DNA of 64,000 bases from an uncultured Burkholderiales bacterium. GTDB lineage: Bacteria; Pseudomonadota; Gammaproteobacteria; Burkholderiales; Burkholderiaceae_C. The stretch's first letter is position 1; the number at the start of each line of letters is the position of its first letter. The DNA lies in contig CAMFGY010000013.1 of NCBI GenBank assembly GCA_945952065.1, positions 1 to 64,000 on the forward strand, written 5' to 3'. This document shows, piece after piece, positions 1-64,000 of the stretch. Below the pieces are notes generated by a model. It saw only the letters and a list, made by a program, of their open reading frames with translations. It was not told the origin of the DNA and did not search any database. Both the position numbers and the translations under genes were made by a program.

Positions 1-974
1 GCCTGCGGCATTTCGATGCGCTGGTCATCGATGTGCTGGAAGTAGCGGTCATACAAGGTTTGCAAGCCCAGGTAGTCGAACTGCAGATCGCGCTCGGCCT
101 TCAATGCCGCGCCCAGGCGAGCAAGGTCGAACTGCGCCAGCTTCTCGTCCAGCAACTCAGCGGCCACACCCTTCTTGATGTACTTGGGGAAGTACTCGGC
201 GTAGCGCTCTTGCATCTGTTCTTGCGTGATCTCGCCGCCCACCACTTCGCGACGGATGGTGTGCAGCAGCAAGCGCGCCGTGGCGCGGCTGTAGCCAGGG
301 TCTTTCTCGATCAGGGTACGTGCCGCCAGGATCGAAGCCTTGTAGACCTCATCCATAGACACGCCGTCATACAGATTGCGCTTGGTCTCGGCCAGCACCG
401 GCTCCGGCTTCACGTCGGCGCCTAAATTGGCGCAGGCCGACACGATCAGGCTTTGCAGATGCGCCAGATCCAAGGGCACACGCTGGCCGTTGTCGATCAC
501 GGTGAGCGCTTGCTCGGCCACCGGCGTTTCCACCAAGCCTTGGCGCTGACGCTCCTGGAAGCGACGCTCGCGATACAGCACATAGGCACGCGCCACCTCA
601 TGATGGCCCCCACGCATCAAGCCCAGTTCCACTTGGTCTTGCACATCTTCGATGTGGAAGGTGCCGCCGCTGGGCCGCGAGCGCACCAAGGCGCGCACCA
701 CGGCTTCGGTCAAACCGTCGACGGTTTCGCGCACGCTAGCCGAAGCCGCGCCGCTGGTGCCGTGCACGGCCAAAAAGGCCTTCATCAATGCGACAGCGAT
801 CTTGCTGGGCTCAAACGACACCACCGCGCCGTTGCGACGCAGGATGTGATACGCATGAAAAGCCGTTTGCAGCGTCGATGGCGCGGCATGGCCAGCGGCG
901 TGCTGGCTGGCTCCTTCAGCGCCGCTCGTGACGGCTTGGGCCGTGTGGGCAGCAGTGGCGACAGGGTTCTGCAT
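1..974 (-). CDS. nrdA: Ribonucleoside-diphosphate reductase class Ia, alpha subunit (N-terminal part)
   Basis: Catalytic large subunit of ribonucleotide reductase, which converts ribonucleoside diphosphates to deoxy forms in the cytoplasm. The reading frame is open from an ATG at 972-974 to the window edge, so about 324 N-terminal residues are visible and the C-terminus is missing. Residues from about 45 to 140 look like an ATP-cone: a LRRNGAVVSFEPSKI segment followed by helices ending in GGHHEVARAYVLYRERR. Further on the frame reads SACANLGADVKPE and DEVYKASILAART, as in NrdA proteins. A good ribosome site (AGGAAGA) lies just upstream of the ATG. A promoter and two NrdR-type boxes lie 230-280 bp upstream. 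The residues before the ATP-cone are Ala/Thr-rich and probably disordered. Family assignment is firm; the exact subclass is inferred from the ATP-cone and overall pattern. Confidence 0.88.
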   Translation of the reverse strand, partial: MQNPVATAAHTAQAVTSGAEGASQHAAGHAAPSTLQTAFHAYHILRRNGAVVSFEPSKIAVALMKAFLAVHGTSGAASASVRETVDGLTEAVVRALVRSRPSGGTFHIEDVQDQVELGLMRGGHHEVARAYVLYRERRFQERQRQGLVETPVAEQALTVIDNGQRVPLDLAHLQSLIVSACANLGADVKPEPVLAETKRNLYDGVSMDEVYKASILAARTLIEKDPGYSRATARLLLHTIRREVVGGEITQEQMQERYAEYFPKYIKKGVAAELLDEKLAQFDLARLGAALKAERDLQFDYLGLQTLYDRYFQHIDDQRIEMPQ

Positions 975-1206
975 AAGAATCTTCCTCGTTGGGGCTCGGT
1001 GAAATTGGGGCCGTTGATGAGCGCGCGCGACCATGAGCAGAGTCGCAGCACGCACGCCTCAACGACGGCTCAGTACATCTTTAGTTTTGGGGGCTGTGGC
1101 AGGGCCACTCGGGGTGGCTCTGAGGCTGGGTCCGCTATGCACGCCGGACATCGATCCAAGCAGACAGGGACAGCGCTTTCAACAGGGACGAAGGATACCA
1201 TGAAGC

Positions 1207-1253
1207 CCACTATATCTGGGGTCACATGACCCCTCAAGCACTACAGATAGCGT
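1207..1253 (-). promoter_or_regulatory. Tandem NrdR-type boxes upstream of nrdA
   Basis: Two 16-bp sites, 1207-1222 and 1238-1253, each match 12 of 16 positions of the NrdR box ACACTATATATAGTGT as I know it. They start exactly 31 bp apart, close to three helical turns, which is the usual spacing for cooperative NrdR binding. The proximal box overlaps the putative -10 element of nrdA. NrdR is a known repressor of ribonucleotide reductase genes; its own gene is not in the window. Confidence 0.65.
1209..1237 (-). promoter_or_regulatory. Putative sigma-70 promoter of nrdA
   Basis: On the reverse strand a TTGAGG (-35, 1232-1237) and TATAGT (-10, 1209-1214) are separated by 17 bp. The spacer contains a GGGGTCA/TGACCCC inverted repeat (1218-1233). 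The -10 lies inside the proximal NrdR-type box. This leaves an untranslated leader of roughly 230 nt before nrdA. Confidence 0.5.
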
Positions 1254-1640
1254 ATCTATCCCGTTGACTCCGACCCACATTCCGGCTAGCGAAGGCCCGG
1301 AAATAGGCGCTTTGCGGGTCATTTTTCTGTCATCCCATGCGGCGCGGCCCGCGCCCATCGGGGCTGCGCATATCGAGGCCGCGCCAGCCTTGGCTTTGCG
1401 CCCGAAATCCCGCGCTAAGGCGCGCCAAATCTGGCTTTTCGAATCCCGATTTGGGCTTTTTGTTTTTTGGCTTTTCGCCCGGTCTGGCGCAGCCAAGGAA
1501 CGCGATCCCAAGCCGCATGGCTGGTCAATGACCGGTTCATGGCTCGCACATCACGCACACCAGGGTTGAACTGAGCTCGAACAACGCGCCAAGATGCCGC
1601 GCCCCAGCACGGCAGCCCGCCGCTCAGCGCGGCCTTGAAC
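1254..1640. other. Intergenic region between pilR and nrdA, no convincing gene
   Basis: About 390 bp between the stop of pilR and the nrdA control region. Short open frames occur on both strands, but they overlap each other, lack ribosome sites and resemble no family I know. Around 1425-1490 the DNA is T-rich and holds loosely paired segments (AAATCTGGCTTTTCG / GATTTGGGC), possibly a transcription stop for pilR. No clear tRNA or riboswitch was seen. Confidence 0.4.
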
Positions 1641-3344
1641 TCAGGCTTCGCTCGAGCCGGGCTCCGCTGCGGCCACACCAAGTCGGGCCATGCGGTAACG
1701 AATCTGCCGCAATGACAAGCCCAAGCTGGCGCCTGCGGCGGTGCGATTGAAGCGGTGCCGACTCAAGGCACGCATCAAGATATCGCGCTCCACGGCATCC
1801 AAATAGGCGGCCAAGTCGCTGGGCAATTCGTTCTGCAAATCCAGGCCCTGCGCTTTAGCGCCGACCGCGGCAAAGGCCAAGGCGGCGGAATCGGCGTCCA
1901 GCCCGGGATCTTCGAGCGCATCCAGAGCACCCAGCTGTGAGTCATCCAGCAGAGACTCGGGCAACCCCAGATCGGCCGCATCAATCCACTCACCGCCCGA
2001 CAAAGCCAGGGCGCGGTGCAAAAGATTCTCCAGCTCCCGCACATTGCCCGGGAAGGCATAGCGCGTCAGCTGCGCCAAGGCCGCCTCGGTCAAGCGGGGC
2101 ACCGGCGAGACACCGGCATCCGCCGCAATTCGCTCCAACACGCGTTCGCTGATCAAGGCCACATCTTCAATGCGTTCACGCAGCGGCGGCACGCGCAGCT
2201 GAATCACATTCAAGCGGTAAAACAAGTCCTGCCGGAAGCGCCCAGCATTGACCTCGGCGCTCAAGTCCTTGTGCGTGGCACTGAGGATGCGCACATTGAC
2301 CGCGGCCTCCACCACCGCGCCCACCGGCCGCACCGAGCGCTCCTGGATGGAGCGCAACAGCTTGCTTTGCATGGCCAGCGGCAGATCGCCGATTTCATCC
2401 AGGAACAAGGTGCCGCCATTGGCTGCCTGGAAAAAGCCTTCGCGGTCTTCATTGGCACCGGTGAAGGCCCCTTTGCGATAGCCAAAGAATTCGGCCTCCA
2501 GCAGTTGCTCAGGAATCGCGCCGCAGTTGACGGCCACAAAGCGCTGGCGCGCGCGCGCGCCGCTGTCATGGATGGCGCGCGCTACCAGCTCCTTGCCCGT
2601 GCCCGACTCACCTTGCAGCAAGACCGGCGCCATGCTGCGCGAGACTTTTTCAATCAAGGCGCGCAGCTCCTGAATCGCCGCCGATTTGCCCGCCAGCCGC
2701 GCCAGCGCATGGGCGGGCGCCTGCGGGGCACTGGCAAGCGATGCGGGCTTGCCGGTGTCCAGCCGTGCGCCGTGACGGTCCGCTTGCTTCGCTGCCACGC
2801 GAGATTTGGCCTCATGCGCCGGGCTCGCCGCCTGCCATAGGCCGTCCCCACTGGACTTGGCCTCCTGCGCTGCAGGGGCTGCGCCTTGCGGGCTTGTGGG
2901 CCCCTGAGGAGGCTGCGCAGGCAGTTGCGCGGGCACGACGGGCGGCACCGTCTGCGGCTGGCGCCCCAGGGCCGAAGCCACCACCAAGCGGAACTGGCGC
3001 AAGTCCACCGGTTTGGTCAGATAGTCATAGGCCCCCGCCTTCAGCGCTTCGACAGCGTTCTCAGCAGACCCATAGGCGGTGATGACCAAGGTCTTTTCTT
3101 CACGCCCCTGCTCTTCCAACCAACGCAACACATCCAAACCGCTGCCATCAGGCAAGCGCATATCGGTGATCACGGCGCTGAATCGACGCCGCTGCAGGCG
3201 CGCCAAGGCGTCCTCAACCGAACCCGCCGTCTCCAGCGCATAGCCTTCGCGCAGCAGGGTCAGCTCATACAGGGTGCGCAGATCGGGCTCGTCATCAACG
3301 ACCAACAAGCTGAAGGCCGCGCCAGAGGTGGAAGGATTGCTCAT
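1641..3344 (-). CDS. pilR: Sigma-54-dependent response regulator PilR
   Basis: NtrC-family activator, 567 aa, expected to switch on pilin (pilA) transcription with RNA polymerase–sigma54. Residues 12-125 form a receiver domain with the phosphoacceptor in VITDMRLPDGSG and the conserved lysine in LTKPVD. A long Ala/Pro/Gln linker follows. The AAA+ domain has Walker A GESGTGKELVARAIH, the sigma54-contact loop GAFTGA and Walker B GGTLFLDEIGDLP. The C-terminus is a Fis-type helix-turn-helix (LGLSLRQIRYRMARLG). It starts 16 bp after pilS on the same strand, so the two form one operon. PilR is preferred over other NtrC regulators because its partner is a six-helix PilS-type kinase. No pilus structural gene is in the window, so the target is inferred. 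Confidence 0.88.
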   Translation of the reverse strand: MSNPSTSGAAFSLLVVDDEPDLRTLYELTLLREGYALETAGSVEDALARLQRRRFSAVITDMRLPDGSGLDVLRWLEEQGREEKTLVITAYGSAENAVEALKAGAYDYLTKPVDLRQFRLVVASALGRQPQTVPPVVPAQLPAQPPQGPTSPQGAAPAAQEAKSSGDGLWQAASPAHEAKSRVAAKQADRHGARLDTGKPASLASAPQAPAHALARLAGKSAAIQELRALIEKVSRSMAPVLLQGESGTGKELVARAIHDSGARARQRFVAVNCGAIPEQLLEAEFFGYRKGAFTGANEDREGFFQAANGGTLFLDEIGDLPLAMQSKLLRSIQERSVRPVGAVVEAAVNVRILSATHKDLSAEVNAGRFRQDLFYRLNVIQLRVPPLRERIEDVALISERVLERIAADAGVSPVPRLTEAALAQLTRYAFPGNVRELENLLHRALALSGGEWIDAADLGLPESLLDDSQLGALDALEDPGLDADSAALAFAAVGAKAQGLDLQNELPSDLAAYLDAVERDILMRALSRHRFNRTAAGASLGLSLRQIRYRMARLGVAAAEPGSSEA

Positions 3345-3360
3345 GGTGTGAGGCTCATCA

Positions 3361-5247
3361 TCAATGCATATGGCCGGCGCTCGCCGCGTGGACCCAAGCA
3401 GCGCCCGCCGCTTCAGACGAAACCGGGCGCAGCTTCAAGCTGAATTCATTGCCGGGCCGGGCCGCATGGGGGCTTCGACGGTAGCTGATCTCAGCCCCAT
3501 AGCGGGTACAAAGTTCGCGGCAAATATAAAGGCCCAGGCCCGAACCCCGGCTGCGTGTCGAGAAAAAGGGCTCAAACAAATGGCGCTCCACCTCGGGCGG
3601 AATTGGCGGCCCGGCGTTGAAGACCGTCAGCTGCACCCAGCGCGGCGCCACCGCGTCCGCCGGCTCCGCCTCCAGCAGCACTTGCACCGACGCCGGCCCG
3701 GGCTCGGCATGCCGCAAGGCGTTGTCCAAAAGATTAACCAAGACGCGGCGCAAGTGTTCCGGGTCAAAGCTGACCATCAGGGGCTGCAGGGGCAAGATGC
3801 AACTGAGCGGGTCCGAAGGCCCCGGCGCCAGCTGATTGGTGCGCGCCCAATCCAAGCAAGTCTCGCTCACCAGCTGCGTCGCATCAACCGGCACCGGGGG
3901 CGTCAACACGCCGGGCGCGACCTCCAACACATCATCCACAATGCGTTTGAGCCTTTGCACATTGGACGCCACCATGCGGGTGAGTTGCTGCGCTCGCGGC
4001 TCCATCACATCTTCAGACAGCAAGGCATTGGCTTGATCGATGGCCGCCAAAGGGTTGCGGATCTCATGAGCAATGCCCGCAGACACACGCCCCATGGCGG
4101 CCAGTTTTTCTTGCTGGCTGCGCGCCAACAAAAGGCGACTGTCCTCAAGAAAGAGCACGCACAGGTCTTCACCCGCGTCGGCCTCTTGCTTGCGGGTGAA
4201 GCGCATGCGCACCCGCAGGCTGCGCTGCAAGCCGCTGTCGAACTGCAGCACCAGGTCATGCCCGCTTTCGGGCCAAGCCGCTGTGGCAAAGCCTTGCTCC
4301 ACCGCCTGAACCACCGGCAACCAGGCCATGACACCGCGCAACTGGAAGGGCGCGGCGCGCACCGGCAGTTGATCGGCCAGCAGCTGCCGCGCAGCCGGAT
4401 TGGCGGCACGCACATGGCCGCGGCGGTCCACCACCAGCACGCCCTCTTGCATCTCATCGATCACCAAACGATTGAGTTGCGCTTGCTGGCGGGCTAACTC
4501 CATGCTGCCGCGGGCAGCCTCTTCTTCTCGCGCCAGGCGGCCGGCCAATTCACTGGCCAAGAGGCTGATGACAAAAAAGCCACTGCCCACCAGGCCGGCT
4601 TGAGTCAAGCGCAGGCCCACATCGTGGCCCTCGAGCATGGCCCAGGCCGCCACGCCCAGCATCAGCAAGGCCGCCATCGCCGCGGTCGCCAGGGCCAATA
4701 AGCGCGGCGACAGCACACCAGCCATCAAGACCGGCAAGACAAACAAGGCGCCGTAATTGACGCCAGCCTCGCGGTCCAGCACATGCAAGAGCCCAAACAG
4801 CATCAGGTCCAAACCGATGCTGAGCCACCAATGCGGGCTGGAGATGCGCGACAAGGCCTTGGGCGAAACACCGCGCTGCAGACGCGGCGTCAACCACAGA
4901 CCGAGCGCTTGCATCGCGTAAGCCGCGCAAAGAAGACTCGGCCCCAAAGAGGTCGAGGCCCCCAGCCAGGCGGTGATCAATTGGGTGGCCACCAGGGCCA
5001 GCCCCAGTGCAGCACGCGCCGCCAAGAACGAGCGATACAGCCGATGAAACCCGCTACCGCCGGCGTCTTTGGGGCGATGAGTTTTTTGTCGATAAAAGAA
5101 CTGCGAATCTTGCGCCGTGCTCGGCGGCGCAACGCCGTCTTCAGGCAACTCGGCACTCAAAGTGGACGGCCCCGCGTCCGCACTCCCATCCTCGGCCACC
5201 GCCGCTTGCGAGCGCCCGCCAAACCAAGACCGTTCGGCCTCGCTCAT
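3361..5247 (-). CDS. pilS: Membrane sensor histidine kinase PilS
   Basis: Sensor kinase of 628 aa partnered with PilR. After a poorly conserved cytoplasmic N-terminus of about 70 residues come about six hydrophobic segments (roughly residues 75-235) with short loops, as in PilS. A PAS-like region follows (MQEGVLVVDRRGHVRAANPA). The HisKA domain carries the phosphoacceptor in GIAHEIRNPLAAID, and the ATPase domain has the N-box NLLDNALRHAEP and G-box GSGLGLYICREL. PilS is known to sit at the cell pole and sense pilin level in the membrane. Its ATG overlaps the stop of the upstream PP0621-like gene (ATGA), pointing to translational coupling. The last ~25 residues extend past the ATPase fold with no recognised motif. 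Confidence 0.87.
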   Translation of the reverse strand: MSEAERSWFGGRSQAAVAEDGSADAGPSTLSAELPEDGVAPPSTAQDSQFFYRQKTHRPKDAGGSGFHRLYRSFLAARAALGLALVATQLITAWLGASTSLGPSLLCAAYAMQALGLWLTPRLQRGVSPKALSRISSPHWWLSIGLDLMLFGLLHVLDREAGVNYGALFVLPVLMAGVLSPRLLALATAAMAALLMLGVAAWAMLEGHDVGLRLTQAGLVGSGFFVISLLASELAGRLAREEEAARGSMELARQQAQLNRLVIDEMQEGVLVVDRRGHVRAANPAARQLLADQLPVRAAPFQLRGVMAWLPVVQAVEQGFATAAWPESGHDLVLQFDSGLQRSLRVRMRFTRKQEADAGEDLCVLFLEDSRLLLARSQQEKLAAMGRVSAGIAHEIRNPLAAIDQANALLSEDVMEPRAQQLTRMVASNVQRLKRIVDDVLEVAPGVLTPPVPVDATQLVSETCLDWARTNQLAPGPSDPLSCILPLQPLMVSFDPEHLRRVLVNLLDNALRHAEPGPASVQVLLEAEPADAVAPRWVQLTVFNAGPPIPPEVERHLFEPFFSTRSRGSGLGLYICRELCTRYGAEISYRRSPHAARPGNEFSLKLRPVSSEAAGAAWVHAASAGHMH

Positions 5248-5537
5248 GGCTTGTGGCCGCGTCCCACTTGAGCATCCGCTGGCGCGTTCAGCGGATGCGC
5301 TTCTTCATAGGCCGTGCGATGCGCCGGGCCGCAAAAAAGCCCGCCCGCGCCTGGCAAGGCCTCTTCATGCGGCAAATGCAGGCCGCAATGCTGACAACGC
5401 ACCATGTCCTGCGGCCCCGCCTTGGCACCCTGGCCCCGCTGGCCCTCCGGCGTTTTGCTCAACGGTGGCCGAGCCCGCTTCACCCCCAAGATGAAAAACA
5501 GCAGCGCCAGCAAGACGATCAGCAACAAATACTTCAT
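5244..5537 (-). CDS. PP0621-family small membrane-anchored protein
   Basis: Protein of 97 aa with one N-terminal hydrophobic helix (LLLIVLLALLFFILG) followed by a hydrophilic linker and a CQHCGLHLPHEEAL segment, the pattern of the PP0621 family, which often sits beside pilS in beta- and gammaproteobacteria. The CxxC pair and a third cysteine (GLFCGPAH) could bind a metal, but no function is established. Its stop overlaps the pilS start by 4 bp, so the two are probably co-translated. It is the first gene of the pilS–pilR operon. Confidence 0.75.
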   Translation of the reverse strand: MKYLLLIVLLALLFFILGVKRARPPLSKTPEGQRGQGAKAGPQDMVRCQHCGLHLPHEEALPGAGGLFCGPAHRTAYEEAHPLNAPADAQVGRGHKP

Positions 5538-5540
5538 GAA

Positions 5541-5568
5541 GTCCCTAAATTGGGGTCCCTAAATTGGG
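5541..5568. repeat. Tandem 14-bp repeat, REP-like intergenic motif
   Basis: GTCCCTAAATTGGG occurs twice head to tail (5541-5554 and 5555-5568) and runs into GTCAGGTTCAAT. Motifs of the AATTGGGGTCAG type are, as I recall, dispersed in betaproteobacterial genomes and linked with REP-associated transposases. Here it sits in the short gap between the ypjD-like gene and the PP0621-like gene. Only the tandem repeat is directly visible. Confidence 0.55.
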
Positions 5569-5581
5569 GTCAGGTTCAATT

Positions 5582-6472
5582 TCAGAGCGGCCGCTGCAGC
5601 ACCACTTCCAGCACAAAGCGCGAGCCGGCATAGGACAAAAGCAACAACAGGGCGCCGAAATACAACCAGCGCGTTGCCCGCCGCCCCCGCCAACCAAACA
5701 CTTGCCGGCCCGTCAGCAAGCCAGCCAAGACTAGCCAGCCCAACACGGCCAACAGGTTTTTATGATCCCAGCGCCACTGCGGCGTGAACCACCAGCCCAG
5801 CAACAAAGCCAGCGACAACACCGCCACCCCCGCCGCCACAAATTGAAAGGTCAAACGCTCCAGGCGCAGCAAGGGCATGCTTTTTTGACCCAAGCGGGCC
5901 AAGCCGCCACCGGTTCCGAGTCCACCCAAGCCACTCTGGCCGCTGCGTGAGCGCAGCAAGCGCTCGGCGCGACTCAGCATCACCGCATGCAAAACGGCCA
6001 CGCCGAACAAACCGTAAGACGCCAAACCCAAGACCCAGTGCAAAGGCGCCCACGGAGAAGCCGCCTGAGGCCGACTCTCACCCGGGAAGGCCCAAGCCAG
6101 GGCCACCGACAAGGCCGCCAACACCGCCAAGACCCGGCGCGCCGCCGGCAGTGGCAAGAAGCGGCTTTCCACCAAATACACCGCCAAAATCAACCATGCC
6201 GTCATGGACAGCGCTGGCGCGAAACCAAACCGAGCGCCCACTTGGGCCAAGCCCAGGCCCGAAATATCCACCAACAAAGCCAGGCAGTGCGCCGCAAAAG
6301 CCAAAGGCAGCACGCCGCCCAAGCGCTTGCCCGGTGGCGCTTCATCAGCCGACTGCGCGCTGGTTTCGGCCCGCAAGGCCGCCGCCGCATAGCAAGCAAT
6401 GGCCAGCAGACTGAAGACCCCCAGCAGCGTTTGAGCGGTCTGTGCAGTGACGAACGATAAAATCATCTTCAC
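5582..6472 (-). CDS. ypjD: CcsA/YpjD-like cytochrome c assembly family membrane protein
   Basis: Integral membrane protein of 296 aa with about eight hydrophobic segments, including WAPLHWVLGLASYGLFGVA and a tryptophan-rich WWFTPQWRWDHKN loop typical of the CcmC/CcsA fold, which handles haem in cytochrome c maturation. The neighbourhood, divergent from ffh, matches the ypjD gene of many proteobacteria, whose exact role is unsettled. No other ccs or ccm genes are present here. The ATG start lies 45 bp from the ffh ATG, so the two promoters must share a very short region. Confidence 0.8.
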   Translation of the reverse strand: MKMILSFVTAQTAQTLLGVFSLLAIACYAAAALRAETSAQSADEAPPGKRLGGVLPLAFAAHCLALLVDISGLGLAQVGARFGFAPALSMTAWLILAVYLVESRFLPLPAARRVLAVLAALSVALAWAFPGESRPQAASPWAPLHWVLGLASYGLFGVAVLHAVMLSRAERLLRSRSGQSGLGGLGTGGGLARLGQKSMPLLRLERLTFQFVAAGVAVLSLALLLGWWFTPQWRWDHKNLLAVLGWLVLAGLLTGRQVFGWRGRRATRWLYFGALLLLLSYAGSRFVLEVVLQRPL

Positions 6473-6517
6473 AGTGTACTTTTGAGCGCCGCTTCAAAGC
6501 CGGCGCCGCTTCCCCCA

Positions 6518-7903
6518 ATGGCTTCCAATTTGACCGACCGCCTGAGTCGTCTCGTGAAAACGATGCGCGGCCAAGCCCGCATCACCGAAAGCAATGTGCA
6601 AGAGATGCTGCGCGAGGTGCGCATGGCGCTGCTGGAGGCCGACGTGGCCCTGCCCGTGGTGCGTGACTTCATCGCCCGCGTCAAGGAAAAGGCGCTGGGC
6701 ACCGAGGTGGTCGGCTCGCTCAACCCCGGCCAGGTTTTGGTGTCCATCGTTCAGAAAGAACTCGCCGCCACCATGGGCGAAGGGGTGTCTGACATCAATT
6801 TGGCGGCACAGCCTCCCGCCGTGATCTTGATGGCCGGCCTGCAAGGTGCGGGCAAAACCACCACCACCGGCAAGCTGACCAAGCACCTGATCGAAAAGCG
6901 CAAGAAAAAAGTGCTGACGGTTTCGGCCGACGTCTATCGCCCGGCGGCGATCGAGCAGTTGAAGACGGTGACCGGGCAGGCCGGCGGCGAATGGTTCCCC
7001 TCGGAACCCAATCAAAAGCCGCGCGACATCGCCTTGGCCGCCATCGACTACGCCAAGAGGCACTACTTCGATGTGCTGCTGGTGGACACGGCCGGCCGCC
7101 TCGCCATCGACGAAGCCTTGATGGCCGAGATTCGCGAGCTGCACGGGCTTTTGAACCCGGTTGAAACCCTGTTCGTGGTCGATGCCATGCAGGGTCAAGA
7201 CGCCATCAACACCGCCAAGGCCTTCAAAGAGGCTCTGCCGCTGACCGGCGTGGTGCTGACCAAGCTGGACGGCGACTCGCGCGGCGGTGCGGCGCTGTCG
7301 GTGCGCCAGATCACCGGCGCGCCGATCAAGTTCGCCGGGGTGTCAGAAAAAATCGACGGCCTGGAAGTCTTTGACGCCGAGCGCCACGCCGGCCGTGTGC
7401 TGGGCATGGGCGACATCGTCGCCCTCGTGGAAGAAGTCACCAAGGGTGTGGACGTCGCTGCGGCCCACAAGCTGGCCGAAAAGCTCAAGACCGGCAGCGG
7501 CTTCGATCTGAATGACTTCCTCGCGCAGATCTCGCAGATGAAAAAAATGGGCGGCCTCTCGGGTCTGATGGACAAGCTGCCCACGCAAATGACCGCCAAG
7601 GCGGGGCCGCAAGACATGGACCGGGCCGAGCGCGATATGAAGCGCATGGAAGGCATCTTGAACGCGATGACCGCCAAAGAGCGCCGCCAACCCAGCCTGC
7701 TGATGGACGGCAAGAGCAAGGCCAGCCGCAAACGTCGCATTGCCACCGGCGCAGGTGTGCAGATCCAAGACGTCAACCGCCTGCTGACTCAGTTCGACCA
7801 GATGCAAAGCATGATGAAGAAGATGAGCGGCGGCGGCATGATGAAGATGATGAAAAAGCTCGGCGGCATGAAGGGCCTGAAAGGCATGATGCCGGGCATG
7901 TGA
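6518..7903 (+). CDS. ffh: Signal recognition particle protein Ffh
   Basis: SRP54 homologue, 461 aa, which binds 4.5S RNA and signal sequences of nascent membrane proteins and delivers them to FtsY. The NG domain shows G1 GLQGAGKTTTTGKL, G3 VDTAGRL and G4 TKLDGDSRGG. The C-terminal M domain ends in a methionine-rich tail (MKMMKKLGGMKGLKGMMPGM), as expected. The ATG at 6518 (MASNLTDRLSRLV) is chosen because it gives the family's usual N-terminus. An in-frame TTG at 6482 would add 12 residues not seen in other Ffh proteins. Neither start has a clear ribosome site. It is convergent with ftsY, separated by a shared terminator. Confidence 0.97.
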   Translation: MASNLTDRLSRLVKTMRGQARITESNVQEMLREVRMALLEADVALPVVRDFIARVKEKALGTEVVGSLNPGQVLVSIVQKELAATMGEGVSDINLAAQPPAVILMAGLQGAGKTTTTGKLTKHLIEKRKKKVLTVSADVYRPAAIEQLKTVTGQAGGEWFPSEPNQKPRDIALAAIDYAKRHYFDVLLVDTAGRLAIDEALMAEIRELHGLLNPVETLFVVDAMQGQDAINTAKAFKEALPLTGVVLTKLDGDSRGGAALSVRQITGAPIKFAGVSEKIDGLEVFDAERHAGRVLGMGDIVALVEEVTKGVDVAAAHKLAEKLKTGSGFDLNDFLAQISQMKKMGGLSGLMDKLPTQMTAKAGPQDMDRAERDMKRMEGILNAMTAKERRQPSLLMDGKSKASRKRRIATGAGVQIQDVNRLLTQFDQMQSMMKKMSGGGMMKMMKKLGGMKGLKGMMPGM

Positions 7904-7940
7904 GCCCCCTCCCCCAGCTCCGGCCTCAGCCTCAGCAAAT

Positions 7941-7974
7941 AAAAAAGGGCATCCATGCGGATGCCCTTTTTCTT
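7941..7974. terminator. Bidirectional terminator between ffh and ftsY
   Basis: GGGCATCC and GGATGCCC form a perfect 8-bp stem around an ATGC loop, flanked by six A on the left and five T on the right, so it can stop transcription from both convergent genes. Confidence 0.9.
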
Positions 7975-7990
7975 TGGCTTCAAGCCGCGC

Positions 7991-9289
7991 TCACTCCAAC
8001 AAGGCCTGCGCAAACTCGCGCGCATTGAAGGTCTGCAAGTCTTCCAGCTTCTCACCCACGCCGATGAAGTACACGGGGATGGCGCGCTCGCGCGCAATCG
8101 CCGCCAGCACGCCGCCCTTGGCGGTGCCGTCCAGCTTGGTGACGACCAAGCCCGTCAGCCCCAGGGCATCATCAAAAGCCTTGACTTGGCTGAGCGCGTT
8201 CTGGCCGGTGTTGCCGTCCACCACCAACAAGACCTCATGCGGCGCGCCCTCTTGGGCCTTGCCAATCACGCGCTTGATTTTCTTGAGCTCTTCCATCAGA
8301 TGCAGCTGGGTCGGCAAACGCCCGGCGGTATCGGCCAACACCACATCGCAGCCGCGCGCTCGGCCCGCGGACACCGCATCAAACGTGACGGCCGAAGGGT
8401 CGCCGCCCTCTTGGCTGATGATTTGCACCTGGGTGCGATCGGCCCAAACAGCCAATTGCTCGCGCGCCGCAGCCCGGAAGGTGTCGGCGGCGGCCAGCAG
8501 TACTTTTTGATCCGCCTCGGCCAAGTGACGGGTCAGCTTGCCGATGCTGGTGGTCTTGCCCGCACCATTCACGCCCACCACCATCATCACCGTGGGGCTG
8601 TATTGCCCCACCGTCAGCGGCTTTTCCAATGGGCGCAGCAAATCCGCCAGCGCATCGACCAACAAGCCTCGCACCGCGCGGGGTTCGCTCGCCTTGGCTT
8701 CTTTGACGCGGCGCTTCAAATCGGCCAACAGATGTTCGGTCGCCTTGACGCCGGTGTCGGCCATCAACAAGGCCTCTTCCAGCTCTTCATACAAAGCCTC
8801 GTCGATTTGAGTGCCGGTGAAGACTTGGGCAATGCTGGAGCCCGTCTTGCGCAGGCCTTGACGCAGCTTGTCCATCCAACTGCGGCGCGGCTCGGGCGGC
8901 GCCGAGGCAGCGGCAAGAGGCGCAGCCGGCACGGGTGCAGGTGCAGGTGCGGGAGCAAACACTGGCGCGGCGTGCACGGGCGGCGGTAACGAAACAGACG
9001 GCGTTTGCGGCACGGTGGGAGAAGAGGCCGCGGCAGGACTTGCTGGCAACGGCACCGGCGCTACTGGCGGCGTCACGGGCACCGATGGTTCCACGCTCGG
9101 CGTCGTTGCGGCGGCGCCATCACTGTTCGCCGGCGGAGTCTCAGTGTGCGGAGCGGACACCGAAGCAATACCCGGCGCAGGCATCGGCACTGGGCTCGGC
9201 GCGGGGGTCGGTGCCGGCGCGGCTACAGGTGCGGGTTCAGGCGCGGGCGCGGGCGCTGAACCAAACTTTTTCTTAAAAAAACTGAACAT
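7991..9289 (-). CDS. ftsY: Signal recognition particle receptor FtsY
   Basis: SRP receptor GTPase, 432 aa, which docks the Ffh–ribosome complex at the inner membrane. The ATG at 9287-9289 (MFSFFKKKFG) gives the usual short amphipathic N-terminus; a longer frame upstream is unlikely. Residues about 12-125 are an Ala/Pro-rich low-complexity linker that replaces the acidic A domain of E. coli FtsY. The NG domain follows, with VGVNGAGKTTSIGKL, VVLADTAGRLPTQ and TKLDGTAKGG. It is convergent with ffh, so both SRP GTPases lie side by side. Confidence 0.96.
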   Translation of the reverse strand: MFSFFKKKFGSAPAPAPEPAPVAAPAPTPAPSPVPMPAPGIASVSAPHTETPPANSDGAAATTPSVEPSVPVTPPVAPVPLPASPAAASSPTVPQTPSVSLPPPVHAAPVFAPAPAPAPVPAAPLAAASAPPEPRRSWMDKLRQGLRKTGSSIAQVFTGTQIDEALYEELEEALLMADTGVKATEHLLADLKRRVKEAKASEPRAVRGLLVDALADLLRPLEKPLTVGQYSPTVMMVVGVNGAGKTTSIGKLTRHLAEADQKVLLAAADTFRAAAREQLAVWADRTQVQIISQEGGDPSAVTFDAVSAGRARGCDVVLADTAGRLPTQLHLMEELKKIKRVIGKAQEGAPHEVLLVVDGNTGQNALSQVKAFDDALGLTGLVVTKLDGTAKGGVLAAIARERAIPVYFIGVGEKLEDLQTFNAREFAQALLE

Positions 9290-9560
9290 CAATTGGCCTG
9301 AGAGGTGTGCCGCCAGCAGCAAGGAGTCACTCGCCGTCTGAACAAGGCACATGATTTGCGATCTGAGCCCTGGATGCCAAGCAATCCAAGCCTCAAATTC
9401 GGCAGCAGCGCACGGTAGACCGAGCCAAAAGCTCAAAACACGGCGCCATCGAGGTGTATCGTCTGGGCAGAATCATAAACAAGCCGCCGTAGCGCTGGTC
9501 TGCACAGCAGCCCACAGCAGCACAACGCGGCCCAGCCCAACACCCGGAAGAGCTGATTTG

Positions 9561-10457
9561 ATGCGAATCCTCAATGCCGAATCCACGGCCGAGCTCCTGC
9601 CCTACGAGCGCCTGATTCCCGCCGTGGCACAAGCCATGCTGGACTTGCGCGCTGGCTTGATCAACGCCAGCCCGCGCTCGGTGCTGCCCTTGCCCGATGG
9701 CGGCAGCTACTTGGCCATGCCATGCACCGATGATCACTTCGCCGTCACCAAACTGGTGGCCGTGACCCCGGCCAATCGCGAGCGAGGCCAGCCCACCATC
9801 CAAGGCCGCGTCTTGGTCAGCAAGGCCGTGACCGGCGAAGCCCTGATCATTCTCGACGGCATGGTTGTCACCGCGCGCAGAACGGCCGCCGTCACGCTGC
9901 TGGGCATCGAAACCTTGCTCAAGCAGGCCCCAGCATCTGTGGTGCTCATCGGCACGGGCGCCCAAGCGCTCACCCATGCCCTGGCCATGGGCGAACGCTG
10001 GCCCGGCGTGCAATTGCGCTGTGTGGGCCGAGCCCGCCCGCAAAGCGAAGCCTTTGCCGCCAGCTTGAAGGCCCAGGGATTGAACGCCCGCGTCCTGCCC
10101 TTGGAACATGCCCTGGAGGACGCCAGCGTCGTCTTGACCGCCACCACCTCTTTGACCGCCGTGTTGCCTGAGCGCATTGACACCGCGACCTTGGTGGTCG
10201 GCATTGGCAGCTTCACGCCTCAAATGGCCGAGCTCCCCGCCGCGCTGGTGCGCAGCCGCCAAGTGTGGGTGGACGACTTGGACGGCGCCCGGCATGAAGC
10301 CGGCGATCTGATTCAAGCCGAGCTGGACTGGAGCCGGGTTCACCCGCTGGCCCAAGCACTCGACACGCCCGACTCGGTGCATGCCCCAGCGCTCTACAAG
10401 ACCGTCGGCCACGCCGCCTGGGACCTCGCCGCGGTACGCACGGCCCTGGCCGAATAA
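9561..10457 (+). CDS. Ornithine cyclodeaminase / delta1-pyrroline-2-carboxylate reductase family protein
   Basis: Protein of 298 aa in the ornithine cyclodeaminase/mu-crystallin family. The N-terminal half carries substrate-binding elements (ASPRSVLPLPDGG, FAVTKLVAVTPANRERG, RTAAVTLLGIETLL). The C-terminal Rossmann fold has SVVLIGTGAQALTHALAM for NAD(P)H, and VWVDDLDGARHEAGDL lies near the active site. The conserved GQPTIQGRVLVSKAVTGE pattern fits the delta1-pyrroline/piperideine-2-carboxylate reductases of D-amino acid and hydroxyproline breakdown better than true cyclodeaminases, but the substrate cannot be fixed from sequence. The ATG at 9561 is chosen for the family N-terminus (MRILNAESTAELL) and a GGAAG ribosome site. 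It is a single gene, read towards tRNA-Met. Confidence 0.8.
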   Translation: MRILNAESTAELLPYERLIPAVAQAMLDLRAGLINASPRSVLPLPDGGSYLAMPCTDDHFAVTKLVAVTPANRERGQPTIQGRVLVSKAVTGEALIILDGMVVTARRTAAVTLLGIETLLKQAPASVVLIGTGAQALTHALAMGERWPGVQLRCVGRARPQSEAFAASLKAQGLNARVLPLEHALEDASVVLTATTSLTAVLPERIDTATLVVGIGSFTPQMAELPAALVRSRQVWVDDLDGARHEAGDLIQAELDWSRVHPLAQALDTPDSVHAPALYKTVGHAAWDLAAVRTALAE

Positions 10458-10475
10458 AACTTTTTTCAAAAAGTC

Positions 10476-10505
10476 TTGCAATCAACAAAAATACGATGCT
10501 ATAGT
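10476..10505 (+). promoter_or_regulatory. Promoter of tRNA-Met
   Basis: TTGCAA (10476-10481) and TATAGT (10500-10505) are 18 bp apart. The -10 ends 11 bp before the mature tRNA and is followed by a GC-containing discriminator (AGAGGGCTTGA). The context GCTATAGTAGNGGGCTT recurs inside ispE. Confidence 0.7.
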
Positions 10506-10516
10506 AGAGGGCTTGA

Positions 10517-10593
<77 letters not shown>

Positions 10594-10626
10594 AATAATG
10601 TCCTTGTGCCCCAGGTACTTAGACAG

Positions 10627-10653
10627 AAAAGCCACCCTAGCGGCGGCTTTTTG
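10627..10653 (+). terminator. Terminator downstream of tRNA-Met
   Basis: AAAAGCCACC and GGCGGCTTTTT form a stem with one mismatch around a CTAGC loop and end in a T run, about 35 bp after the tRNA CCA. Confidence 0.7.
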
Positions 10654-10840
10654 CTTTCCAGTCGGCCAATCGGATGTAAGGGCGGGTGTAAGACGTTTGG
10701 CTGAGGCCGTTTCAAGCGCTTCCACTACTTTTTGATCTTCGCAATCAACGCGCCGCGTTGACATCAGCCAGTGCGAGGTGCGCCCAGCTCAGTGAGAGTC
10801 AGCCAAGATTGCATGGCTCGCGCGCATCTACAATCCCCCC

Positions 10841-10968
10841 GCCGCCTCGACAAGGTCTTAATTTTGTCTGCGTTAACGCAGACATTGCAGTTTGGTAGCC
10901 CCGCTATCTCAGCGTTACCTCTAGCTAAGCGTACCTACGTTGGTAAAGGTGAAAGTCGTCGGGGCGGC
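10841..10968 (+). ncRNA. Candidate retron msr–msd RNA
   Basis: An 11-bp inverted repeat (a1 GCCGCCTCGAC at 10841-10851, a2 GTCGGGGCGGC at 10958-10968; 10 Watson-Crick pairs and one G-T) encloses 106 nt and ends 8 nt before the reverse transcriptase frame, the standard a1/a2 arrangement of retrons. Inside are a perfect 7-bp hairpin GTCTGCGTTAACGCAGAC (10866-10883), as expected in msr, and a nested set of stems between 10895 and 10946 (GGTAGC/GTTACC; TTACC/GGTAA; TACC/GGTA), plausible for msd. The branching guanosine and the msr/msd border could not be assigned. The lower GC of the inner part contrasts with the flanking core genome. Confidence 0.72.
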
Positions 10969-10976
10969 ACCTAACT

Positions 10977-12749
10977 TTGGTGAAAGCAACAATTCTGCCC
11001 TTCAAAGAGATCACTGAGCTTCTAGTGCGCACCGATGTGAACACCATGTCAGGCGAGGCGTTTGGCCGCAGCTACGCAGACATCAAGAAGCTTCTCTACC
11101 CCCGCCCACGCTATCGCGCTTTCTTGCTGCGCAAGCGACGGGGAGGAATGCGGGTCATTCACGAGCCCCGCCTCACGGTCAAGGTCTTGCAGAATAAGGC
11201 CCTGGAATTTCTCAAAAAATATGGTGCAGGGCCAAAGCCATGTGCACATGGCTTTGTTGAAGACCGAAGCACGCTGACGAACGCAAGAACCCACTGGGAT
11301 CAGCGTCCGCGCTTTGTTCTCAATCTCGACTTGCAAGATTTCTTTCCGTCTATCACTTTCTATCGGGTTCGCGGCCTGCTGCAAAAAGGCCCATTCAACT
11401 TTTCCCATGAGGTTGCTACCGTTCTTGCGCAACTTTGCACGTTAGATGGCATCTTGCCGCAAGGCGCGCCGACCTCCCCGTTCATAGCGAATCTGGTCTG
11501 CCGCGGACTGGACAGAGACTTGATGGCGCTTGCCCGCAGGCATCGCAGTACATACACCCGATACGCAGACGATCTGACTTTCTCGTTCTCAGTGCGGGAT
11601 GCATCGCGCCTTCCATCGAGTCTATGCACTTACGAGGGCGGGGTGTTGACGATTGGGGAAGAGTTGAAGGCGCTCATACAGAGCCATAGTTTCAAGATTC
11701 ACGATGGGAAGACTCGTATTTCGTCCGTGCATAGTCGACAGGAGGTCACGGGCATCACCATCAATGCATTCCCGAATGTTCCCCGGAAGTTCGTCGACAA
11801 GATTCGAGGGGCACTACACGCATGGGAAAGATGGGGTTACGACGGAGCCCAGGCAGAGTGGGAGAGACGAATCAAAGACACCGTCGCCAAGGGGATTTCA
11901 GACAAAGCATGGCAACGACAAACACGAAGTAGTAGACCGCCAAGGTTGTCCAACCTCATATGGGGACGGCTCCTATATCTGCGCATGGTGAGGGGCCGAG
12001 AAGACGCTCTCTACACGCGCCTGGCAGAGCGCTACAACGGATTGGTAATCCAGGCCAAAACGCTTGATGAGAAATTTCGCGCCCCAAAGCTGCCCGTAAG
12101 CGCCGTTGTCAATGGTCAGGCTGACGTTCAACGCGCGACGTACGTTGTCGAGTGGATGGGCGATGCACTGCTGCCCGGGGGGCTCAGTACAGAGCCCGTC
12201 GGCGCTCAGGGCACAGCATTTGGATACCGGCGCAATGACTTGTTAGTTACCTGCGATCACATCTTTAGGTTCGAGTTGATGAATGAGCACAGGGACTTTA
12301 CTGCCGTCGCAGAAGCGCAAATCACAGTATCCATGCCTTCAAGCGCGCGCACATGGGATGCTCGACTTATTCACCGTGACGTAGATAGGGATTTGGCCGT
12401 ACTGCAGATCACGGGCGACTTGACAGGGCTCCGGCACTTTTCGGGTGTAGAGGCTCCAGCCACAAGGCACCAACCAGCATGGCTTATTGGTTTTCCGAAC
12501 TGGACTCGTGGGCGCGATGTTGATGTTCAACGAACATCTGTAACTAATGCATTTACCAGAGGCGGTTTACGCCGTCTTGATACCTCCGCACTAATCCGTC
12601 AAGGGAACAGCGGCGGGCCACTCGTTGACGAGAGCTTCCGTGTGATTGGCGTTGCTGAACAAGGTGCCACCCAGGAAACAGGAAACAACGAATGCTTGTG
12701 CACTACTGAACTAGACGCCTGGCTAGCGACGTTAGGCGCAGTTATGTAG
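10977..12749 (+). CDS. Retron reverse transcriptase fused to a trypsin-like serine protease
   Basis: Protein of 590 aa. Residues 1-320 are a retron-type reverse transcriptase: region X NAxxH (NARTH at 102-106), motif A LNLDLQDFFPS near 115-125, QGAPTSP near 162, catalytic YADD at 196-199 and region Y VTG near 257, followed by NVPRKFVDKIRGAL. NAxxH and VTG distinguish retron enzymes from group II intron RTs. Residues about 405-590 form a trypsin-like protease fold with His in VTCDHIF (~428), Asp in RDLAVLQI (~472) and Ser in RQGNSGGPLV (~545). The RT would make msDNA from the RNA just upstream, and the protease is the likely effector of an abortive anti-phage response. The start is TTG 10977 or GTG 10980; no ribosome site is obvious. 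It is convergent with the next two genes. RT–protease fusions have been listed in retron surveys (from memory); targets are unknown to me. Confidence 0.9.
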   Translation: MVKATILPFKEITELLVRTDVNTMSGEAFGRSYADIKKLLYPRPRYRAFLLRKRRGGMRVIHEPRLTVKVLQNKALEFLKKYGAGPKPCAHGFVEDRSTLTNARTHWDQRPRFVLNLDLQDFFPSITFYRVRGLLQKGPFNFSHEVATVLAQLCTLDGILPQGAPTSPFIANLVCRGLDRDLMALARRHRSTYTRYADDLTFSFSVRDASRLPSSLCTYEGGVLTIGEELKALIQSHSFKIHDGKTRISSVHSRQEVTGITINAFPNVPRKFVDKIRGALHAWERWGYDGAQAEWERRIKDTVAKGISDKAWQRQTRSSRPPRLSNLIWGRLLYLRMVRGREDALYTRLAERYNGLVIQAKTLDEKFRAPKLPVSAVVNGQADVQRATYVVEWMGDALLPGGLSTEPVGAQGTAFGYRRNDLLVTCDHIFRFELMNEHRDFTAVAEAQITVSMPSSARTWDARLIHRDVDRDLAVLQITGDLTGLRHFSGVEAPATRHQPAWLIGFPNWTRGRDVDVQRTSVTNAFTRGGLRRLDTSALIRQGNSGGPLVDESFRVIGVAEQGATQETGNNECLCTTELDAWLATLGAVM

Positions 12750-12787
12750 TCGTTGGTTTCAGTCCAGTTGCAATCGCGGACCGAAGC

Positions 12788-13552
12788 TCAATGGTCAGCT
12801 CGCACCTCTGCGGCCAGCATACTGGCTAATGAGTTCTGGCTGAAAACCACTGTCCGCCCCGTGTAATACCCCGCCCGCTCGAACTGGCGCTTACCCACTG
12901 CCTCTTGGCTCTCAGCGATGGCAAGCACCATGCCCGGCTTGCTCTCAGCACGATACTGCATATGGATAACTTCGGCCTCCAGCAGCCGAGCAGGCGTTGA
13001 CGCCGCAATAACTATGAGCGGACGCTTGGAGCGCAACACATGATCGGCCCGCAACCCGCCAGCAATCGGCAACTCAACATCTGTGTCAGCCACAAGGCCG
13101 ATACTAGCTGCGACCTCAGTAATGATCGCAGCCAATTGGGCCTTGAAATCACTGGTGCCCTTCCGGTCAGTTTTGGATGTGGCAATCGCGAATAGCTGTT
13201 GGGCCGCTTCGGCCACCCGAAATACATACGGGACAACTAGGCGCTCGTCTTTGGCAAATGCACATAGCGATTCATCGGAATCGAAATGCACAGGGGAGTT
13301 CAAACGAAGGTCTGCTGCCCAACGATCTACGAAGATTGACTCAACATCCCCGCCATTCAAAGTGGAATAGAGAGCAGCATCTCCACTTTCATCAATCCGA
13401 TAGCCGCCATCGCTGGGCCGAACGCGAACGACTACACGGTCATTGCTGCCGCTGTACTCCAAGGGCGTAACGATACGCTGCACACTTTGTTCGTCGGCGT
13501 AAACCTCGAACAAACCGCAAATGTCTCGCTTGATATTCAGCGCGGTTTCCAT
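12788..13552 (-). CDS. DUF1828-like protein with C-terminal DUF1829-like region
   Basis: Protein of 254 aa. The N-terminal third (ICGLFEVYADEQSVQRIVTP, VVVRVRPSDGGYRIDESGD, ALYSTLNGGD) has the alternating strand pattern and the D-G near the ygry/DDG-type turn of DUF1828. The rest, with VELPIAGGLRADHVLRS and RPLIVIAASTPARLLEAEV, resembles DUF1829, for which no experimental role is known to me. No signal peptide or membrane helix is present. It overlaps the upstream gene by 16 bp on the same strand, so they form one unit, and it is tail-to-tail with the retron (38 bp apart). Such proteins often sit in accessory islands; a defence or toxin-antitoxin-like role is only inference. Confidence 0.6.
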   Translation of the reverse strand: METALNIKRDICGLFEVYADEQSVQRIVTPLEYSGSNDRVVVRVRPSDGGYRIDESGDAALYSTLNGGDVESIFVDRWAADLRLNSPVHFDSDESLCAFAKDERLVVPYVFRVAEAAQQLFAIATSKTDRKGTSDFKAQLAAIITEVAASIGLVADTDVELPIAGGLRADHVLRSKRPLIVIAASTPARLLEAEVIHMQYRAESKPGMVLAIAESQEAVGKRQFERAGYYTGRTVVFSQNSLASMLAAEVRADH

Positions 13553-14043
13553 AGTCCAGCCTGTGCGTCGTTAGGTGCTTCGCCCAGTGTGATCCCGCAA
13601 GCGTTACTGAAGACATTGATGAGCTGAATCCGATCCTGCTGTTTCCGTGGATCAAGGCGCGCATCCGTCTTCATGTCCAACTCAATTGCCTGCGGTAGTA
13701 GGCGATCAGTGTACGACTGGGTTGCCTTGCATGGTGTCTTGCAATGGAACCCTTTGTGACTTGGGTGCCAATGAAACTCAAATAGCGGGCTGAGCGCCCC
13801 CCCTGCAAGCCGGCACATCATGTACCCATAAAACGCCGAGTCTGTAAGCAGCTCACCATCCTTCGCGAGAAACAGAACGCAGTGCGTGGCGGATATGTCG
13901 ATAAGCCCGGTACTCGAGACACGGCCTCCACCTACCCGCGCAAACGGCTTCGGCAGCGTGCCTCGCTTCAGTGGCTTGAACTCTGGCACCTGCTGAAGCC
14001 ACTTAGGTGAGAGCTTGTGTTTGTGAAGATCGCGTGGATTCAT
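13537..14043 (-). CDS. Hypothetical protein with His/Cys cluster
   Basis: Protein of 168 aa with no family I can name. It is basic at the N-terminus (DLHKHKLSPKWLQQ), has a central hydrophobic stretch (THCVLFLAKDGELL) and a striking FHWHPSHKGFHCKTPCK cluster of four His and two Cys that could bind metal. No signal peptide or membrane helix. It is the first gene of a two-gene unit with the DUF1828-like gene, whose start it overlaps by 16 bp. ATG at 14041-14043. Codon use is mixed, as in the retron, pointing to foreign origin. A metal-dependent nuclease-like or regulator role is possible but unsupported. Confidence 0.6.
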   Translation of the reverse strand: MNPRDLHKHKLSPKWLQQVPEFKPLKRGTLPKPFARVGGGRVSSTGLIDISATHCVLFLAKDGELLTDSAFYGYMMCRLAGGALSPLFEFHWHPSHKGFHCKTPCKATQSYTDRLLPQAIELDMKTDARLDPRKQQDRIQLINVFSNACGITLGEAPNDAQAGLWKPR

Positions 14044-14666
14044 GGCCTCCCTGACCTACAACCCGTTTTATTGCCCCGTACTATAGGCTGCGCCTTGCTA
14101 CTGTGTATCGGTGGCTGCCCAGGTGCCTCGCTGTTTAGGCCCGACAGACAAAACAGACATCTAAGGCCACGGAACCCCGCAGGGTTGACGGGGGGCCAGG
14201 GCGTCCAGCCCGCAGCCCGCAAGCGCGCATCCGCCCCATGCGGATCAAGTGAGCGCCGGGGGAGCCGACGCGCGCTGGTGGCCCCAGCCTCCAGAGTTCC
14301 GCCCACGGGACGGCAGCAAGTTGGGGGGCGCAGCCCCGGCGCCCAGCGCAGCGCGCGGGCATCCTGGCCGAGTCAAGCCTCGCGCAGACCGCCGGCGCAA
14401 GCCGGAGCCAGCGACGCGTCCAGCGGCAAAGGGCGGGCAGGATGCCCGCGCGCGAAGCGCGGCGCCCGTATTCTGGGACACTGGCAGCGTCCAGCTGACT
14501 GAGCCGCCGTCCCGCAGTCCAGGCGGGCGAAGAGGAGGCGCTGGCCTGCAGCTTCAGCGGCTTCGCTCCCTCTGTTCGCCCCAGGGCGCACAGGGGTGCG
14601 AACACGAGAGTGTCATAGGGCCGCGTCCGCCCTATACCGTGATGTCGAAACCTCGATTGACAACTC
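14044..14666. other. GC-rich stretch without a convincing gene
   Basis: About 620 bp, much more GC-rich than the genes on its left. Overlapping open frames exist on both strands, but their products are Arg/Ala/Pro-rich composition artefacts. Several short inverted repeats occur, for example GCGGGCATCCTG with CAGGATGCCCGC (14359-14370 and 14438-14449), which could fold over some 70 bp. The right end carries an oriT-like motif described separately. It may be a decayed plasmid mobilisation region. Confidence 0.4.
14583..14635 (-). other. Possible oriT-like segment
   Basis: On the reverse strand TGCGCCCT (14583-14590) matches the core of the IncQ/IncP-type nick region as I remember it. It is preceded by small inverted repeats: ACAC/GTGT around GAGA (14601-14612) and a perfect ATAGGG/CCCTAT hairpin (14615-14635). 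It lies just upstream of a MobC/replication-relaxation-like gene, the place where oriT sits in mobilisable plasmids. No relaxase gene was found. The match is short and could be chance. Confidence 0.28.
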
Positions 14667-15464
14667 ATGCATCAGAAGGACGGGCGGCTTGTCGCCAGGG
14701 AAAGCGAGGTGAAGGTGCTTCGCGCTCTTCACCGCTTCGGCTGGCTTCGCACGCGTGACCTGGCCGCGTTGGCGTGGCGCCCGTGGCAGACCGTCCCCAC
14801 CAAGGCGCCAGACTTGACGCCGCTTGTACCAAGTGCCTCGCACTGGCGCATGGCGCAGCGCACGCTGCGCCGCCTGGTTGGGGATCGACAAGTGCTCAGG
14901 GCCAACGGGCCGGACGGCAGCGTCATCTACACGCTCGCCGAAGCCGGCGCTGAGCGCTTGCGCCACTTCGGTATCCCAGCCTCGTCCGGTAAAGACATGG
15001 TGAGGCGGTCCAGCGCCAACCAGTTCCGCCATCGCTGCATCGCAAACGAGGTCGCAATCGCTGCGCTTGCCGCCGGTTTCCGCGTCTCGACTGAACGCGA
15101 GGTCGCCCAAGGCCGTTGGCCGGGCGGCGATGCAGGGATCGCGGGCAAGAAGCCCGACGTGCTTCTGCAGGCCAATGGGCTGGTTTGGTGGATCGAGGTA
15201 GAGCGCAGCCGTAAAAACCAGAAGGACTACGCCAACCTGCTGCAGTGGCTCACGAAGATTGGTCGAAGCGCCATACACGCCACCGAGGCTGTGACCCTTG
15301 GGAAAGGGCTCAGTTGGGGCGGGATCGTCTTCATCTGCACGCCGACATTCCGCGCCAAGCTTTTGCGCGACCTTGCCGCAGCCGGGTGGTCTGGCAGCGC
15401 GCTCAAGCGCCTTCTGTCCTTCGAAACGGAGCTATACAAGTTCGAGAACATGCTCTTCGCATGA
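14667..15464 (+). CDS. MobC / replication-relaxation-like protein
   Basis: Protein of 265 aa. The N-terminal 110 residues look like a winged helix (ESEVKVLRALHRFGWLRTRD, MAQRTLRRLVGDRQVLRA, VIYTLAEAGAERLRHFG), as in the plasmid replication-relaxation/MobC families. The C-terminal half has KKPDVLLQANGL followed by WWIEVERSRKNQKDY, a PD-(D/E)xK-like arrangement (D, then E-x-E/R-K), and LLQWL. Such proteins assist DNA relaxation or mobilisation of plasmids and ICEs. The ATG overlaps no gene; the ribosome site is weak. It is isolated, with no mobA or replication gene beside it, so it may be a remnant of a mobilisable element. Function is inferred from family pattern only. Confidence 0.6.
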   Translation: MHQKDGRLVARESEVKVLRALHRFGWLRTRDLAALAWRPWQTVPTKAPDLTPLVPSASHWRMAQRTLRRLVGDRQVLRANGPDGSVIYTLAEAGAERLRHFGIPASSGKDMVRRSSANQFRHRCIANEVAIAALAAGFRVSTEREVAQGRWPGGDAGIAGKKPDVLLQANGLVWWIEVERSRKNQKDYANLLQWLTKIGRSAIHATEAVTLGKGLSWGGIVFICTPTFRAKLLRDLAAAGWSGSALKRLLSFETELYKFENMLFA

Positions 15465-15850
15465 ACACCGGATGCCGCACAGTCGCAGCAGCCGCATATA
15501 GGCCATGGGTGGGGAGTTGTGCCGGCCTCCCTGCATACGACCCCTTCTCGTTCGCCAATCAGCGGACCGTGCTTGGCGCGCCGCCGGCTCTTGCACGTAT
15601 TTCGGGTCATCTCTCAGAGGAGCAACTTGCAAGAGGAAACACTGGGTACGCAGGTAGACTACGTTTCGTCAGGCCCTAAAGAAGGATCAACAAATGCGCG
15701 CGCGAGGGCCGCACTTACCCAGGCGCAGCCCGCCGCCTAAATTGGTAGTGCAGGGCCGCAGGTGCAGCCATCAGGGCGCGCAGGCCGCGAGAGTTCCCGG
15801 CGGGGAGTTCTGAGCGATCCGGCCCTGCCCTTTTGAGCGCACAAGGGATT
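15465..15850. other. Intergenic region in the island, nothing recognised
   Basis: About 390 bp after the MobC-like gene. Only short overlapping frames with no family resemblance are present. No tRNA, terminator of clear shape or insertion sequence end was seen. Confidence 0.35.
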
Positions 15851-15997
15851 GAAAGGTATTGCTCTAACGCAGCACGCCACCAGCGCCAGCAAGTCAGACT
15901 CACCAGCCCAACACAGGTCAAAAAACAGGGGCAATCCGGCAAATACTGGCACCAAACTGGCACCAGCACCCAAAACAAGAAGCGCAGCCCGAGATGA
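15851..15997 (+). pseudogene. Possible C-terminal remnant of a tyrosine integrase
   Basis: One forward frame ends in KYWHQTGTSTQNKK and a stop at 15995-15997. Tails of the YWHQTGT type are, from memory, seen at the ends of some Burkholderiales phage-type integrases, whose genes usually end close to a tRNA 3' end, as here (33 bp from tRNA-Ile2). None of the catalytic Arg/His/Tyr motifs remain, so at best this is a fragment. It may equally be chance. Confidence 0.25.
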
Positions 15998-16030
15998 ATT
16001 TCTCTAAGCGCTTGATTTATTTGGGTATTT

Positions 16031-16107
16031 TGGTAGGCCGTGCAGGACTTGAACCTGCGACCAAAGGATTATGAGTCCTCTGCTCTAACCAACTGAGCTA
16101 ACGGCCC
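16031..16107 (-). tRNA. tRNA-Ile2 (CAU, lysidine type)
   Basis: Reverse-strand cloverleaf: acceptor GGGCCGT pairs with ACGGCCT (G-T first pair), D-arm GCTC...GAGC, anticodon CAT at 16071-16073, T-arm GCAGG TTCAAGT CCTGC, encoded CCA at 16031-16033. The TTGGTCG variable/T-arm junction resembles the tRNA-Ile that TilS modifies to read AUA, so Ile is preferred over Met. It is the right boundary of the island. Confidence 0.85.
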
Positions 16108-16175
16108 CCGAGGGGATTTTGTGCTTCCGGCCTTGCACCGGAAGGGCGCGATTGTATAGGGCTTGCGAAGTCGGT

Positions 16176-17195
16176 CTATTTTTGCGACAGCGCTTGGCTG
16201 ATCATGCGCGAGGTGATGTCGACGATTTGAATCATGCGGTCATAGGCCATGCGGGTGGGGCCGATGACGCCCAGGGTGCCGACCAATTGGCCATTGACCT
16301 CATACGGCGCCGAGACGATGGAGAGCTCTTCAAAGGGCACGACTTGGCTCTCACCGCCGATGTAGATGCGCACACCTTCTGCGCGGCTGGACACATCGAG
16401 CAAGCGCATCAGTTGGGTCTTTTGCTCGAACATATCGAACAGGCGCCGCAAGCTGCCCATATCGTTACTGAAATCTTGCACGGTGAGCAGATTGCGCTCG
16501 CCGGAAATCACCACGCGCTCTTGCTCGTCCACCATGGCTTCGGTGCCGGCTTGCACGGCCGCGTTCATCAGATTGGCGATCTCACCGCGCAGCTCGTCGA
16601 CCTCGGACTTGAGCCGCTCGCGCACCGCCTCCAGCGTCAAGCCTGCGTAATGGGCGTTGAGGCGGTTGCTGGCCTCGGCCAACTCGGCCTGGGTCAGGTC
16701 TTGCGCGGTGAAGATGACGCGGTTTTGCACATCGCCATCGGGCGAGACCATGATGACCAGCACCCGTCGATCACCGAGCCGCAGGAACTCGATGTGGTGA
16801 AACACACTGGGCTTGCGCGGCGCAGTCACCACGCCCACAAAATTCGACAAGTTCGACAGCAGCTGCGCAGCGCTGGCGATGACCCGCTGCGGCTGGTCCG
16901 GCTGCAGCTGCGTTTCGATCGGCCGGGCATCAGCGCCCACCAAGCCGGGCTGCGCCGTCAACATGGTGTCGACAAAAAGCCGGTAGCCGCGCGGCGTGGG
17001 GATGCGGCCCGCGCTGGTGTGCGGGCTGGCAATCAGGCCGAGCTCTTCCAGGTCGGCCATCACATTGCGGATGGTTGCAGGGCTGAGCTCCAAGCCGGAG
17101 GCCTTGGACAGCGTGCGGGAACCGACCGGCTGGCCGTCCGCGATATAGCGTTCGACCAGGGTCTTCAACAGGGATTTGGATCGCTCGTCGAGCAT
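16176..17195 (-). CDS. hrcA: Heat-inducible transcription repressor HrcA
   Basis: Repressor of 339 aa that binds CIRCE elements upstream of groESL/dnaKJ operons and is kept active by GroEL. The N-terminal winged helix shows [20 protein letters not shown] and [20 protein letters not shown], followed by [19 protein letters not shown], typical of HrcA. A GAF-like middle domain and the C-terminal end ([17 protein letters not shown]) complete the family length. No CIRCE inverted repeat (TTAGCACTC...GAGTGCTAA) is visible next to the gene, so autoregulation is not supported here. It is divergent from nadK with an 81-bp gap. Confidence 0.96.
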
Positions 17196-17276
17196 GGTGG
17201 CATTGTAAGTTCAGGGCCTGTTCGAGGCATTGAGACTTCTACGGACTGACATAGGCCTGTGGTGTAATTCTTCCCC

Positions 17277-18152
17277 ATGGCCAAACGTTTCCAACATGTG
17301 GCAATTGTGGGCAAGCATCAAGCCCGCGGCATACGCCCGCTTCTTGAAGAAATTGCCGAATTCGTGACGAGGCAAGGTCTTGACGTTTACCTGGAACGCG
17401 AGACTGCGCTGAACACCGGCATCACGGCATTTGATGCCCTCTCAAATGATGAGTTAGGTGCTCAATGTGATGTGGCCATCGTCGTCGGTGGCGATGGCAC
17501 CATGCTGGGCTTTGCCCGCGAGATTGCCCGCTTTGGCGTGCCCCTGGTCGGCATCAACCAAGGTCGCTTGGGCTTCATCACCGACATCTCGATTGAAAAG
17601 TACAGCGAGGCCTTGGCGCCCATCCTGGCGGGCGACTATGAGATGGAGCAGCGCCCCATGCTCGAAGGCGGCGTCTGGCGCGACGGCGAGAGTATTTTTG
17701 AAGGCTTGGCACTGAACGATGTGGTGGTGAGCCGCGGCGCCACGGCCAGCATGGTGGAGCTGCGCATCGATGTGGGCGACGATTTTGTCGCCAATATGCG
17801 GGCCGACGGCGTGATTGTGGCCTCGCCCACCGGCTCAACCGCCTACTCCTTGTCGGCCGGCGGCCCCATCATGCACCCCAGCATTGCTGGCTGGGTGCTG
17901 GTGCCCATCGCTTCGCACACCTTGTCCAACCGCCCCATCGTCTTGCCCGACACCGGCGAGGTCCGCATGGAGATCGTGGCCGGCCGCGACGCCAGCGTTA
18001 ACTTTGATATGCAAAGCCTCGCCAGCCTCTTGCACGGCGACCGCATCAGCGTGCGCCGCTCGGCCCACAAAGTCTGTTTCCTGCACCCCAAGGGCTGGAG
18101 CTATTACGCCACCTTGCGCCGCAAGCTGCGCTGGTACGAGGGGGTCAGCTGA
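17277..18152 (+). CDS. nadK: NAD kinase
   Basis: ATP-dependent NAD kinase of 291 aa, the source of NADP in the cytoplasm. It has the diagnostic [13 protein letters not shown] (GGDG) motif, the [10 protein letters not shown] loop, the [10 protein letters not shown] segment and the [22 protein letters not shown] nucleotide site. It begins [19 protein letters not shown], the usual betaproteobacterial N-terminus. Its TGA overlaps the recN ATG by one base, so nadK–recN–rapZ form a tightly coupled operon. Confidence 0.97.
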
Positions 18153-19900
18153 TGCTGCGGCGAATCCATCTGCGCGACTTTGTGATCGTGCCCGAACTGG
18201 AGTTGGACTTTGCCCCGGGCTTTGCGGTACTGACCGGTGAAACCGGGGCCGGCAAGTCGATTCTGATCGACGCTTTGCAACTTGCACTGGGCAGCCGGGG
18301 TGACGCCGGAGTCGTGCGCGAAGGTGCACCGCGAGCCGACATTTCGGCCGAGTTTGACTGCCCCACGCATTTGAGCGCTTGGCTGGACGAAGCCGGTTTT
18401 GACGCCAGCAGCGGCAGCCTCTTGCTGCGCCGCGTGATCGATGCGCAAGGGAAAAGCCGCGCTTGGATCAACGGCAGCCCGGCCACCGTGACCCAGTTGC
18501 GCGAACTTGCCGACAGCCTCATCGACATCCACGGCCAACATGCTTGGCAGGGCCTGACCCGCCCGGCCGCTGTGCGCGCGCTCTTGGACGGTTATGCCGG
18601 CCTGCAGACCGAGGCTCTAGTGGCCGCTTACAACGACTGGAAAGCCGCCGGTGAGCGCTTGACCGCCGCGCAAACCCGGCAGGCCGAGCTCTTGCGCGAG
18701 CGTGAGCGCCTGGCTTGGCAAATTGGCGAGTTGGCTCGCCTGAGCCCGGGAGACGACGAGTGGGAAACGCTCAATGCCGAGCACCAGCGGGTGTCGAATG
18801 CGCAGTCGCTGCTCGACGCGGTGCAAAGCGCACTGCACGCCTTGAGCGAAGCCGAGCCCAGCGCCGAATCGCAAACCGATAACGCGCTCAGCCAACTCGA
18901 AAAAGTAGCGGACTACGATGCCCGGCTGAGCCCCGCCATCGAAGCCTTGCAAAGCGCCCAGGCGCAAATCCAAGATGCCGCACATGGGCTCAGCGCCTAT
19001 TTGCACAGCACCGAGCTGGACCCCTCACGGCTGCAGGAGCTGGACGAGCGCATGTCGGCTTGGCTGGGCTTGGCGCGCCGCTACCGCCGCCCACCTGCTG
19101 AATTGCCTTCGCTGCTGGCGCAGTGGCAGGCCGAGCTGCAGCAGTTGGATGCCGCCAGCGATTTGGACGGCCTCAGCCAAGCCTTGCGTTCGACCCGAGC
19201 CGCGTTTGACCAAGAGGCACAGCGCATCAGCGCTGCACGTGCGACGGCTGCGCCCAAATTGGCCGCCGCAGTGACTCAAGCCATGCAGCAGCTGGGCATG
19301 GCCGGCGGGCAGTTTGAGATTGCCCTGCAGCCGCAAGAACAACCGCAGAGCTTTGGTCTGGAGTCGGCCGAGTTTTTGGTCGCCGGGCATGCCGGCAGCA
19401 CCCCAAGGCCGCTGGCCAAGGTTGCCTCCGGCGGCGAGTTGTCACGCATTGCCTTGGCCATTGCCGTGACCACCAGCCAGCAGGCGCAGGGCGATGAGGC
19501 CCATAGCGGGGGCAGCGTGGGCACCTTGATCTTTGATGAGATCGACTCCGGCGTGGGCGGCGCGGTGGCCGAAACCGTGGGCCGCTTGATGAAGCAGTTA
19601 GGGCGCGAGCGCCAGGTTTTGGCGGTCACACACCTACCCCAGGTGGCGGCCTGCGCCGACCATCATTTGCTGGTGGCCAAGGCGGCCCGCGAAGGCCAGA
19701 CCTTCAGCGATGTGCAGCCGGTGCTGGGCGAAGCCCGAGTGGCCGAAATCGCCCGCATGTTGGGCGGCGAACGCCTCTCATCCACCAGCTTGGCCCATGC
19801 GCAGGAAATGTTGGACCTTTCGTCCACCTCGGCCGCCCCACCCAACTCCAACTCCGAATCAACGGGCGCAACTGCCCGGGCTAAAAAGGCCAAGTCATGA
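18152..19900 (+). CDS. recN: DNA repair protein RecN
   Basis: SMC-like ATPase of 582 aa acting in double-strand break repair. Walker [20 protein letters not shown] lies near residue 30, the ABC signature [17 protein letters not shown] near residue 425 and Walker [14 protein letters not shown] near residue 455. The middle is heptad-rich coiled coil on both sides of a globular insert, as in RecN. It is slightly longer than the E. coli protein because of a Ser/Asn/Ala-rich tail. It overlaps nadK by 1 bp and rapZ by 4 bp. No LexA box was recognised upstream of the operon. Confidence 0.96.
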
Positions 19901-20859
19901 CGAAAGAAGCGGCGGACGCGCCAGCGCCACAACAAGGCCCAAGCCTTGAAGAAGCCACCGAGAGCCGGGTGGTGCTGGTCACCGGCATGTCCGGTGGCGG
20001 CAAATCCGTCGCCATGCATGCGCTCGAAGACGCAGGCTTTTTTTGCGTCGACAACCTGCCGGCCGATTTGCTGCTGGACTTCCTCAAACTGGAACAGCAA
20101 CGCGGTGAACGCCGCGTGGCCATTGCGGTGGATGTGCGCAGCGCGGGCTCTTTGCCGCTGCTGATACCGCTGATCAAACAGTTGCGCACAGATGGGGTGT
20201 CGATCCGTTCGATTTTTCTTGACGCCAATACCGAGGCGCTGATGCGGCGCTTCTCTGAGACGCGCCGCCCTCACCCCTTGCGCCAAGACTCCTTCGCCCA
20301 AACAAAGGAGTCCAACAAAGCCAGCGGCAGCAATGACGACGCCCACCGCGCCTTGTTGGAAGCCATTGCCCTGGAGCGCGAACTCTTGGCGGCCCTGCGG
20401 GTGGAGTCCACCGTCTTGGACACCAGCCAGTTGCGCCCGGCACAGCTGCGGGCCTGGGTGCGCGACTTGGTCGTGGTCAAGGGCAACTCGCTAACCCTGG
20501 TGTTTGAGTCCTTTGCCTTCAAGCACGGCGTGCCCAGCGATGCAGACTTCGTCTTCGATGTGCGCGTGCTGCCCAACCCCTATTACGACCGCGAATTGCG
20601 CCCGCTGACCGGGCGGGATGCGCCGGTGGCCGACTACCTGAAAGCGCAACCCGAGGTCGAGGTCATGCTGACGCAGATCAGCGACTTCCTGAGCCGCTGG
20701 CTGCCCTCTTTTGCCGCAGATCAGCGCAGCTATCTCACGGTGGCGATTGGCTGCACCGGCGGGCAACATCGCTCGGTCTACCTGGTCGAGACCTTGACCG
20801 AGCGCTTCGGCCACCACGGTCAGGTCCTCAAACGGCATCGCGAGTTAGACGCCAAATGA
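19897..20859 (+). CDS. rapZ: RNase adapter protein / nucleotide-binding protein RapZ
   Basis: P-loop protein of 320 aa. In enterobacteria it guides RNase E to the GlmZ small RNA and so controls GlmS; in other bacteria the partner is less clear. It has Walker [17 protein letters not shown] near residue 35, [25 protein letters not shown] and the C-terminal signature [15 protein letters not shown]. Compared with the usual ~285-residue protein it has an N-terminal extension and an in-frame insertion of about 18 residues after [10 protein letters not shown]. That insertion's DNA holds a perfect inverted repeat (20287-20294 with 20305-20312). It overlaps recN by 4 bp. Confidence 0.93.
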
Positions 20860-20885
20860 TGCCGCCGCACAAGACGCATCTCCTT

Positions 20886-20936
20886 GCATCAACCGCTTGA
20901 TGCGCCCTCCCCTGATGCGCAGCAGTGCTTCAGGGG
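20886..20936. terminator. Two adjacent hairpins downstream of rapZ
   Basis: GCATCAA/TTGATGC around CCGC (20886-20903) and CCCCTGA/TCAGGGG (20909-20936) lie between the convergent rapZ and small membrane protein genes. Neither has a strong T run, so they may be weak terminators or mRNA-stabilising structures. Confidence 0.45.
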
Positions 20937-20947
20937 CTTGCTGTGGG

Positions 20948-21262
20948 CTACTCCCTCGTTTGCAAAGCCGCGTCTTTTTCCGCAGAAAAAATCAAGACCA
21001 GCAAGACTGCCGTGCTCACCGGCACCATGATGAGCACAAAGGGCAGCCACAAAAGCAATGAGCGCCCGGTTCGTTTCAAGGCAATGCCCATGAATGCTCC
21101 GTGTGCCGCCAAGCATCCCGCCAAGCCCAATGACAACAGCACGATCAACGGCGCCGGCGGCTCCGGTTCTTGTGCCGCCGAGACCAAGAACCAAAGGCAA
21201 CACGCGGCGGCCAGCAAGGCCACCAAGCCGGATTCAATCGTTGATTTCAGACTGGCATTCAT
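20948..21262 (-). CDS. Small hypothetical membrane protein
   Basis: Protein of 104 aa with three hydrophobic helices (about residues 14-30, 40-62 and 70-92: LVALLAAACCLWFLVS, PLIVLLSLGLAGCLAAHGAF, LLLWLPFVLIMVPVSTAVLL). No family is recognised. The ATG at 21260-21262 is chosen; a TTG two codons earlier is possible. It lies downstream of mutY on the same strand with a 30-bp gap, convergent with rapZ. Function unknown. Confidence 0.6.
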   Translation of the reverse strand: MNASLKSTIESGLVALLAAACCLWFLVSAAQEPEPPAPLIVLLSLGLAGCLAAHGAFMGIALKRTGRSLLLWLPFVLIMVPVSTAVLLVLIFSAEKDAALQTRE

Positions 21263-21292
21263 AAACAAAGTTCCGGCTTCTTTGTGAAGCGC

Positions 21293-22342
21293 TCAAAACG
21301 CGATCATTTTTTTCAGGGGCGCGGGCAAAGCATAGTCCGCGAGCCGCTCACGGGCCACCCATTGTCCCTGGAACTGCGCCTCGGGCGGGCGGCACGACAG
21401 CTCGGCGCGCTGGGTGTGCAAGGTCCAATCAAAGTGGGTCAGCGCATGCTGGATACGCGGCAGCGTCTCCAGGCCCTGCCCGACGCCCAGCTCCAAACCC
21501 AGCGCCGCTGCCTGCAAGGCAGCCTCGTCCTCAAACAAAGGCAGGCTCCACAAGCCCGCCCAGACGCCCTTGGCCGGGCGCTGCTGGAGCAAGACCTGAC
21601 CCTCATGCTCCAGCCACAGCCACCAGTTCTCGCGCTGGCTGCGCTTGAGTTTCTTGGTCTTGACCGGAAAGCGCGTCGGATCGCCGAGCTGACGCCCCCG
21701 GCACAACTCGCTCACCGGGCACAGCAGGCATTGCGGTGAACGCGGCGTGCACACACCCGAGCCCAGATCCATCAGACCCTGGGTGTAGGCCACCATATCA
21801 GGCGCCGCCGGCAGCAACTCGGTCGCCACAGCCCAGAGCTTTTTCTCTTGCGCGCTGCTGGCCATATCGCCCTCAAACGCCAACAGGCGCGTCAGTACCC
21901 GCTTGACGTTGCCGTCCAATATCGCCACGCGCTCAGCAAAACAAAAAGCCGCAATCGCCGCAGCGGTAGACCTGCCAATCCCCGGCAGTGCTTGCAAAGC
22001 CAGCGCCGTGCGCGGGAACTCGCCGCCATGCTGCTCGCGCACCGCTTGAGCGCAGGCGTGCAGATTGCGCGCCCGGCTGTAATAGCCCAGCCCCGCCCAC
22101 ATGGCGAGTACCTCGTCCAATGTGGCCGCACCCAAATCGCTGACCGTTGGAAAGCGCTGCAAAAAGCGCTGGTAGTAGCCCAGCACGGTGCTGACCTGCG
22201 TCTGCTGCAGCATGATCTCCGACAGCCAAACACGGTAAGGGTCCCGGGTGTTTTGCCAAGGCAGACTGTGGCGGCCATGACGGCGTTGCCAGGCCACCAA
22301 GGTCGGCGCGAACAGCAAAGAAGGCTCTATCTCTTTTGACAT
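21293..22342 (-). CDS. mutY: A/G-specific adenine DNA glycosylase MutY
   Basis: Base-excision enzyme of 349 aa removing adenine opposite 8-oxoguanine. The HhH-GPD part shows [18 protein letters not shown], the hairpin [17 protein letters not shown] and catalytic Asp in [14 protein letters not shown]. The [4Fe-4S] cluster cysteines follow the C-X6-C-X2-C-X5-C pattern in [17 protein letters not shown]. The C-terminal half is a NUDIX-like 8-oxoG recognition domain ([19 protein letters not shown]). The ATG at 22340-22342 ([11 protein letters not shown]) is chosen; longer versions read into mutM. It overlaps the mutM end by 16 bp, and both enzymes act on 8-oxoguanine damage. Confidence 0.96.
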
Positions 22343-23160
22343 TGAGGGCAGAAAAAAGTGGAGCGTTGGCCCTGAACGATGCGGCGAATCGGCTGGCCGC
22401 AAGTCAGGCAGGGCTGACCTTCGCGCCCATAAACCCGGGCCTGCATCTGAAAGCTACCGGCCACGCCATGCGCATCTTTAAAGTCCCGCAAGGTGCTACC
22501 TCCTGCCTCCAAGGCCTGGGCCAAAACGCCGCGCACGGCCCGGGCCAAGCGCTCAGCACGCGGGCGGCTGAGCTTGCCGGCTTGCAAACGAGGATCTATG
22601 CCCGCCAGGAACAAGGCCTCGCACGCATAGATGTTGCCGGCGCCCACCACGATGTCGCCGGCGAGCAAGGCTTGTTTGATCGCGACCTTGCGCCCTTTCA
22701 GGCCTGCATGCAGATGCGGCCCGTCAAAGCGAGGATCAAAGGGCTCCAAGCCCAGGCCGTCCAGCAACTTGGCGGCCTCTGGAGCTTGCAGTGAAGCAGC
22801 CCACACCACGGCGCCGAAGCGGCGCGGATCGGTCAGGCGCAGCAAGCCGCGGTCGGTCACCAAGTCAAAATGATCATGGGTCCCGGCCTCTCCGGCCACC
22901 CCGGGGGCGCTGAAGGCCAGCGAGCCCGACATGCCCAGATGCAGCAACACGCCGCCTTGAGGCGCGGGCCGAGACAAGGGCAGCCAAAGGTATTTGCCGC
23001 GCCGCAAAACGGCACCAACCCGCGCGCCCTGCAACGCTTCGGGCGCCACACCCAAGGGCCAACGCAGCGGCTTGCCCAAGCGCGCTTGAAGCACGGTGGC
23101 GCCTTCTATGGCGTCGGCAAAGGACAAGCGGGTGACTTCAACTTCGGGGAGCTCGGGCAT
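22327..23160 (-). CDS. mutM: Formamidopyrimidine-DNA glycosylase MutM
   Basis: Bifunctional glycosylase/AP lyase of 277 aa that removes 8-oxoguanine from DNA. It begins with the required MPELPEVEV: the proline after Met is the catalytic nucleophile and the glutamate is essential, which fixes the start at 23158-23160. It includes the [25 protein letters not shown] helix-two-turn-helix region and a C-terminal zinc finger with cysteines in [10 protein letters not shown] and FFCPQCQ. Downstream it overlaps mutY, giving a two-gene oxidative-damage unit. It is divergent from the TPR gene. Confidence 0.97.
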
Positions 23161-23241
23161 GGCCGGATGATATCGGGGCAGAATGCCCCCACTCACCCGG
23201 CGACATTGCCGAGCGACAGAAGTATTGATGCAGGAGCTTTC

Positions 23242-25080
23242 ATGCCCGAGTTTTTCCGCCGCAGCCCTTTCTTGAAGACGAGCACACTGGCTGCAGCCTT
23301 GATCAGCGCGAGCGCAAGCTGGGCCAATACCGCACCCGCGCCGAAGCCCTCGCCCGCAGCCTCAGCGCCAGCCCCTGCGGCCTCAGCACCGGAGCCGGTG
23401 CGCAACTCGGCCATGGACGCGCCGCTCTTCTACCAATTGCTGGTGGGCGAGATGGAGTTGCGCAGCGGCCAAGCGGGCGTGGCATTTCAAGTCTTGCTCG
23501 ATGCCGCTCGCCGCACCGGCGATGAGGAACTGTTTCAACGCGTCATCAATATCGCCCTGCAAGCCCGCGCGGGTGACCAGGCCTTGATTGCCGCCAAGGC
23601 CTGGCGTGACGCCAAGCCCAAGTCCCAAGCCGCGCATCAAATGGTGATTCAGTTGCTGGCCTTGTTGAACCGGCCGGCCGATGTGACCGAGGTGCTGCGC
23701 TCCCTGTTGGAGATCAGCCCCGCCGAGCAACGCGCGGGTGTGTTGGCCTCTTTGCCGAGGCTGTTCCAACGCGCGGCCGAGCCCAAGCAAGTGCTGCGCG
23801 CCTTAGAGCCGCTGTTGCGGGCCCAAGCGCAAAGCCCACAAAACCCTCAGGCCCGAGAAATTGCCCTGGCCGTGCTGGCTCGCTTTTATGCCAACGCCGG
23901 CGAATCTCGCCGCGCCCTGGAGCAAACCCGCACCTTGTTGCAGCAAACGCCCGAGTCCGACGACGCCATGCAAATGGCCTTGGACTTGATGCCCACCGAG
24001 CCCGAGGCCGAGGCCCTGGTCCAAACACGTTTGAGCGCCTCACCCGACAACCACGCACTGCGCCTGGCCTATGGCCGCGCCTTGGCGCGGGCCCAACGGC
24101 CAGCCGAAGCCGCCCAACAGTTCCGCAGCGTCACCGAAGTTTCTCCCGCCAGCAGCCCAGCTTGGTTCGCCCTTGGCGCTTTGGAGCTGGACCTCAAACA
24201 CCCCGAGGCGGCAGACACGGCATTGCGCGAGTACCTGCGCTTGTTGGACAGCGCAACGGCCGCGGCGGCCACCGATGCAAACGCGGCCGAAGCCGAAGGC
24301 AGCACGGTCAACGAAGCACGTCAACAAGCTTTTTTGATGCTCGCCCAAGCGGCTGAAATGCGCGCGGATCTGAAGAGCGCTGAAGCCTGGCTGAGCAAGG
24401 TGGACTCGCCGCAGCGACAAATCGAGACCCGCTACCGCCGGGCCTCTTTGTTGGCCCGCCAAGGCCAGTTGAACGAAGCCCGCAAGCTGCTGCAGGCCTT
24501 GCCTGAATCGAGCCCTGAAGAGCTGCGCGCCAAGCTGATGGCGGAATCTCAACTGCTGCGCGAACGGCAGCAGTGGAAGAGCGCTTACGAGGTTTTGGCC
24601 AGTGCCAATGAACGCTTGCCCAACGACCCGGATCTGATCTATGAGCAGTCGATGATGGCCGAGAAGCTGGGCCGGCTGGAGGAGATGGAAACCCTGCTCA
24701 AGCGCGTGATCGCCATCAAGCCCGACCACCACCACGCTTACAACGCCCTGGGCTACTCACTGGCCGAGCGCAATATTCGCCTGCCCGAAGCCCGCGAGCT
24801 GATTGCCAAGGCCCTCAGCTTTTCACCGAGCGAGCCCTTCATCCTGGACAGCATGGGTTGGGTCGAGTACCGCTTGGGCAACTTGCCAGAGTCTTTGCGG
24901 CTTTTGCGCAAGGCCTATTTGGCCCGCCCCGACGCTGAGATCGCAGCCCATCTGGGCGAGGTCTTGTGGGCCAGCGGCGAGCACAGCGAAGCCAAGCGCA
25001 TCTGGCAAGAAGGCCTGACACGAGAGCCCAAGAATGAGGCCTTGATCGACACCCTCAAACGCCTGAAAACAAAGCCATGA
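23242..25080 (+). CDS. Exported tetratricopeptide repeat protein
   Basis: Protein of 612 aa. The start at 23242 has a CAGGAG ribosome site and opens with a basic, hydrophobic signal peptide ([20 protein letters not shown]) and a Pro/Ala linker. The rest is helical with many TPR-like pairs, for example [39 protein letters not shown] and [14 protein letters not shown] with [16 protein letters not shown]. It is located immediately before lolB (ATGA overlap) in a gene order widely conserved in betaproteobacteria. A role in the envelope is likely, but the partner is not known. No catalytic domain is visible. Confidence 0.85.
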
Positions 25081-25634
25081 GCAAGAAACCTTGGCGCTCA
25101 TCCCGCTGGCTCGCGATCTGTTGGGCCCTGTGCCTGACGGCCTGCGCCAATCTGCCCCCCAAACCCGCGCCGATGTTGAGCGAAGGCGATGTGCGACTGA
25201 GCGGCCGGCTCAGTGTGCAAGTCGCAGGCAGCAGTGGCCGGGCCTCGGGCGGCAATGCCGGCTTCGAGCTCAGCGGCAACCCCAAAGTCGGCCAACTCGA
25301 GCTGAGTACACCGCTGGGCAGCTTGGTGGCCCGCGCCAGCTGGCGCGAGGGCGATGTGCTGCTGCAAACGCCAGACTCCGAGCGCAACTACGCCGACTTG
25401 GATGAACTCACGCGCGAACTCTTGGGCGAAGCCATCCCGGTGGCCGCCCTGTTCGACTGGCTGCGCGGACAAGCTTGGCCGCAGGCCCCCAGCCATGCCC
25501 TGCCCGACGGCAGCGGCTTTGAACAACTCGGCTGGCGCATCGACCTCTCCAAACACAAAGAGGGCCTGATCCTGGCGCAACGCCCCAGCGAGCCCGCGGT
25601 GACGCTGCGTGCGCGCATCGAGTCCACCCACTGA
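25077..25634 (+). CDS. lolB: Outer-membrane lipoprotein receptor LolB
   Basis: Lipoprotein of 185 aa that takes lipoproteins from periplasmic LolA and inserts them in the outer membrane. The signal peptide ends in a lipobox (CLTACANL), with Cys near residue 23. The mature part has the LolB features RLSGRLSVQV, LELSTPLGSLVARASW and LGEAIPVAALFDWLRGQ. It overlaps the TPR gene by 4 bp and lies 30 bp before ispE, the usual lolB–ispE pairing. Confidence 0.93.
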   Translation: MSKKPWRSSRWLAICWALCLTACANLPPKPAPMLSEGDVRLSGRLSVQVAGSSGRASGGNAGFELSGNPKVGQLELSTPLGSLVARASWREGDVLLQTPDSERNYADLDELTRELLGEAIPVAALFDWLRGQAWPQAPSHALPDGSGFEQLGWRIDLSKHKEGLILAQRPSEPAVTLRARIESTH

Positions 25635-25664
25635 AACTTCCACCTGCCCTGCACCGAATCCGCA

Positions 25665-26666
25665 ATGCTTGCGATCTACGACGTCCCGGCCCCGGCCAAG
25701 CTCAATTTGTTTTTGCATGTGGTCGGCAAACGCCCCGATGGCTACCACCTCTTGCAGTCCATCTTTGCCCTGATCGACTGGGCCGACACCCTGCATTTCG
25801 AGCGCCGCAGTGATGGCGCTTTGGCCCGCCACGACCAGGGCGACGCCCTGCCCCCCGATGACTTGTGTTTACGCGCGGCCAAGTTGCTGCAAAGCGAGAG
25901 CGGCTGCAATTTCGGCGCCGACATCCACATCGAAAAACGCCTGCCCGCAGGTGCAGGCATGGGCGGCGGCTCTTCCGATGCAGCCTCCACCTTGTTGGCC
26001 TTGAACCGCCTGTGGCAATTGAACTGGCCGCTTTCCAAGCTCTTGCCGCTGGGCTTGAAGCTGGGCGCCGATGTGCCGTTTTTCCTGGGCGGCAGCCATG
26101 CTTTCGTCGAAGGCATCGGCGAAATCTTGCACCCGATCGAGCTGCCTGAGCTGCGCTTGGCGGTGCTCAAACCCCGCGAAAGCATCGCGACTCAAAAAAT
26201 ATTTTCGAGCCCCCTCTTGGCAAGATCAAAATCTGTGGCTATAGTAGCGGGCTTTCCTGCACACAAATCAAAACGCAGCGACAAACAAGACAAAGCGCAA
26301 AACGCGGAGTCCAGTGAAGTTGACGCGATTGATTTGAGTACTGAGGGGATCGCAAGACTTGTTGAAAGCGATGAAGGAATTTGGGGTCGAAATGATCTCC
26401 AAAAACCTGCCGAAGCAAGCTGCCCCGAGGTCGTACAGGCACTGCAAATGTTAGAGAACGCGTTTGGCAACAGCCGAATGACAGGATCAGGCAGCGCAGT
26501 GTTTGCCCGAGTGAATGCTCGGGAATGTGAAGGAAAAAATTTAGGTGTTTCGCACCAGTCAATAGTCGCACAAACGACCTTGCCCTTCGAAATTCCGCAG
26601 GGTTGGACTGGTAGAATATGCCGCAGTTTGAACAGGCACCCGCTTCAGGGCTGGGCCACAAACTGA
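25665..26666 (+). CDS. ispE: 4-diphosphocytidyl-2-C-methyl-D-erythritol kinase IspE
   Basis: GHMP kinase of the MEP isoprenoid pathway, 333 aa against the usual 280-300. The N-terminal half has PAPAKLNLFLHVVGKRPDGY, the ATP loop LPAGAGMGGGSSDAAS and LGADVPFFLGG. The C-terminal half has GRNDLQKPAEASCPEV and the third motif MTGSGSAVFARV. The 3' part from about 26210 is markedly less GC-rich and uses ATA, AGA, TTA and GTA codons absent from the 5' part. It also holds an insertion of some 30 residues (SVAIVAGFPAHKSKRSDKQD and on) and a strong promoter-like sequence. The motifs needed for activity are all present, so it is probably functional but chimeric. Confidence 0.93.
   Translation: MLAIYDVPAPAKLNLFLHVVGKRPDGYHLLQSIFALIDWADTLHFERRSDGALARHDQGDALPPDDLCLRAAKLLQSESGCNFGADIHIEKRLPAGAGMGGGSSDAASTLLALNRLWQLNWPLSKLLPLGLKLGADVPFFLGGSHAFVEGIGEILHPIELPELRLAVLKPRESIATQKIFSSPLLARSKSVAIVAGFPAHKSKRSDKQDKAQNAESSEVDAIDLSTEGIARLVESDEGIWGRNDLQKPAEASCPEVVQALQMLENAFGNSRMTGSGSAVFARVNARECEGKNLGVSHQSIVAQTTLPFEIPQGWTGRICRSLNRHPLQGWATN
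26217..26245 (+). promoter_or_regulatory. Strong promoter-like sequence inside ispE
   Basis: TTGGCA (26217-26222), 17-bp spacer, TATAGT (26240-26245). The surrounding GCTATAGTAGCGGGCTT differs at one base from the tRNA-Met promoter context at 10499-10515. It could drive tRNA-Gln and prs from within ispE. Confidence 0.55.
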
Positions 26667-26719
26667 GTCAGAAATGACGCGCAAGTTATAGGGTGCTGCA
26701 GCTCTGCAGTGTCCTGTGT

Positions 26720-26796
26720 AGGGGAGTCGCCAAGTTGGTTAAGGCATCGGATTTTGATTCCGACATGCGAAGGTTCGAATCCTTCTTCCCCTGCCA
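26720..26796 (+). tRNA. tRNA-Gln (UUG)
   Basis: Acceptor AGGGGAG pairs with TTCCCCT (G-T at the last pair), anticodon arm TCGGA TTTTGAT TCCGA gives TTG at 26754-26756, T-arm GAAGG TTCGAAT CCTTC, CCA encoded. The place between ispE and prs is conserved in betaproteobacteria. Confidence 0.95.
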
Positions 26797-26836
26797 AATT
26801 TCTTCAGGAAGTCACAGCATTCGCAAGTGAATCCGT

Positions 26837-26872
26837 AGCCCGCTAATTTAACGTTACGGGCTTTTGTTTTTT
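26837..26872 (+). terminator. Terminator after tRNA-Gln
   Basis: AGCCCG/CGGGCT stem (26837-26842 with 26857-26862) with a 14-nt loop that itself contains TAACGTTA, followed by TTTGTTTTTT. It lies just before prs and may attenuate read-through into it. Confidence 0.75.
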
Positions 26873-26922
26873 CTACCCGGACACGCGGCTGACCACGGGT
26901 CCTTTTCCGTAAAGGATGGCTC

Positions 26923-27885
26923 GTGCTGCTCAATACCGTGCTCTTCACCGGTAATGCCAATCCGGTCCTCTCCCAAGAAATCGCCACCCATCTGGGCCTC
27001 GAGCTCGGCAAGGCGACTGTTGGTCGTTTCTCCGATGGTGAAGTCACCGTTGAGATTCAACAGAACGTGCGTGCACGTGATGTCTTCGTGGTCCAGCCCA
27101 CCTGCGCGCCGACCAACGAAAACCTGATGGAACTGTTGATCATGGTGGATGCCCTGAAGCGCGCCAGCGCTCGCCGCATCACCGCCGTGATCCCCTACTA
27201 CGGTTACGCCCGTCAAGATCGTCGCCCCCGTTCAACCCGCGTGCCAATCTCGGCCAAGGTGGTGGCCGACTTGCTGCAAAAGGTCGGCGTCGAGCGCGTT
27301 CTGACCATGGATCTGCACGCTGACCAGATCCAAGGCTTCTTCGACATCCCGGTCGACAATATCTACGCCTCGCCGGTGCTGTTGTCGGACCTGAAGGCAC
27401 GCAACTATTCCAATCTGGTGGTGGTCAGCCCCGACGTTGGCGGTGTGGTGCGTGCACGCGCCCTGGCCAAGCAGCTCGGCTGCGATCTGGCCATCATCGA
27501 CAAGCGTCGCCCAGCCGCCAATGTGTCCGAAGTGATGCACGTCATCGGTGAAATCGATGGCCGCAACTGCGTCATCATGGACGACATGATCGACACCGCC
27601 GGCACCCTGGTGAAGGCTGCCGAAGTGCTGAAGGATCGTGGCGCCAAGAGCGTGTTCGCTTATTGCACCCACCCGATTCTGTCGGGCCCGGCCATCGAGC
27701 GCATCTCCAAGTCCATGCTGGACGAGGTCGTGATCACCAACACCATTCCCCTGAACGACGCAGCCAAGGCTTGCGGCAAGATTCGCCAGCTGTCGGTGGC
27801 CTTCTTATTCGCGGAAACCATCCGCCGCATCTCGGACGGTGAGTCGGTGACCTCGCTGTTCAGCGAACAAAACAACAATTTCTGA
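26923..27885 (+). CDS. prs: Ribose-phosphate pyrophosphokinase
   Basis: PRPP synthase of 320 aa feeding purine, pyrimidine, histidine and NAD synthesis. It shows [14 protein letters not shown], the flexible loop [30 protein letters not shown] and the PRPP loop [17 protein letters not shown]. The start is GTG at 26923, supported by AAAGGA at 26911-26916; the nearby ATG at 26916 is out of frame. It is preceded by tRNA-Gln and its terminator, and followed by rplY. Confidence 0.97.
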
Positions 27886-28004
27886 TCAACGAGCCTGGGT
27901 GGCAACACCGAGGCTTGTTTTCCTTGTGGCCCGGTTCATTCAGGGCCACCCTTACCGGAACAGCCTGGTCGCGGGCGTTCCATTCATCCTTTTTGGAGAA
28001 CCAT

Positions 28005-28631
28005 ATGAAATTCGTCGCTTTTGAGCGCAATTTGCAGGGGACCGGAGCGAGCCGCCGCCTGCGCATTTCTGGCCGCGTGCCAGCCGTTGTCTTCGGTGCC
28101 GGCGAGCCTGCCAACATCGAACTGGATCACAACGCCCTGTTCCATGCGCTGAAGAAGGAAGCCTTCCACAGCACCATCCTCGAGATGGAACTGAACGGCG
28201 CCGTCACGCAAGTTCTGTTGCGCGACTTCCAACTGCACCCCTACAAGCCGCAAGTTCTGCACGCTGACTTCCAGCGCGTGGACGGCACCACCAAGATCAC
28301 CAAGAAGGTGCCTTTGCACTTCAAGGGTGAAGAGTCTTCGCCAGCCGTCAAGACCGACTCCTGCACGGTCAACCACGTCATCACCGAGCTGCTGATCACC
28401 TGCCTGGCCCAGCAACTGCCAGAGTTCATCGAAGTCGACCTGAGCGGCCTGACCAAGGGTCACTCGGTGCACGTGAACGACCTGAAGCTGCCCGCCGGCA
28501 TCAAGGTTGTGACCCACGGCAAGCCGAACCCCGTGGTGGCCACTCCGGTGGAACCGGTCGCTGAAGAAGTGATCGTGGCCGCTGCTGCTCCTGCCGACGA
28601 CGGCAAGGGCAAGAAGAAGGGCAAGAAGTAA
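28005..28631 (+). CDS. rplY: 50S ribosomal protein L25/TL5/CTC family
   Basis: 5S rRNA-binding ribosomal protein of 208 aa, the long (CTC) form with an N-terminal L25 domain ([31 protein letters not shown]) and a C-terminal TL5 domain ([33 protein letters not shown]). An Ala-rich segment leads to a Lys/Gly tail (GKGKKKGKK). The ATG at 28005 has a GGAGAA ribosome site. It lies between prs and pth and ends in a strong terminator. Confidence 0.96.
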
Positions 28632-28675
28632 TTCTTCTCCCCCTCTCCGAGCGACGCGACGGCGGAGCTCAGAAC

Positions 28676-28708
28676 AAAAAGGCCCTGCGATGCGGGGCCT
28701 TTTTTTTG
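28676..28708 (+). terminator. Terminator downstream of rplY
   Basis: GGCCCTGC and GCGGGGCC form a GC-rich stem (one wobble) around GAT, preceded by AAAAA and followed by eight T. Confidence 0.92.
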
Positions 28709-28866
28709 CTCTGCTTTCAGCTCAGCGAGGGCTTCAAGCAGGACGCCGTCACCCAGATGGTGTGATGTTTGGCGGATGCCCAGCGCCGCCCCGGTCTTTC
28801 CCATGGTCGCCAATTTTTGCGAGGCCTGCCCATGCCAAGGGCGATTGCTCCCCCTAAACTCTGCAC

Positions 28867-29544
28867 ATGATTCGACTCTTTGTTGGCCTGGGCAACCCCG
28901 GCCCTGAATATGAAGACACCCGGCATAACGCCGGCTTCTGGTGGATAGACACACTGGCGCGCAAGCTCGGCGCTTCGCTGCAAGTGGAGCGCAACTATTA
29001 CGGCCTGTGCGCACGCGTCAACAGCGCGCCCGGTGCCGCAGGGCCGATCTGGTTGCTGCAGCCCATGACCTATATGAATCTGTCGGGCAAAGCGGTGGCG
29101 CCTTTGGCTCGCTTCTTCAAAATCGCGCCCGAAGAAATCCTGGCCATTCACGATGAGTTGGACCTCTTGCCAGGCGAAATGAAGTTCAAGCAAGGCGGCG
29201 GCAATGGCGGCCATAACGGGCTGAAAGACATGCAGGCCCAACTCGGCTCGGCCAATTTCTGGCGGCTGCGCCTGGGCATTGGCCACCCCGGCATCAAGAG
29301 CGAAGTGGCCGGCTATGTGCTGCGCAAGCCGCCGCTCAAAGAACGCCAAGACATCGAGGATTGCATTGCCAAGTCGATGGACGCGGTGGAATTGATGCTG
29401 TCGGGCCAAATGGACAAGGCGCTCACCAAGATTCACGCCAAGCCGCCACGGCCCAAGCCGCCCAAGCCGGCGCCTGCACCCAAGGCCGAAGGCATGCTCA
29501 CGGCTGGATCGACAGCGCCCTCAAGCCCAGCACAAGAACCATGA
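28867..29544 (+). CDS. pth: Peptidyl-tRNA hydrolase
   Basis: Enzyme of 225 aa that frees tRNA from prematurely released peptidyl-tRNA. It has the family signature [20 protein letters not shown] with catalytic His near residue 20, [31 protein letters not shown] and [10 protein letters not shown]. The C-terminal ~35 residues are a Pro/Lys/Ala-rich tail beyond the usual end of the fold. It overlaps the next gene by 4 bp (ATGA). Confidence 0.97.
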
Positions 29545-30044
29545 AACTCCTGCCCGCCTTTTGCTTGCTCAGCGCCTTGATAATGGCAGGCGCAGTGCAA
29601 ACCGTGGCGGCCAGAACTGAAACCCGCAGCAGCACCGTCTACCGCTGCGGACCGGAAGGCCGCGACCTGCGCGACTCCCCCTGCCCCAGCAACCAAGCGG
29701 CCAGCGCAGTGACGGTGGAATACGACCAGCCCAGCGCCGCGCTGGCGCGGGCCGCCAAAGAACGCGCTGCCGCCGACCTCAAACGCGCCCAAGCGCTTGA
29801 AAAAGCTCGCCTCAAGCACGAGGCCGAGGCGCGCAAACACCTGAGCACACCCACCGGCATAGACGGTTTGAAGCCCGTCCCGGCGGTCATCGCCGCCAGC
29901 GCACCCAAGCCGACGCAGCCTCCCAAAGCACCCAAAGCACCGCATGCGCCTAAGGCCCCGCTCAAGAAGACAGAGGCGCAGCCCATGGGCACAGAAGCAA
30001 CAAAACCTGGGCAAGCGCCCAAAGCCGCGTCCGCCGCCCGCTAG
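29541..30044 (+). CDS. Exported DUF4124-like protein
   Basis: Protein of 167 aa with a signal peptide ([19 protein letters not shown]). A short DUF4124-like N-terminal motif follows ([20 protein letters not shown]), with two cysteines that could form a disulfide in the periplasm. The middle is a charged Ala/Lys/Arg helix (residues about 70-105) and the C-terminus is Lys/Pro/Ala-rich low complexity. Coupled to pth by ATGA overlap. Function unknown; likely a periplasmic structural or binding protein. Confidence 0.75.
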
Positions 30045-30055
30045 AATCGCCGTCT

Positions 30056-30275
30056 GTTGGTGCTCGTGCAAGCATTCATGCTTGTGCAGTTAAACGGGAA
30101 TCAGGGCGGTGCGCTTCCACGAAGCAAGCCCAACCTGAGCTGTCCCCGCAACGGTAAGTGGACGGATCACCTCGCGCGTTCCAAGACCTGTCATCGCTCC
30201 ACTGGCGCTTTTTGATCCATGCGCTGGGAAGGACACAGGCCTCGCCTCCACCAGCCCGGATACCGGCCAACAACG
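30056..30275 (+). promoter_or_regulatory. Cobalamin (AdoCbl) riboswitch
   Basis: The 220-nt leader before btuB carries the conserved B12 riboswitch blocks in order: TTAAACGGGAATCAGG, GAGCTGTCCCCGCAACGGTA, CCACTGG, GGGAAGGACA and a B12-box-like AGCCCGGATACCGGCC. The following ~100 nt lead to the btuB ATG at 30376, where translation or transcription would be repressed when adenosylcobalamin is bound. It likely governs the whole btuB–cobT operon, in which genes overlap or nearly touch. Confidence 0.93.
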
Positions 30276-30375
30276 TGGTGCGCCGCTTGCTCTCGCAAGA
30301 GTTTGCGGCAATCCGTTCCACAGGACTTCAGCGGGTGAGCTGAATCCTGGTTGTTTTTGCATTTTCCGCATTCTC

Positions 30376-32319
30376 ATGACCTCTCCGATCCGGCGCTCTG
30401 CACGCCCCTTTGCATCCGCGACCTCCTTCGTCCGCACGCCCTTGGCTCTCACACTGAGCGCCTGCCTGGCACCCTTGGCGGCCCAAGCACAAATACAACA
30501 AGCGCCCAACAAACTCGACTCGGTCGTGATCACGGCCACACGTTCCAAGCTCAACCTGGACCGGGTGTTGGCTGACGTCACCGTCTTGACCCGCGCCGAC
30601 ATCGAGCGGCAGGCCTTTGGCGGACTGGCCAATTTGCTGCGCAGCGCTGCCTGCTTTGACATCGTGCAAAACGGCGGGCCCGGTACACAAACCTCGGTGT
30701 TCCTGCGTGGCGCCAACACCCAGCACACCGCCGTGCTGGTGGACGGTATTCGCATGGACACCCAAAGTGGTTCCGGCGGCGCGACCTGGGAAAACATCCC
30801 GCTTGCTCAAATCGAACGCATTGAAATCGTGCGCGGCGCCGCCAGTGCGCTGTATGGGTCTGACGCTGTCGCGGGCGTGGTGCAAGTCTTTACCCGCAAA
30901 GGCGCAGGTGCCCCGTACCTCGAGATTGGCGCGGGCCTGGGCTCCTTGGGAACCGTCAAAGCGGACGCCAATATCAGCGGTGCCCAAGGAGGCTTTGACT
31001 ATGCCCTGAGCATGGCCACCGAATTCAGCGAAGGCTTCAATGCTCGCCCTGTTGCTTATGACCCAAAGAATCCGGGCTATGTCGCGGACATTGATGGCTG
31101 GCGCAGCCACAGCCAAAGCGCTCGCTTGGGCTATAGCGTGAACAAACAGCACCGCTTGCAAGTGCTGGCCCTGTCCAGTCATATGAACAGCGCCTACGAT
31201 GGAAGTGTGAAACCCAAGCCGGGTGTCGACGACCGCAATCTGCGCTACAGCCAGGCCTTCAGCAGCACTTGGGCGGCCCAATGGTCAGACGATATTCAAA
31301 CCGAGTTGAGCGCCAGCCAAGCAAGCGACCGCTACGAGACCAAGCCCACCATCTACCTGACCGAAACGCAGATTCGCAACTATGCGGCCAACGGCAGCGT
31401 GAAACTGGGCCCAGGTCAGCTCAACCTGGTGCTGGAGCGTCGTGAAGACAAGCTGATCAATTCCAGTCTGGTCTCGGGCGACCAGGCGCAGCGCCATCAG
31501 AACGCGGTGGGCGCGGCCTATCTGCTCAGCCTCGGCGCTCTGGATGCGCAAGCGCATGTGCGCCGCGACGACGACAGTGAATTCGGCGGCATCACCACCG
31601 GCACATTGGCAGCCGGCTACCGCTTCAGCTCTGCTTGGCGCATCTGGGCCAGCGGCGGTACCGCTTTCCGTGCGCCCACTCTGTATCAGAGCTTCAGCCA
31701 GTACGGCCCCAAGCCCGGTGCCCCCAGACTCAAGCCTGAGCGCGGCGAGAGCGCGGAACTCGGTCTTGAGTTCAAGAGTGGCGAACATCAGTTGGGTCTG
31801 ACCGTGTATGACAACAAGGTCAAGGACTTGATCAGCTGGGACTCGCAGTTCGTCAACAACTGCCCGCCCTCCAAGAATCCACAGCCCTGGGATGGCTGCT
31901 ACGGCAATCTGGCCAAGGTGGAACTCAAGGGCGTGAGCCTGAAGGGCAGCACCGAGATGCTGGGCTTGCGATGGTCGGGCAACTTGGATTGGCAATCGCC
32001 CAAGGACACGATCACCGGCTTGGTTTTGGGTCGTCGCGCCCAAAAGCATGGCGGGCTGCGCCTGGACAAACAATGGGGCGCATGGAATCTGGGCGGCCAA
32101 GTCCTGGCGTATGGCTTCCGGTATGACTTCAACAACAACGAAGTCAAATTGCCCGGCTACGCCCTGCTGAACCTGGATGCACGCTACCAAGTCAACAAAG
32201 GCTTGGCCTTGCAGATCAACTTGGACAACGCCTTCAACAAGGAATACCAGACGGCGGGCGGCTACGCCCAAGCACCCCGCACCTTCTTCCTGAGTGCCCG
32301 CTTCACACCCTCACTCTGA
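30376..32319 (+). CDS. btuB: TonB-dependent vitamin B12 receptor BtuB
   Basis: Outer-membrane corrinoid transporter of 647 aa. After the signal peptide comes a TonB box-like LDSVVITATRSKL and a plug domain (GPGTQTSVFLRGANTQHTAV, LVDGIRMD, IEIVRGAASALYGSDAVAGV). The remaining ~450 residues alternate as a beta-barrel and end with RTFFLSARFTPSL, whose terminal strand has the aromatic pattern of barrel proteins. The riboswitch upstream and the btuFCD genes downstream make B12 the likely substrate. Confidence 0.93.
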   Translation: MTSPIRRSARPFASATSFVRTPLALTLSACLAPLAAQAQIQQAPNKLDSVVITATRSKLNLDRVLADVTVLTRADIERQAFGGLANLLRSAACFDIVQNGGPGTQTSVFLRGANTQHTAVLVDGIRMDTQSGSGGATWENIPLAQIERIEIVRGAASALYGSDAVAGVVQVFTRKGAGAPYLEIGAGLGSLGTVKADANISGAQGGFDYALSMATEFSEGFNARPVAYDPKNPGYVADIDGWRSHSQSARLGYSVNKQHRLQVLALSSHMNSAYDGSVKPKPGVDDRNLRYSQAFSSTWAAQWSDDIQTELSASQASDRYETKPTIYLTETQIRNYAANGSVKLGPGQLNLVLERREDKLINSSLVSGDQAQRHQNAVGAAYLLSLGALDAQAHVRRDDDSEFGGITTGTLAAGYRFSSAWRIWASGGTAFRAPTLYQSFSQYGPKPGAPRLKPERGESAELGLEFKSGEHQLGLTVYDNKVKDLISWDSQFVNNCPPSKNPQPWDGCYGNLAKVELKGVSLKGSTEMLGLRWSGNLDWQSPKDTITGLVLGRRAQKHGGLRLDKQWGAWNLGGQVLAYGFRYDFNNNEVKLPGYALLNLDARYQVNKGLALQINLDNAFNKEYQTAGGYAQAPRTFFLSARFTPSL

Positions 32320-32328
32320 GGCAATGCC

Positions 32329-32919
32329 ATGAGCGACAAGCCCGTGTCACAGCACCACCTGATCGTCGGCGGTCAACGCAGTGGCAAGTCGCGCCAGGCC
32401 GAGCGTCTGGCGCAGGACTGGCTGCTGCGAGACCCCAGCCATCGCGTGACGGTGCTGGCCACGGCGCTTGCTTTTGACGAAGAAATGCGCGCCCGCATTG
32501 CCCGCCACCAGGCCGACCGGCCGGTGGGCTTTGACACCGTGGAGGTACCGCTGAGTCTGACCCGGGCCTTGCAGGCTAACGCTGCACCTGGACGACTCTT
32601 GTTGGTGGACTGCCTGACGCTGTGGCTGACCAATTGGCTCATGCCGATGAACAATCGGCCCGATTTGGCCGGCTGGCAGCGCGAGCTGCAGGGCTTGACA
32701 GAGCTGCTGCCAAAGCTCAGCGCCCCGGTGCTCTTTGTCTCCAACGAAGTCGGCTGGGGCGTCTCGCCCCTGAGCCGCGAGGCGCGCTTTTATGTCGATG
32801 AACTGGGGCGCTTGAACCAAACCGTGGCGGCGTGCTGCGGCCAGTTGACGCTGATGGTTGCCGGCCAAGCCTGGACCCGCCCGGTCCAAGCTCAAGCCTC
32901 GCCGGCGACCTCCCGCTGA
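32329..32919 (+). CDS. cobU: Adenosylcobinamide kinase / adenosylcobinamide-phosphate guanylyltransferase
   Basis: Bifunctional enzyme of 196 aa (CobU/CobP) activating cobinamide to GDP-cobinamide in nucleotide-loop assembly. The P-loop IVGGQRSGKSRQAERLA, the catalytic-His region RIARHQADRP, LLVDCLTLWLTNWL and the FVSNEVGWGVSP motif are all visible. It starts 10 bp after btuB. It allows salvage of imported cobinamide. Confidence 0.95.
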   Translation: MSDKPVSQHHLIVGGQRSGKSRQAERLAQDWLLRDPSHRVTVLATALAFDEEMRARIARHQADRPVGFDTVEVPLSLTRALQANAAPGRLLLVDCLTLWLTNWLMPMNNRPDLAGWQRELQGLTELLPKLSAPVLFVSNEVGWGVSPLSREARFYVDELGRLNQTVAACCGQLTLMVAGQAWTRPVQAQASPATSR

Positions 32920-32933
32920 GGAAGATTCCAACC

Positions 32934-33842
32934 ATGAAGCTGATTCAAGAAAGCCTGGCATGGCTGACGGGCACCCTGATCGCCCTCGCAAGCACAGCAG
33001 GCGTGGCCGCGCCCAACCCGGTCGAGATCAAAGACGATCTGGGCCAGACCACCCGCTGGAGCAAGCCGCCTCAACGCATCATCACCTTGCTGCCCTCGCT
33101 GACCGAGACGGTCTGCGAACTCGGCGCTTGCGACAAGCTGGTGGGCGTGGACCGCTACTCCAACTTCCCTGCCCAGGTGAACCGCTTGCCCAAGCTGGGC
33201 GGGCTGGACGACACCCAGGTGGAGACCATCGTCTCGCTCAAGCCCGATGTGGTCTTGCTGGCGCCCTCATCACGTGTCAGCGACCGCCTGCGCAGCCTGG
33301 GCCTGACCGTTGTAACCCTGGAATCCCGTTCTTACGCCGATGTGCAACGTGTGCTCAACACCTTGGGTCAGTTGCTGCAAATCAGCGATGCCCAAGCGAT
33401 CTGGCGACGCATCGACGCCAGCGTGGGCGCAGCCGCCCAGAGCATTCCGCCGCAGGCGCGCGGCACCTTGGTTTATTACGAAATTGACCGCTCGCCCTAC
33501 GCCGCCGGGCCCAGCTCTTTCATGGGCGAGACGCTGACCCGTCTGGGGGGGCGCAACATCATCAGCGCGGAGATGGGCCCCTTCCCCAAAATCAGCCCCG
33601 AGTATGTGGTGCGCGCTCAGCCGCAGCTGATCATGATCGGCAAGCGCAATGTGGACGGCCTCTATCAGCGCCCCGGTTGGGACCGCATTCCCGCCATCGC
33701 CAATAAACGCGTCTGCGTGTTCGACGCCGAGCAGAGCGATGTGATGGCAAGACCTGGCCCCCGCATGGGCGAGGCGGCGCAAATCATGGCCCGCTGCTTG
33801 AGAGAGCTGGGCAGCAGTAACAGCAAAGCCGCACACCCATGA
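32934..33842 (+). CDS. btuF: Periplasmic cobalamin-binding protein BtuF
   Basis: ABC transporter binding protein of 302 aa. ATG at 32934 after GAGGAAG. An N-terminal signal peptide (WLTGTLIALASTAGVAA) directs it to the periplasm. It shows the BtuF fold pattern: PQRIITLLPSLTETVCELG, LPKLGGLDDTQVETIVSLKPDVVLL and the second-lobe LGGRNIISAEMGPFPKISPE. It overlaps btuC by 4 bp. A second BtuF-like protein lacking a signal peptide is encoded later in the same operon. Confidence 0.92.
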   Translation: MKLIQESLAWLTGTLIALASTAGVAAPNPVEIKDDLGQTTRWSKPPQRIITLLPSLTETVCELGACDKLVGVDRYSNFPAQVNRLPKLGGLDDTQVETIVSLKPDVVLLAPSSRVSDRLRSLGLTVVTLESRSYADVQRVLNTLGQLLQISDAQAIWRRIDASVGAAAQSIPPQARGTLVYYEIDRSPYAAGPSSFMGETLTRLGGRNIISAEMGPFPKISPEYVVRAQPQLIMIGKRNVDGLYQRPGWDRIPAIANKRVCVFDAEQSDVMARPGPRMGEAAQIMARCLRELGSSNSKAAHP

Positions 33843-34855
33843 GCCAAGCCGCTGGCAGCGCCCGTCTGAAGGCCTGGCCTTTGCTGGCCGGCCTGCTGCT
33901 GTGCAGTGGCTTGGCCTTGCTGCTGGGCGTGGCGGTGGGCAGCACCGGTCTGGCCTTCAGCTGGGTGGATGTGGACGCCGCCATGGCCGACCAGATCCTC
34001 TGGCAAATCCGTCTGCCGCGCTCGGCCGGGGCTTGGATGGCTGGTGCGCTGCTGGGTCTGGCCGGCGCCATCACCCAGGGCCTGTTTCGCAATCCGCTGG
34101 CCGACCCCTATTTGCTGGGCAGTGCCGCCGGGGCACGCCTGGGCGTGGCCATTGCGCTGGCCATGCTGGGCGGCTCGCCGCTGGGCATGGCCTGGCTGGA
34201 AAGAATCGGCCTCACCGGCGCGGCCTTTCTCGGCACGTTGGTCGGGGTCTCGCTGGCCTTGATGATGGCGCGCGGCGTGGAACACACTTTGCGCTTGTTG
34301 CTGGCCGGCGTGGTGGTGGGCGTGGTGCTGGGGGCCATCACCGATCTGATCAATCTCACCCACCCCGATATCTTGCGCACCATGCAAGCCTTTGTGCTGG
34401 GCACCACCGGCTTTTTGGGCTGGAACAGCGTCATCTTGATGGGCGTGGTGCTGGCCTTGAGCTTGGCTGTGGCCCTGGGCGGCAGCCAAGCGCTGGACGC
34501 GCTGACGCTGGGGGAAGCGACAGCGCAGTCGCTGGGCGTGCGCCTGAGCCTGGTGCGGGTGGCGCTGATTTTGGCCTTCGCCCTGGCCACCGGCACCGCC
34601 GTGGCGCAGACCGGCATGATCGCCTTTGTGGGCTTGGTGGCGCCGCATCTGGTGCGAAATGTCTGCCCGGTGCCGCATGGCAAGCTGCTGCTGCTTTCCG
34701 CCTGCGCGGGCGGCTTGCTGCTGTTGAGCGCCGATATCTTGTCGCGCTGGCTGATCGCACCGCAGGAGTTGCCAGTGGGCGTCATCACCGCGATTCTGGG
34801 CGGCGGCTATTTGCTGCGCCTGATGCACCGTCAACGAGGCCGGAGAAGCGCATGA
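33839..34855 (+). CDS. btuC: Vitamin B12 ABC transporter permease BtuC
   Basis: FecCD-family permease of 338 aa with about ten membrane helices. Characteristic segments are LPRSAGAWMAGALLGLAGAI with TQGLFRNPLADPYLLG, GTTGFLGWNSVIL, LGEATAQSLGV (coupling helix to the ATPase) and GMIAFVGLVAPHLVR. It forms the inner-membrane channel with BtuD and receives corrinoid from BtuF. Overlaps btuF and btuD by ATGA. Confidence 0.95.
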   Translation: MSQAAGSARLKAWPLLAGLLLCSGLALLLGVAVGSTGLAFSWVDVDAAMADQILWQIRLPRSAGAWMAGALLGLAGAITQGLFRNPLADPYLLGSAAGARLGVAIALAMLGGSPLGMAWLERIGLTGAAFLGTLVGVSLALMMARGVEHTLRLLLAGVVVGVVLGAITDLINLTHPDILRTMQAFVLGTTGFLGWNSVILMGVVLALSLAVALGGSQALDALTLGEATAQSLGVRLSLVRVALILAFALATGTAVAQTGMIAFVGLVAPHLVRNVCPVPHGKLLLLSACAGGLLLLSADILSRWLIAPQELPVGVITAILGGGYLLRLMHRQRGRRSA

Positions 34856-35736
34856 ACACTGGCTCCAAAGCTGCATCCATGCCCGGCGCCACAGCGCTGC
34901 GCTGCCACGAGCTGAGTGTCAGCTTGCAAGGCCAGCCTGTGCTGCACCGCATTGCGCTGGACCTGCCCTTGTCGCGCTGGACCGCCATCGTCGGCCCCAA
35001 TGGCGCGGGCAAATCCACCCTGCTGCGCGCACTCACCGGCTTGATCCCCAGCTTGGGTCAAGTCGAGTTGCTGGACCGCCCGCTGCACCATTGGCCGACC
35101 AAAGCTCGCGCCCGTACCCTGGCCTGGCTGGGCCAAAACGAAGCCAGCGGTGAAGACTTGAGCGCACATGAGGTGGTGATGCTGGGCCGCTTGCCACACC
35201 GCGTCTGGCTGGCGCCCCCCAGCGCCAGCGACCACGCGGCGGTGTGCCAGGCCATGCAGCAAACCCAGTGCTGGGATTGGCGCGAGCGGGCCTTGGGCCA
35301 ACTCTCGGGCGGCGAACGCCAACGCGTGCTGCTGGCTCGCGCCCTGGCGGTGCAGGCCCAGGTCTTGATGATGGACGAGCCCCTGGCGCATTTGGACCCA
35401 CCGCATCAGGCCGACTGGTTGCAAATCGTGCGTGGCGAGGTGGCGCAGAGCCGCAGCGTCATCAGCGTGCTGCATGAACTCAATATCGCGCTGCAGGCCG
35501 ATTGGCTGGTGGTGATGAGCGAGGGCCGGGTGCGCCATTGCGGCCCCCCGGCCGATGCCGCCACCCACGCCGCACTGCAAGAGGTCTTTGACCATCGCCT
35601 GCAATTGATCGAATGGCAAGGGCAATGGCTGGCTTTGCCCGGCGCTCCTGCAGCCTCTGCATCTGCACCCTTGACGCCCCCCATGGCCTCCTTGGCCAGC
35701 AATGTCTTGCCCCTGAAAGCCCGTCCCCATGACTGA
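34852..35736 (+). CDS. btuD: Vitamin B12 ABC transporter ATPase BtuD
   Basis: ABC ATPase of 294 aa. Walker A VGPNGAGKSTLLRAL, Q-loop near LAWLGQNEASGE, signature LSGGERQRVLLARALA, Walker B VLMMDEPLAHLDP and H-loop VISVLHELN are present. The ATG at 34852 overlaps the btuC stop. The last ~40 residues are an Ala/Pro-rich tail beyond the normal ATPase. It overlaps cbiA by 8 bp. Confidence 0.94.
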   Translation: MNTGSKAASMPGATALRCHELSVSLQGQPVLHRIALDLPLSRWTAIVGPNGAGKSTLLRALTGLIPSLGQVELLDRPLHHWPTKARARTLAWLGQNEASGEDLSAHEVVMLGRLPHRVWLAPPSASDHAAVCQAMQQTQCWDWRERALGQLSGGERQRVLLARALAVQAQVLMMDEPLAHLDPPHQADWLQIVRGEVAQSRSVISVLHELNIALQADWLVVMSEGRVRHCGPPADAATHAALQEVFDHRLQLIEWQGQWLALPGAPAASASAPLTPPMASLASNVLPLKARPHD

Positions 35737-37054
35737 ATGCTTGGCGCTGATGATCAGCGCGCCCTCTTCCGGATCTGGCAAAACCAGCGTCACAGCCGCC
35801 ATCGCCCGATGGCAGCGCCGGCTCGGCCGCCGAGTGCGGGTGTTCAAGACCGGGCCGGACTATTTGGACCCGATGATTTTGGAGCGCGCCAGCGCTCACC
35901 CGGTCTATCAACTGGATTTGTACATGGGCGGCCTGGACCACTGCCGGGCCTTGCTGGCCGAGGCCGCAAGCCAGGCCGACCTGATCCTGGTCGAAGGGGT
36001 GATGGGTTTGTTTGATGGCGACCCCAGCAGTGCGGACCTGGCCGCCGCCTTTGGCCTGCCGGTGCTGGCCGTGATTGACGCGTCCAGCATGGCCCAAACC
36101 TTTGCCGCCCTGGCCACCGGCTTGCAGCGTTACCGGCCCGACGTCAAGGTCTGCGGCGTGGTGGCCAACCGCGTCGGCAGCCCGGCGCACGGCAAGATGG
36201 TGGCACAGGGTCTGCCGCCCGATCTGCCCTTGATGGCCGCCCTGGCGCGCAATGAAAACCTGAGTCTGCCCGAACGCCACCTGGGGCTGGTGCAGGCCCT
36301 GGAGCTGCCCGAGCTGGACGCGCAACTGGACGCCTGGGCCGATCATTTGGCGCAAGCGCTGGAGCCCGAGTTCGAGTTCCCGCGGGTCCGCTTTGAGGCC
36401 GCGCCAACGCCCTATGCGCAAGCCTCCAAGCAGGCGCTGGCGGGGCGCCGCATCGCCGTCGCCCAAGACGCGGCCTTCAGCTTCATCTACCCCGCCAATC
36501 TGGACTGCTTGCGCGCCCTGGGCGCCGAGCTGCAGTTTTTCTCGCCCCTGCAGGGTCAGGTCTTGCCTGCTTGTGATGCGCTCTGGCTGCCGGGCGGCTA
36601 CCCCGAGCTGCATGCGCAGACCCTGCGCCAGCACCCCAGCTTCTTCGCCGATCTGCGCCAGCATGTGCAGGCGGGCAAGCCGCTTTTGGCGGAGTGCGGC
36701 GGCATGTTGTGCCTGCTGGATCAGCTGACCGATGCGCAAGGCCAAGCCCATGTGATGGCGGGCCTCATGCCGGGCACGGCCCGCATGCAAAGCCGCCTGG
36801 CGGCCCTGGGCCTGCAAGCCATCGCCTGGCCGGAAGGGCTGCTGCGCGGACACAGCTTTCACTACTCCACCCTCGCCAGCCCCTTGCCCAGTTTGGCCAC
36901 AGCCGAGAACCCCAACGCCGGCCGCACCGCCGAAGCGCTCTACCAACTCGGGTCGCTGCGAGCCAGCTATATCCACCATTACTTCCCATCCAATCCGGCT
37001 GCGGTCGCCGCCTTTTTTCGCGGTGAACAAGCCCTGAACTCCCATGGAAATTGA
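35729..37054 (+). CDS. cbiA: Cobyrinic acid a,c-diamide synthase
   Basis: Glutamine-dependent amidase of 441 aa (CbiA/CobB), adding the a and c amides to cobyrinate. N-terminal ATP site ISAPSSGSGKTSVTAAI, FKTGPDYLDPMIL and VEGVMGLFDG. C-terminal class I-like glutaminase with catalytic Cys in LLAECGGMLCLLDQL and His in GHSFHYSTL. Its presence with cbiP implies the cell can process incompletely amidated corrinoids or make the ring elsewhere. Overlaps btuD and cobO. Confidence 0.95.
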   Translation: MTECLALMISAPSSGSGKTSVTAAIARWQRRLGRRVRVFKTGPDYLDPMILERASAHPVYQLDLYMGGLDHCRALLAEAASQADLILVEGVMGLFDGDPSSADLAAAFGLPVLAVIDASSMAQTFAALATGLQRYRPDVKVCGVVANRVGSPAHGKMVAQGLPPDLPLMAALARNENLSLPERHLGLVQALELPELDAQLDAWADHLAQALEPEFEFPRVRFEAAPTPYAQASKQALAGRRIAVAQDAAFSFIYPANLDCLRALGAELQFFSPLQGQVLPACDALWLPGGYPELHAQTLRQHPSFFADLRQHVQAGKPLLAECGGMLCLLDQLTDAQGQAHVMAGLMPGTARMQSRLAALGLQAIAWPEGLLRGHSFHYSTLASPLPSLATAENPNAGRTAEALYQLGSLRASYIHHYFPSNPAAVAAFFRGEQALNSHGN

Positions 37055-37613
37055 AAAGCCCCCGGTCGATCGCGAACGCATCATCCCCAGCGCCGAACGC
37101 CGCGGCCTGATCCTGGTTCACACCGGCGACGGCAAGGGCAAGAGCACCGCCGCCTTCGGCCTGGCGCTGCGCGCCCATGGGCGCGGCAAAGCGGTGAAGA
37201 TCTACCAGTTCATGAAAGTGCCGAGTGCCCGCTTTGGTGAACACCGCATGTTCGAGCAACTGGGCGTGCCCATCGAGGGCCTGGGTGACGGCTTCAGCTG
37301 GAAGAGCAAAGACCTGGAGCACAGCGCCCAGCTGGCCCGCGATGGCTGGGCCCGCGCCGCAGCCACTATCGCCGCGGGTGAACACTTCCTGGTGGTGCTG
37401 GACGAGATCATGTACCCGCTGCGTTACGGCTGGCTGCCACTGGAGCCGGTGCTGCAGGCCTTGCGCGAGCGCCCGGCCCATGTCCATGTGGTGCTGACCG
37501 GACGTAACGCGCCGGACGAGCTGATCGAGCTGGCCGATACCGTCACCGAGATGACGCTGATCAAGCATCACTTCAAAGCGGGTGTGCCGGCGCAACGCGG
37601 CATTGAAGACTGA
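37044..37613 (+). CDS. cobO: Cob(I)yrinic acid a,c-diamide adenosyltransferase
   Basis: CobO/BtuR-family enzyme of 189 aa that attaches the 5'-deoxyadenosyl group to cobalt. P-loop HTGDGKGKSTAAFGLALRA, KIYQFMKVPSARFGEH, FLVVLDEIMYPLRYGWL and LTGRNAPDELIELAD are typical. Overlaps cbiA by 11 bp. It supplies the adenosyl form needed by the lysine 5,6-aminomutase encoded nearby and sensed by the riboswitch. Confidence 0.95.
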   Translation: MEIEKPPVDRERIIPSAERRGLILVHTGDGKGKSTAAFGLALRAHGRGKAVKIYQFMKVPSARFGEHRMFEQLGVPIEGLGDGFSWKSKDLEHSAQLARDGWARAAATIAAGEHFLVVLDEIMYPLRYGWLPLEPVLQALRERPAHVHVVLTGRNAPDELIELADTVTEMTLIKHHFKAGVPAQRGIED

Positions 37614-37619
37614 AGCCGC

Positions 37620-38564
37620 ATGAGCTTGATGGCACTCATGCTGCCGCTGGCCCTGGGCATCGCCCTGCTGGTGGATCGCCTGCTGGGCGAGCCGCCGCTG
37701 TGGTGCCACCCGGTGGTGGGCATGGGGCGGTATTTGGGCGCGTTTGGCGGCAGACTCAGCGCCATGCCGCCCAGCCAAGCCTTCTTGGGCGGGGCCTTGG
37801 TGTGGCTGTTGGGCGCACTCTTGTGCACCGCGCTGGCCCTGAGTCTGGAACTGGGCTTGATCCACGCCCTGCGCCCTTGGCAGGACGCTTGGGGCCTGCT
37901 GGGCGCCGCATTGCTGCTGGGCCTGCTGCTCAAACCGCTGCTGGCTTGGCGCATGTTGGTCGATGAGGTGCTGAGCGTGGAGCGCGCGCTGGAGCAATCG
38001 CTGGCGGCCGGCCGCAGCCAGCTGGCCCGCCTGGTCAGCCGCGACACCTCGGCCCTGGATGCCGAGGCCGTACGTGAAGCAGCCATCGAGACCCTGGCTG
38101 AGAACCTGAACGACTCGGTGGTCGCTCCCCTGTTTTGGTTTGCGCTGGCGGGCCTGCCGGGCGCCGCGCTCTATCGCTTTGCCAATACCGCCGATGCCAT
38201 GTGGGGCTACCGCGACCACCGCGAATGGTCGGGCAAATGGGCGGCCCGTGCCGACGATGTGCTGTCCTGGATCCCAGCGCGCATCACCGCCCTGGCCTTG
38301 ATCGGCCTGCGGCCCCAGGGCTTGCTGCGGCTGGCCCAGCAAGCGGGCCGGACTCCCTCGCCCAATAGCGGCTGGCCGATGGCGGCCATGGCACTGCGCC
38401 TGAATCTGCGCCTGAGCAAGCCCGGCGTTTATGTGCTCCATGCCCAAGGTCGAAGCCCGCAGGCTGAAGACCTCCTGCAAGCCACCCGCCTGGCCCGCCG
38501 CGCCCTGTGGGCGACAGCCCTGCTGCTGGCATTCTGTGCCCTGAGTCTGAGGTTGCCGGCATGA
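37620..38564 (+). CDS. cbiB: Adenosylcobinamide-phosphate synthase CbiB
   Basis: Membrane enzyme of 314 aa (CbiB/CobD) joining aminopropanol phosphate to adenosylcobyric acid. It begins with hydrophobic helices and LLVDRLLGEPPLWCHPVVGMG, has SRDTSALDAEAVREAAIETL with AENLNDSVVAPLFW and YRFANTADAMWGYR, all diagnostic. It lies 6 bp after cobO and overlaps the following gene by ATGA. Confidence 0.95.
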   Translation: MSLMALMLPLALGIALLVDRLLGEPPLWCHPVVGMGRYLGAFGGRLSAMPPSQAFLGGALVWLLGALLCTALALSLELGLIHALRPWQDAWGLLGAALLLGLLLKPLLAWRMLVDEVLSVERALEQSLAAGRSQLARLVSRDTSALDAEAVREAAIETLAENLNDSVVAPLFWFALAGLPGAALYRFANTADAMWGYRDHREWSGKWAARADDVLSWIPARITALALIGLRPQGLLRLAQQAGRTPSPNSGWPMAAMALRLNLRLSKPGVYVLHAQGRSPQAEDLLQATRLARRALWATALLLAFCALSLRLPA

Positions 38565-39556
38565 GCATCAGGCCTATTCACGGCGGCACCGACAGCGGCC
38601 CCGCTGTGCTGCACGACTTCTCCACCAATGCCAACCCGCTGCCGCCGCCCGGCGCGCTGGTGCAGGCCTTACAAGCGGCGGAACGACGCCATTACCCTGA
38701 CCCGCAGTACCGCTTGCTGCGCGAGCACTTGGCAGCCGCCCATGGCGTGGCCGCCGAGCAGGTCTTGCCCACGGCAGGCGGTGCCGAGGCGATACGGCGC
38801 CTGAGCCTGGCCGCTTTCTTGCTGGGCTTGCGCGAAGTGTGGGTGCCCGAACCCGGCTTTGGCGACTATGCAGCTGCCGCGCAAGCCCTGGGCTTGCAGC
38901 CGCGCGGCTACCGCAGTGCCGAGCAGTTGCTGGCCGCGCTGCAGGCCGGCGCCTTGGTGTGGATTTGTGAACCCTGCAACCCCAGCGGCAGCAGCCTGAG
39001 CGCCGAAACGCTTGCCGCCATCAGCGCCCGTGCGACCTTGACGGTGATCGATGGCGCCTACGACGCGCTGCGCCTGCACGGCACGGCACCCACCCTGCCC
39101 GCCAACTGCTGGCAGCTGCATTGCCCCAACAAAGCCCTGGGGCACACCGGCGTGCGCGCAGGCTATGTGTTAGCCCCCACGCAGGCCGATGCATTCAGCC
39201 AAGCCCTGCTTGCGAAGGTTCAGGACTTGGCGCCCAGCTGGGTCTTGTCTGGCGAGGGTCAGGTCTTGCTGCTGCAGCTGCACCGCCCCGAAATCCAAGC
39301 CTGGCTGGCCGAGTCGCGCCAACAATTGCGCGAATGGCAGGCCCTGCAACAAGCCCTGCTGGCGCGCTTGGGCTGGCAACAAAACCGCACATGCACCCCG
39401 TTTTGGCTGGCGCGCCCCCAGCTGCCTTGGCCCGATTTGCGCGCGCAGGGCATCAAGCTACGCGATGCGACATCGTTTGGCCTGCCCGGCTGGGTGCGCC
39501 TGGCCACCCTTCCCCCTTCATCGCAGCTTGCGCTGCAGAAAGCGATTCAGTCATGA
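38561..39556 (+). CDS. cobD: Threonine-phosphate decarboxylase-like PLP enzyme
   Basis: PLP aminotransferase-fold protein of 331 aa (CobD of Salmonella, CobC of Pseudomonas naming) that yields aminopropanol phosphate for CbiB. It begins IRPIHGGTDSG, then DFSTNANPLPPPG, YPDPQYRLLREHLA, LPTAGGAEAIRRL, CEPCNPSGS and the PLP lysine in CPNKALGHTGVRAGY. ATG at 38561 overlaps the cbiB stop. The order cbiB–cobD–cbiP groups the steps around cobyric acid. Confidence 0.9.
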   Translation: MSIRPIHGGTDSGPAVLHDFSTNANPLPPPGALVQALQAAERRHYPDPQYRLLREHLAAAHGVAAEQVLPTAGGAEAIRRLSLAAFLLGLREVWVPEPGFGDYAAAAQALGLQPRGYRSAEQLLAALQAGALVWICEPCNPSGSSLSAETLAAISARATLTVIDGAYDALRLHGTAPTLPANCWQLHCPNKALGHTGVRAGYVLAPTQADAFSQALLAKVQDLAPSWVLSGEGQVLLLQLHRPEIQAWLAESRQQLREWQALQQALLARLGWQQNRTCTPFWLARPQLPWPDLRAQGIKLRDATSFGLPGWVRLATLPPSSQLALQKAIQS

Positions 39557-41025
39557 GCAGCGCCAAAGCCGTGATGGTGCTGGGCACGACCAGCGGCGCC
39601 GGCAAAAGCTGGTTGGCCACGGCCCTGTGCCGCTACTACGCCCGCCAAGGGCTCAAGGTTGCGCCCTTCAAAGCGCAGAACATGAGCAATAACGCACGGG
39701 TGGTGCCGGGCCTGAACGCGCGCATGGGCGAAATCGGCAGCGCCCAGTACTTCCAGGCTCTGGCGGCACGGCGAACGCCCGAAGTGCGCATGAACCCGGT
39801 GCTGCTCAAGCCCGAGAAAGACACGGCCTCGCAAGTGATCGTGATGGGCGAAGTCGACAGCGAGTTGACGCACACGCCCTGGCGCGAACGCAGCGAGAAA
39901 CTCTGGCAACGCGCCAAGCCGGCTTTGCATGCGCTGATGGCCGAGAACGATGTGGTGGTGATCGAGGGCGCGGGCTCGCCAGCCGAAATCAATCTGCACA
40001 GCAGCGATTACGTCAATATGCGCACCGCGCTGGAAGCCCAGGCCGCTTGCCTCTTGGTGAGCGATATCGACCGCGGCGGCGCTTTTGCCCATTTGTATGG
40101 CACCCATCAATTGCTGCCCGCGCCGGAGCGGGCGCTGATCCAGGGCTTTGTGCTGAACCGTTTTCGCGGCGATGCCAGCCTGCTTGCCCCCGGGCCCGAG
40201 CAGTTGCAAGCCTTGACCGGCGTGCCCACGGTGGCCGTGCTGCCAATGTGGCGGGGCCACGGCCTGCCGGAAGAAGACGGCGTGTTTGACGACCGCCCCA
40301 GCGGTGGCGCAGGCTTGCAGATCGCCATCGTCGCCTACCCGCGCCTGTCGAATCTGGACGAGTTCCAGCCGCTGCGCAGCCTGCCCGGCGTGCGGCTCAG
40401 CTGGGCGCGCAGCCTCGCTGAATTGAGCGGCGCGGACTGGATCATCCTGCCGGGTTCCAAGGCCGTCGCGGCCGATCTGGCCTGGCTGCGCGCGCAAGGG
40501 CTGGACCTGGTGATTGCGCAGCACGCCGCCGCGGGCAAGCCCCTGTTGGGCATTTGCGGCGGCCTGCAAATGCTGGGCGAAAGCCTGCTGGACCCGCACC
40601 AGCTGGATGGCAATGCGCCCGGCCTGGGCCTGCTGCCCCTGGTCACGCAGTTTGAGCGAGAAAAACTCTTGCGCCCCTCACAGCTGCGCTTTGGCCCTTT
40701 GAGCGGGCGCTGGGCGGCGCTCAGCGAAATCCAGACCCAGGGCTATGAGATCCACCATGGCCGCACCGTGCAACACCCCAGCCTGGCGCCTGCCTGTGTG
40801 ACCCTGCACAACGATGCCGGCGAAGCGATTGGCTGGCAAGCCGGCTCGGTGCTGGGCTGCTATGCCCACGGTCTGTTTGAGCAAGCCCCGGTGATGCAAG
40901 CCTTGTTCGGCACCCAAGTGGCCAGCCTGGACAGCGTCTTTGAAGGCTTGGCCGATTACATCGACACACACTTCAAAGCCGGTGTGCTGATGGGCTTGCT
41001 GCAATCCAAGAAAGACCGTTCATGA
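39553..41025 (+). CDS. cbiP: Cobyric acid synthase
   Basis: CbiP/CobQ amidotransferase of 490 aa adding four amides to adenosylcobyrinate diamide. ATP site MVLGTTSGAGKSWLATAL, FKAQNMSNNARVV, VEGAGSPAEINL and SDIDRGGAFAHLYGT; glutaminase with catalytic Cys in LLGICGGLQMLGESL and His in GCYAHGLFE. ATG at 39553 overlaps the preceding stop by 4 bp; its own stop overlaps the BtuF-like gene. Confidence 0.97.
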   Translation: MSSAKAVMVLGTTSGAGKSWLATALCRYYARQGLKVAPFKAQNMSNNARVVPGLNARMGEIGSAQYFQALAARRTPEVRMNPVLLKPEKDTASQVIVMGEVDSELTHTPWRERSEKLWQRAKPALHALMAENDVVVIEGAGSPAEINLHSSDYVNMRTALEAQAACLLVSDIDRGGAFAHLYGTHQLLPAPERALIQGFVLNRFRGDASLLAPGPEQLQALTGVPTVAVLPMWRGHGLPEEDGVFDDRPSGGAGLQIAIVAYPRLSNLDEFQPLRSLPGVRLSWARSLAELSGADWIILPGSKAVAADLAWLRAQGLDLVIAQHAAAGKPLLGICGGLQMLGESLLDPHQLDGNAPGLGLLPLVTQFEREKLLRPSQLRFGPLSGRWAALSEIQTQGYEIHHGRTVQHPSLAPACVTLHNDAGEAIGWQAGSVLGCYAHGLFEQAPVMQALFGTQVASLDSVFEGLADYIDTHFKAGVLMGLLQSKKDRS

Positions 41026-41828
41026 GCACGCCGCAACGCATTGCCTGCCTGTCCACCGAGGCCGTGGACATCCTCTACCGCCTCGGCGCCCAAGACCACA
41101 TCGCCGGCATTTCCGGCTACACCGTCTACCCGCCCGAGGCCCGGCACGACAAGCCCAAGATCAGCGGCTTCACCAGCATGAAGCTGGAAAGAATCCAGGC
41201 GGTGCAGCCCGATCTGGTGATTGGGTTTTCAGACCTGCAAAAGCCGCTGTTGACGGAATGTGAAGCGGCGGGCCTGCCCACGCTGCTGTTTGACCACCGC
41301 GACATCGCGGGCATTCATCAGATGGTGCGGCAACTCGGCAGCCTTGTGCAGCGCCAGCAACATGCCGAAGCCCTGTGCCTGCAATTGCAGCAATGCCAAG
41401 ACGAGATTGCAGCGGCAGCCCAGCAATTGCCGCGCCCACCGCGCGTGTACTTTGAGGAATGGGACGAGCCCATGATCTGCGGCATCGGCTGGGTCAGCGA
41501 GATCATCAGCCTGGCGGGCGGCGAAGATGTGTTTGCAGACCGCTCGCGTGCAGGCTTTGCCAAACAACGCATCGTCAGCGCCGACGAGGTGCTCCAGCGT
41601 CGCCCCGAGCTGATTCTGGGCAGCTGGTGCGGCAAACGCTTTGTGCCGGACAAAGTGCTCGCCCGCCCCGGCTTTGCCGAACTCGGCGCCACGCTCATGG
41701 AAATCAAATCGGCCGACATCCTGGCCCCCGGCCCGACCGCGATTGAACGCGGCGCCCGGCAAGTGCAGGCCGCGCTGCAAGCTTTTTTCAACAAACCCTC
41801 CGCTGAAACCTCATCATGCAAGACCTGA
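41022..41828 (+). CDS. BtuF-like corrinoid-binding protein lacking a signal peptide
   Basis: Protein of 268 aa with the BtuF/periplasmic-binding fold (RIACLSTEAVDILYRLGAQD, GISGYTVYPPEARHDKPKI, IQAVQPDLVIGFSDLQ, GIGWVSEIISLAGGEDVFAD). It starts directly with the first beta strand after MSTPQ: there is no signal peptide or membrane anchor, so it should remain in the cytoplasm. It sits between cbiP and cobT with overlapping ends on both sides. A role as a cytoplasmic corrinoid carrier or an unrecognised salvage enzyme is inference. A missed upstream start is excluded by the overlap with cbiP. Confidence 0.8.
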   Translation: MSTPQRIACLSTEAVDILYRLGAQDHIAGISGYTVYPPEARHDKPKISGFTSMKLERIQAVQPDLVIGFSDLQKPLLTECEAAGLPTLLFDHRDIAGIHQMVRQLGSLVQRQQHAEALCLQLQQCQDEIAAAAQQLPRPPRVYFEEWDEPMICGIGWVSEIISLAGGEDVFADRSRAGFAKQRIVSADEVLQRRPELILGSWCGKRFVPDKVLARPGFAELGATLMEIKSADILAPGPTAIERGARQVQAALQAFFNKPSAETSSCKT

Positions 41829-42862
41829 CCCCCTTGATCCCCCACATCCCGCCGATCGACGAACCGGCCTTGAGTGAGGCCCTGCAGCGCCGCATTGACG
41901 GCAAAACCAAACCCCTCGGATCTTTGGGGCAGTTGGAGGCGCTGATGTTGCGCCTGGGGATGATTCTGGGCAGCGAAACGCCTCAGTTGCGCGAGCCGCA
42001 ATTGATGGTGTTTGCCGGCGATCACGGGCTGGCAGCGCGCGGCGTTTCGGCCTACCCCAGTGATGTGACCTGGCAGATGGTGGAAAACTTTCTCGCGGGC
42101 GGCGCGGCAGTTTCGGTGCTGGCTCGCCAGCATGGTTTGGCCTTGCGAGTGATCGACGCCGGCGTGGCCCATGACTTCGCGCCGCGTGCCGACTTGATCT
42201 CAGCCAAGCTGGCGCACGGGACAGCCGACAGCAGCCAACAAGCCGCCATGAGCGCCGAGCAATGCCAGCAAGCCCTTCGCCAAGGCCGACGCATCTTGAG
42301 CGAAGCACCAGGCAATGCCTTGCTGCTGGGCGAAATGGGGATTGGCAACACTTCCAGCGCCGCCCTGCTGCTGGCACGCCTGCAAAACCTGCCGATCGAG
42401 CGCTGCGCCGGCCGCGGCACCGGCCTGGATGATGCCGCCTTGGCGCGCAAGATCGAGGTGCTCAGCGGCGTGCTGCAACTGCACGCCGAGGCGGTGGAGC
42501 CGCTGCAAGCCTTGGCCGCCCTGGGCGGGTTTGAGATCGCCATGATGGTGGGTGCGGTGCTGCAAGCGGCGCTGGAGCGCCGCGTCATCGTGGTGGATGG
42601 CTTTATCGCCAGCGGCGCGGTCTTGGTGGCGGCGAAGCTGCAACCGGCGGTTTTGCAGCGCTGCGTGTTCGCCCACCGGTCCAAAGAAAGTGGCCACCAT
42701 TTGATGCTGGAAGCCCTGCAGGCTCAGCCATTGCTGGACTTGGGGCTGCGTTTGGGCGAAGGCTCGGGCGCCGCCCTGGCCTGGCCCTTGCTGCAGTCCG
42801 CCTGCCGCATTCTGGCCGAGATGGCCAGCTTCGAATCGGCCGGTGTCAGCCAGCAGCAATGA
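41816..42862 (+). CDS. cobT: Nicotinate-nucleotide–dimethylbenzimidazole phosphoribosyltransferase
   Basis: CobT of 348 aa, producing alpha-ribazole phosphate for the lower ligand. It has KTKPLGSLGQLEALMLRLG, MVFAGDHGLAARGVSAYPSD, the GEMGIGNTSSAALLLARL core, GRGTGLDD and catalytic Glu region LRLGEGSGAALAWPL. It overlaps the BtuF-like gene by 13 bp and closes the first run of cobalamin genes; 117 bp follow before the response regulator. Confidence 0.96.
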   Translation: MQDLTPLIPHIPPIDEPALSEALQRRIDGKTKPLGSLGQLEALMLRLGMILGSETPQLREPQLMVFAGDHGLAARGVSAYPSDVTWQMVENFLAGGAAVSVLARQHGLALRVIDAGVAHDFAPRADLISAKLAHGTADSSQQAAMSAEQCQQALRQGRRILSEAPGNALLLGEMGIGNTSSAALLLARLQNLPIERCAGRGTGLDDAALARKIEVLSGVLQLHAEAVEPLQALAALGGFEIAMMVGAVLQAALERRVIVVDGFIASGAVLVAAKLQPAVLQRCVFAHRSKESGHHLMLEALQAQPLLDLGLRLGEGSGAALAWPLLQSACRILAEMASFESAGVSQQQ

Positions 42863-42924
42863 TCCCAGGGTCCGTCCCCGCCCGGCCTGACGAAAAGTTC
42901 TCAGCATTCACTGAAAAGTCTTTG

Positions 42925-42952
42925 TTTACATCAGCGCCGGGCTGGCCATAAT
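42925..42952 (+). promoter_or_regulatory. Putative promoter of the HD-GYP regulator gene
   Basis: TTTACA (42925-42930) and CATAAT (42947-42952) are 16 bp apart, 28 bp before the ATG at 42980. This supports separate transcription of the two-component pair from the cobalamin operon. Confidence 0.5.
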
Positions 42953-42979
42953 CAGGGTCAGCAAGCATGAGGGCGCTCC

Positions 42980-44530
42980 ATGACAGACTTGGTTTTCGCT
43001 GAGGAATTGCCGGACCCTTCGCTCGATGACTCGGGCAACAAGGCGATTGAACCCTGGGTGGTGATGATCGTCGACGACGACGTGGCCGTGCACCAGGTGA
43101 CGCAGCTGGTGATGGCGGATTTTGAGTTCTCGGGGCGCCGCCTGCATTTCCTGGATGCCTACAGCGGCGCCGAAGCACGCGAGCTGCTCAAGACTCGCAA
43201 AGACATTGCGCTGATCTTGCTCGATGTGGTGATGGAGTCGGAGCATGCCGGCCTGGACTTGGCCCGCTACATCCGCGAAGAGCTGGAGAACCACCATGTG
43301 CGCATCGTGCTGCGCACCGGTCAACCCGGCCAAGCCCCGGAAGAGCACGTCATCAAGACCTATGACATCAACGACTACAAAGAAAAAACCGAGCTGACCA
43401 AGCGCAAGCTGATCACGGTTTTTTACGCGGCGCTGCGCAGCTACCGCGACATCATGATCATCGAACAATCGCGCCAGGCGCTGCGCCGCTCGATTGATGC
43501 CATCACCCGCATTTACGACTCGCAAAACCTGCGCCGCTTTGCCTCCGGCGTGCTGGAGCAGGTGACGCATCTGCTCGGCATCGATGCGCGGGCTTTGTGC
43601 GCCAGTCGTGTCTCTGCTTACGCGGCCTCGCACATCGAAGGCCGCTTGAAGGTCTTGGCCGCCACGGCCGAATATTCACGCCTGCTGGTGGACGATGAGA
43701 TTGGCAATTTGCCGCCCGAGGTCAAGCACGCCTTGGACCGCGCGCTGATCGACCGCGTGGGCTATTTTGACTCCCATCATTTTGTCGGTTACTACCGCAG
43801 CAGCACCGACAACGAGACCCTGCTTTACATGGCCTTCTCTGACCCGGTGGATGCGCAGGCGCGCGAGCTGCTGGAGATTTTTTGCGCCAACGTCGCCATC
43901 ACCTACGAGACCCTGCTGCTGCGCGAAGAAATCCAAGACACACAACGCTCCACGGTCTACATCATTGGCGAGGCGGTGGAGCGGCGCTCCAAAGAGACCG
44001 GCGCCCATGTGCGGCGCGTGGGCGAGTTGTCTGCGCTCTTGGCCGAAACCTCGGGCATGCGCTCCACCGATGTGGAGTTCATGCGCCAGGCGGCTCCGCT
44101 GCACGATGTAGGCAAGATCGGCATTCCCGACCGGGTATTGAACAAGCCCAGCAAGCTCGACCCTGAGGAATGGGAGATCATGAAGGGCCATGCGCGCATC
44201 GGCTTTGAGCTCTTAAGCAAGTCCGACAAACGCATCCTGCAGCTCGGCGCCATCATTGCCCATGAACACCATGAGCGCTGGGACGGCGGCGGCTATCCCC
44301 GCGGCCTGATTGGCGAGCAAATCAATATCGCCGGGCGCATTGTGGCCCTGGCCGATGTGCTGGACGCCTTGGTCAGCCAGCGTTGCTACAAAGAGCCCTG
44401 GAACTTTGAGGCCGCCCTGGCCTATGTCAATGAGCAGGCCGGACTGCAGTTTGACCCCGGCTTGGTCAAGCAACTGATGGACAACCTGGACGCGGTGCAC
44501 GCGATCTACCAGCGCTACCCTGACCATTGA
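42980..44530 (+). CDS. Response regulator with DUF3369 and HD-GYP phosphodiesterase domains
   Basis: Protein of 516 aa. Receiver domain at about 25-150 (VVMIVDDDVAVHQVTQLVM, phosphoacceptor in LILLDVVMESEHAG, conserved K in INDYKEKTELT), then a DUF3369 GAF-like middle (about 170-330). The C-terminal HD-GYP domain has HDVGKIGIPD and HHERWDGGGYPRG, as in active cyclic-di-GMP phosphodiesterases. It would lower c-di-GMP in response to phosphorylation, probably by the histidine kinase 4 bp downstream. It is placed between cobT and cobS, with its own promoter-like sequence. Confidence 0.92.
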   Translation: MTDLVFAEELPDPSLDDSGNKAIEPWVVMIVDDDVAVHQVTQLVMADFEFSGRRLHFLDAYSGAEARELLKTRKDIALILLDVVMESEHAGLDLARYIREELENHHVRIVLRTGQPGQAPEEHVIKTYDINDYKEKTELTKRKLITVFYAALRSYRDIMIIEQSRQALRRSIDAITRIYDSQNLRRFASGVLEQVTHLLGIDARALCASRVSAYAASHIEGRLKVLAATAEYSRLLVDDEIGNLPPEVKHALDRALIDRVGYFDSHHFVGYYRSSTDNETLLYMAFSDPVDAQARELLEIFCANVAITYETLLLREEIQDTQRSTVYIIGEAVERRSKETGAHVRRVGELSALLAETSGMRSTDVEFMRQAAPLHDVGKIGIPDRVLNKPSKLDPEEWEIMKGHARIGFELLSKSDKRILQLGAIIAHEHHERWDGGGYPRGLIGEQINIAGRIVALADVLDALVSQRCYKEPWNFEAALAYVNEQAGLQFDPGLVKQLMDNLDAVHAIYQRYPDH

Positions 44531-44533
44531 GCC

Positions 44534-45961
44534 ATGAGCACCGAACCGCGCGCAGGCGCTTTTGACTCTGAGGAAGGTCGGCAGCTGGCCGAGGCTGCGC
44601 TTCGCACCGTCAGCCTGTCCATCGCCAAAACCAGTGGCGAGCAGTTTTTTCGCCAACTGGTCAAAGAGTTGGCCCAAGCGCTGGATGTGCATTACGTGAT
44701 TGCTGGCCGTCTGGTGGCGCTCGAAGACCTTGGCCAGGCCCAGCCGACACAAGCGGTGGAGAACGAAGGCATCCAGACCCTGGCGGTTTGGGCAGGTCAA
44801 GACTGGATGCCCAATATCCGCTATTCACTCAAGGGCACACCCTGCGCCAATGTCAGCAGCCAGGACATGTGCTTTCACGCCTGCGGTGTGCAGCAAGCCT
44901 ATCCCGAAGACGTTTTATTGACCGAGATGGGCGCGCAAAGCTATGTCGGCATGCCTATGGTGGGCAGCGAAGGCAAAACTTTGGGTATTTTGGTGGCGCT
45001 GGACACCCGCGAGATCAGCGAGCGCAAGCGCTTGCTGGCCCTGTCGCTGCTGTCGATTTTTGCGGCCCGCTGTGCGGTTGAATTGCAGCACCAAGACCAT
45101 GTGGCCGAGTTAGAAGCCCATGTCCGTGCACGCACCGAAGAATTGAACCACGCCACGCGGCGCTTGGTGGAACAAGAAAAACTGGCCGCCTTGGGCGGCT
45201 TTGTGGCGGGCTTTGCGCATGAGATCAACACGCCCATCGGCATTGCGGTGACCGCCGCTTCGGGCATGGAAGAGTTTGCCCGCAGCCTCAAGCGCAAACT
45301 CAGTGGCGAGAAAGTCAGCCGCGTGGAATTGCAAGCCCTGGCCGACCATTTGGAGAGCGGCGCGCAACTGGTCAACAGCAATCTGAGCCGGGCGGCGGGC
45401 TTGATCTCCAGCTTCAAAATGCTGGCGGTGGACCAAGCCAATGAAGAAGAGTCCCGCCTGGACCTGCGCGACTATTTGCGCCAGCTGATCGTGGCCCATC
45501 AGCCGGTCTTGCGCAGCGCCCATACCGAGGTACAACTCGATGCACCCGAGCCCTTGCGGGTGACGCTGGCGGCGGGCCTGTTCTCGCAAATCATCTCCAA
45601 CCTGATCGTCAACACCCTGACCCACGCTTTTGATGAAGTGACCGAGCGCTCCTTGGAGGATCTCCAAGACCCCAAGCAAGCCGAGCCTGCGCCCCCGCCA
45701 CAGCGCCGCATCGACATCGCCTTGCATGCCGAGGGCAATCAGCTGCATCTGCATTTCGGCGACAACGGTCGGGGGGCCAGCCCGGAAGTGGCCCGTCGCC
45801 TGTTCGAGCCCTACTTCACCACCCGGCGCGGTCAGGGCGGCACCGGCCTGGGTTTGCACATCGTCAATTCACTGTGCCAACGCATGGGCGGCAGTATCAG
45901 CATCGACCCGCACCACCAGCCGGGCCTGGGCTTTTTGATCGAGCTGCCGTTGCGCCCCTGA
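44534..45961 (+). CDS. Cytoplasmic GAF-domain sensor histidine kinase
   Basis: Kinase of 475 aa without membrane helices. A GAF-like sensor domain (about 35-185; LKGTPCANVSSQDMCFHACG has three Cys that could hold metal or react to redox) is followed by a coiled coil (ELEAHVRARTEELNHATRRL). A non-canonical HisKA segment has His in FVAGFAHEINTPIGI, and the ATPase has NLIVNTLTHAF, DNGRGASPEVARRLF and GGTGLGLHIVNSL. It lies 4 bp after the HD-GYP regulator, its likely partner. The ligand is unknown. Confidence 0.88.
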   Translation: MSTEPRAGAFDSEEGRQLAEAALRTVSLSIAKTSGEQFFRQLVKELAQALDVHYVIAGRLVALEDLGQAQPTQAVENEGIQTLAVWAGQDWMPNIRYSLKGTPCANVSSQDMCFHACGVQQAYPEDVLLTEMGAQSYVGMPMVGSEGKTLGILVALDTREISERKRLLALSLLSIFAARCAVELQHQDHVAELEAHVRARTEELNHATRRLVEQEKLAALGGFVAGFAHEINTPIGIAVTAASGMEEFARSLKRKLSGEKVSRVELQALADHLESGAQLVNSNLSRAAGLISSFKMLAVDQANEEESRLDLRDYLRQLIVAHQPVLRSAHTEVQLDAPEPLRVTLAAGLFSQIISNLIVNTLTHAFDEVTERSLEDLQDPKQAEPAPPPQRRIDIALHAEGNQLHLHFGDNGRGASPEVARRLFEPYFTTRRGQGGTGLGLHIVNSLCQRMGGSISIDPHHQPGLGFLIELPLRP

Positions 45962-46033
45962 ATGCGGCGGCGTCGCCCGCCGCGCGCAGGGCAGAATCCG
46001 GGCCTGCCTACCGCCCCTACCGCCCCTTTCGCC

Positions 46034-46831
46034 ATGAGCGCCCTGCTGCACGAACTCCGCCTTTTCTTCATTGCGCTGCAATTCTTCAGCCGCTGCCCGA
46101 TCCCGGCCTGGGTGGGCTTTGAGCCCAGGTGGTTGCAGCAATGCGCGCGCCACTTTCCGGCCGTGGGCCTGTGTGTGGGGGCTTTTGCTGGCCTGGTGTT
46201 GTGGGCGGCTTTGTGGGTTTGGCCGCCCGCCGTGGCCGTGGGCCTGAGCATGGCGGCCAGCATCTGGATGACCGGCGGCTTCCACGAAGACGGCTGGGCC
46301 GACAGCTGCGACGGCCTGGGCGGCAGCGTCAGCCGCGCGCGTGCGCTCGAGATCATGAAGGACTCGCGCATCGGCAGCTATGGCGCTTTGGGCCTGATCC
46401 TGATGCTGGGCCTGAAGGCCAGCACCCTGCTCAGCTTGGTGGAAAGTGACCCCATGCTGGCCGTGCTGCTGACGGTATTCGCCCACGCAGGTTCGCGTGC
46501 TGCGCCCGTGTGGCTGATGCACAGCCTGTCCTATGCCGGCGATGCCGATCACGCCAAGGCCAAACCACTGGCCACGCAGGCCAATGGCCTGACCCTGGCC
46601 GTGGCCTTCGGCTGGGTGATTGCAGCAGGTACTGTGCTGCTGAGCCTGCAAAGCCAGCTGCTGCCCAGCCTTGTCCTGGCCTTGTTGGTCGCCGCCGGAC
46701 TCACCTTGTCTATGCAGGGCTGGCTGGAACGCCGCCTGGGCGGCTATACCGGCGACAACCTGGGCGCCACCCAGCAGCTGGTGGAGCTGGGTCTGTTGTT
46801 GAGCTTTTTGGCGCTTGTGAATGTCGGCTGA
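46034..46831 (+). CDS. cobS: Adenosylcobinamide-GDP ribazoletransferase
   Basis: Cobalamin-5'-phosphate synthase of 265 aa, an integral membrane enzyme joining alpha-ribazole to GDP-cobinamide. It has FFIALQFFSRCPIP near the start, TGGFHEDGWADSCDGLGG and the Asp-rich ARALEIMKDSRIGSYG with several hydrophobic helices. ATG at 46034 is chosen; an upstream frame is Arg/Pro-rich and lacks family similarity. It overlaps the phosphatase gene by 11 bp. Confidence 0.95.
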   Translation: MSALLHELRLFFIALQFFSRCPIPAWVGFEPRWLQQCARHFPAVGLCVGAFAGLVLWAALWVWPPAVAVGLSMAASIWMTGGFHEDGWADSCDGLGGSVSRARALEIMKDSRIGSYGALGLILMLGLKASTLLSLVESDPMLAVLLTVFAHAGSRAAPVWLMHSLSYAGDADHAKAKPLATQANGLTLAVAFGWVIAAGTVLLSLQSQLLPSLVLALLVAAGLTLSMQGWLERRLGGYTGDNLGATQQLVELGLLLSFLALVNVG

Positions 46832-47363
46832 GGGCGCACTGTGGGTGTGGCGACACCCCCGACCCGAGGCGGCCCAGGGGCGCTGCATCGGTGCCGGCAG
46901 TGATCTGCCCGTGCATTGGCGCCGCGCCAAGCGCCTGGCTCGCAAGATTCAAAAAATTGCCAAACGGCAAGGCATGCCCCGACGGGTGTACAGCTCGCCG
47001 CTGCGACGCTGTGCCGACGTTGCGGCCTGGCTGAGGTCCTGGGGTTGGCAGCATTGTGTCGATGCTGCTTTGTTGGAGCTGAACTTTGGCCGCTGGGAGG
47101 GCCAGGCTTGGGCCCACATCCGCCAAGCGGAGGTCGATGCCTGGATTGCCGACTTCGTCCACCACGCCCCTGGCGACGGCGAGTCTTTGGCGCAACTGCT
47201 GGAACGCGCCGGCCAATGGCAGCCCAGCGCTGGCCCCGGCGTGGTGATCAGCCATGGCGGCTGGATGCTGGCTCGCCGCTGGCTGGCAGAGCATGGCGAG
47301 AAAGCACCAAGCGCCGAGCATTGGCCCAAGCCCCCCGCCTATGCGGAGCTCTGGCGGCTTTGA
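46821..47363 (+). CDS. cobC: Histidine phosphatase, CobC-type alpha-ribazole phosphatase
   Basis: Protein of 180 aa in the phosphoglycerate mutase-like family. The catalytic His is in LWVWRHPRPEAAQG (RHP in place of the common RHG). GSDLPV, YSSPLRRCADVA, LLELNFGRWEG and the second His VVISHGGWMLA complete the active site. The overlap with cobS supports removal of the 5' phosphate in nucleotide-loop assembly. Shorter than general phosphatases but in the CobC range. Confidence 0.87.
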   Translation: MSAEGALWVWRHPRPEAAQGRCIGAGSDLPVHWRRAKRLARKIQKIAKRQGMPRRVYSSPLRRCADVAAWLRSWGWQHCVDAALLELNFGRWEGQAWAHIRQAEVDAWIADFVHHAPGDGESLAQLLERAGQWQPSAGPGVVISHGGWMLARRWLAEHGEKAPSAEHWPKPPAYAELWRL

Positions 47364-47402
47364 GCCCAGCCCCCTGGCAATCTCCTGCGCTAGTATGGCG
47401 AC

Positions 47403-47972
47403 ATGACGCAAGGATCCTGTTTCCCCAGAGCCGGCGCCGCCTTGGCCCGACTCGCCCCCTGGCTCTTGACGCTGGGCGTCATCAGTGGATGCGCCAGCAT
47501 GAGTGAGTCGCATTGCCGCCAAGCCGATTGGTACGCCCGCGGCTTGAGCGATGGCCGCACGGGCTACAGCTCATCGCGAATTGACGACCATGTCGATGCC
47601 TGCAGCAAAGCTGGCGTCACGCCCGACCGAAGCCGCTGGACCCAAGGCTGGGAAAACGGCATTCGCAGCTACTGTACCGCCAGCAACGGTTGGCAAGAGG
47701 GTTCACGCAATGGCGTGTATTGGGGGGGCTGCCGGGGCCAAGACGGAGAAGATGCTTTTCTGAACCACTATCGCCTGGGCCAACAACTCTATGGCTTGCT
47801 GCAGCAAGTGCAACGCAATGACAGCGAGTCCCGACGCCTGGAGCAATTGCTGCGCGATGCGAAGACCGACGATGAACGCAGCAAGGCGCGCGAGCAGCTG
47901 CGTCGCGTCGACACAGAGCAACTGCGCTTGCGCGCCTTGATCACCGGCATGCACTTGCTGGCTCCCCGATAA
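47403..47972 (+). CDS. DUF2799 lipoprotein
   Basis: Protein of 189 aa with a lipobox (GVISGCAS) after a hydrophobic signal segment, so a likely outer-membrane lipoprotein. The mature part has DUF2799 features: DWYARGLSDGRTGYSSS, WTQGWENGIRSYC and NGVYWGGCRGQ, with paired cysteines. The C-terminal third is a charged helix. Function unknown. It lies 39 bp after the CobC-type gene but shows no link to cobalamin. Confidence 0.85.
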   Translation: MTQGSCFPRAGAALARLAPWLLTLGVISGCASMSESHCRQADWYARGLSDGRTGYSSSRIDDHVDACSKAGVTPDRSRWTQGWENGIRSYCTASNGWQEGSRNGVYWGGCRGQDGEDAFLNHYRLGQQLYGLLQQVQRNDSESRRLEQLLRDAKTDDERSKAREQLRRVDTEQLRLRALITGMHLLAPR

Positions 47973-48000
47973 GCGTCGGCGCCCCAGCGCTCGGGTCTTT

Positions 48001-48297
48001 TTAAATCACCGCTTGCCGCTCAGCATTGGCCTTGGACCAATGCAAGATCTCATAGCTTTGGCGCAAACCGGCGGTGTAGAAGGGGTCCGTCTTCAACACC
48101 GCCTCGAGCTGCGCTTTCGAGTCGGCATGGGCCACCCACAAGCCCCCCTTGGGTGCTTGACCGGGCTCATGGCGCAGCGAACCGCCCACCGGAATCATCT
48201 CGCGATGGGTCTCCAGCCAATCGATATGGGCTTGTAGATTGGCAGCGCGAAGCTCGGCGTGATCGGGCTTGTCGGTGAAGATGACGGCAAAAAGCAT
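48001..48297 (-). CDS. YciI-family protein
   Basis: Dimeric alpha/beta-barrel protein of 98 aa. It shows the YciI pattern LFAVIFTDKPDHAELRAAN, the conserved His in LQAHIDWLE, PVGGSLRHEPGQAPKGGLWV and DPFYTAGL, with the His-Asp pair proposed to be catalytic in the family. It lies 27 bp after the Lrp-family regulator on the same strand, so it is probably co-transcribed. Substrate unknown. Confidence 0.88.
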   Translation of the reverse strand: MLFAVIFTDKPDHAELRAANLQAHIDWLETHREMIPVGGSLRHEPGQAPKGGLWVAHADSKAQLEAVLKTDPFYTAGLRQSYEILHWSKANAERQAVI

Positions 48298-48324
48298 GCA
48301 GGCCTCGGTAAGAAAAGGGTGGCG

Positions 48325-48810
48325 CTATTCTGGCCGGTCCAGCTTCTTGCTCAGCAAAATGGTGGACACCGTGTCCACCACACCCTTGATGGCGCGGATG
48401 CGATCCAGCAAGGCATCGAGCTCTTCGGTGGAGTCGGTGGTCAACATAGCGCACAAATCAAAGCGCCCACTGACGGCGTAAAGCTGGTGAATTTCATGCC
48501 GGCGTGTCAGCTCGCGCGCCACCTCGGGCTCCAGCTTGGAGTCCACCGAAATCAAGACCATCACCCGGATGCCGGGTGCTGCACGACGCGCAGCCATGCT
48601 GATGGTGTAGCCGGTGATGTGACCACCATCCTCCAGCGCCTTCAGGCGTAGCTGCACCGTGCTGCGTGCCACCCCCAAGGCCTTGGCCAGCTTGACCACC
48701 GGCAGCCGCGCATTGACGCGCAACAACTCCAAGAGCTGTCGGTCCAAATCGTCCAGCGCACTCAAGCTGAGCCCGTCTTTTGAAGCTACCACTCGAAAAC
48801 CACCCGTCAC
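48325..48810 (-). CDS. Lrp/AsnC-family transcriptional regulator
   Basis: Regulator of 161 aa. N-terminal helix-turn-helix (LDRQLLELLRVNARLPVVKL, VARSTVQLRLKALEDGGHIT) and a C-terminal RAM ligand-binding domain (VMVLISVDSKLEPEVARELT, SGRFDLCAMLTTDS). It is divergent from the lysine pathway genes and probably senses lysine or an intermediate to control them; this is inferred from position. The start is GTG 48808-48810; a second GTG six codons later is also possible. Confidence 0.88.
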   Translation of the reverse strand: MTGGFRVVASKDGLSLSALDDLDRQLLELLRVNARLPVVKLAKALGVARSTVQLRLKALEDGGHITGYTISMAARRAAPGIRVMVLISVDSKLEPEVARELTRRHEIHQLYAVSGRFDLCAMLTTDSTEELDALLDRIRAIKGVVDTVSTILLSKKLDRPE

Positions 48811-48823
48811 TTTGCTTGAATTG

Positions 48824-48838
48824 CAGTCATTATGACTG
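48824..48838. promoter_or_regulatory. Candidate Lrp-type operator
   Basis: CAGTCATTATGACTG is a 15-bp palindrome (7-bp arms, one central base), the size of Lrp/AsnC sites, lying 14 bp from the regulator start and 115 bp from kamA in the divergent region. A second, looser CCGAA...TTCGG pair lies nearer kamA. Confidence 0.5.
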
Positions 48839-48952
48839 ACACAAAAGCCTGGTTGAACTCAATTTGCACATAGGGTTCGGCCGAACTGATTTCTAAAATT
48901 TCGGCAATACCCATGGTCAGCGCAAGGCCATGGCGACACCAGGAGACACACC

Positions 48953-50167
48953 ATGCTGCAAAAAGTGATCGAAGTTCAGTCCGCCCAGACCCAGCAAGCG
49001 GCCCCGGCGGCCAGCCAGAAACTGCTGACACGTGCCGAGCTGGACGCCTATGACCCCCGCGCCGAGTCTTGGCAAAAGCAATTCGCACGCCGCTACACCC
49101 ATCACTCCGAGCTCAATGGCGTGTTGAACCATGTGGAGAACGTCGACGAGACGGTCTACAGCAAGTTCGCCGTGGCCCTGACGCCCTATATGGCGCAGCT
49201 GATGGACAAGGACGACCCGAACTGCCCGATCCGCCTGCAATACCTGCCCAGCCACCACGAGCAGACCAAGCCCGGCTTCGCCACCATGCTGGACCAGCTC
49301 GGCGAAGAAGGCGACACCATTCCCGGCACCAGCATCGTGCACCGCTACCCGCGCCGCGTGCTGTTCCTGGTGTCCAACACCTGCGCCACCTTGTGCCGCT
49401 TCTGCACCCGCAAGCGCATGGTCTCGCAGCCCAGCGGCTCTGTGCACAAGGACGAGATCGAAGCCTCCATCGACTACATCGCCAACAACACCCAGATTCA
49501 AGACGTCTTGCTCTCGGGCGGCGACCCGCTGACCTTCACCGACGAACGCCTGGACTACATCCTGGGCGAGCTGCGCCGTCGCGCCCCGCATGTGCGCTTC
49601 TTGCGCATGGGCTCGCGCATGGTGGTGCAGCTGCCCACACGCATCACGCCGGAGCTCTGCGCCGTGCTGGAAAAGCACCGCGTGCAGATGGTCAACATCC
49701 ACATCAACCACCCCAAGGAAATCACCTCCTTGCTGCGCGAGCGCGTCAAGCTGATCCAAAAGGCCGGCGTGATGATGGGCTTGCAAACCGTCTGCCTGAA
49801 GGGCGTGAACGACGACGTCGAGGTGATGCGCGAGCTCTTCATGCAAACCATCGAGATGGGCGTGCGCCCCTACTACGTCTACTCCACCGATATGGTCGAA
49901 GGCGCGCACCACTTCATCGTGCCGCATCAGCGCATGATCGAGCTGTACGAAGGCCTGCGCGGTTGGATCAGCGGGCCAGCGGTGCCAACCTTTATCGTCG
50001 ACGGCTTGGGTGGCCTGGGCAAGCTGCCCATCATCCCCAGCTATGTGCGCGAAGAAGAGCTGCCCGATGGCAGCGGCACCACCGTGAAGTGCCGCAACTA
50101 CGCGGGCAAGACCGTGGAGATGCCGGGCCTGGGCCTGAACTACAGCCTGCCCACCCGCAGCAACTGA
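48953..50167 (+). CDS. kamA: L-lysine 2,3-aminomutase
   Basis: Radical SAM/PLP enzyme of 404 aa converting L-lysine to L-beta-lysine, the first step of the pathway. The [4Fe-4S] cysteines are in CATLCRFCTRKRM (CX3CX2C), followed by LLSGGDPLTF. The PLP lysine lies in the C-terminal region near PTFIVDGLGGLGKLP, which matches the aminomutase family. ATG with AGGAGA ribosome site. First gene of a seven-gene cluster. It is slightly shorter than clostridial enzymes; EF-P-type EpmB is less likely because kdd and kamDE follow. Confidence 0.94.
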   Translation: MLQKVIEVQSAQTQQAAPAASQKLLTRAELDAYDPRAESWQKQFARRYTHHSELNGVLNHVENVDETVYSKFAVALTPYMAQLMDKDDPNCPIRLQYLPSHHEQTKPGFATMLDQLGEEGDTIPGTSIVHRYPRRVLFLVSNTCATLCRFCTRKRMVSQPSGSVHKDEIEASIDYIANNTQIQDVLLSGGDPLTFTDERLDYILGELRRRAPHVRFLRMGSRMVVQLPTRITPELCAVLEKHRVQMVNIHINHPKEITSLLRERVKLIQKAGVMMGLQTVCLKGVNDDVEVMRELFMQTIEMGVRPYYVYSTDMVEGAHHFIVPHQRMIELYEGLRGWISGPAVPTFIVDGLGGLGKLPIIPSYVREEELPDGSGTTVKCRNYAGKTVEMPGLGLNYSLPTRSN

Positions 50168-50177
50168 GGGCCTTGGC

Positions 50178-51218
50178 GTGCAATTCACTCCTTCGCCCTA
50201 CGGCATTCACCGCGTCATCGAGCCCCAGGGGGTGCTGCCCCAGGGCGCCTGGAAAATCTCCAACAGCATGGAGATCGCCGACAACGAAATCTTGATCGAG
50301 GTCAGCGCGCTCAATATCGACTCGGCCAGCTTCACCCAGGTCAAAAAAGAAGCCGCGGGCGACCCAGCGCGCATTGAAGCGGCGGTGCGCAGCATCGTTG
50401 AGCAGCGCGGCAAGATGCACAACCCGGTGACGGGCTCGGGCGGCATGTTGATCGGCAGCGTGGCGCAGATCGGCGCAGCCCTGGCCGGCAAGACCGATCT
50501 CCAGGTGGGAGACAAAATCGCCACCTTGGTGTCGCTGTCTTTGACACCCTTGCGCATCGACGCGGTGAAGCAGATCCATGTGGAGAAAGACCAGATCGAG
50601 ATCAGCGGCCGTGCGGTGCTGTTCGAGACGGGGCTGTACGCCAAGCTGCCGGCCGACATTCCGGAGAACGTGGCGCTGGCGATTTTGGATGTGGCCGGGG
50701 CGCCAGCGCAAACGGCGCGCTTGGTGCAAGCCGGCGACACCGTGGTGGTGATCGGCGGCGGCGGCAAGTCGGGCACGCTGTGCGTTTATGAAGCCAAGAA
50801 GCGCGTGGGCCCAAACGGCTTGGTGATTGGCGTCTCGCCTTTCGCCAAAGACTGCGAGCGCATGCGCGAGCACGGCTGGGTGGACCATGCTTTGCAAGTG
50901 GATGCCACCGATGCGGTGGCGCTGATGCAGGCCGTGAGCGAGGTCACGGGGGGCCGCATGGCCGATGTGACGATCAACTGCGTCAACATCCAAAACACCG
51001 AGATGGGCAGCATTTTGGCCACCCGAGATGGCGGCAAGATCTACTTCTTCTCCATGGCCACCAGCTTCACTGCAGCGGCCTTGGGCGCCGAAGGCGTGGG
51101 CAAAGACGTGGAGATGATTGTGGGCAATGGCTATGCCAAGGGCCATGCAAACTTTGCGCTGGCTTTGCTGCGCGAGAGCCCGCGCCTGCGTCAGCTGTTT
51201 GAAGCGCTCTACGTTTGA
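50178..51218 (+). CDS. kdd: L-erythro-3,5-diaminohexanoate dehydrogenase
   Basis: NAD(P)-dependent enzyme of 346 aa oxidising 3,5-diaminohexanoate to 5-amino-3-oxohexanoate. Zinc-free alcohol dehydrogenase-like architecture with Rossmann motif DTVVVIGGGGKSGTLCVYEA, and an N-terminal segment (GTG start at 50178, MQFTPSPYGIHRVIEPQGVL) as in Kdd. GKMHNPVTGSGGMLIG and FFSMATSFTAAALGAEGVG are family-like. It lies 10 bp after kamA. Confidence 0.9.
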   Translation: MQFTPSPYGIHRVIEPQGVLPQGAWKISNSMEIADNEILIEVSALNIDSASFTQVKKEAAGDPARIEAAVRSIVEQRGKMHNPVTGSGGMLIGSVAQIGAALAGKTDLQVGDKIATLVSLSLTPLRIDAVKQIHVEKDQIEISGRAVLFETGLYAKLPADIPENVALAILDVAGAPAQTARLVQAGDTVVVIGGGGKSGTLCVYEAKKRVGPNGLVIGVSPFAKDCERMREHGWVDHALQVDATDAVALMQAVSEVTGGRMADVTINCVNIQNTEMGSILATRDGGKIYFFSMATSFTAAALGAEGVGKDVEMIVGNGYAKGHANFALALLRESPRLRQLFEALYV

Positions 51219-51221
51219 AGG

Positions 51222-52370
51222 ATGAGCCCAGCAATGGACATGAAGGCTTCGACGCAGTCCAGTCTTTGGCAGCGCATCCGCCAAGCCCAGGTTGAAACGC
51301 TGGCGGTGATGGGCATGGCCAAGAACACCGGCAAGACGGTGGCCTTGAACCATGTCTTGGCCCAAGCCCAAGCGGCGCAGGTGCCGGTGGGCGTCACGTC
51401 AATTGGCCGCGACGGCGAAGACCGCGATCAGGTCTTTCTCTTCCCCAAGCCGCCAGTGCTGATTTGGCCGGGCAGCCTGGTCGCGACGGCGCGCGACACC
51501 TTGCCCCGTGCCAAGCTGAAGTTCAAGCTGCTGGGCGGCACCGGCATTGATTCGCCGATGGGCGAGATCGTCATCGTCAAGGCGCTTGAGTACGGCGAGA
51601 TGGAGATCGCAGGCGCTTCGCGCAGCAGCGATCAGCAACGCATCATTCACCGCCTCAAGCAAGCCGGCTGCGAGTTGGTGGTGCTGGACGGCGCCCTGGG
51701 CCGCAGCCATCACGCCTCACCGGCAATTGCGGACGGCGTGATCCTGGCCACCGGCGCGGCGCTGGGCGGCGGCATTGGCGATGTGCTCCGCAAGACCGGC
51801 GACCGGCTGGCCATCCTGGGCCTGCCGCCTGTGCCGGCCGAAACCGGCGCGCGGGTGCAAGACGTGTTTGCCAGAGGCGGCGTGGGTCTGTGGGACGGCC
51901 AAGGGCGTCTGCTCTATCGCGCCGAGATTGCCAGCCTGAATGCGGCCTCGGTGCTGCTGGCCTATGCCGAGCGCGATGTCGGCACCTTGGCCGTCAGCGG
52001 CGCTGTCGGGCGCCTGCTTTGGAAGGCCATCAGTCAATTGGCGGCCTTGCGCAGCGCGGCCAGCCAAGGCCTGCAAATCGTGGTGGCCGATGGCACCAAG
52101 CTCTTTGTCGATGCCCTCGAGGTGCAGGCCTTGACGCGCGCCGGCGGGCGGCTCTATGGCTACCGCAGCATCCGCATCCTGGGTCTGACGCTCAACCCCT
52201 TCTCGCCCATGGGCGGCAGCTTTGAGGGCCGCGAGTTTCTGCACCATGCGCGCGAGGCCTTCAGCGGCTACGACGTCAGCGATGTGGTGCTGGAGTCCGG
52301 CGCCGCGCAAGAACTCGAACAACAACAACTCAATACCGGAGACCTTCACCATGTCGCAACTGCAACTTGA
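51222..52370 (+). CDS. kamB: KamB-like P-loop protein of the lysine 5,6-aminomutase cluster
   Basis: Protein of 382 aa with a P-loop (TLAVMGMAKNTGKTVALNHV) and otherwise no enzyme motif I can name. Its place between kdd and kamD matches the unknown gene found in lysine fermentation clusters and thought to help reactivate the B12-dependent aminomutase. The usual MutS-like partner (KamC) is not in the cluster. Start: ATG 51222 directly abuts a GAAGGA sequence; ATG 51234 (MDMKAST) is better spaced from it and may be the true start. Its end overlaps kamD by 20 bp. Confidence 0.65.
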   Translation: MSPAMDMKASTQSSLWQRIRQAQVETLAVMGMAKNTGKTVALNHVLAQAQAAQVPVGVTSIGRDGEDRDQVFLFPKPPVLIWPGSLVATARDTLPRAKLKFKLLGGTGIDSPMGEIVIVKALEYGEMEIAGASRSSDQQRIIHRLKQAGCELVVLDGALGRSHHASPAIADGVILATGAALGGGIGDVLRKTGDRLAILGLPPVPAETGARVQDVFARGGVGLWDGQGRLLYRAEIASLNAASVLLAYAERDVGTLAVSGAVGRLLWKAISQLAALRSAASQGLQIVVADGTKLFVDALEVQALTRAGGRLYGYRSIRILGLTLNPFSPMGGSFEGREFLHHAREAFSGYDVSDVVLESGAAQELEQQQLNTGDLHHVATAT

Positions 52371-53931
52371 CGCGAGCCAGATTGCCCGCGCCCGCGACTC
52401 GGCGCGCCGCATCGCCCGCAGCGTGTTCGACGAAATGAGCCAGTTCACCACCACCACCGTGGAGCGCGCCACCCTGCGCTTGCTGGGCGTGGACGGTGTC
52501 GACGAGAACTATGTGCCCCTGCCCAACCGGGTGGTCAGCCATTTGCAAGAGCAGCAACTGCTGCCGCATGGCGCGGCCTGGATCATGGCCGGCGCGATGC
52601 AAGAACATGGCCTGACGGCGCAGCAGGTGGCCGAAGCCGTGGCCCAGGGCAAGCTGGTGCTGAGCTTGCCAAAGGACAGCGAGGCGGCCCGCAAGGCCGC
52701 GCAGGCGCAGGCCAAAACCATGTGCGAGCACATCGCCGCGCACCGTCACTACCGCGCCCAAGAAATCAAAAACGTCGGCGAAGCCAAAACGCCCTGGCTC
52801 TACCTGATTGTGGCCACCGGCAATATCTATGAGGACGTGACCCAGGCCTGCGCCGCCGCCGAGCAAGGCGCCGACATCATTGCCGTGATCCGCTCCACCG
52901 GCCAAAGCCTCTTGGACTATGTGCCCTATGGCGCCACCACCGAGGGCTTTGGCGGCACCTATGCCACGCAGGAGAACTTCCGCCTGATGCGCAAGGCGCT
53001 GGACGAAGTGGGCAAGAAGCTCAACCGCTACATCCGCCTGACCAATTACTGCTCCGGCCTGTGCATGCCCGAGATCGCGGCCATGGGCGCGATGGAGCGG
53101 CTGGACATGATGCTCAACGACTCGATGTACGGCATCATCTTCCGCGACATCAATATGAAGCGGACCTTCATCGACCAGTTCTTCTCGCGCATGGTCAATG
53201 CCTACGCCGGCATCATCATCAACACCGGCGAGGACAACTACCTGACCACGGCCGATGCCTATGACGCCGCCCACACCGTGCTGGCCTCGCAGCTGATCAA
53301 CGAGCAGTTCGCCTACCTCTCGGGCCTGAAGCCCGATCAAATGGGCCTGGGCCACGCGTTTGAAATCAACCCCGATTTGGAGAACGGATTCCTCTGGGAG
53401 ATTGCCCACGCGCAGCTGGTGCGACAGGTCTTCCCCGAGGCCTCGCTGAAGTACATGCCGCCCACCAAACACATGACCGGCAATATCTTCAAAGGCCATA
53501 TCCAAGACGCCTTGTTCAATATGGTCAGCAGCATGACCGACCAGAACATCCACCTCTTGGGCATGATGACCGAGGCCATCCACACCCCCTTCATCCAGGA
53601 CCGTTTCCTGGCGATTCAAAACGCCAAGTATGTGTTTGGCACCATGAAGGACCTGGGCTCGGAGATCGAGTTCAAGCGCGGCGGCAAGATCGAATCGCGC
53701 GCCCAAGAGGTGCTGGCCGAGACCGAAACCATCCTGGCCGAGATCGAAAAAATCGGCCTGCCCGCCGCCATCAGCAAAGGCACTTTCGCCGAGATTTCGC
53801 GCACCCCCACCGGCGGCAAAGGCCTGGATGGCGTGATCGCCAAAGCCCCCGATTACTTCAACCCCTTCCCCCCATTGATGATGCCGGAGCTGCAACAACT
53901 GCAGGCCCAAGGCGCCCAGGGAGGCCTGTGA
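52351..53931 (+). CDS. kamD: Lysine 5,6-aminomutase alpha subunit
   Basis: Large catalytic subunit, 526 aa, of the adenosylcobalamin- and PLP-dependent D-lysine/beta-lysine 5,6-aminomutase. TIM-barrel features include WLYLIVATGNIYEDVTQACA, GADIIAVIRSTGQSLLDYVP, LTNYCSGLCMPEIA and YMPPTKHMTGNIFKGH. ATG at 52351 gives MSQLQLDASQIARARDSARR, the family N-terminus. It is the step in this window that consumes adenosylcobalamin, made by the neighbouring cob genes. One base separates its stop from the kamE start. Confidence 0.96.
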   Translation: MSQLQLDASQIARARDSARRIARSVFDEMSQFTTTTVERATLRLLGVDGVDENYVPLPNRVVSHLQEQQLLPHGAAWIMAGAMQEHGLTAQQVAEAVAQGKLVLSLPKDSEAARKAAQAQAKTMCEHIAAHRHYRAQEIKNVGEAKTPWLYLIVATGNIYEDVTQACAAAEQGADIIAVIRSTGQSLLDYVPYGATTEGFGGTYATQENFRLMRKALDEVGKKLNRYIRLTNYCSGLCMPEIAAMGAMERLDMMLNDSMYGIIFRDINMKRTFIDQFFSRMVNAYAGIIINTGEDNYLTTADAYDAAHTVLASQLINEQFAYLSGLKPDQMGLGHAFEINPDLENGFLWEIAHAQLVRQVFPEASLKYMPPTKHMTGNIFKGHIQDALFNMVSSMTDQNIHLLGMMTEAIHTPFIQDRFLAIQNAKYVFGTMKDLGSEIEFKRGGKIESRAQEVLAETETILAEIEKIGLPAAISKGTFAEISRTPTGGKGLDGVIAKAPDYFNPFPPLMMPELQQLQAQGAQGGL

Positions 53932-53932
53932 G

Positions 53933-54721
53933 ATGAGCGAACAACAACACCTCAACACCGCTGCCGAAAGCCACGACGCCATCCCCTCGCAATGGGTCAA
54001 GCCTTATGGCGACACCCTCGATGATGGCCGCGTGCAACTCTCTTTCACTCTGCCCGTGCCCTTGGATGAAACCGCCAAAGAAGGCGCCAAGATGCTGGCC
54101 CTGCAGATGGGCTTGGAAGAGCCTTCGGTGGTGCATGCCGAGGCCATGGGCTCGGGCTTTTCTTTCTTCGTGGTGTACGGCCAGTGCAAACACCGCGTCG
54201 ACCTGAGCAAGCTCAAGGTCGCCAAGCCCGAATTCGAAGTGCTGGACAAAGACGGCGTCAATGCCCTGATCGCCGAGAAGATGGGCCGCCGCATGGTGGT
54301 GGTGGGCGCCTGCATCGAGACCGATGCCCACACCGTCGGCATCGACGCCATCATGAATATGAAGGGCTACAACGGCCACAAGGGGCTGGAGAGCTATCAC
54401 GAGATCCGCGCCATCAATATGGGCGCGCAAGTGGACTCGGAAGACCTGGTCAGCCGCGTGATTGAAGAAAAAGCCGATGTGATCTTGGTCTCGCAAGTGG
54501 TGACGCAAAAAAACATCCACCTCGACAACCTGACCAAGCTGAGCGATCTGCTGGAGGCCGAGGGCCTGCGCGACCAGGTGATCCTGATCGTGGGCGGCCC
54601 GCGCATCAGCCATGAGTTGGCCAAGGAGCTGGGCTATGACGCCGGCTTTGGCACCAAGACCTATGCCGAGGATGTGGCATCGTTTGCCATTCATGAATGG
54701 ATCAAAAGGAAAGCCGCATGA
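53933..54721 (+). CDS. kamE: Lysine 5,6-aminomutase beta subunit
   Basis: B12-binding subunit of 262 aa. Residues about 110-260 form the Rossmann cobalamin domain with the DxHxxG motif in [15 protein letters not shown], where His ligates cobalt, then [15 protein letters not shown] and [17 protein letters not shown]. The N-terminal dimerisation region ([20 protein letters not shown]) is also typical. The PLP lysine is expected in this subunit; NIHLDN and preceding K are candidates but not fixed by eye. Confidence 0.96.
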
Positions 54722-54736
54722 CTTTTCAAGCCCCCA

Positions 54737-54799
54737 CGCTCACTTCGTTCACTGCCCCCCGAGGGGGCGCGGGCCTCCCTTGGGGCGGCCCGGCGGGAG
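54737..54799. repeat. GC-rich dispersed intergenic repeat between kamE and kal
   Basis: The 63 bp contain CACTTCGTTCACTGCC, CCCCCGAGGGGG and CCTCCCTTGGGGCGG, a motif string that recurs in Burkholderiales intergenic DNA as I recall. CGCCCC/GGGGCG and CCCCC/GGGGG pairings allow strong hairpins. It sits within the lysine operon. Confidence 0.5.
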
Positions 54800-54806
54800 T
54801 CCCAAC

Positions 54807-55223
54807 ATGACAACAAGCAACATCACCAGCCTGATCCGCCTGCGCATGAGCGCGCACGACGCCCATTACGCCGGCAATCTGGTCGACGGCTCGCGCATGC
54901 TCAATTTGTTTGGCGATGTGGCCACCGAGTTGCTGATCCGCAGCGATGGCGATGAAGGCCTGTTCGTGGCCTACGACAAGGTGGAGTTCCTGGCCCCAGT
55001 CTTCGCGGGCGACTACATCGAGGCCACTGGCAGCATCGTCAGCCTGGGCAAGTCTTCGCGCAAGATGGTGTTTGAAGCGCGCAAGGTGATCAGCGCCGCC
55101 AACATCCCCGGCCAAGTCTCGGCCGCCGATGTCTTGGCCGAGCCGATTGTGGTGTGCCGCGCTTCCGGTACTTGCGTGGTGCCACTGCCGCTGCAACGCG
55201 GCCCCGCCAGCACCAAGGCCTGA
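54807..55223 (+). CDS. kal: 3-aminobutyryl-CoA ammonia-lyase
   Basis: Hotdog-fold enzyme of 138 aa converting 3-aminobutyryl-CoA to crotonyl-CoA and ammonia. It has [40 protein letters not shown], and [20 protein letters not shown], as in Kal. ATG at 54807; the upstream ribosome site GGGAG is 6-7 bp away and lies partly in the GC-rich repeat. Followed 4 bp later by kce. Confidence 0.9.
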
Positions 55224-55227
55224 GACC

Positions 55228-56046
55228 ATGGACAAGCTGATCATCACCGCCGCCCTGACCGGCGCCGAAGTCACCCGCGAGCAGCAACCCGCGTTGCCGA
55301 TCACGCCGGACGAGATCGCTGAGGCCGCCGCCGAGTGCGCGCGAGCCGGGGCCTCCATCGTTCATGTGCATGGGCGCCTGGCCGACGGCAGCTCCACGCA
55401 AGACAAAGAGGTCTACCGTCAGATCATCGAGAAGACCCGGGCGCTTTGCGATGTGATCGTGCAGGTCTCCACCGGCGGTGCGGTCGGCATGACGCCGCAA
55501 GAGCGGCTGGCCCCGGTCACGCTCCAACCCGAGATGGCCACGCTGTCCATGGGCACGGTCAACTTCGGCGGCGATGTGTTCATGAATCACCCGGCCGATA
55601 TGGAAGTCTTCGCCGCGGCCATGCAGGAACACGGCGTCAAGCCCGAGTTCGAAATCTTCGACAGCGGCATGCTGACGACAACATTGCGTTGGCTCAAAAA
55701 AGGCATCGTCCAAGGCCCGCTGCACTTTGACTTTGTGCTGGGCATTCCGGGCGGCATGGCGGGCACGCCCGAAGCCCTGATGTATCTGCGCTCCCAACTG
55801 CCCGAAGGCAGCAGCTGGACGGTGGCCGGCATCGGCGCCGCGCAACTGCCGCTGGGCGCCTTGGCCATTGTGCTGGGCGGCCATGTGCGCGTCGGCTTTG
55901 AAGACAATATCTATTTCCGCAAGGGCGAGTTGGCGCGCAGCAATGCGCAGTTGGTGGAGCGCATGGCCCACATCGCCCGCCAAATGGACCGCGCCGTGGC
56001 CACGCCCGACGAGGCTCGCGCCCTGCTGGGCATCCGCCCGCGCTGA
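55228..56046 (+). CDS. kce: 3-keto-5-aminohexanoate cleavage enzyme
   Basis: BKACE-family Zn enzyme of 272 aa that condenses 5-amino-3-oxohexanoate with acetyl-CoA to give 3-aminobutyryl-CoA and acetoacetate. It shows LIITAALTGAEVTREQQP, zinc-binding His pair in SIVHVHGRLADGS, QVSTGGAVGMTPQERLAPV, FEIFDSGMLTTTLRW and GGHVRVGFEDNIYFRKGELA. ATG at 55228. It completes the pathway to acetoacetate and crotonyl-CoA together with kal. Last gene of the cluster; no terminator is obvious before the convergent ferredoxin. Confidence 0.93.
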   Translation: MDKLIITAALTGAEVTREQQPALPITPDEIAEAAAECARAGASIVHVHGRLADGSSTQDKEVYRQIIEKTRALCDVIVQVSTGGAVGMTPQERLAPVTLQPEMATLSMGTVNFGGDVFMNHPADMEVFAAAMQEHGVKPEFEIFDSGMLTTTLRWLKKGIVQGPLHFDFVLGIPGGMAGTPEALMYLRSQLPEGSSWTVAGIGAAQLPLGALAIVLGGHVRVGFEDNIYFRKGELARSNAQLVERMAHIARQMDRAVATPDEARALLGIRPR

Positions 56047-56068
56047 AGAACCCGCAGAACGACTGCGC

Positions 56069-56561
<493 letters not shown>

Positions 56562-56562
56562 C

Positions 56563-57087
56563 TCAAGCCCCTCCGCTGCTCTGCGCTTGCAAACGCTGCT
56601 TCAAGCGTTCCAGCACCAAAGGTGACACAAACTTAGAAACATCGCCGCCCAAGGTGGCAATTTCCCGCACAAAAGTGCTGGAAATGAATTGATATTGGTC
56701 CGAGGGGGTCAGAAACACCGTTTCAGCCTCGGGCATCAGTTGGCGGTTCATGCCGGCCATTTGGAACTCGTATTCAAAGTCGCTGACGGCGCGCAGGCCA
56801 CGCACCAGCACCGTGCCCTGATGTTCGGCCACAAAATTGCGCAGCAAGCCCTCAAATGGCAGCACTTCCACATTGGGGTATTGGGTCGCCAGCGCGCGCG
56901 CCATCTCCAGCCGCTCGGCAATGCTGAACATGGTCTTTTTGTGATGGCCCGCCGCCACGGCAATGATCAAACGCCCAAACAAACGGCTGGCGCGGCGCAT
57001 CAGGTCTTCATGCCCCAGCGTCATCGGGTCAAAAGTGCCGGGGTAGACGGCGGTCAAAACAGGGGTGGAGCTCACACGCAGGCCCAT
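56563..57087 (-). CDS. coaD: Phosphopantetheine adenylyltransferase
   Basis: Coenzyme A biosynthesis enzyme of 174 aa. It has the nucleotidyltransferase motif [54 protein letters not shown] and [17 protein letters not shown]. The ATG at 57085-57087 is preferred; the segment before the first strand ([10 protein letters not shown]) is slightly longer than usual. In related bacteria coaD follows rsmD; here rsmD is 5.6 kb upstream, with two kinase genes in between. Confidence 0.96.
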
Positions 57088-57310
57088 CGAAGGTTTGCAA
57101 CAGAAGCCGCGATTATCCCAGCTTGCCTTGCGGGAGCGGGCGCACCCCCACCTCCACCCCCACGCGCAGACAGGCGCGCGGGCTGACCCAGGCTTGTGAA
57201 AAAGGGCCACAAACCAAGCACCCCGGGTTATCGAGCACTCAATTTGCGCACAAAACCGCCGCTACCCTCCGTTGAGCTGCTAAGTTATTGCAGCCCCGTC
57301 TAAAAAATGA

Positions 57311-57326
57311 GCTCCATTCGTGGAGC
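57311..57326 (+). other. Hairpin in the leader of the first hybrid kinase
   Basis: GCTCCA/TGGAGC with a TTCG loop, about 60 bp before the ATG at 57387. It is not followed by a T run, so it is not a terminator; it may affect mRNA stability. Confidence 0.35.
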
Positions 57327-57386
57327 AGGGAAGCGTGCGCGGCACTTCCGCCTTTGGTGCAGCGCATAAAAAAGCAAGGAACCATC

Positions 57387-59996
57387 ATGGTGAATGACTT
57401 GGCCCCCGTCAGCAGCACGCGCAGACGGTGCTGGACGGTCGCTCTATTTTGCTGGGCATGCCTTGCGGGGCTTTTTTCTCTGAACGCCAGCGCCGCGCCC
57501 GAGCCGCCGCCCGGGTTCATTGATCAGGAGTGGCGGGATCGGGTCGTGATGGGCTACTACGCGGACAGTATGCGAGATGCCGCTCAATCCCAAAAGCGAG
57601 CCGCCCAGGCAGTGCAAGAAGCCAAGCTGAACGGTGCACTTCGGGGGAAGCTCCGTGCCACCTCGTACTCTTTTTTTGCGGCCAGCGCAAAGCCCGATGA
57701 CTGCAAAGTCATTGATGAACAACTCAGGCTCGCCAAATCAGGCGGGGAGCAAACCCTGCGTGAACTGTTTGATCTCTCAATCTCCGCCCGAAATTCACAA
57801 CGCCCCCTTTGCGCTACAGAACTGCCGATCGAAGAAATAACTGCCTTGGCAAGACGTTTGGGCGATCCTGCCCGCATGTACTTCGTTTTAGAAGCGAAAG
57901 CCGCAGATCTCGAGCGAGAAAACCGAGACAACGAAGCGCTGTCGCTTCGAACCGCACAAATGGACTATGCAATTGCAGACTTTCAGGCCGTCGTCTCGCT
58001 GATTTATGTCATCAACGATCAAATTGTTACAAACCCAAAAAACAACAAGGCCAAAGAATTCATCGATGTAGCGTTTCGCCGACTTGGCAATGCAAACTTT
58101 CCTTTGTTGCGCCGCTATTTGAATGAGTTCGCTTTCGAGGCAGAGTTGGCGGCAGGGAATTTGCCCGCTGCTTTAGTGAAAGCAAAAGCGGTAGAGGCCT
58201 CCCTCAGTGAGATAAAAACCATCACACCCACTATCGCCATTACCTACTCCACTTTGGCAGAAGCACTGACCCAAGGTGGACGCCCCAAAGAGGCATTGGC
58301 GCTATTGAAAAAAATACCCGACAGCATCGATGGCGCGTCAAACTTTGAGCTCAGGTATGCCATGGCAAAAACGCTGCTCTATGTGTACACCGCCATCGGT
58401 ACCGAAGAGACCCGACAAAAGGGCCTACTGGAAGTTCAAAAGCTAACGAAGTTGCTAGCCGACCCTGACATTGGGATACCCCGGCGCGCACTGGCAAGCT
58501 ACGAAATGATTGCCGCTTTCCACGAGAAGTTTGGCGACACCAAAGCCGCCCTGATTGCGCTCAAGCAAGCCAATGGGGCACGTGAGGAGAAAGAAAGGCT
58601 TGTCAACGAAAAAGCGCGCATCGAGCTCCAAGAAAAACTCAACCTCGCTGCCAAAGAACAAGAAAACACCCGCCTGAAAGCCGAAGCCGAAGTGCAGGCG
58701 GCGACGCAACGCGGCTGGATCAGCGCCTTTGTCGCCGCCGCCCTGGGTGTGGTGGGTGCGGGCTCCGCTTTGGCGGTCGCCGTGCGGCGTGGCCGCAAGC
58801 TGGCCAAGGTTTCTAACGAACTCGCCCAGCGCAACAGCGAGTTGGAAGAGCGCAGCGCCACGCGCATCCGGCTCTTGGCCGCCGCTTGCCACGACTTGCG
58901 CCAACCTGCCCATGCCTTGGGCATGTTGGCCGAGTTGGGCAGCGATGCGCAGCGCGAGCCCTCGCGCTTCAAGGCTTGGCTGCAGAGCGTGAAACGCAGT
59001 GCGGCTTCGCTGGGCGAGATGCTCGATGAGCTGATGGACTTGGGGCGGCTTGACGGCGGGCACTACACACCGCAGCTCAGCGAGGTGTCGCTGGCCGAGT
59101 TGATGCGTGAGGTCATGCTGAACTTCGAAGGTCTGGCCCATCGAAAAGGGCTGGCGCTGGACGTCTCTTCTGCCGAAAGCAGGGTCGTCTCAGACCGCCA
59201 TCTGCTGCGCCGCATCGTCTTCAACCTGGTCTCCAACGCCATCAAATACACCGACACCGGCTTTGTGCGCGTGCGCCTCAGCCCTCAAGCGGATGGCAAG
59301 AACCTGCTGCTCACGGTGCAAGACAGCGGCCCCGGCATTCCGCAAGACAAGCTCAGCGAAGTGTTCCGAGACTATGTGCGCCTCAACCCCAGCAAAGCAG
59401 CCGAAGGCTTGGGCATTGGCCTGTCCATCGTGCGCCGCGCCGCCGGGTTGCTGGGGCATGAACTTCATCTCGAATCGCCCCCAGGTGCTGGCACCTTGGT
59501 GAGCTTGCAATTGCCGCTCAGTTCCGCGCCGGCGCGAGCCTCTGCCGAGGAGGTACCTCGTGAAGCTGAGCCCACGGCCGCGCAAGGCGTGCTGGCTTTG
59601 ATGGAAGACGATGCGGATGTGCGCGAGGCCATGAGCGCCTTGCTGATGCGCTGGGGCTATACGGTGCGGGCAGGCCTCAACGCGGCGAGCGTGCTGGCTC
59701 TATTGCAAGAAAGCCAGCTGCAGCCCGACTTGATCATCACCGACATGCACCTGGGCGGCCACAACGGTTTGGATGAGGTGGCACAACTGCGCCAAGCCCT
59801 GCAGGCTCCTGCTCTGCCCGCCCTGCTGGTGACCGGCGATGTGGACGCTGCCATCGCCACGCAAGCCGCGCAAGCCCAGGTCTTTGTCGCCAACAAGCCC
59901 TTGGCCCCGCGCCGGCTCTCAGCCCTGGTCACTCAACTCTTGGCGGCCAAGCCGCAAGCGCAGCGCCCGGTTGAAGCGCTGCAGTGCATGACTTAG
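57387..59996 (+). CDS. Hybrid sensor histidine kinase with periplasmic helical sensor and receiver (copy 1)
   Basis: Protein of 869 aa; ATG at 57387 has an AAGGA site. A signal/anchor helix (CWTVALFCWACLAGLFSLNA) leads to a ~400-residue helical, TPR-like sensor region. A coiled coil and one membrane helix follow (WISAFVAAALGVVGAGSALA). The HisKA domain has His in CHDLRQPAHALGML. ATPase motifs are VSNAIKYTDTG, VQDSGPGIPQD and GLGIGLSIVRRA. The C-terminal receiver has LMEDDADV, phosphoacceptor LIITDMHLGG and lysine FVANKPL. The sensor half is more AT-rich than the kinase half. It is a tandem paralogue of the next gene; ligand and output are unknown. Confidence 0.9.
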   Translation: MVNDLAPVSSTRRRCWTVALFCWACLAGLFSLNASAAPEPPPGFIDQEWRDRVVMGYYADSMRDAAQSQKRAAQAVQEAKLNGALRGKLRATSYSFFAASAKPDDCKVIDEQLRLAKSGGEQTLRELFDLSISARNSQRPLCATELPIEEITALARRLGDPARMYFVLEAKAADLERENRDNEALSLRTAQMDYAIADFQAVVSLIYVINDQIVTNPKNNKAKEFIDVAFRRLGNANFPLLRRYLNEFAFEAELAAGNLPAALVKAKAVEASLSEIKTITPTIAITYSTLAEALTQGGRPKEALALLKKIPDSIDGASNFELRYAMAKTLLYVYTAIGTEETRQKGLLEVQKLTKLLADPDIGIPRRALASYEMIAAFHEKFGDTKAALIALKQANGAREEKERLVNEKARIELQEKLNLAAKEQENTRLKAEAEVQAATQRGWISAFVAAALGVVGAGSALAVAVRRGRKLAKVSNELAQRNSELEERSATRIRLLAAACHDLRQPAHALGMLAELGSDAQREPSRFKAWLQSVKRSAASLGEMLDELMDLGRLDGGHYTPQLSEVSLAELMREVMLNFEGLAHRKGLALDVSSAESRVVSDRHLLRRIVFNLVSNAIKYTDTGFVRVRLSPQADGKNLLLTVQDSGPGIPQDKLSEVFRDYVRLNPSKAAEGLGIGLSIVRRAAGLLGHELHLESPPGAGTLVSLQLPLSSAPARASAEEVPREAEPTAAQGVLALMEDDADVREAMSALLMRWGYTVRAGLNAASVLALLQESQLQPDLIITDMHLGGHNGLDEVAQLRQALQAPALPALLVTGDVDAAIATQAAQAQVFVANKPLAPRRLSALVTQLLAAKPQAQRPVEALQCMT

Positions 59997-60069
59997 CCCA
60001 TGCGCGGCGCAGCCCCCGGTCTTTGCGGCGAGGCAAAATCTGCAGGCCACCTGAGGATAAGGATCGCCC

Positions 60070-62670
60070 TTGAGCCAACCCAGCCAACACTCAAGCCCGC
60101 CCATGGCCTGGAAATGCGGGCTCCGCCTGCTGTCATGGTTTTTCTGCTTGCTTCCTCTTGCGGTCGTCGCCGCACCAGCAGCGTCCCCGAGCAGCATTGA
60201 CCGCGAGTGGCGAGACCGCGTGGTGCTGGGCTACTACGCAGACGGCCAACGCAACCAAAAGCTGGCCGACCAAAAAGCAAGAGCCGCGGTCAAGGCCGCC
60301 AATGCCAGTGGCGATATTCGAGCCAAGCTGCGTTCCGCCATCCAGTTGTTTTCATCATCGGATGCCTGGAACGATGAGTGCCGGTGGGTCGATGAGTACC
60401 TCACGCTCGCCAAATCTGGCGGTGAGCCGTACTTGCAAGAACTGTTCGATATCTCGGTTCGCGCCAGAAACAAAACGCGCCCGCTTTGCGCAAGCGAGCT
60501 GTCGGGCGAAGAGCTCGAGGCGCTGGCGGCACGTTTGGGTGACCCTGCGCGCAAATACTATGTGCTGGATGCCCAAGCACGAGATGCAGGACGCGAGGGC
60601 CGATTCAATGACGCCTTGGCTTTGCAAACGGCGCAGTTGGCCTACACGATTGACGAGTTTCAAGCCGTCGCTGCCATGTTCGAGATGGTGGACAACGAGT
60701 TGGTCACCCACCCCAAGGGTGAAAGAGCAACCCAGTTGCTGAAGTCGGCGTTCGATCGCCTGGGCGATCTGCCCTACCCCAGCCTTCGCGCGGGCCTTCT
60801 GTACCTGGCCTTCAATATGGAGATCAAGGCTGAGAACATCGACGCCGCCTTGGCAAGATTCCAAGAATTTCAAGCGGCGACGCCCTATCTGGCCTCGGAC
60901 TCCGGCTATATCGCACATGCCAGTTTGGTGATGTCTGAGGCGCTGAACAGATTGCATCGTCCCCTAGAAGCCCTGGCGGTGATCGAAAAAATACCGAGCA
61001 GCAGCTTGACGGGCAGTGAAATGAAATACGGCCGCGCCCGAGCCGTGCTGAGAAGCTATATCGAATTGGGCACGCAAGACGCGCACGAGAAGGGCCTGAG
61101 GGAGATCAAGCAACTCAAAGAACTGCTGGCGGACCCAAGCTTCGCCGACCCTCGACGCGCCTACAACAGCCACCTCACGATCGCAGCTTTCCACCGCAAG
61201 TTTGGCGATTACAAGGCGGCGCTGGATGCTCGCGATGATGCCGACAAGGCTCGCGAGGAGCGGCAAAAACTGGCCAACGACAAGGTGCGCGTCGAGTTCC
61301 AAGAAAAACTCAATCTCGCCGTCAAGGAACAAGAAAACTCTCGCTTGAAAGCCCAGACCGAGCTTCAAGCCGCGACCCAGCGTGGCTGGATCAGCGCTTT
61401 TGCGGCCGCAGCCCTGGGCGTGGCGGGCGCAGGGGCCGCCTTGGTGGTGGCCGTGCGACGGGGGCGACGGCTGGCCAAGGTTTCTGCGCAATTGGCGCAG
61501 CGCAATGGCGAGTTGGAAGAGCGCAGCGCCTCACGCATCCGCTTGCTGGCCGCTGCCTGCCATGATCTGCGCCAACCCGCCCATGCCTTGGGCATGCTGG
61601 CCGAAATGGGCGCCGAAGCGCAGCGCGAGCCCAAGCGATTTGCGACATGGCTGCATGGCGTGCAGCGCAGTGCAGCCTCCCTGGGAGAGATGCTCGATGA
61701 GTTGATGGACTTGGGCCGGCTCGACAGCGGCCATTACAAGCCGCAGCTCAGCGCTGTGTCGCTGGCCGAGCTGATGCACGATGTGATGCTGCACTTTGGC
61801 GCCTTGGCCCGACGCAAGGGCCTGAGCCTGGAAGTCCCACCGGCCGACGGCCATGTGCTCTCAGACCGCCACCTGCTTCGGCGCATCGTGTTCAATCTGG
61901 TCTCCAATGCGATCAAGTACACCGACACGGGGACCGTCTGCGTGCAAACGCATCTGGAGCCGGACGGGCAAAGCCTGACATTGAAGGTTCAAGACAGCGG
62001 CCCCGGCATCCCTGCCGACAAGCTCGACGAGGTCTTCCGCGACTACGTCCGGCTCAACCCGAGCAAGGCGGCCGAAGGCTTGGGCATCGGCTTGTCCATC
62101 GTGCGTCGCGCCAGCGACTTGCTCGGCCATGCGCTGAAGCTGGACTCTCAACCCGGTCAAGGCACCACGGTGAGCCTGCAACTGCCCCTGAGTCTTTCTC
62201 GGACAGTGGCCCCAGCGGGCGCACCCCAAGCACAGCGCCTCGACCCCGCACAAGGCGTTTTGGCCTTGATGGAAGATGAAGCCGATGTGCGCGAGGCCAT
62301 GGTTGAATTGCTGAAGAGCTGGGGCTACACCGTGCGAGCCGCCAGCGATGCCCATGGACTGCTCACACTATTGCAAGAAAGCCAGCTGCAGCCCGACTTG
62401 ATCATCACCGACATGCACCTGGGCGGCCACAACGGTTTGGATGAGGTGGCACAACTGCGCCAAGCCCTGCAGGCTCCTGCTCTGCCCGCCCTGCTGGTGA
62501 CCGGCGATGTGGACGCTGCCATCGCCACGCAAGCCGCGCAAGCCCAGGTCTTTGTCGCCAACAAGCCCTTGGCCCCGCGCCGCTTGTCAGCCCTGGTCTC
62601 GCAACTCTTGAGCGCCAAGGCTGAGGCGCCCTCTGTGTCCGAGAAAGGGCAGACGGCTCACTCGCTCTGA
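60070..62670 (+). CDS. Hybrid sensor histidine kinase with periplasmic helical sensor and receiver (copy 2)
   Basis: Protein of 866 aa with the same architecture as the preceding gene: signal segment (LRLLSWFFCLLPLAVVAA), helical sensor beginning DREWRDRVVLGYYADGQ, membrane helix near residue 440, HisKA CHDLRQPAHALGML, ATPase GLGIGLSIVRRA, receiver LIITDMHLGG. TTG at 60070 is chosen because AAGGAT lies 7 bp upstream, while ATG 60103 has no ribosome site. The receiver shares 215 bp of identical DNA with copy 1 although flanks differ. Its end overlaps rsmD (opposite strand) by 13 bp. Confidence 0.88.
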   Translation: MSQPSQHSSPPMAWKCGLRLLSWFFCLLPLAVVAAPAASPSSIDREWRDRVVLGYYADGQRNQKLADQKARAAVKAANASGDIRAKLRSAIQLFSSSDAWNDECRWVDEYLTLAKSGGEPYLQELFDISVRARNKTRPLCASELSGEELEALAARLGDPARKYYVLDAQARDAGREGRFNDALALQTAQLAYTIDEFQAVAAMFEMVDNELVTHPKGERATQLLKSAFDRLGDLPYPSLRAGLLYLAFNMEIKAENIDAALARFQEFQAATPYLASDSGYIAHASLVMSEALNRLHRPLEALAVIEKIPSSSLTGSEMKYGRARAVLRSYIELGTQDAHEKGLREIKQLKELLADPSFADPRRAYNSHLTIAAFHRKFGDYKAALDARDDADKAREERQKLANDKVRVEFQEKLNLAVKEQENSRLKAQTELQAATQRGWISAFAAAALGVAGAGAALVVAVRRGRRLAKVSAQLAQRNGELEERSASRIRLLAAACHDLRQPAHALGMLAEMGAEAQREPKRFATWLHGVQRSAASLGEMLDELMDLGRLDSGHYKPQLSAVSLAELMHDVMLHFGALARRKGLSLEVPPADGHVLSDRHLLRRIVFNLVSNAIKYTDTGTVCVQTHLEPDGQSLTLKVQDSGPGIPADKLDEVFRDYVRLNPSKAAEGLGIGLSIVRRASDLLGHALKLDSQPGQGTTVSLQLPLSLSRTVAPAGAPQAQRLDPAQGVLALMEDEADVREAMVELLKSWGYTVRAASDAHGLLTLLQESQLQPDLIITDMHLGGHNGLDEVAQLRQALQAPALPALLVTGDVDAAIATQAAQAQVFVANKPLAPRRLSALVSQLLSAKAEAPSVSEKGQTAHSL

Positions 62671-63284
62671 CGCAGCAGCTGGAAATGCACCGCCCCGGCG
62701 CGCCCGGAACGCCAGGGCGCCAGCCCCAGTTCAGCGGGAGGATCGATCAACTCGGGCGCTTCCAGATAGACAAAGCCACCCGGCGCCAACAGCGGTGCGG
62801 CTGCGCGCAAAGCGGGCAAAAACAAGTCTTGCTGAAACGGCGGGTCCAGCAAGATCAGTTCAAAGCGAGCCGGTGCCGAGCACCCCATCCAGCTGAGCGC
62901 ATCGCTGCATTCCACACGCAGATGGGCGGCCTTCAAGCGCTCGCGGCTGCTGTTGAGGCTGCGCGCCAGCTCGGCATCGCGCTCCAACAGCAAGACCTCG
63001 GCAGCGCCGCGCGAAGCGGCCTCAAAGCCCAGCGCGCCGCTGCCGGCAAAGGCGTCCAGCACGCGCCAACCGTCCAGATCTTGGCCCAGCCAGTTGAACA
63101 GGGTTTCGCGCACCCGGTCCGGCGTAGGGCGCAACCCGGGCTTGTCGGCCACCGGCAGCTTGGAGCGCTTCCATTGCCCGCCGATGATGCGCACCTCGCG
63201 TGCCGCCAAGCGCGGGCCGCCCGCAGCTTTTTGAGTTTGAGCGGCGACGGCCTTGGCTGCAGCGCTGGAGCGGGGTCGGTTCAT
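62658..63284 (-). CDS. rsmD: 16S rRNA (guanine966-N2)-methyltransferase RsmD
   Basis: Methyltransferase of 208 aa. It has VRIIGGQWKRSKLPV, LRPTPDRVRETLFNWLG, the SAM loop VLDAFAGSGALGFEAASRGA and the catalytic LILLDPPF. ATG 63282-63284 is preferred over a TTG two codons earlier. It starts 2 bp after the hisF stop. The N-terminus is Ala/Lys-rich and probably disordered. Confidence 0.95.
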   Translation of the reverse strand: MNRPRSSAAAKAVAAQTQKAAGGPRLAAREVRIIGGQWKRSKLPVADKPGLRPTPDRVRETLFNWLGQDLDGWRVLDAFAGSGALGFEAASRGAAEVLLLERDAELARSLNSSRERLKAAHLRVECSDALSWMGCSAPARFELILLDPPFQQDLFLPALRAAAPLLAPGGFVYLEAPELIDPPAELGLAPWRSGRAGAVHFQLLRQSE

Positions 63285-63286
63285 GT

Positions 63287-64000
<714 letters not shown>

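Follow-up and report, generated by a model that had tools for sequence, protein, structure and literature searches.

Retrons in which the reverse transcriptase (RT) and the effector share a single chain include type I-C, represented by Eco2 (Ec67), whose effector is a Toprim domain described as an RNase (PMC12405507). According to that study, the Eco2 msd is 67 bases long, RT-Toprim assembles with msDNA into a self-inhibiting trimer that the phage protein DenB triggers, and Toprim truncations are toxic while the RT-Toprim fusion is not. A commentary describes msDNA in retrons generally as a sensor that keeps effectors off (PMC13158370). Trypsin-like domains are likewise found on other defence enzymes: in trypsin-fused HamA, Avs1a and LmuA, as described in PMC12799240, the protease is N-terminal and an MBL nuclease gene lies upstream.

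Retrons of type XI combine an RT and a C-terminal trypsin-like domain in one gene and are represented in PADLOC-DB 2023 by two models, PDLC02959 and PDLC02960. The type was reportedly defined by Mestre et al. in 2020. Searches of open-access full text turned up no experimental study of these retrons, a scope that makes this absence weak.

Here we analyzed a 64,000-nucleotide stretch of DNA (the window; positions 1 to 64,000 of contig CAMFGY010000013.1, assembly GCA_945952065.1) from an uncultured Burkholderiales bacterium. Judged by its sequence, the locus described below is a type XI retron, that is, a member of a catalogued single-gene class made up of an RNA (~130 nt in this case) and one RT-trypsin polypeptide, and this kind of element is probably anti-phage. 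Its domain plan is that of the type XI models. It resembles type I-C in joining RT and effector in a single chain, in having an a1/a2 stem and one msr stem-loop, and in the position of the RNA directly upstream of the RT; unlike Eco2, it carries a protease and not a Toprim effector. Unlike the protease of HamA, Avs1a and LmuA, its protease is C-terminal, on an RT, with no recurrent partner gene. The class itself was already catalogued, and what is new here is the located noncoding RNA of a type XI member, together with a priming anomaly.

The RT-trypsin gene and its retron type

The fusion gene runs on the forward strand from position 10977 (TTG start) or 10980 (GTG start) to 12749, as one open reading frame of 590 codons encoding 590 aa. 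Its RT domain lies at 11130–11762 (Pfam RVT_1, 2.6e-17, residues 52–262) and contains the motifs NAxxH (NARTH, residues 102–106, positions 11280–11294), YADD (residues 196–199, 11562–11573) and VTG (residues 257–259, 11745–11753). A trypsin-like protease domain is found at 12210–12653 (Pfam Trypsin_2, 2.5e-16, residues 412–559), with catalytic codons for His428 (12258–12260), Asp472 (12390–12392) and Ser545 (12609–12611), the serine standing in a GNSGGP motif that begins at residue 543. A first-pass annotation, made from the sequence without database searches, had listed the NAxxH, YADD and VTG motifs and a His-Asp-Ser set with GNSGGP, and each was found where it had been placed; its claim that RT and protease share one polypeptide is borne out by the single 590-aa frame with both Pfam domains.

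When the window protein was aligned with 37 RT-trypsin homologues, His428 and Asp472 were invariant in all 38 rows. Ser545 was likewise invariant (38/38), but this column is conserved partly by selection, because the homologues had been picked by a G.SG[GS] pattern. The best PDB sequence match of the protein is the Retron Ec67 (Eco2) protein (1.7e-38), and the protease domain matches HtrA/Deg-like proteases in the PDB weakly by sequence (best 7.3e-7). Compared with type XI in general, the clade of the window has an extra motif, G[NH][ND]ECLC, located after the protease Ser region in 6/6 window-clade proteins and absent from the 8 other rows of alignment A1.

Comparison with PADLOC places the protein in type XI. 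Of 67 families matched at E <= 0.1, RT-Protease_XI ranked first (518.3 bits, E 6.1e-156), and the match is near full-length, with protein residues 24–584 aligned to profile positions 17–509 of 510. The next classes, RT-TIR_XII (347.5 bits) and RT-Toprim_I-C (283.6 bits), matched the RT part only, and the type XII effector is a TIR domain, not a protease. Searching the RT part alone gave the same class order, with XI best at 397 bits versus 349 for XII.

The relationships of the RT were assessed with a quick maximum-likelihood tree of 98 RT rows, including four group II intron RTs, with SH-aLRT as its only branch support. The window falls in a clade of six RT-trypsins (SH-aLRT 100) together with sequences from a Ralstonia sp. 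(L024), a Rhodocyclaceae bacterium (L025) and Trinickia (L026) and from two viral contigs (L104 and L108). This clade is nested in a larger group with RT-Toprim, RT-TIR, other RT-trypsins and further fusions, and the window RT is separated from the four group II intron RTs (SH-aLRT 100). RT-trypsins do not form one clade in the tree: parsimony counts 10 label changes, of which the starred branches force only one. The tree carries a long-branch warning, its Toprim and TIR labels are motif calls made by script, and its rows are drawn from outside the experimentally classified reference RTs.

The first-pass annotation had read the locus as a retron, and this reading agrees with the RT-Protease_XI match, with the grouping alongside RT-Toprim and RT-TIR, and with the a1/msr/msd/a2-like RNA directly upstream. 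Its remark that a retron effector seldom shares a chain with the RT is not supported: among 3,395 retron or retron-like RTs, ~32.8% (about 33%) are reported to carry fused effectors, a protease being named among these (PMC12405507), and PADLOC devotes two models to this class.

A predicted noncoding RNA upstream of the gene

Fold, covariation and a covariance model (R1) together predict a retron noncoding RNA (msr-msd) at positions 10838–10970 on the forward strand, as are the other window features in this section. Inverted repeat a1 (GCCGCCUCGAC, 10841–10851) forms 11 pairs, one of them G-U, with a2 (GUCGGGGCGGC, 10958–10968), which stops 8 or 11 nt short of the start codon. The interval first annotated as the retron opens exactly where a1 does, at 10841, and so spans the whole element. 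The sequence CUUAA at 10857–10861, a possible priming region, is invariant in 6/6 sequences of the close clade (alignment A4). It is followed by an msr hairpin (10865–10884) with an 8-bp stem and, in the window, a UUAA loop. The stretch between the msr hairpin and a2 (10885–10957) presumably holds the 3' tail of msr and the template for msd, with putative boundaries, and includes a GGUGAAAG motif (10948–10955) that is largely conserved in the close clade.

A -10-like hexamer, TACAAT (10829–10834), stands six bases before a1, and a TANAAT hexamer precedes a1 in 6/6 close-clade sequences. As evidence for a -10 element this is weak, because the hexamers were found by eye and a consensus promoter scan gave no sigma-70 site upstream of a1; the promoter and terminator scans returned fewer matches than in shuffles.

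The predicted RNA (10838–10970) has a minimum free energy of -53.2 kcal/mol (z -4.17), and 0/200 shuffles were as stable. For five relatives, z was -4.98, -3.07, -2.01, -1.56 and -2.15, with 0, 0, 6, 13 and 5 of 200 shuffles as stable, so that fold energies are weak in three of them (L026, 6/200; L104, 13/200; L108, 5/200 at least as stable).

Covariation was assessed on the window and these five relatives (A4). Nine of 18 pairs had changed on both sides, and 93.5% of cells were paired; none of 500 shuffles equalled the alignment in pairing, in two-sided changes or in covariation score, and 79/500 reached its number of further pair types. Two-sided changes affect 6 of 11 pairs in the a1/a2 helix (90.9% of cells paired) and 3 of 7 in the msr hairpin helix (97.6%). 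When the partner was slid by 1–3 columns, pairing fell to 30–42%, a control that is biased toward the structure because the structure was derived from the same six sequences. Sequence and covariation show the a1/a2 stem and the msr hairpin of this predicted RNA.

Model R1 scored 125.9 bits on the window RNA, which is one of its training sequences. In the window's own genome, its sole match at E <= 0.001 was 10838–10970 (150 of 710 first-look candidates scored). The model is narrow: across 69 sources it recovered only the six training loci and four weak, partial reverse-strand matches, and it did not reach into other type XI clades. An Rfam search of window positions 9000–18000 at E up to 1 gave no retron family, its output being two tRNAs plus four weak matches, of which three fall on the tRNAs.

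For Eco2, a long hairpin of DNA has been described (PMC12405507). Folded as DNA, the presumed msd of the window and four close relatives showed no excess structure (z -0.43, 0.34, -0.80, -0.30 and 1.81). This test is uninformative either way, because the RT-Toprim control gave none either (median z -0.54, 4/43 at <= -2).

The a1/a2 helix across type XI loci

Candidate loci were defined as open reading frames of >300 aa in which Y[AV]DD occurs and a G.SG[GS] motif lies beyond residue 300. Of 48 such candidates, 47 carry a trypsin domain by a test profile grown from the same frames; the one that failed, L144, has a Toprim motif. With the duplicates L012, L116 and L154 removed, 44 loci were compared, one of which is the window (L001). 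Two loci outside the 44 were missed by the pattern: L073, trypsin-like with a different Ser motif, and L023, in which the gene is apparently cut by an insertion sequence. The latter, on a Phaeobacter plasmid (NZ_CP081276.1), is a type XI-like gene without GxSGG; at its 3' end it runs into an annotated IS3 transposase.

Near the assumed RT start, the best a1/a2-like helix given by a fixed search scored 31.8 on average in the 44 loci versus 20.4 (sd 3.1) in shuffles. A score of at least 30 was reached by 33/44 RT-trypsin loci, compared with 0/132 in-gene windows, 4/44 windows 600 nt upstream and 0.9% of shuffles, and in 31/44 loci the helix outscored every one of the 30 shuffles made from that locus. 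The window itself scored 30 and was topped by at least one of its 30 shuffles; because these reach 37, the case for a1/a2 in the window rests on conservation in its relatives. An earlier run with other settings had 29/48 loci beating all 20 shuffles, including the window (30 versus 26). The a1 and a2 sequences vary between clades yet stay complementary. Because an automatic, ungapped search placed their ends, individual positions should be read as approximate; for at least L026 and L058 it picked a different helix.

In four Pseudomonas-type loci (L027, L029, L093 and L105), a2 extends past the assumed RT start and ends 12–13 nt inside the open reading frame, so that processing of the RNA might compete with its translation there.

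The priming nucleotide

In described retrons, the stem holds the priming guanosine or ends just before it, usually as TAGC, with variants that include CAGA (Eco2) and ACGC; Retron-Sen1 is noted as having no apparent priming G (PMC6868368). The position directly after a1 sets type XI apart from type I-C. With the same script, a G was found there in 42/44 non-identical RT-Toprim RNAs, in agreement with the reported branching of Eco2 at rG15 (PMC12405507), versus 14/40 in type XI. No single offset among the first 12 nt after a1 has G in >16/40 type XI RNAs, and 5/40 are without G in the first 8 nt. These counts cover helices scoring at least 24 and non-identical RNAs only (40/44 type XI, 44/54 RT-Toprim, 8/13 TIR), in sets that hold many close relatives; membership of the Toprim and TIR sets was decided by motif pattern.

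The sequence after a1 differs by clade. The window clade has CUUAA (6/6), and the gamma clade has UUUAA, C or U, UUUC (9/9). The alpha-proteobacterial clade has UCGCA (9/9), with G kept, and the Pseudomonas clade has GG (5/5); because these two keep it, type XI as a whole has not abandoned G. L106 and L115 lack G altogether in the segment that starts with the final 8 nt of a1 and runs up to the msr hairpin.

These patterns allow the speculation, unlikely in our estimation, that beta/gamma type XI retrons, the window included, prime not from the usual G after a1 but from another nucleotide, perhaps an A of the invariant UUAA. If so, their RT-DNA would carry a different branch, or none. Against this, the window does have guanosines, G10854 and G10855, just upstream of CUUAA; they are candidate priming nucleotides that are not conserved in the close clade. 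Retron-Sen1, moreover, had already been noted without an apparent G (PMC6868368).

Proposed mode of action

By analogy with Eco2, the locus is likely to be a protease retron gated by its RNA and RT-DNA and freed by a phage trigger, with the result that the infected cell is killed or arrested. The RT would bind its RNA and prime near the a1/a2 stem, making a short RT-DNA that may start near GACTTTCACC. The RNA/RT-DNA complex would then keep the C-terminal protease inactive, as in the related single-chain RT-Toprim of Eco2, until a phage protein cuts, modifies or strips the RT-DNA. Once freed, the protease might cleave a host or phage protein encoded elsewhere, and the infected cell would die or stop before phage release. 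A protease effector under the control of reverse-transcribed DNA would represent a distinct type of switch among retrons. Two questions are raised by this locus: what the protease targets without an evident partner gene, and how the window clade primes its DNA. The RNA coordinates (a1, a2 and hairpin) and the covariance model make the element testable.

The region between the two domains bears on how the protease might be activated. The linker, at about residues 360–400, differs in length between homologues in the alignment, as might be expected if the protease cleaved itself there, freeing itself or the RT, and if this self-processing were the activating step. No conserved linker motif stood out by eye in the alignment, however, and the Eco2 passages of PMC12405507 report no cleavage of the fusion. 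We regard activation by self-cleavage as unlikely and favor release of the protease from RNA/RT-DNA control.

Genomic surroundings

If the protease acted on a dedicated substrate, a partner gene might accompany it, as in trypsin-fused HamA and Avs with their MBL nuclease partner. PMC12799240 shows that trypsin domains on other defence enzymes activate a zymogen nuclease in this way, and the window protease domain weakly matches PADLOC PDC-M35A (26.8 bits) and LmuA (18.4 bits). The neighborhood speaks against such an arrangement here. No flanking family was found by blastp (E 1e-5) in >4/44 loci, within flanks of 1.5 to 5 kb or less and at a sensitivity that misses distant homologues; no partner substrate is evident for that reason. 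In the window, the gene upstream of the retron is an ornithine cyclodeaminase relative, the two downstream genes match no family, and by sequence similarity there is no adjacent MBL-fold nuclease gene (family profiles were compared with the genes of the window, and the flanks of the other loci by blastp clustering). Activation of a zymogen nuclease is accordingly judged quite improbable.

The two downstream genes overlap each other and are convergent with the retron (12788–13552 and 13537–14043, reverse strand; 254 and 168 aa), in the same variable region. Neither has a counterpart in Pfam, PADLOC, NCBIfam or PHROGs under the cut-offs applied, and tblastn gave no relative at the other loci compared. 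The pair was considered as part of the system and rejected, having no match in relatives or in the four family libraries.

The retron lies in a variable region of the genome. Among the matches listed for nine sampled congeners (30 of about 100–140 first-look candidates scored per genome), none falls between window positions 10702 and 15733. The left flank is present in 8/9, the exception being G686, which is 76% complete. The two flanks are on one contig in G297 (~250 kb apart), G690 (171 kb) and G689 (2.9 Mb), and on different contigs in the other congeners. It is from this absence of matches, and from flanks that are far apart or on different contigs, that we place the retron in a variable region. 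Near the edge of that region, ARAGORN identified a tRNA-Met (CAT) gene at 10517–10593 on the forward strand, and a1 starts 248 nt past its end. A search for an attachment site as a copy of the tRNA 3' end, with up to 3 mismatches, found only the tRNA itself.

Distribution of RT-trypsins

RT-trypsins are sparsely distributed. With PDLC02959 at E <= 1e-90 and at most four first-look candidates scored in each genome, the family sample contained one only in the window's own genome (1/299), and three other hits carry a Toprim motif. In the phylum sample, RT-trypsins were found in the same genome and in L011, L012 and L013 (4/398), and four other hits carry a Toprim motif. With 80% query coverage as the minimum, matches were found in 4/72,556 plasmid records (E 1e-30) and in 0/50,697 phage records (E 1e-20). 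Viral contigs yielded 14 RT-trypsins among 80 loci retained of 339 confirmed; two of the 14 are copies of L061 and L020. In the genome-contig scan, a single-protein query gave no match and an alignment query did match, the best 80 of 557 being kept.

Such sparseness (0/298 for the other family-sample genomes at this threshold) could be taken to mean that the locus is a decayed or housekeeping RT with no anti-phage role. This we consider very improbable: the frame is intact, catalytic residues are conserved in both domains, the RNA shows compensatory changes, and the gene sits in a variable region with relatives on plasmids and viral contigs.

Other RTs observed in the course of the analysis include a second retron-like RT in the same genome (307 aa; L002/L184, G000 contig C2:97494–98159, reverse strand), for which the best PADLOC model is RT_III-A (128.5 bits). 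Two RTs of the same group as the window RT carry an Mrr-type restriction endonuclease domain (L035:4836–6440 and L040:2326–3903; Pfam 2.8e-6 and 2.1e-6). In Chryseobacterium gregarium (L101:4836–6908), an RT shares its chain with a conflict-associated histidine kinase domain (PF22561, 1.2e-53). A Chloroflexota metagenome-assembled genome (L032:4869–6482) encodes a further RT from the group of the window RT, with a Schlafen AlbA_2 domain as its fusion partner (Pfam 2.5e-12), a combination absent from the retron type names in the PADLOC outputs.
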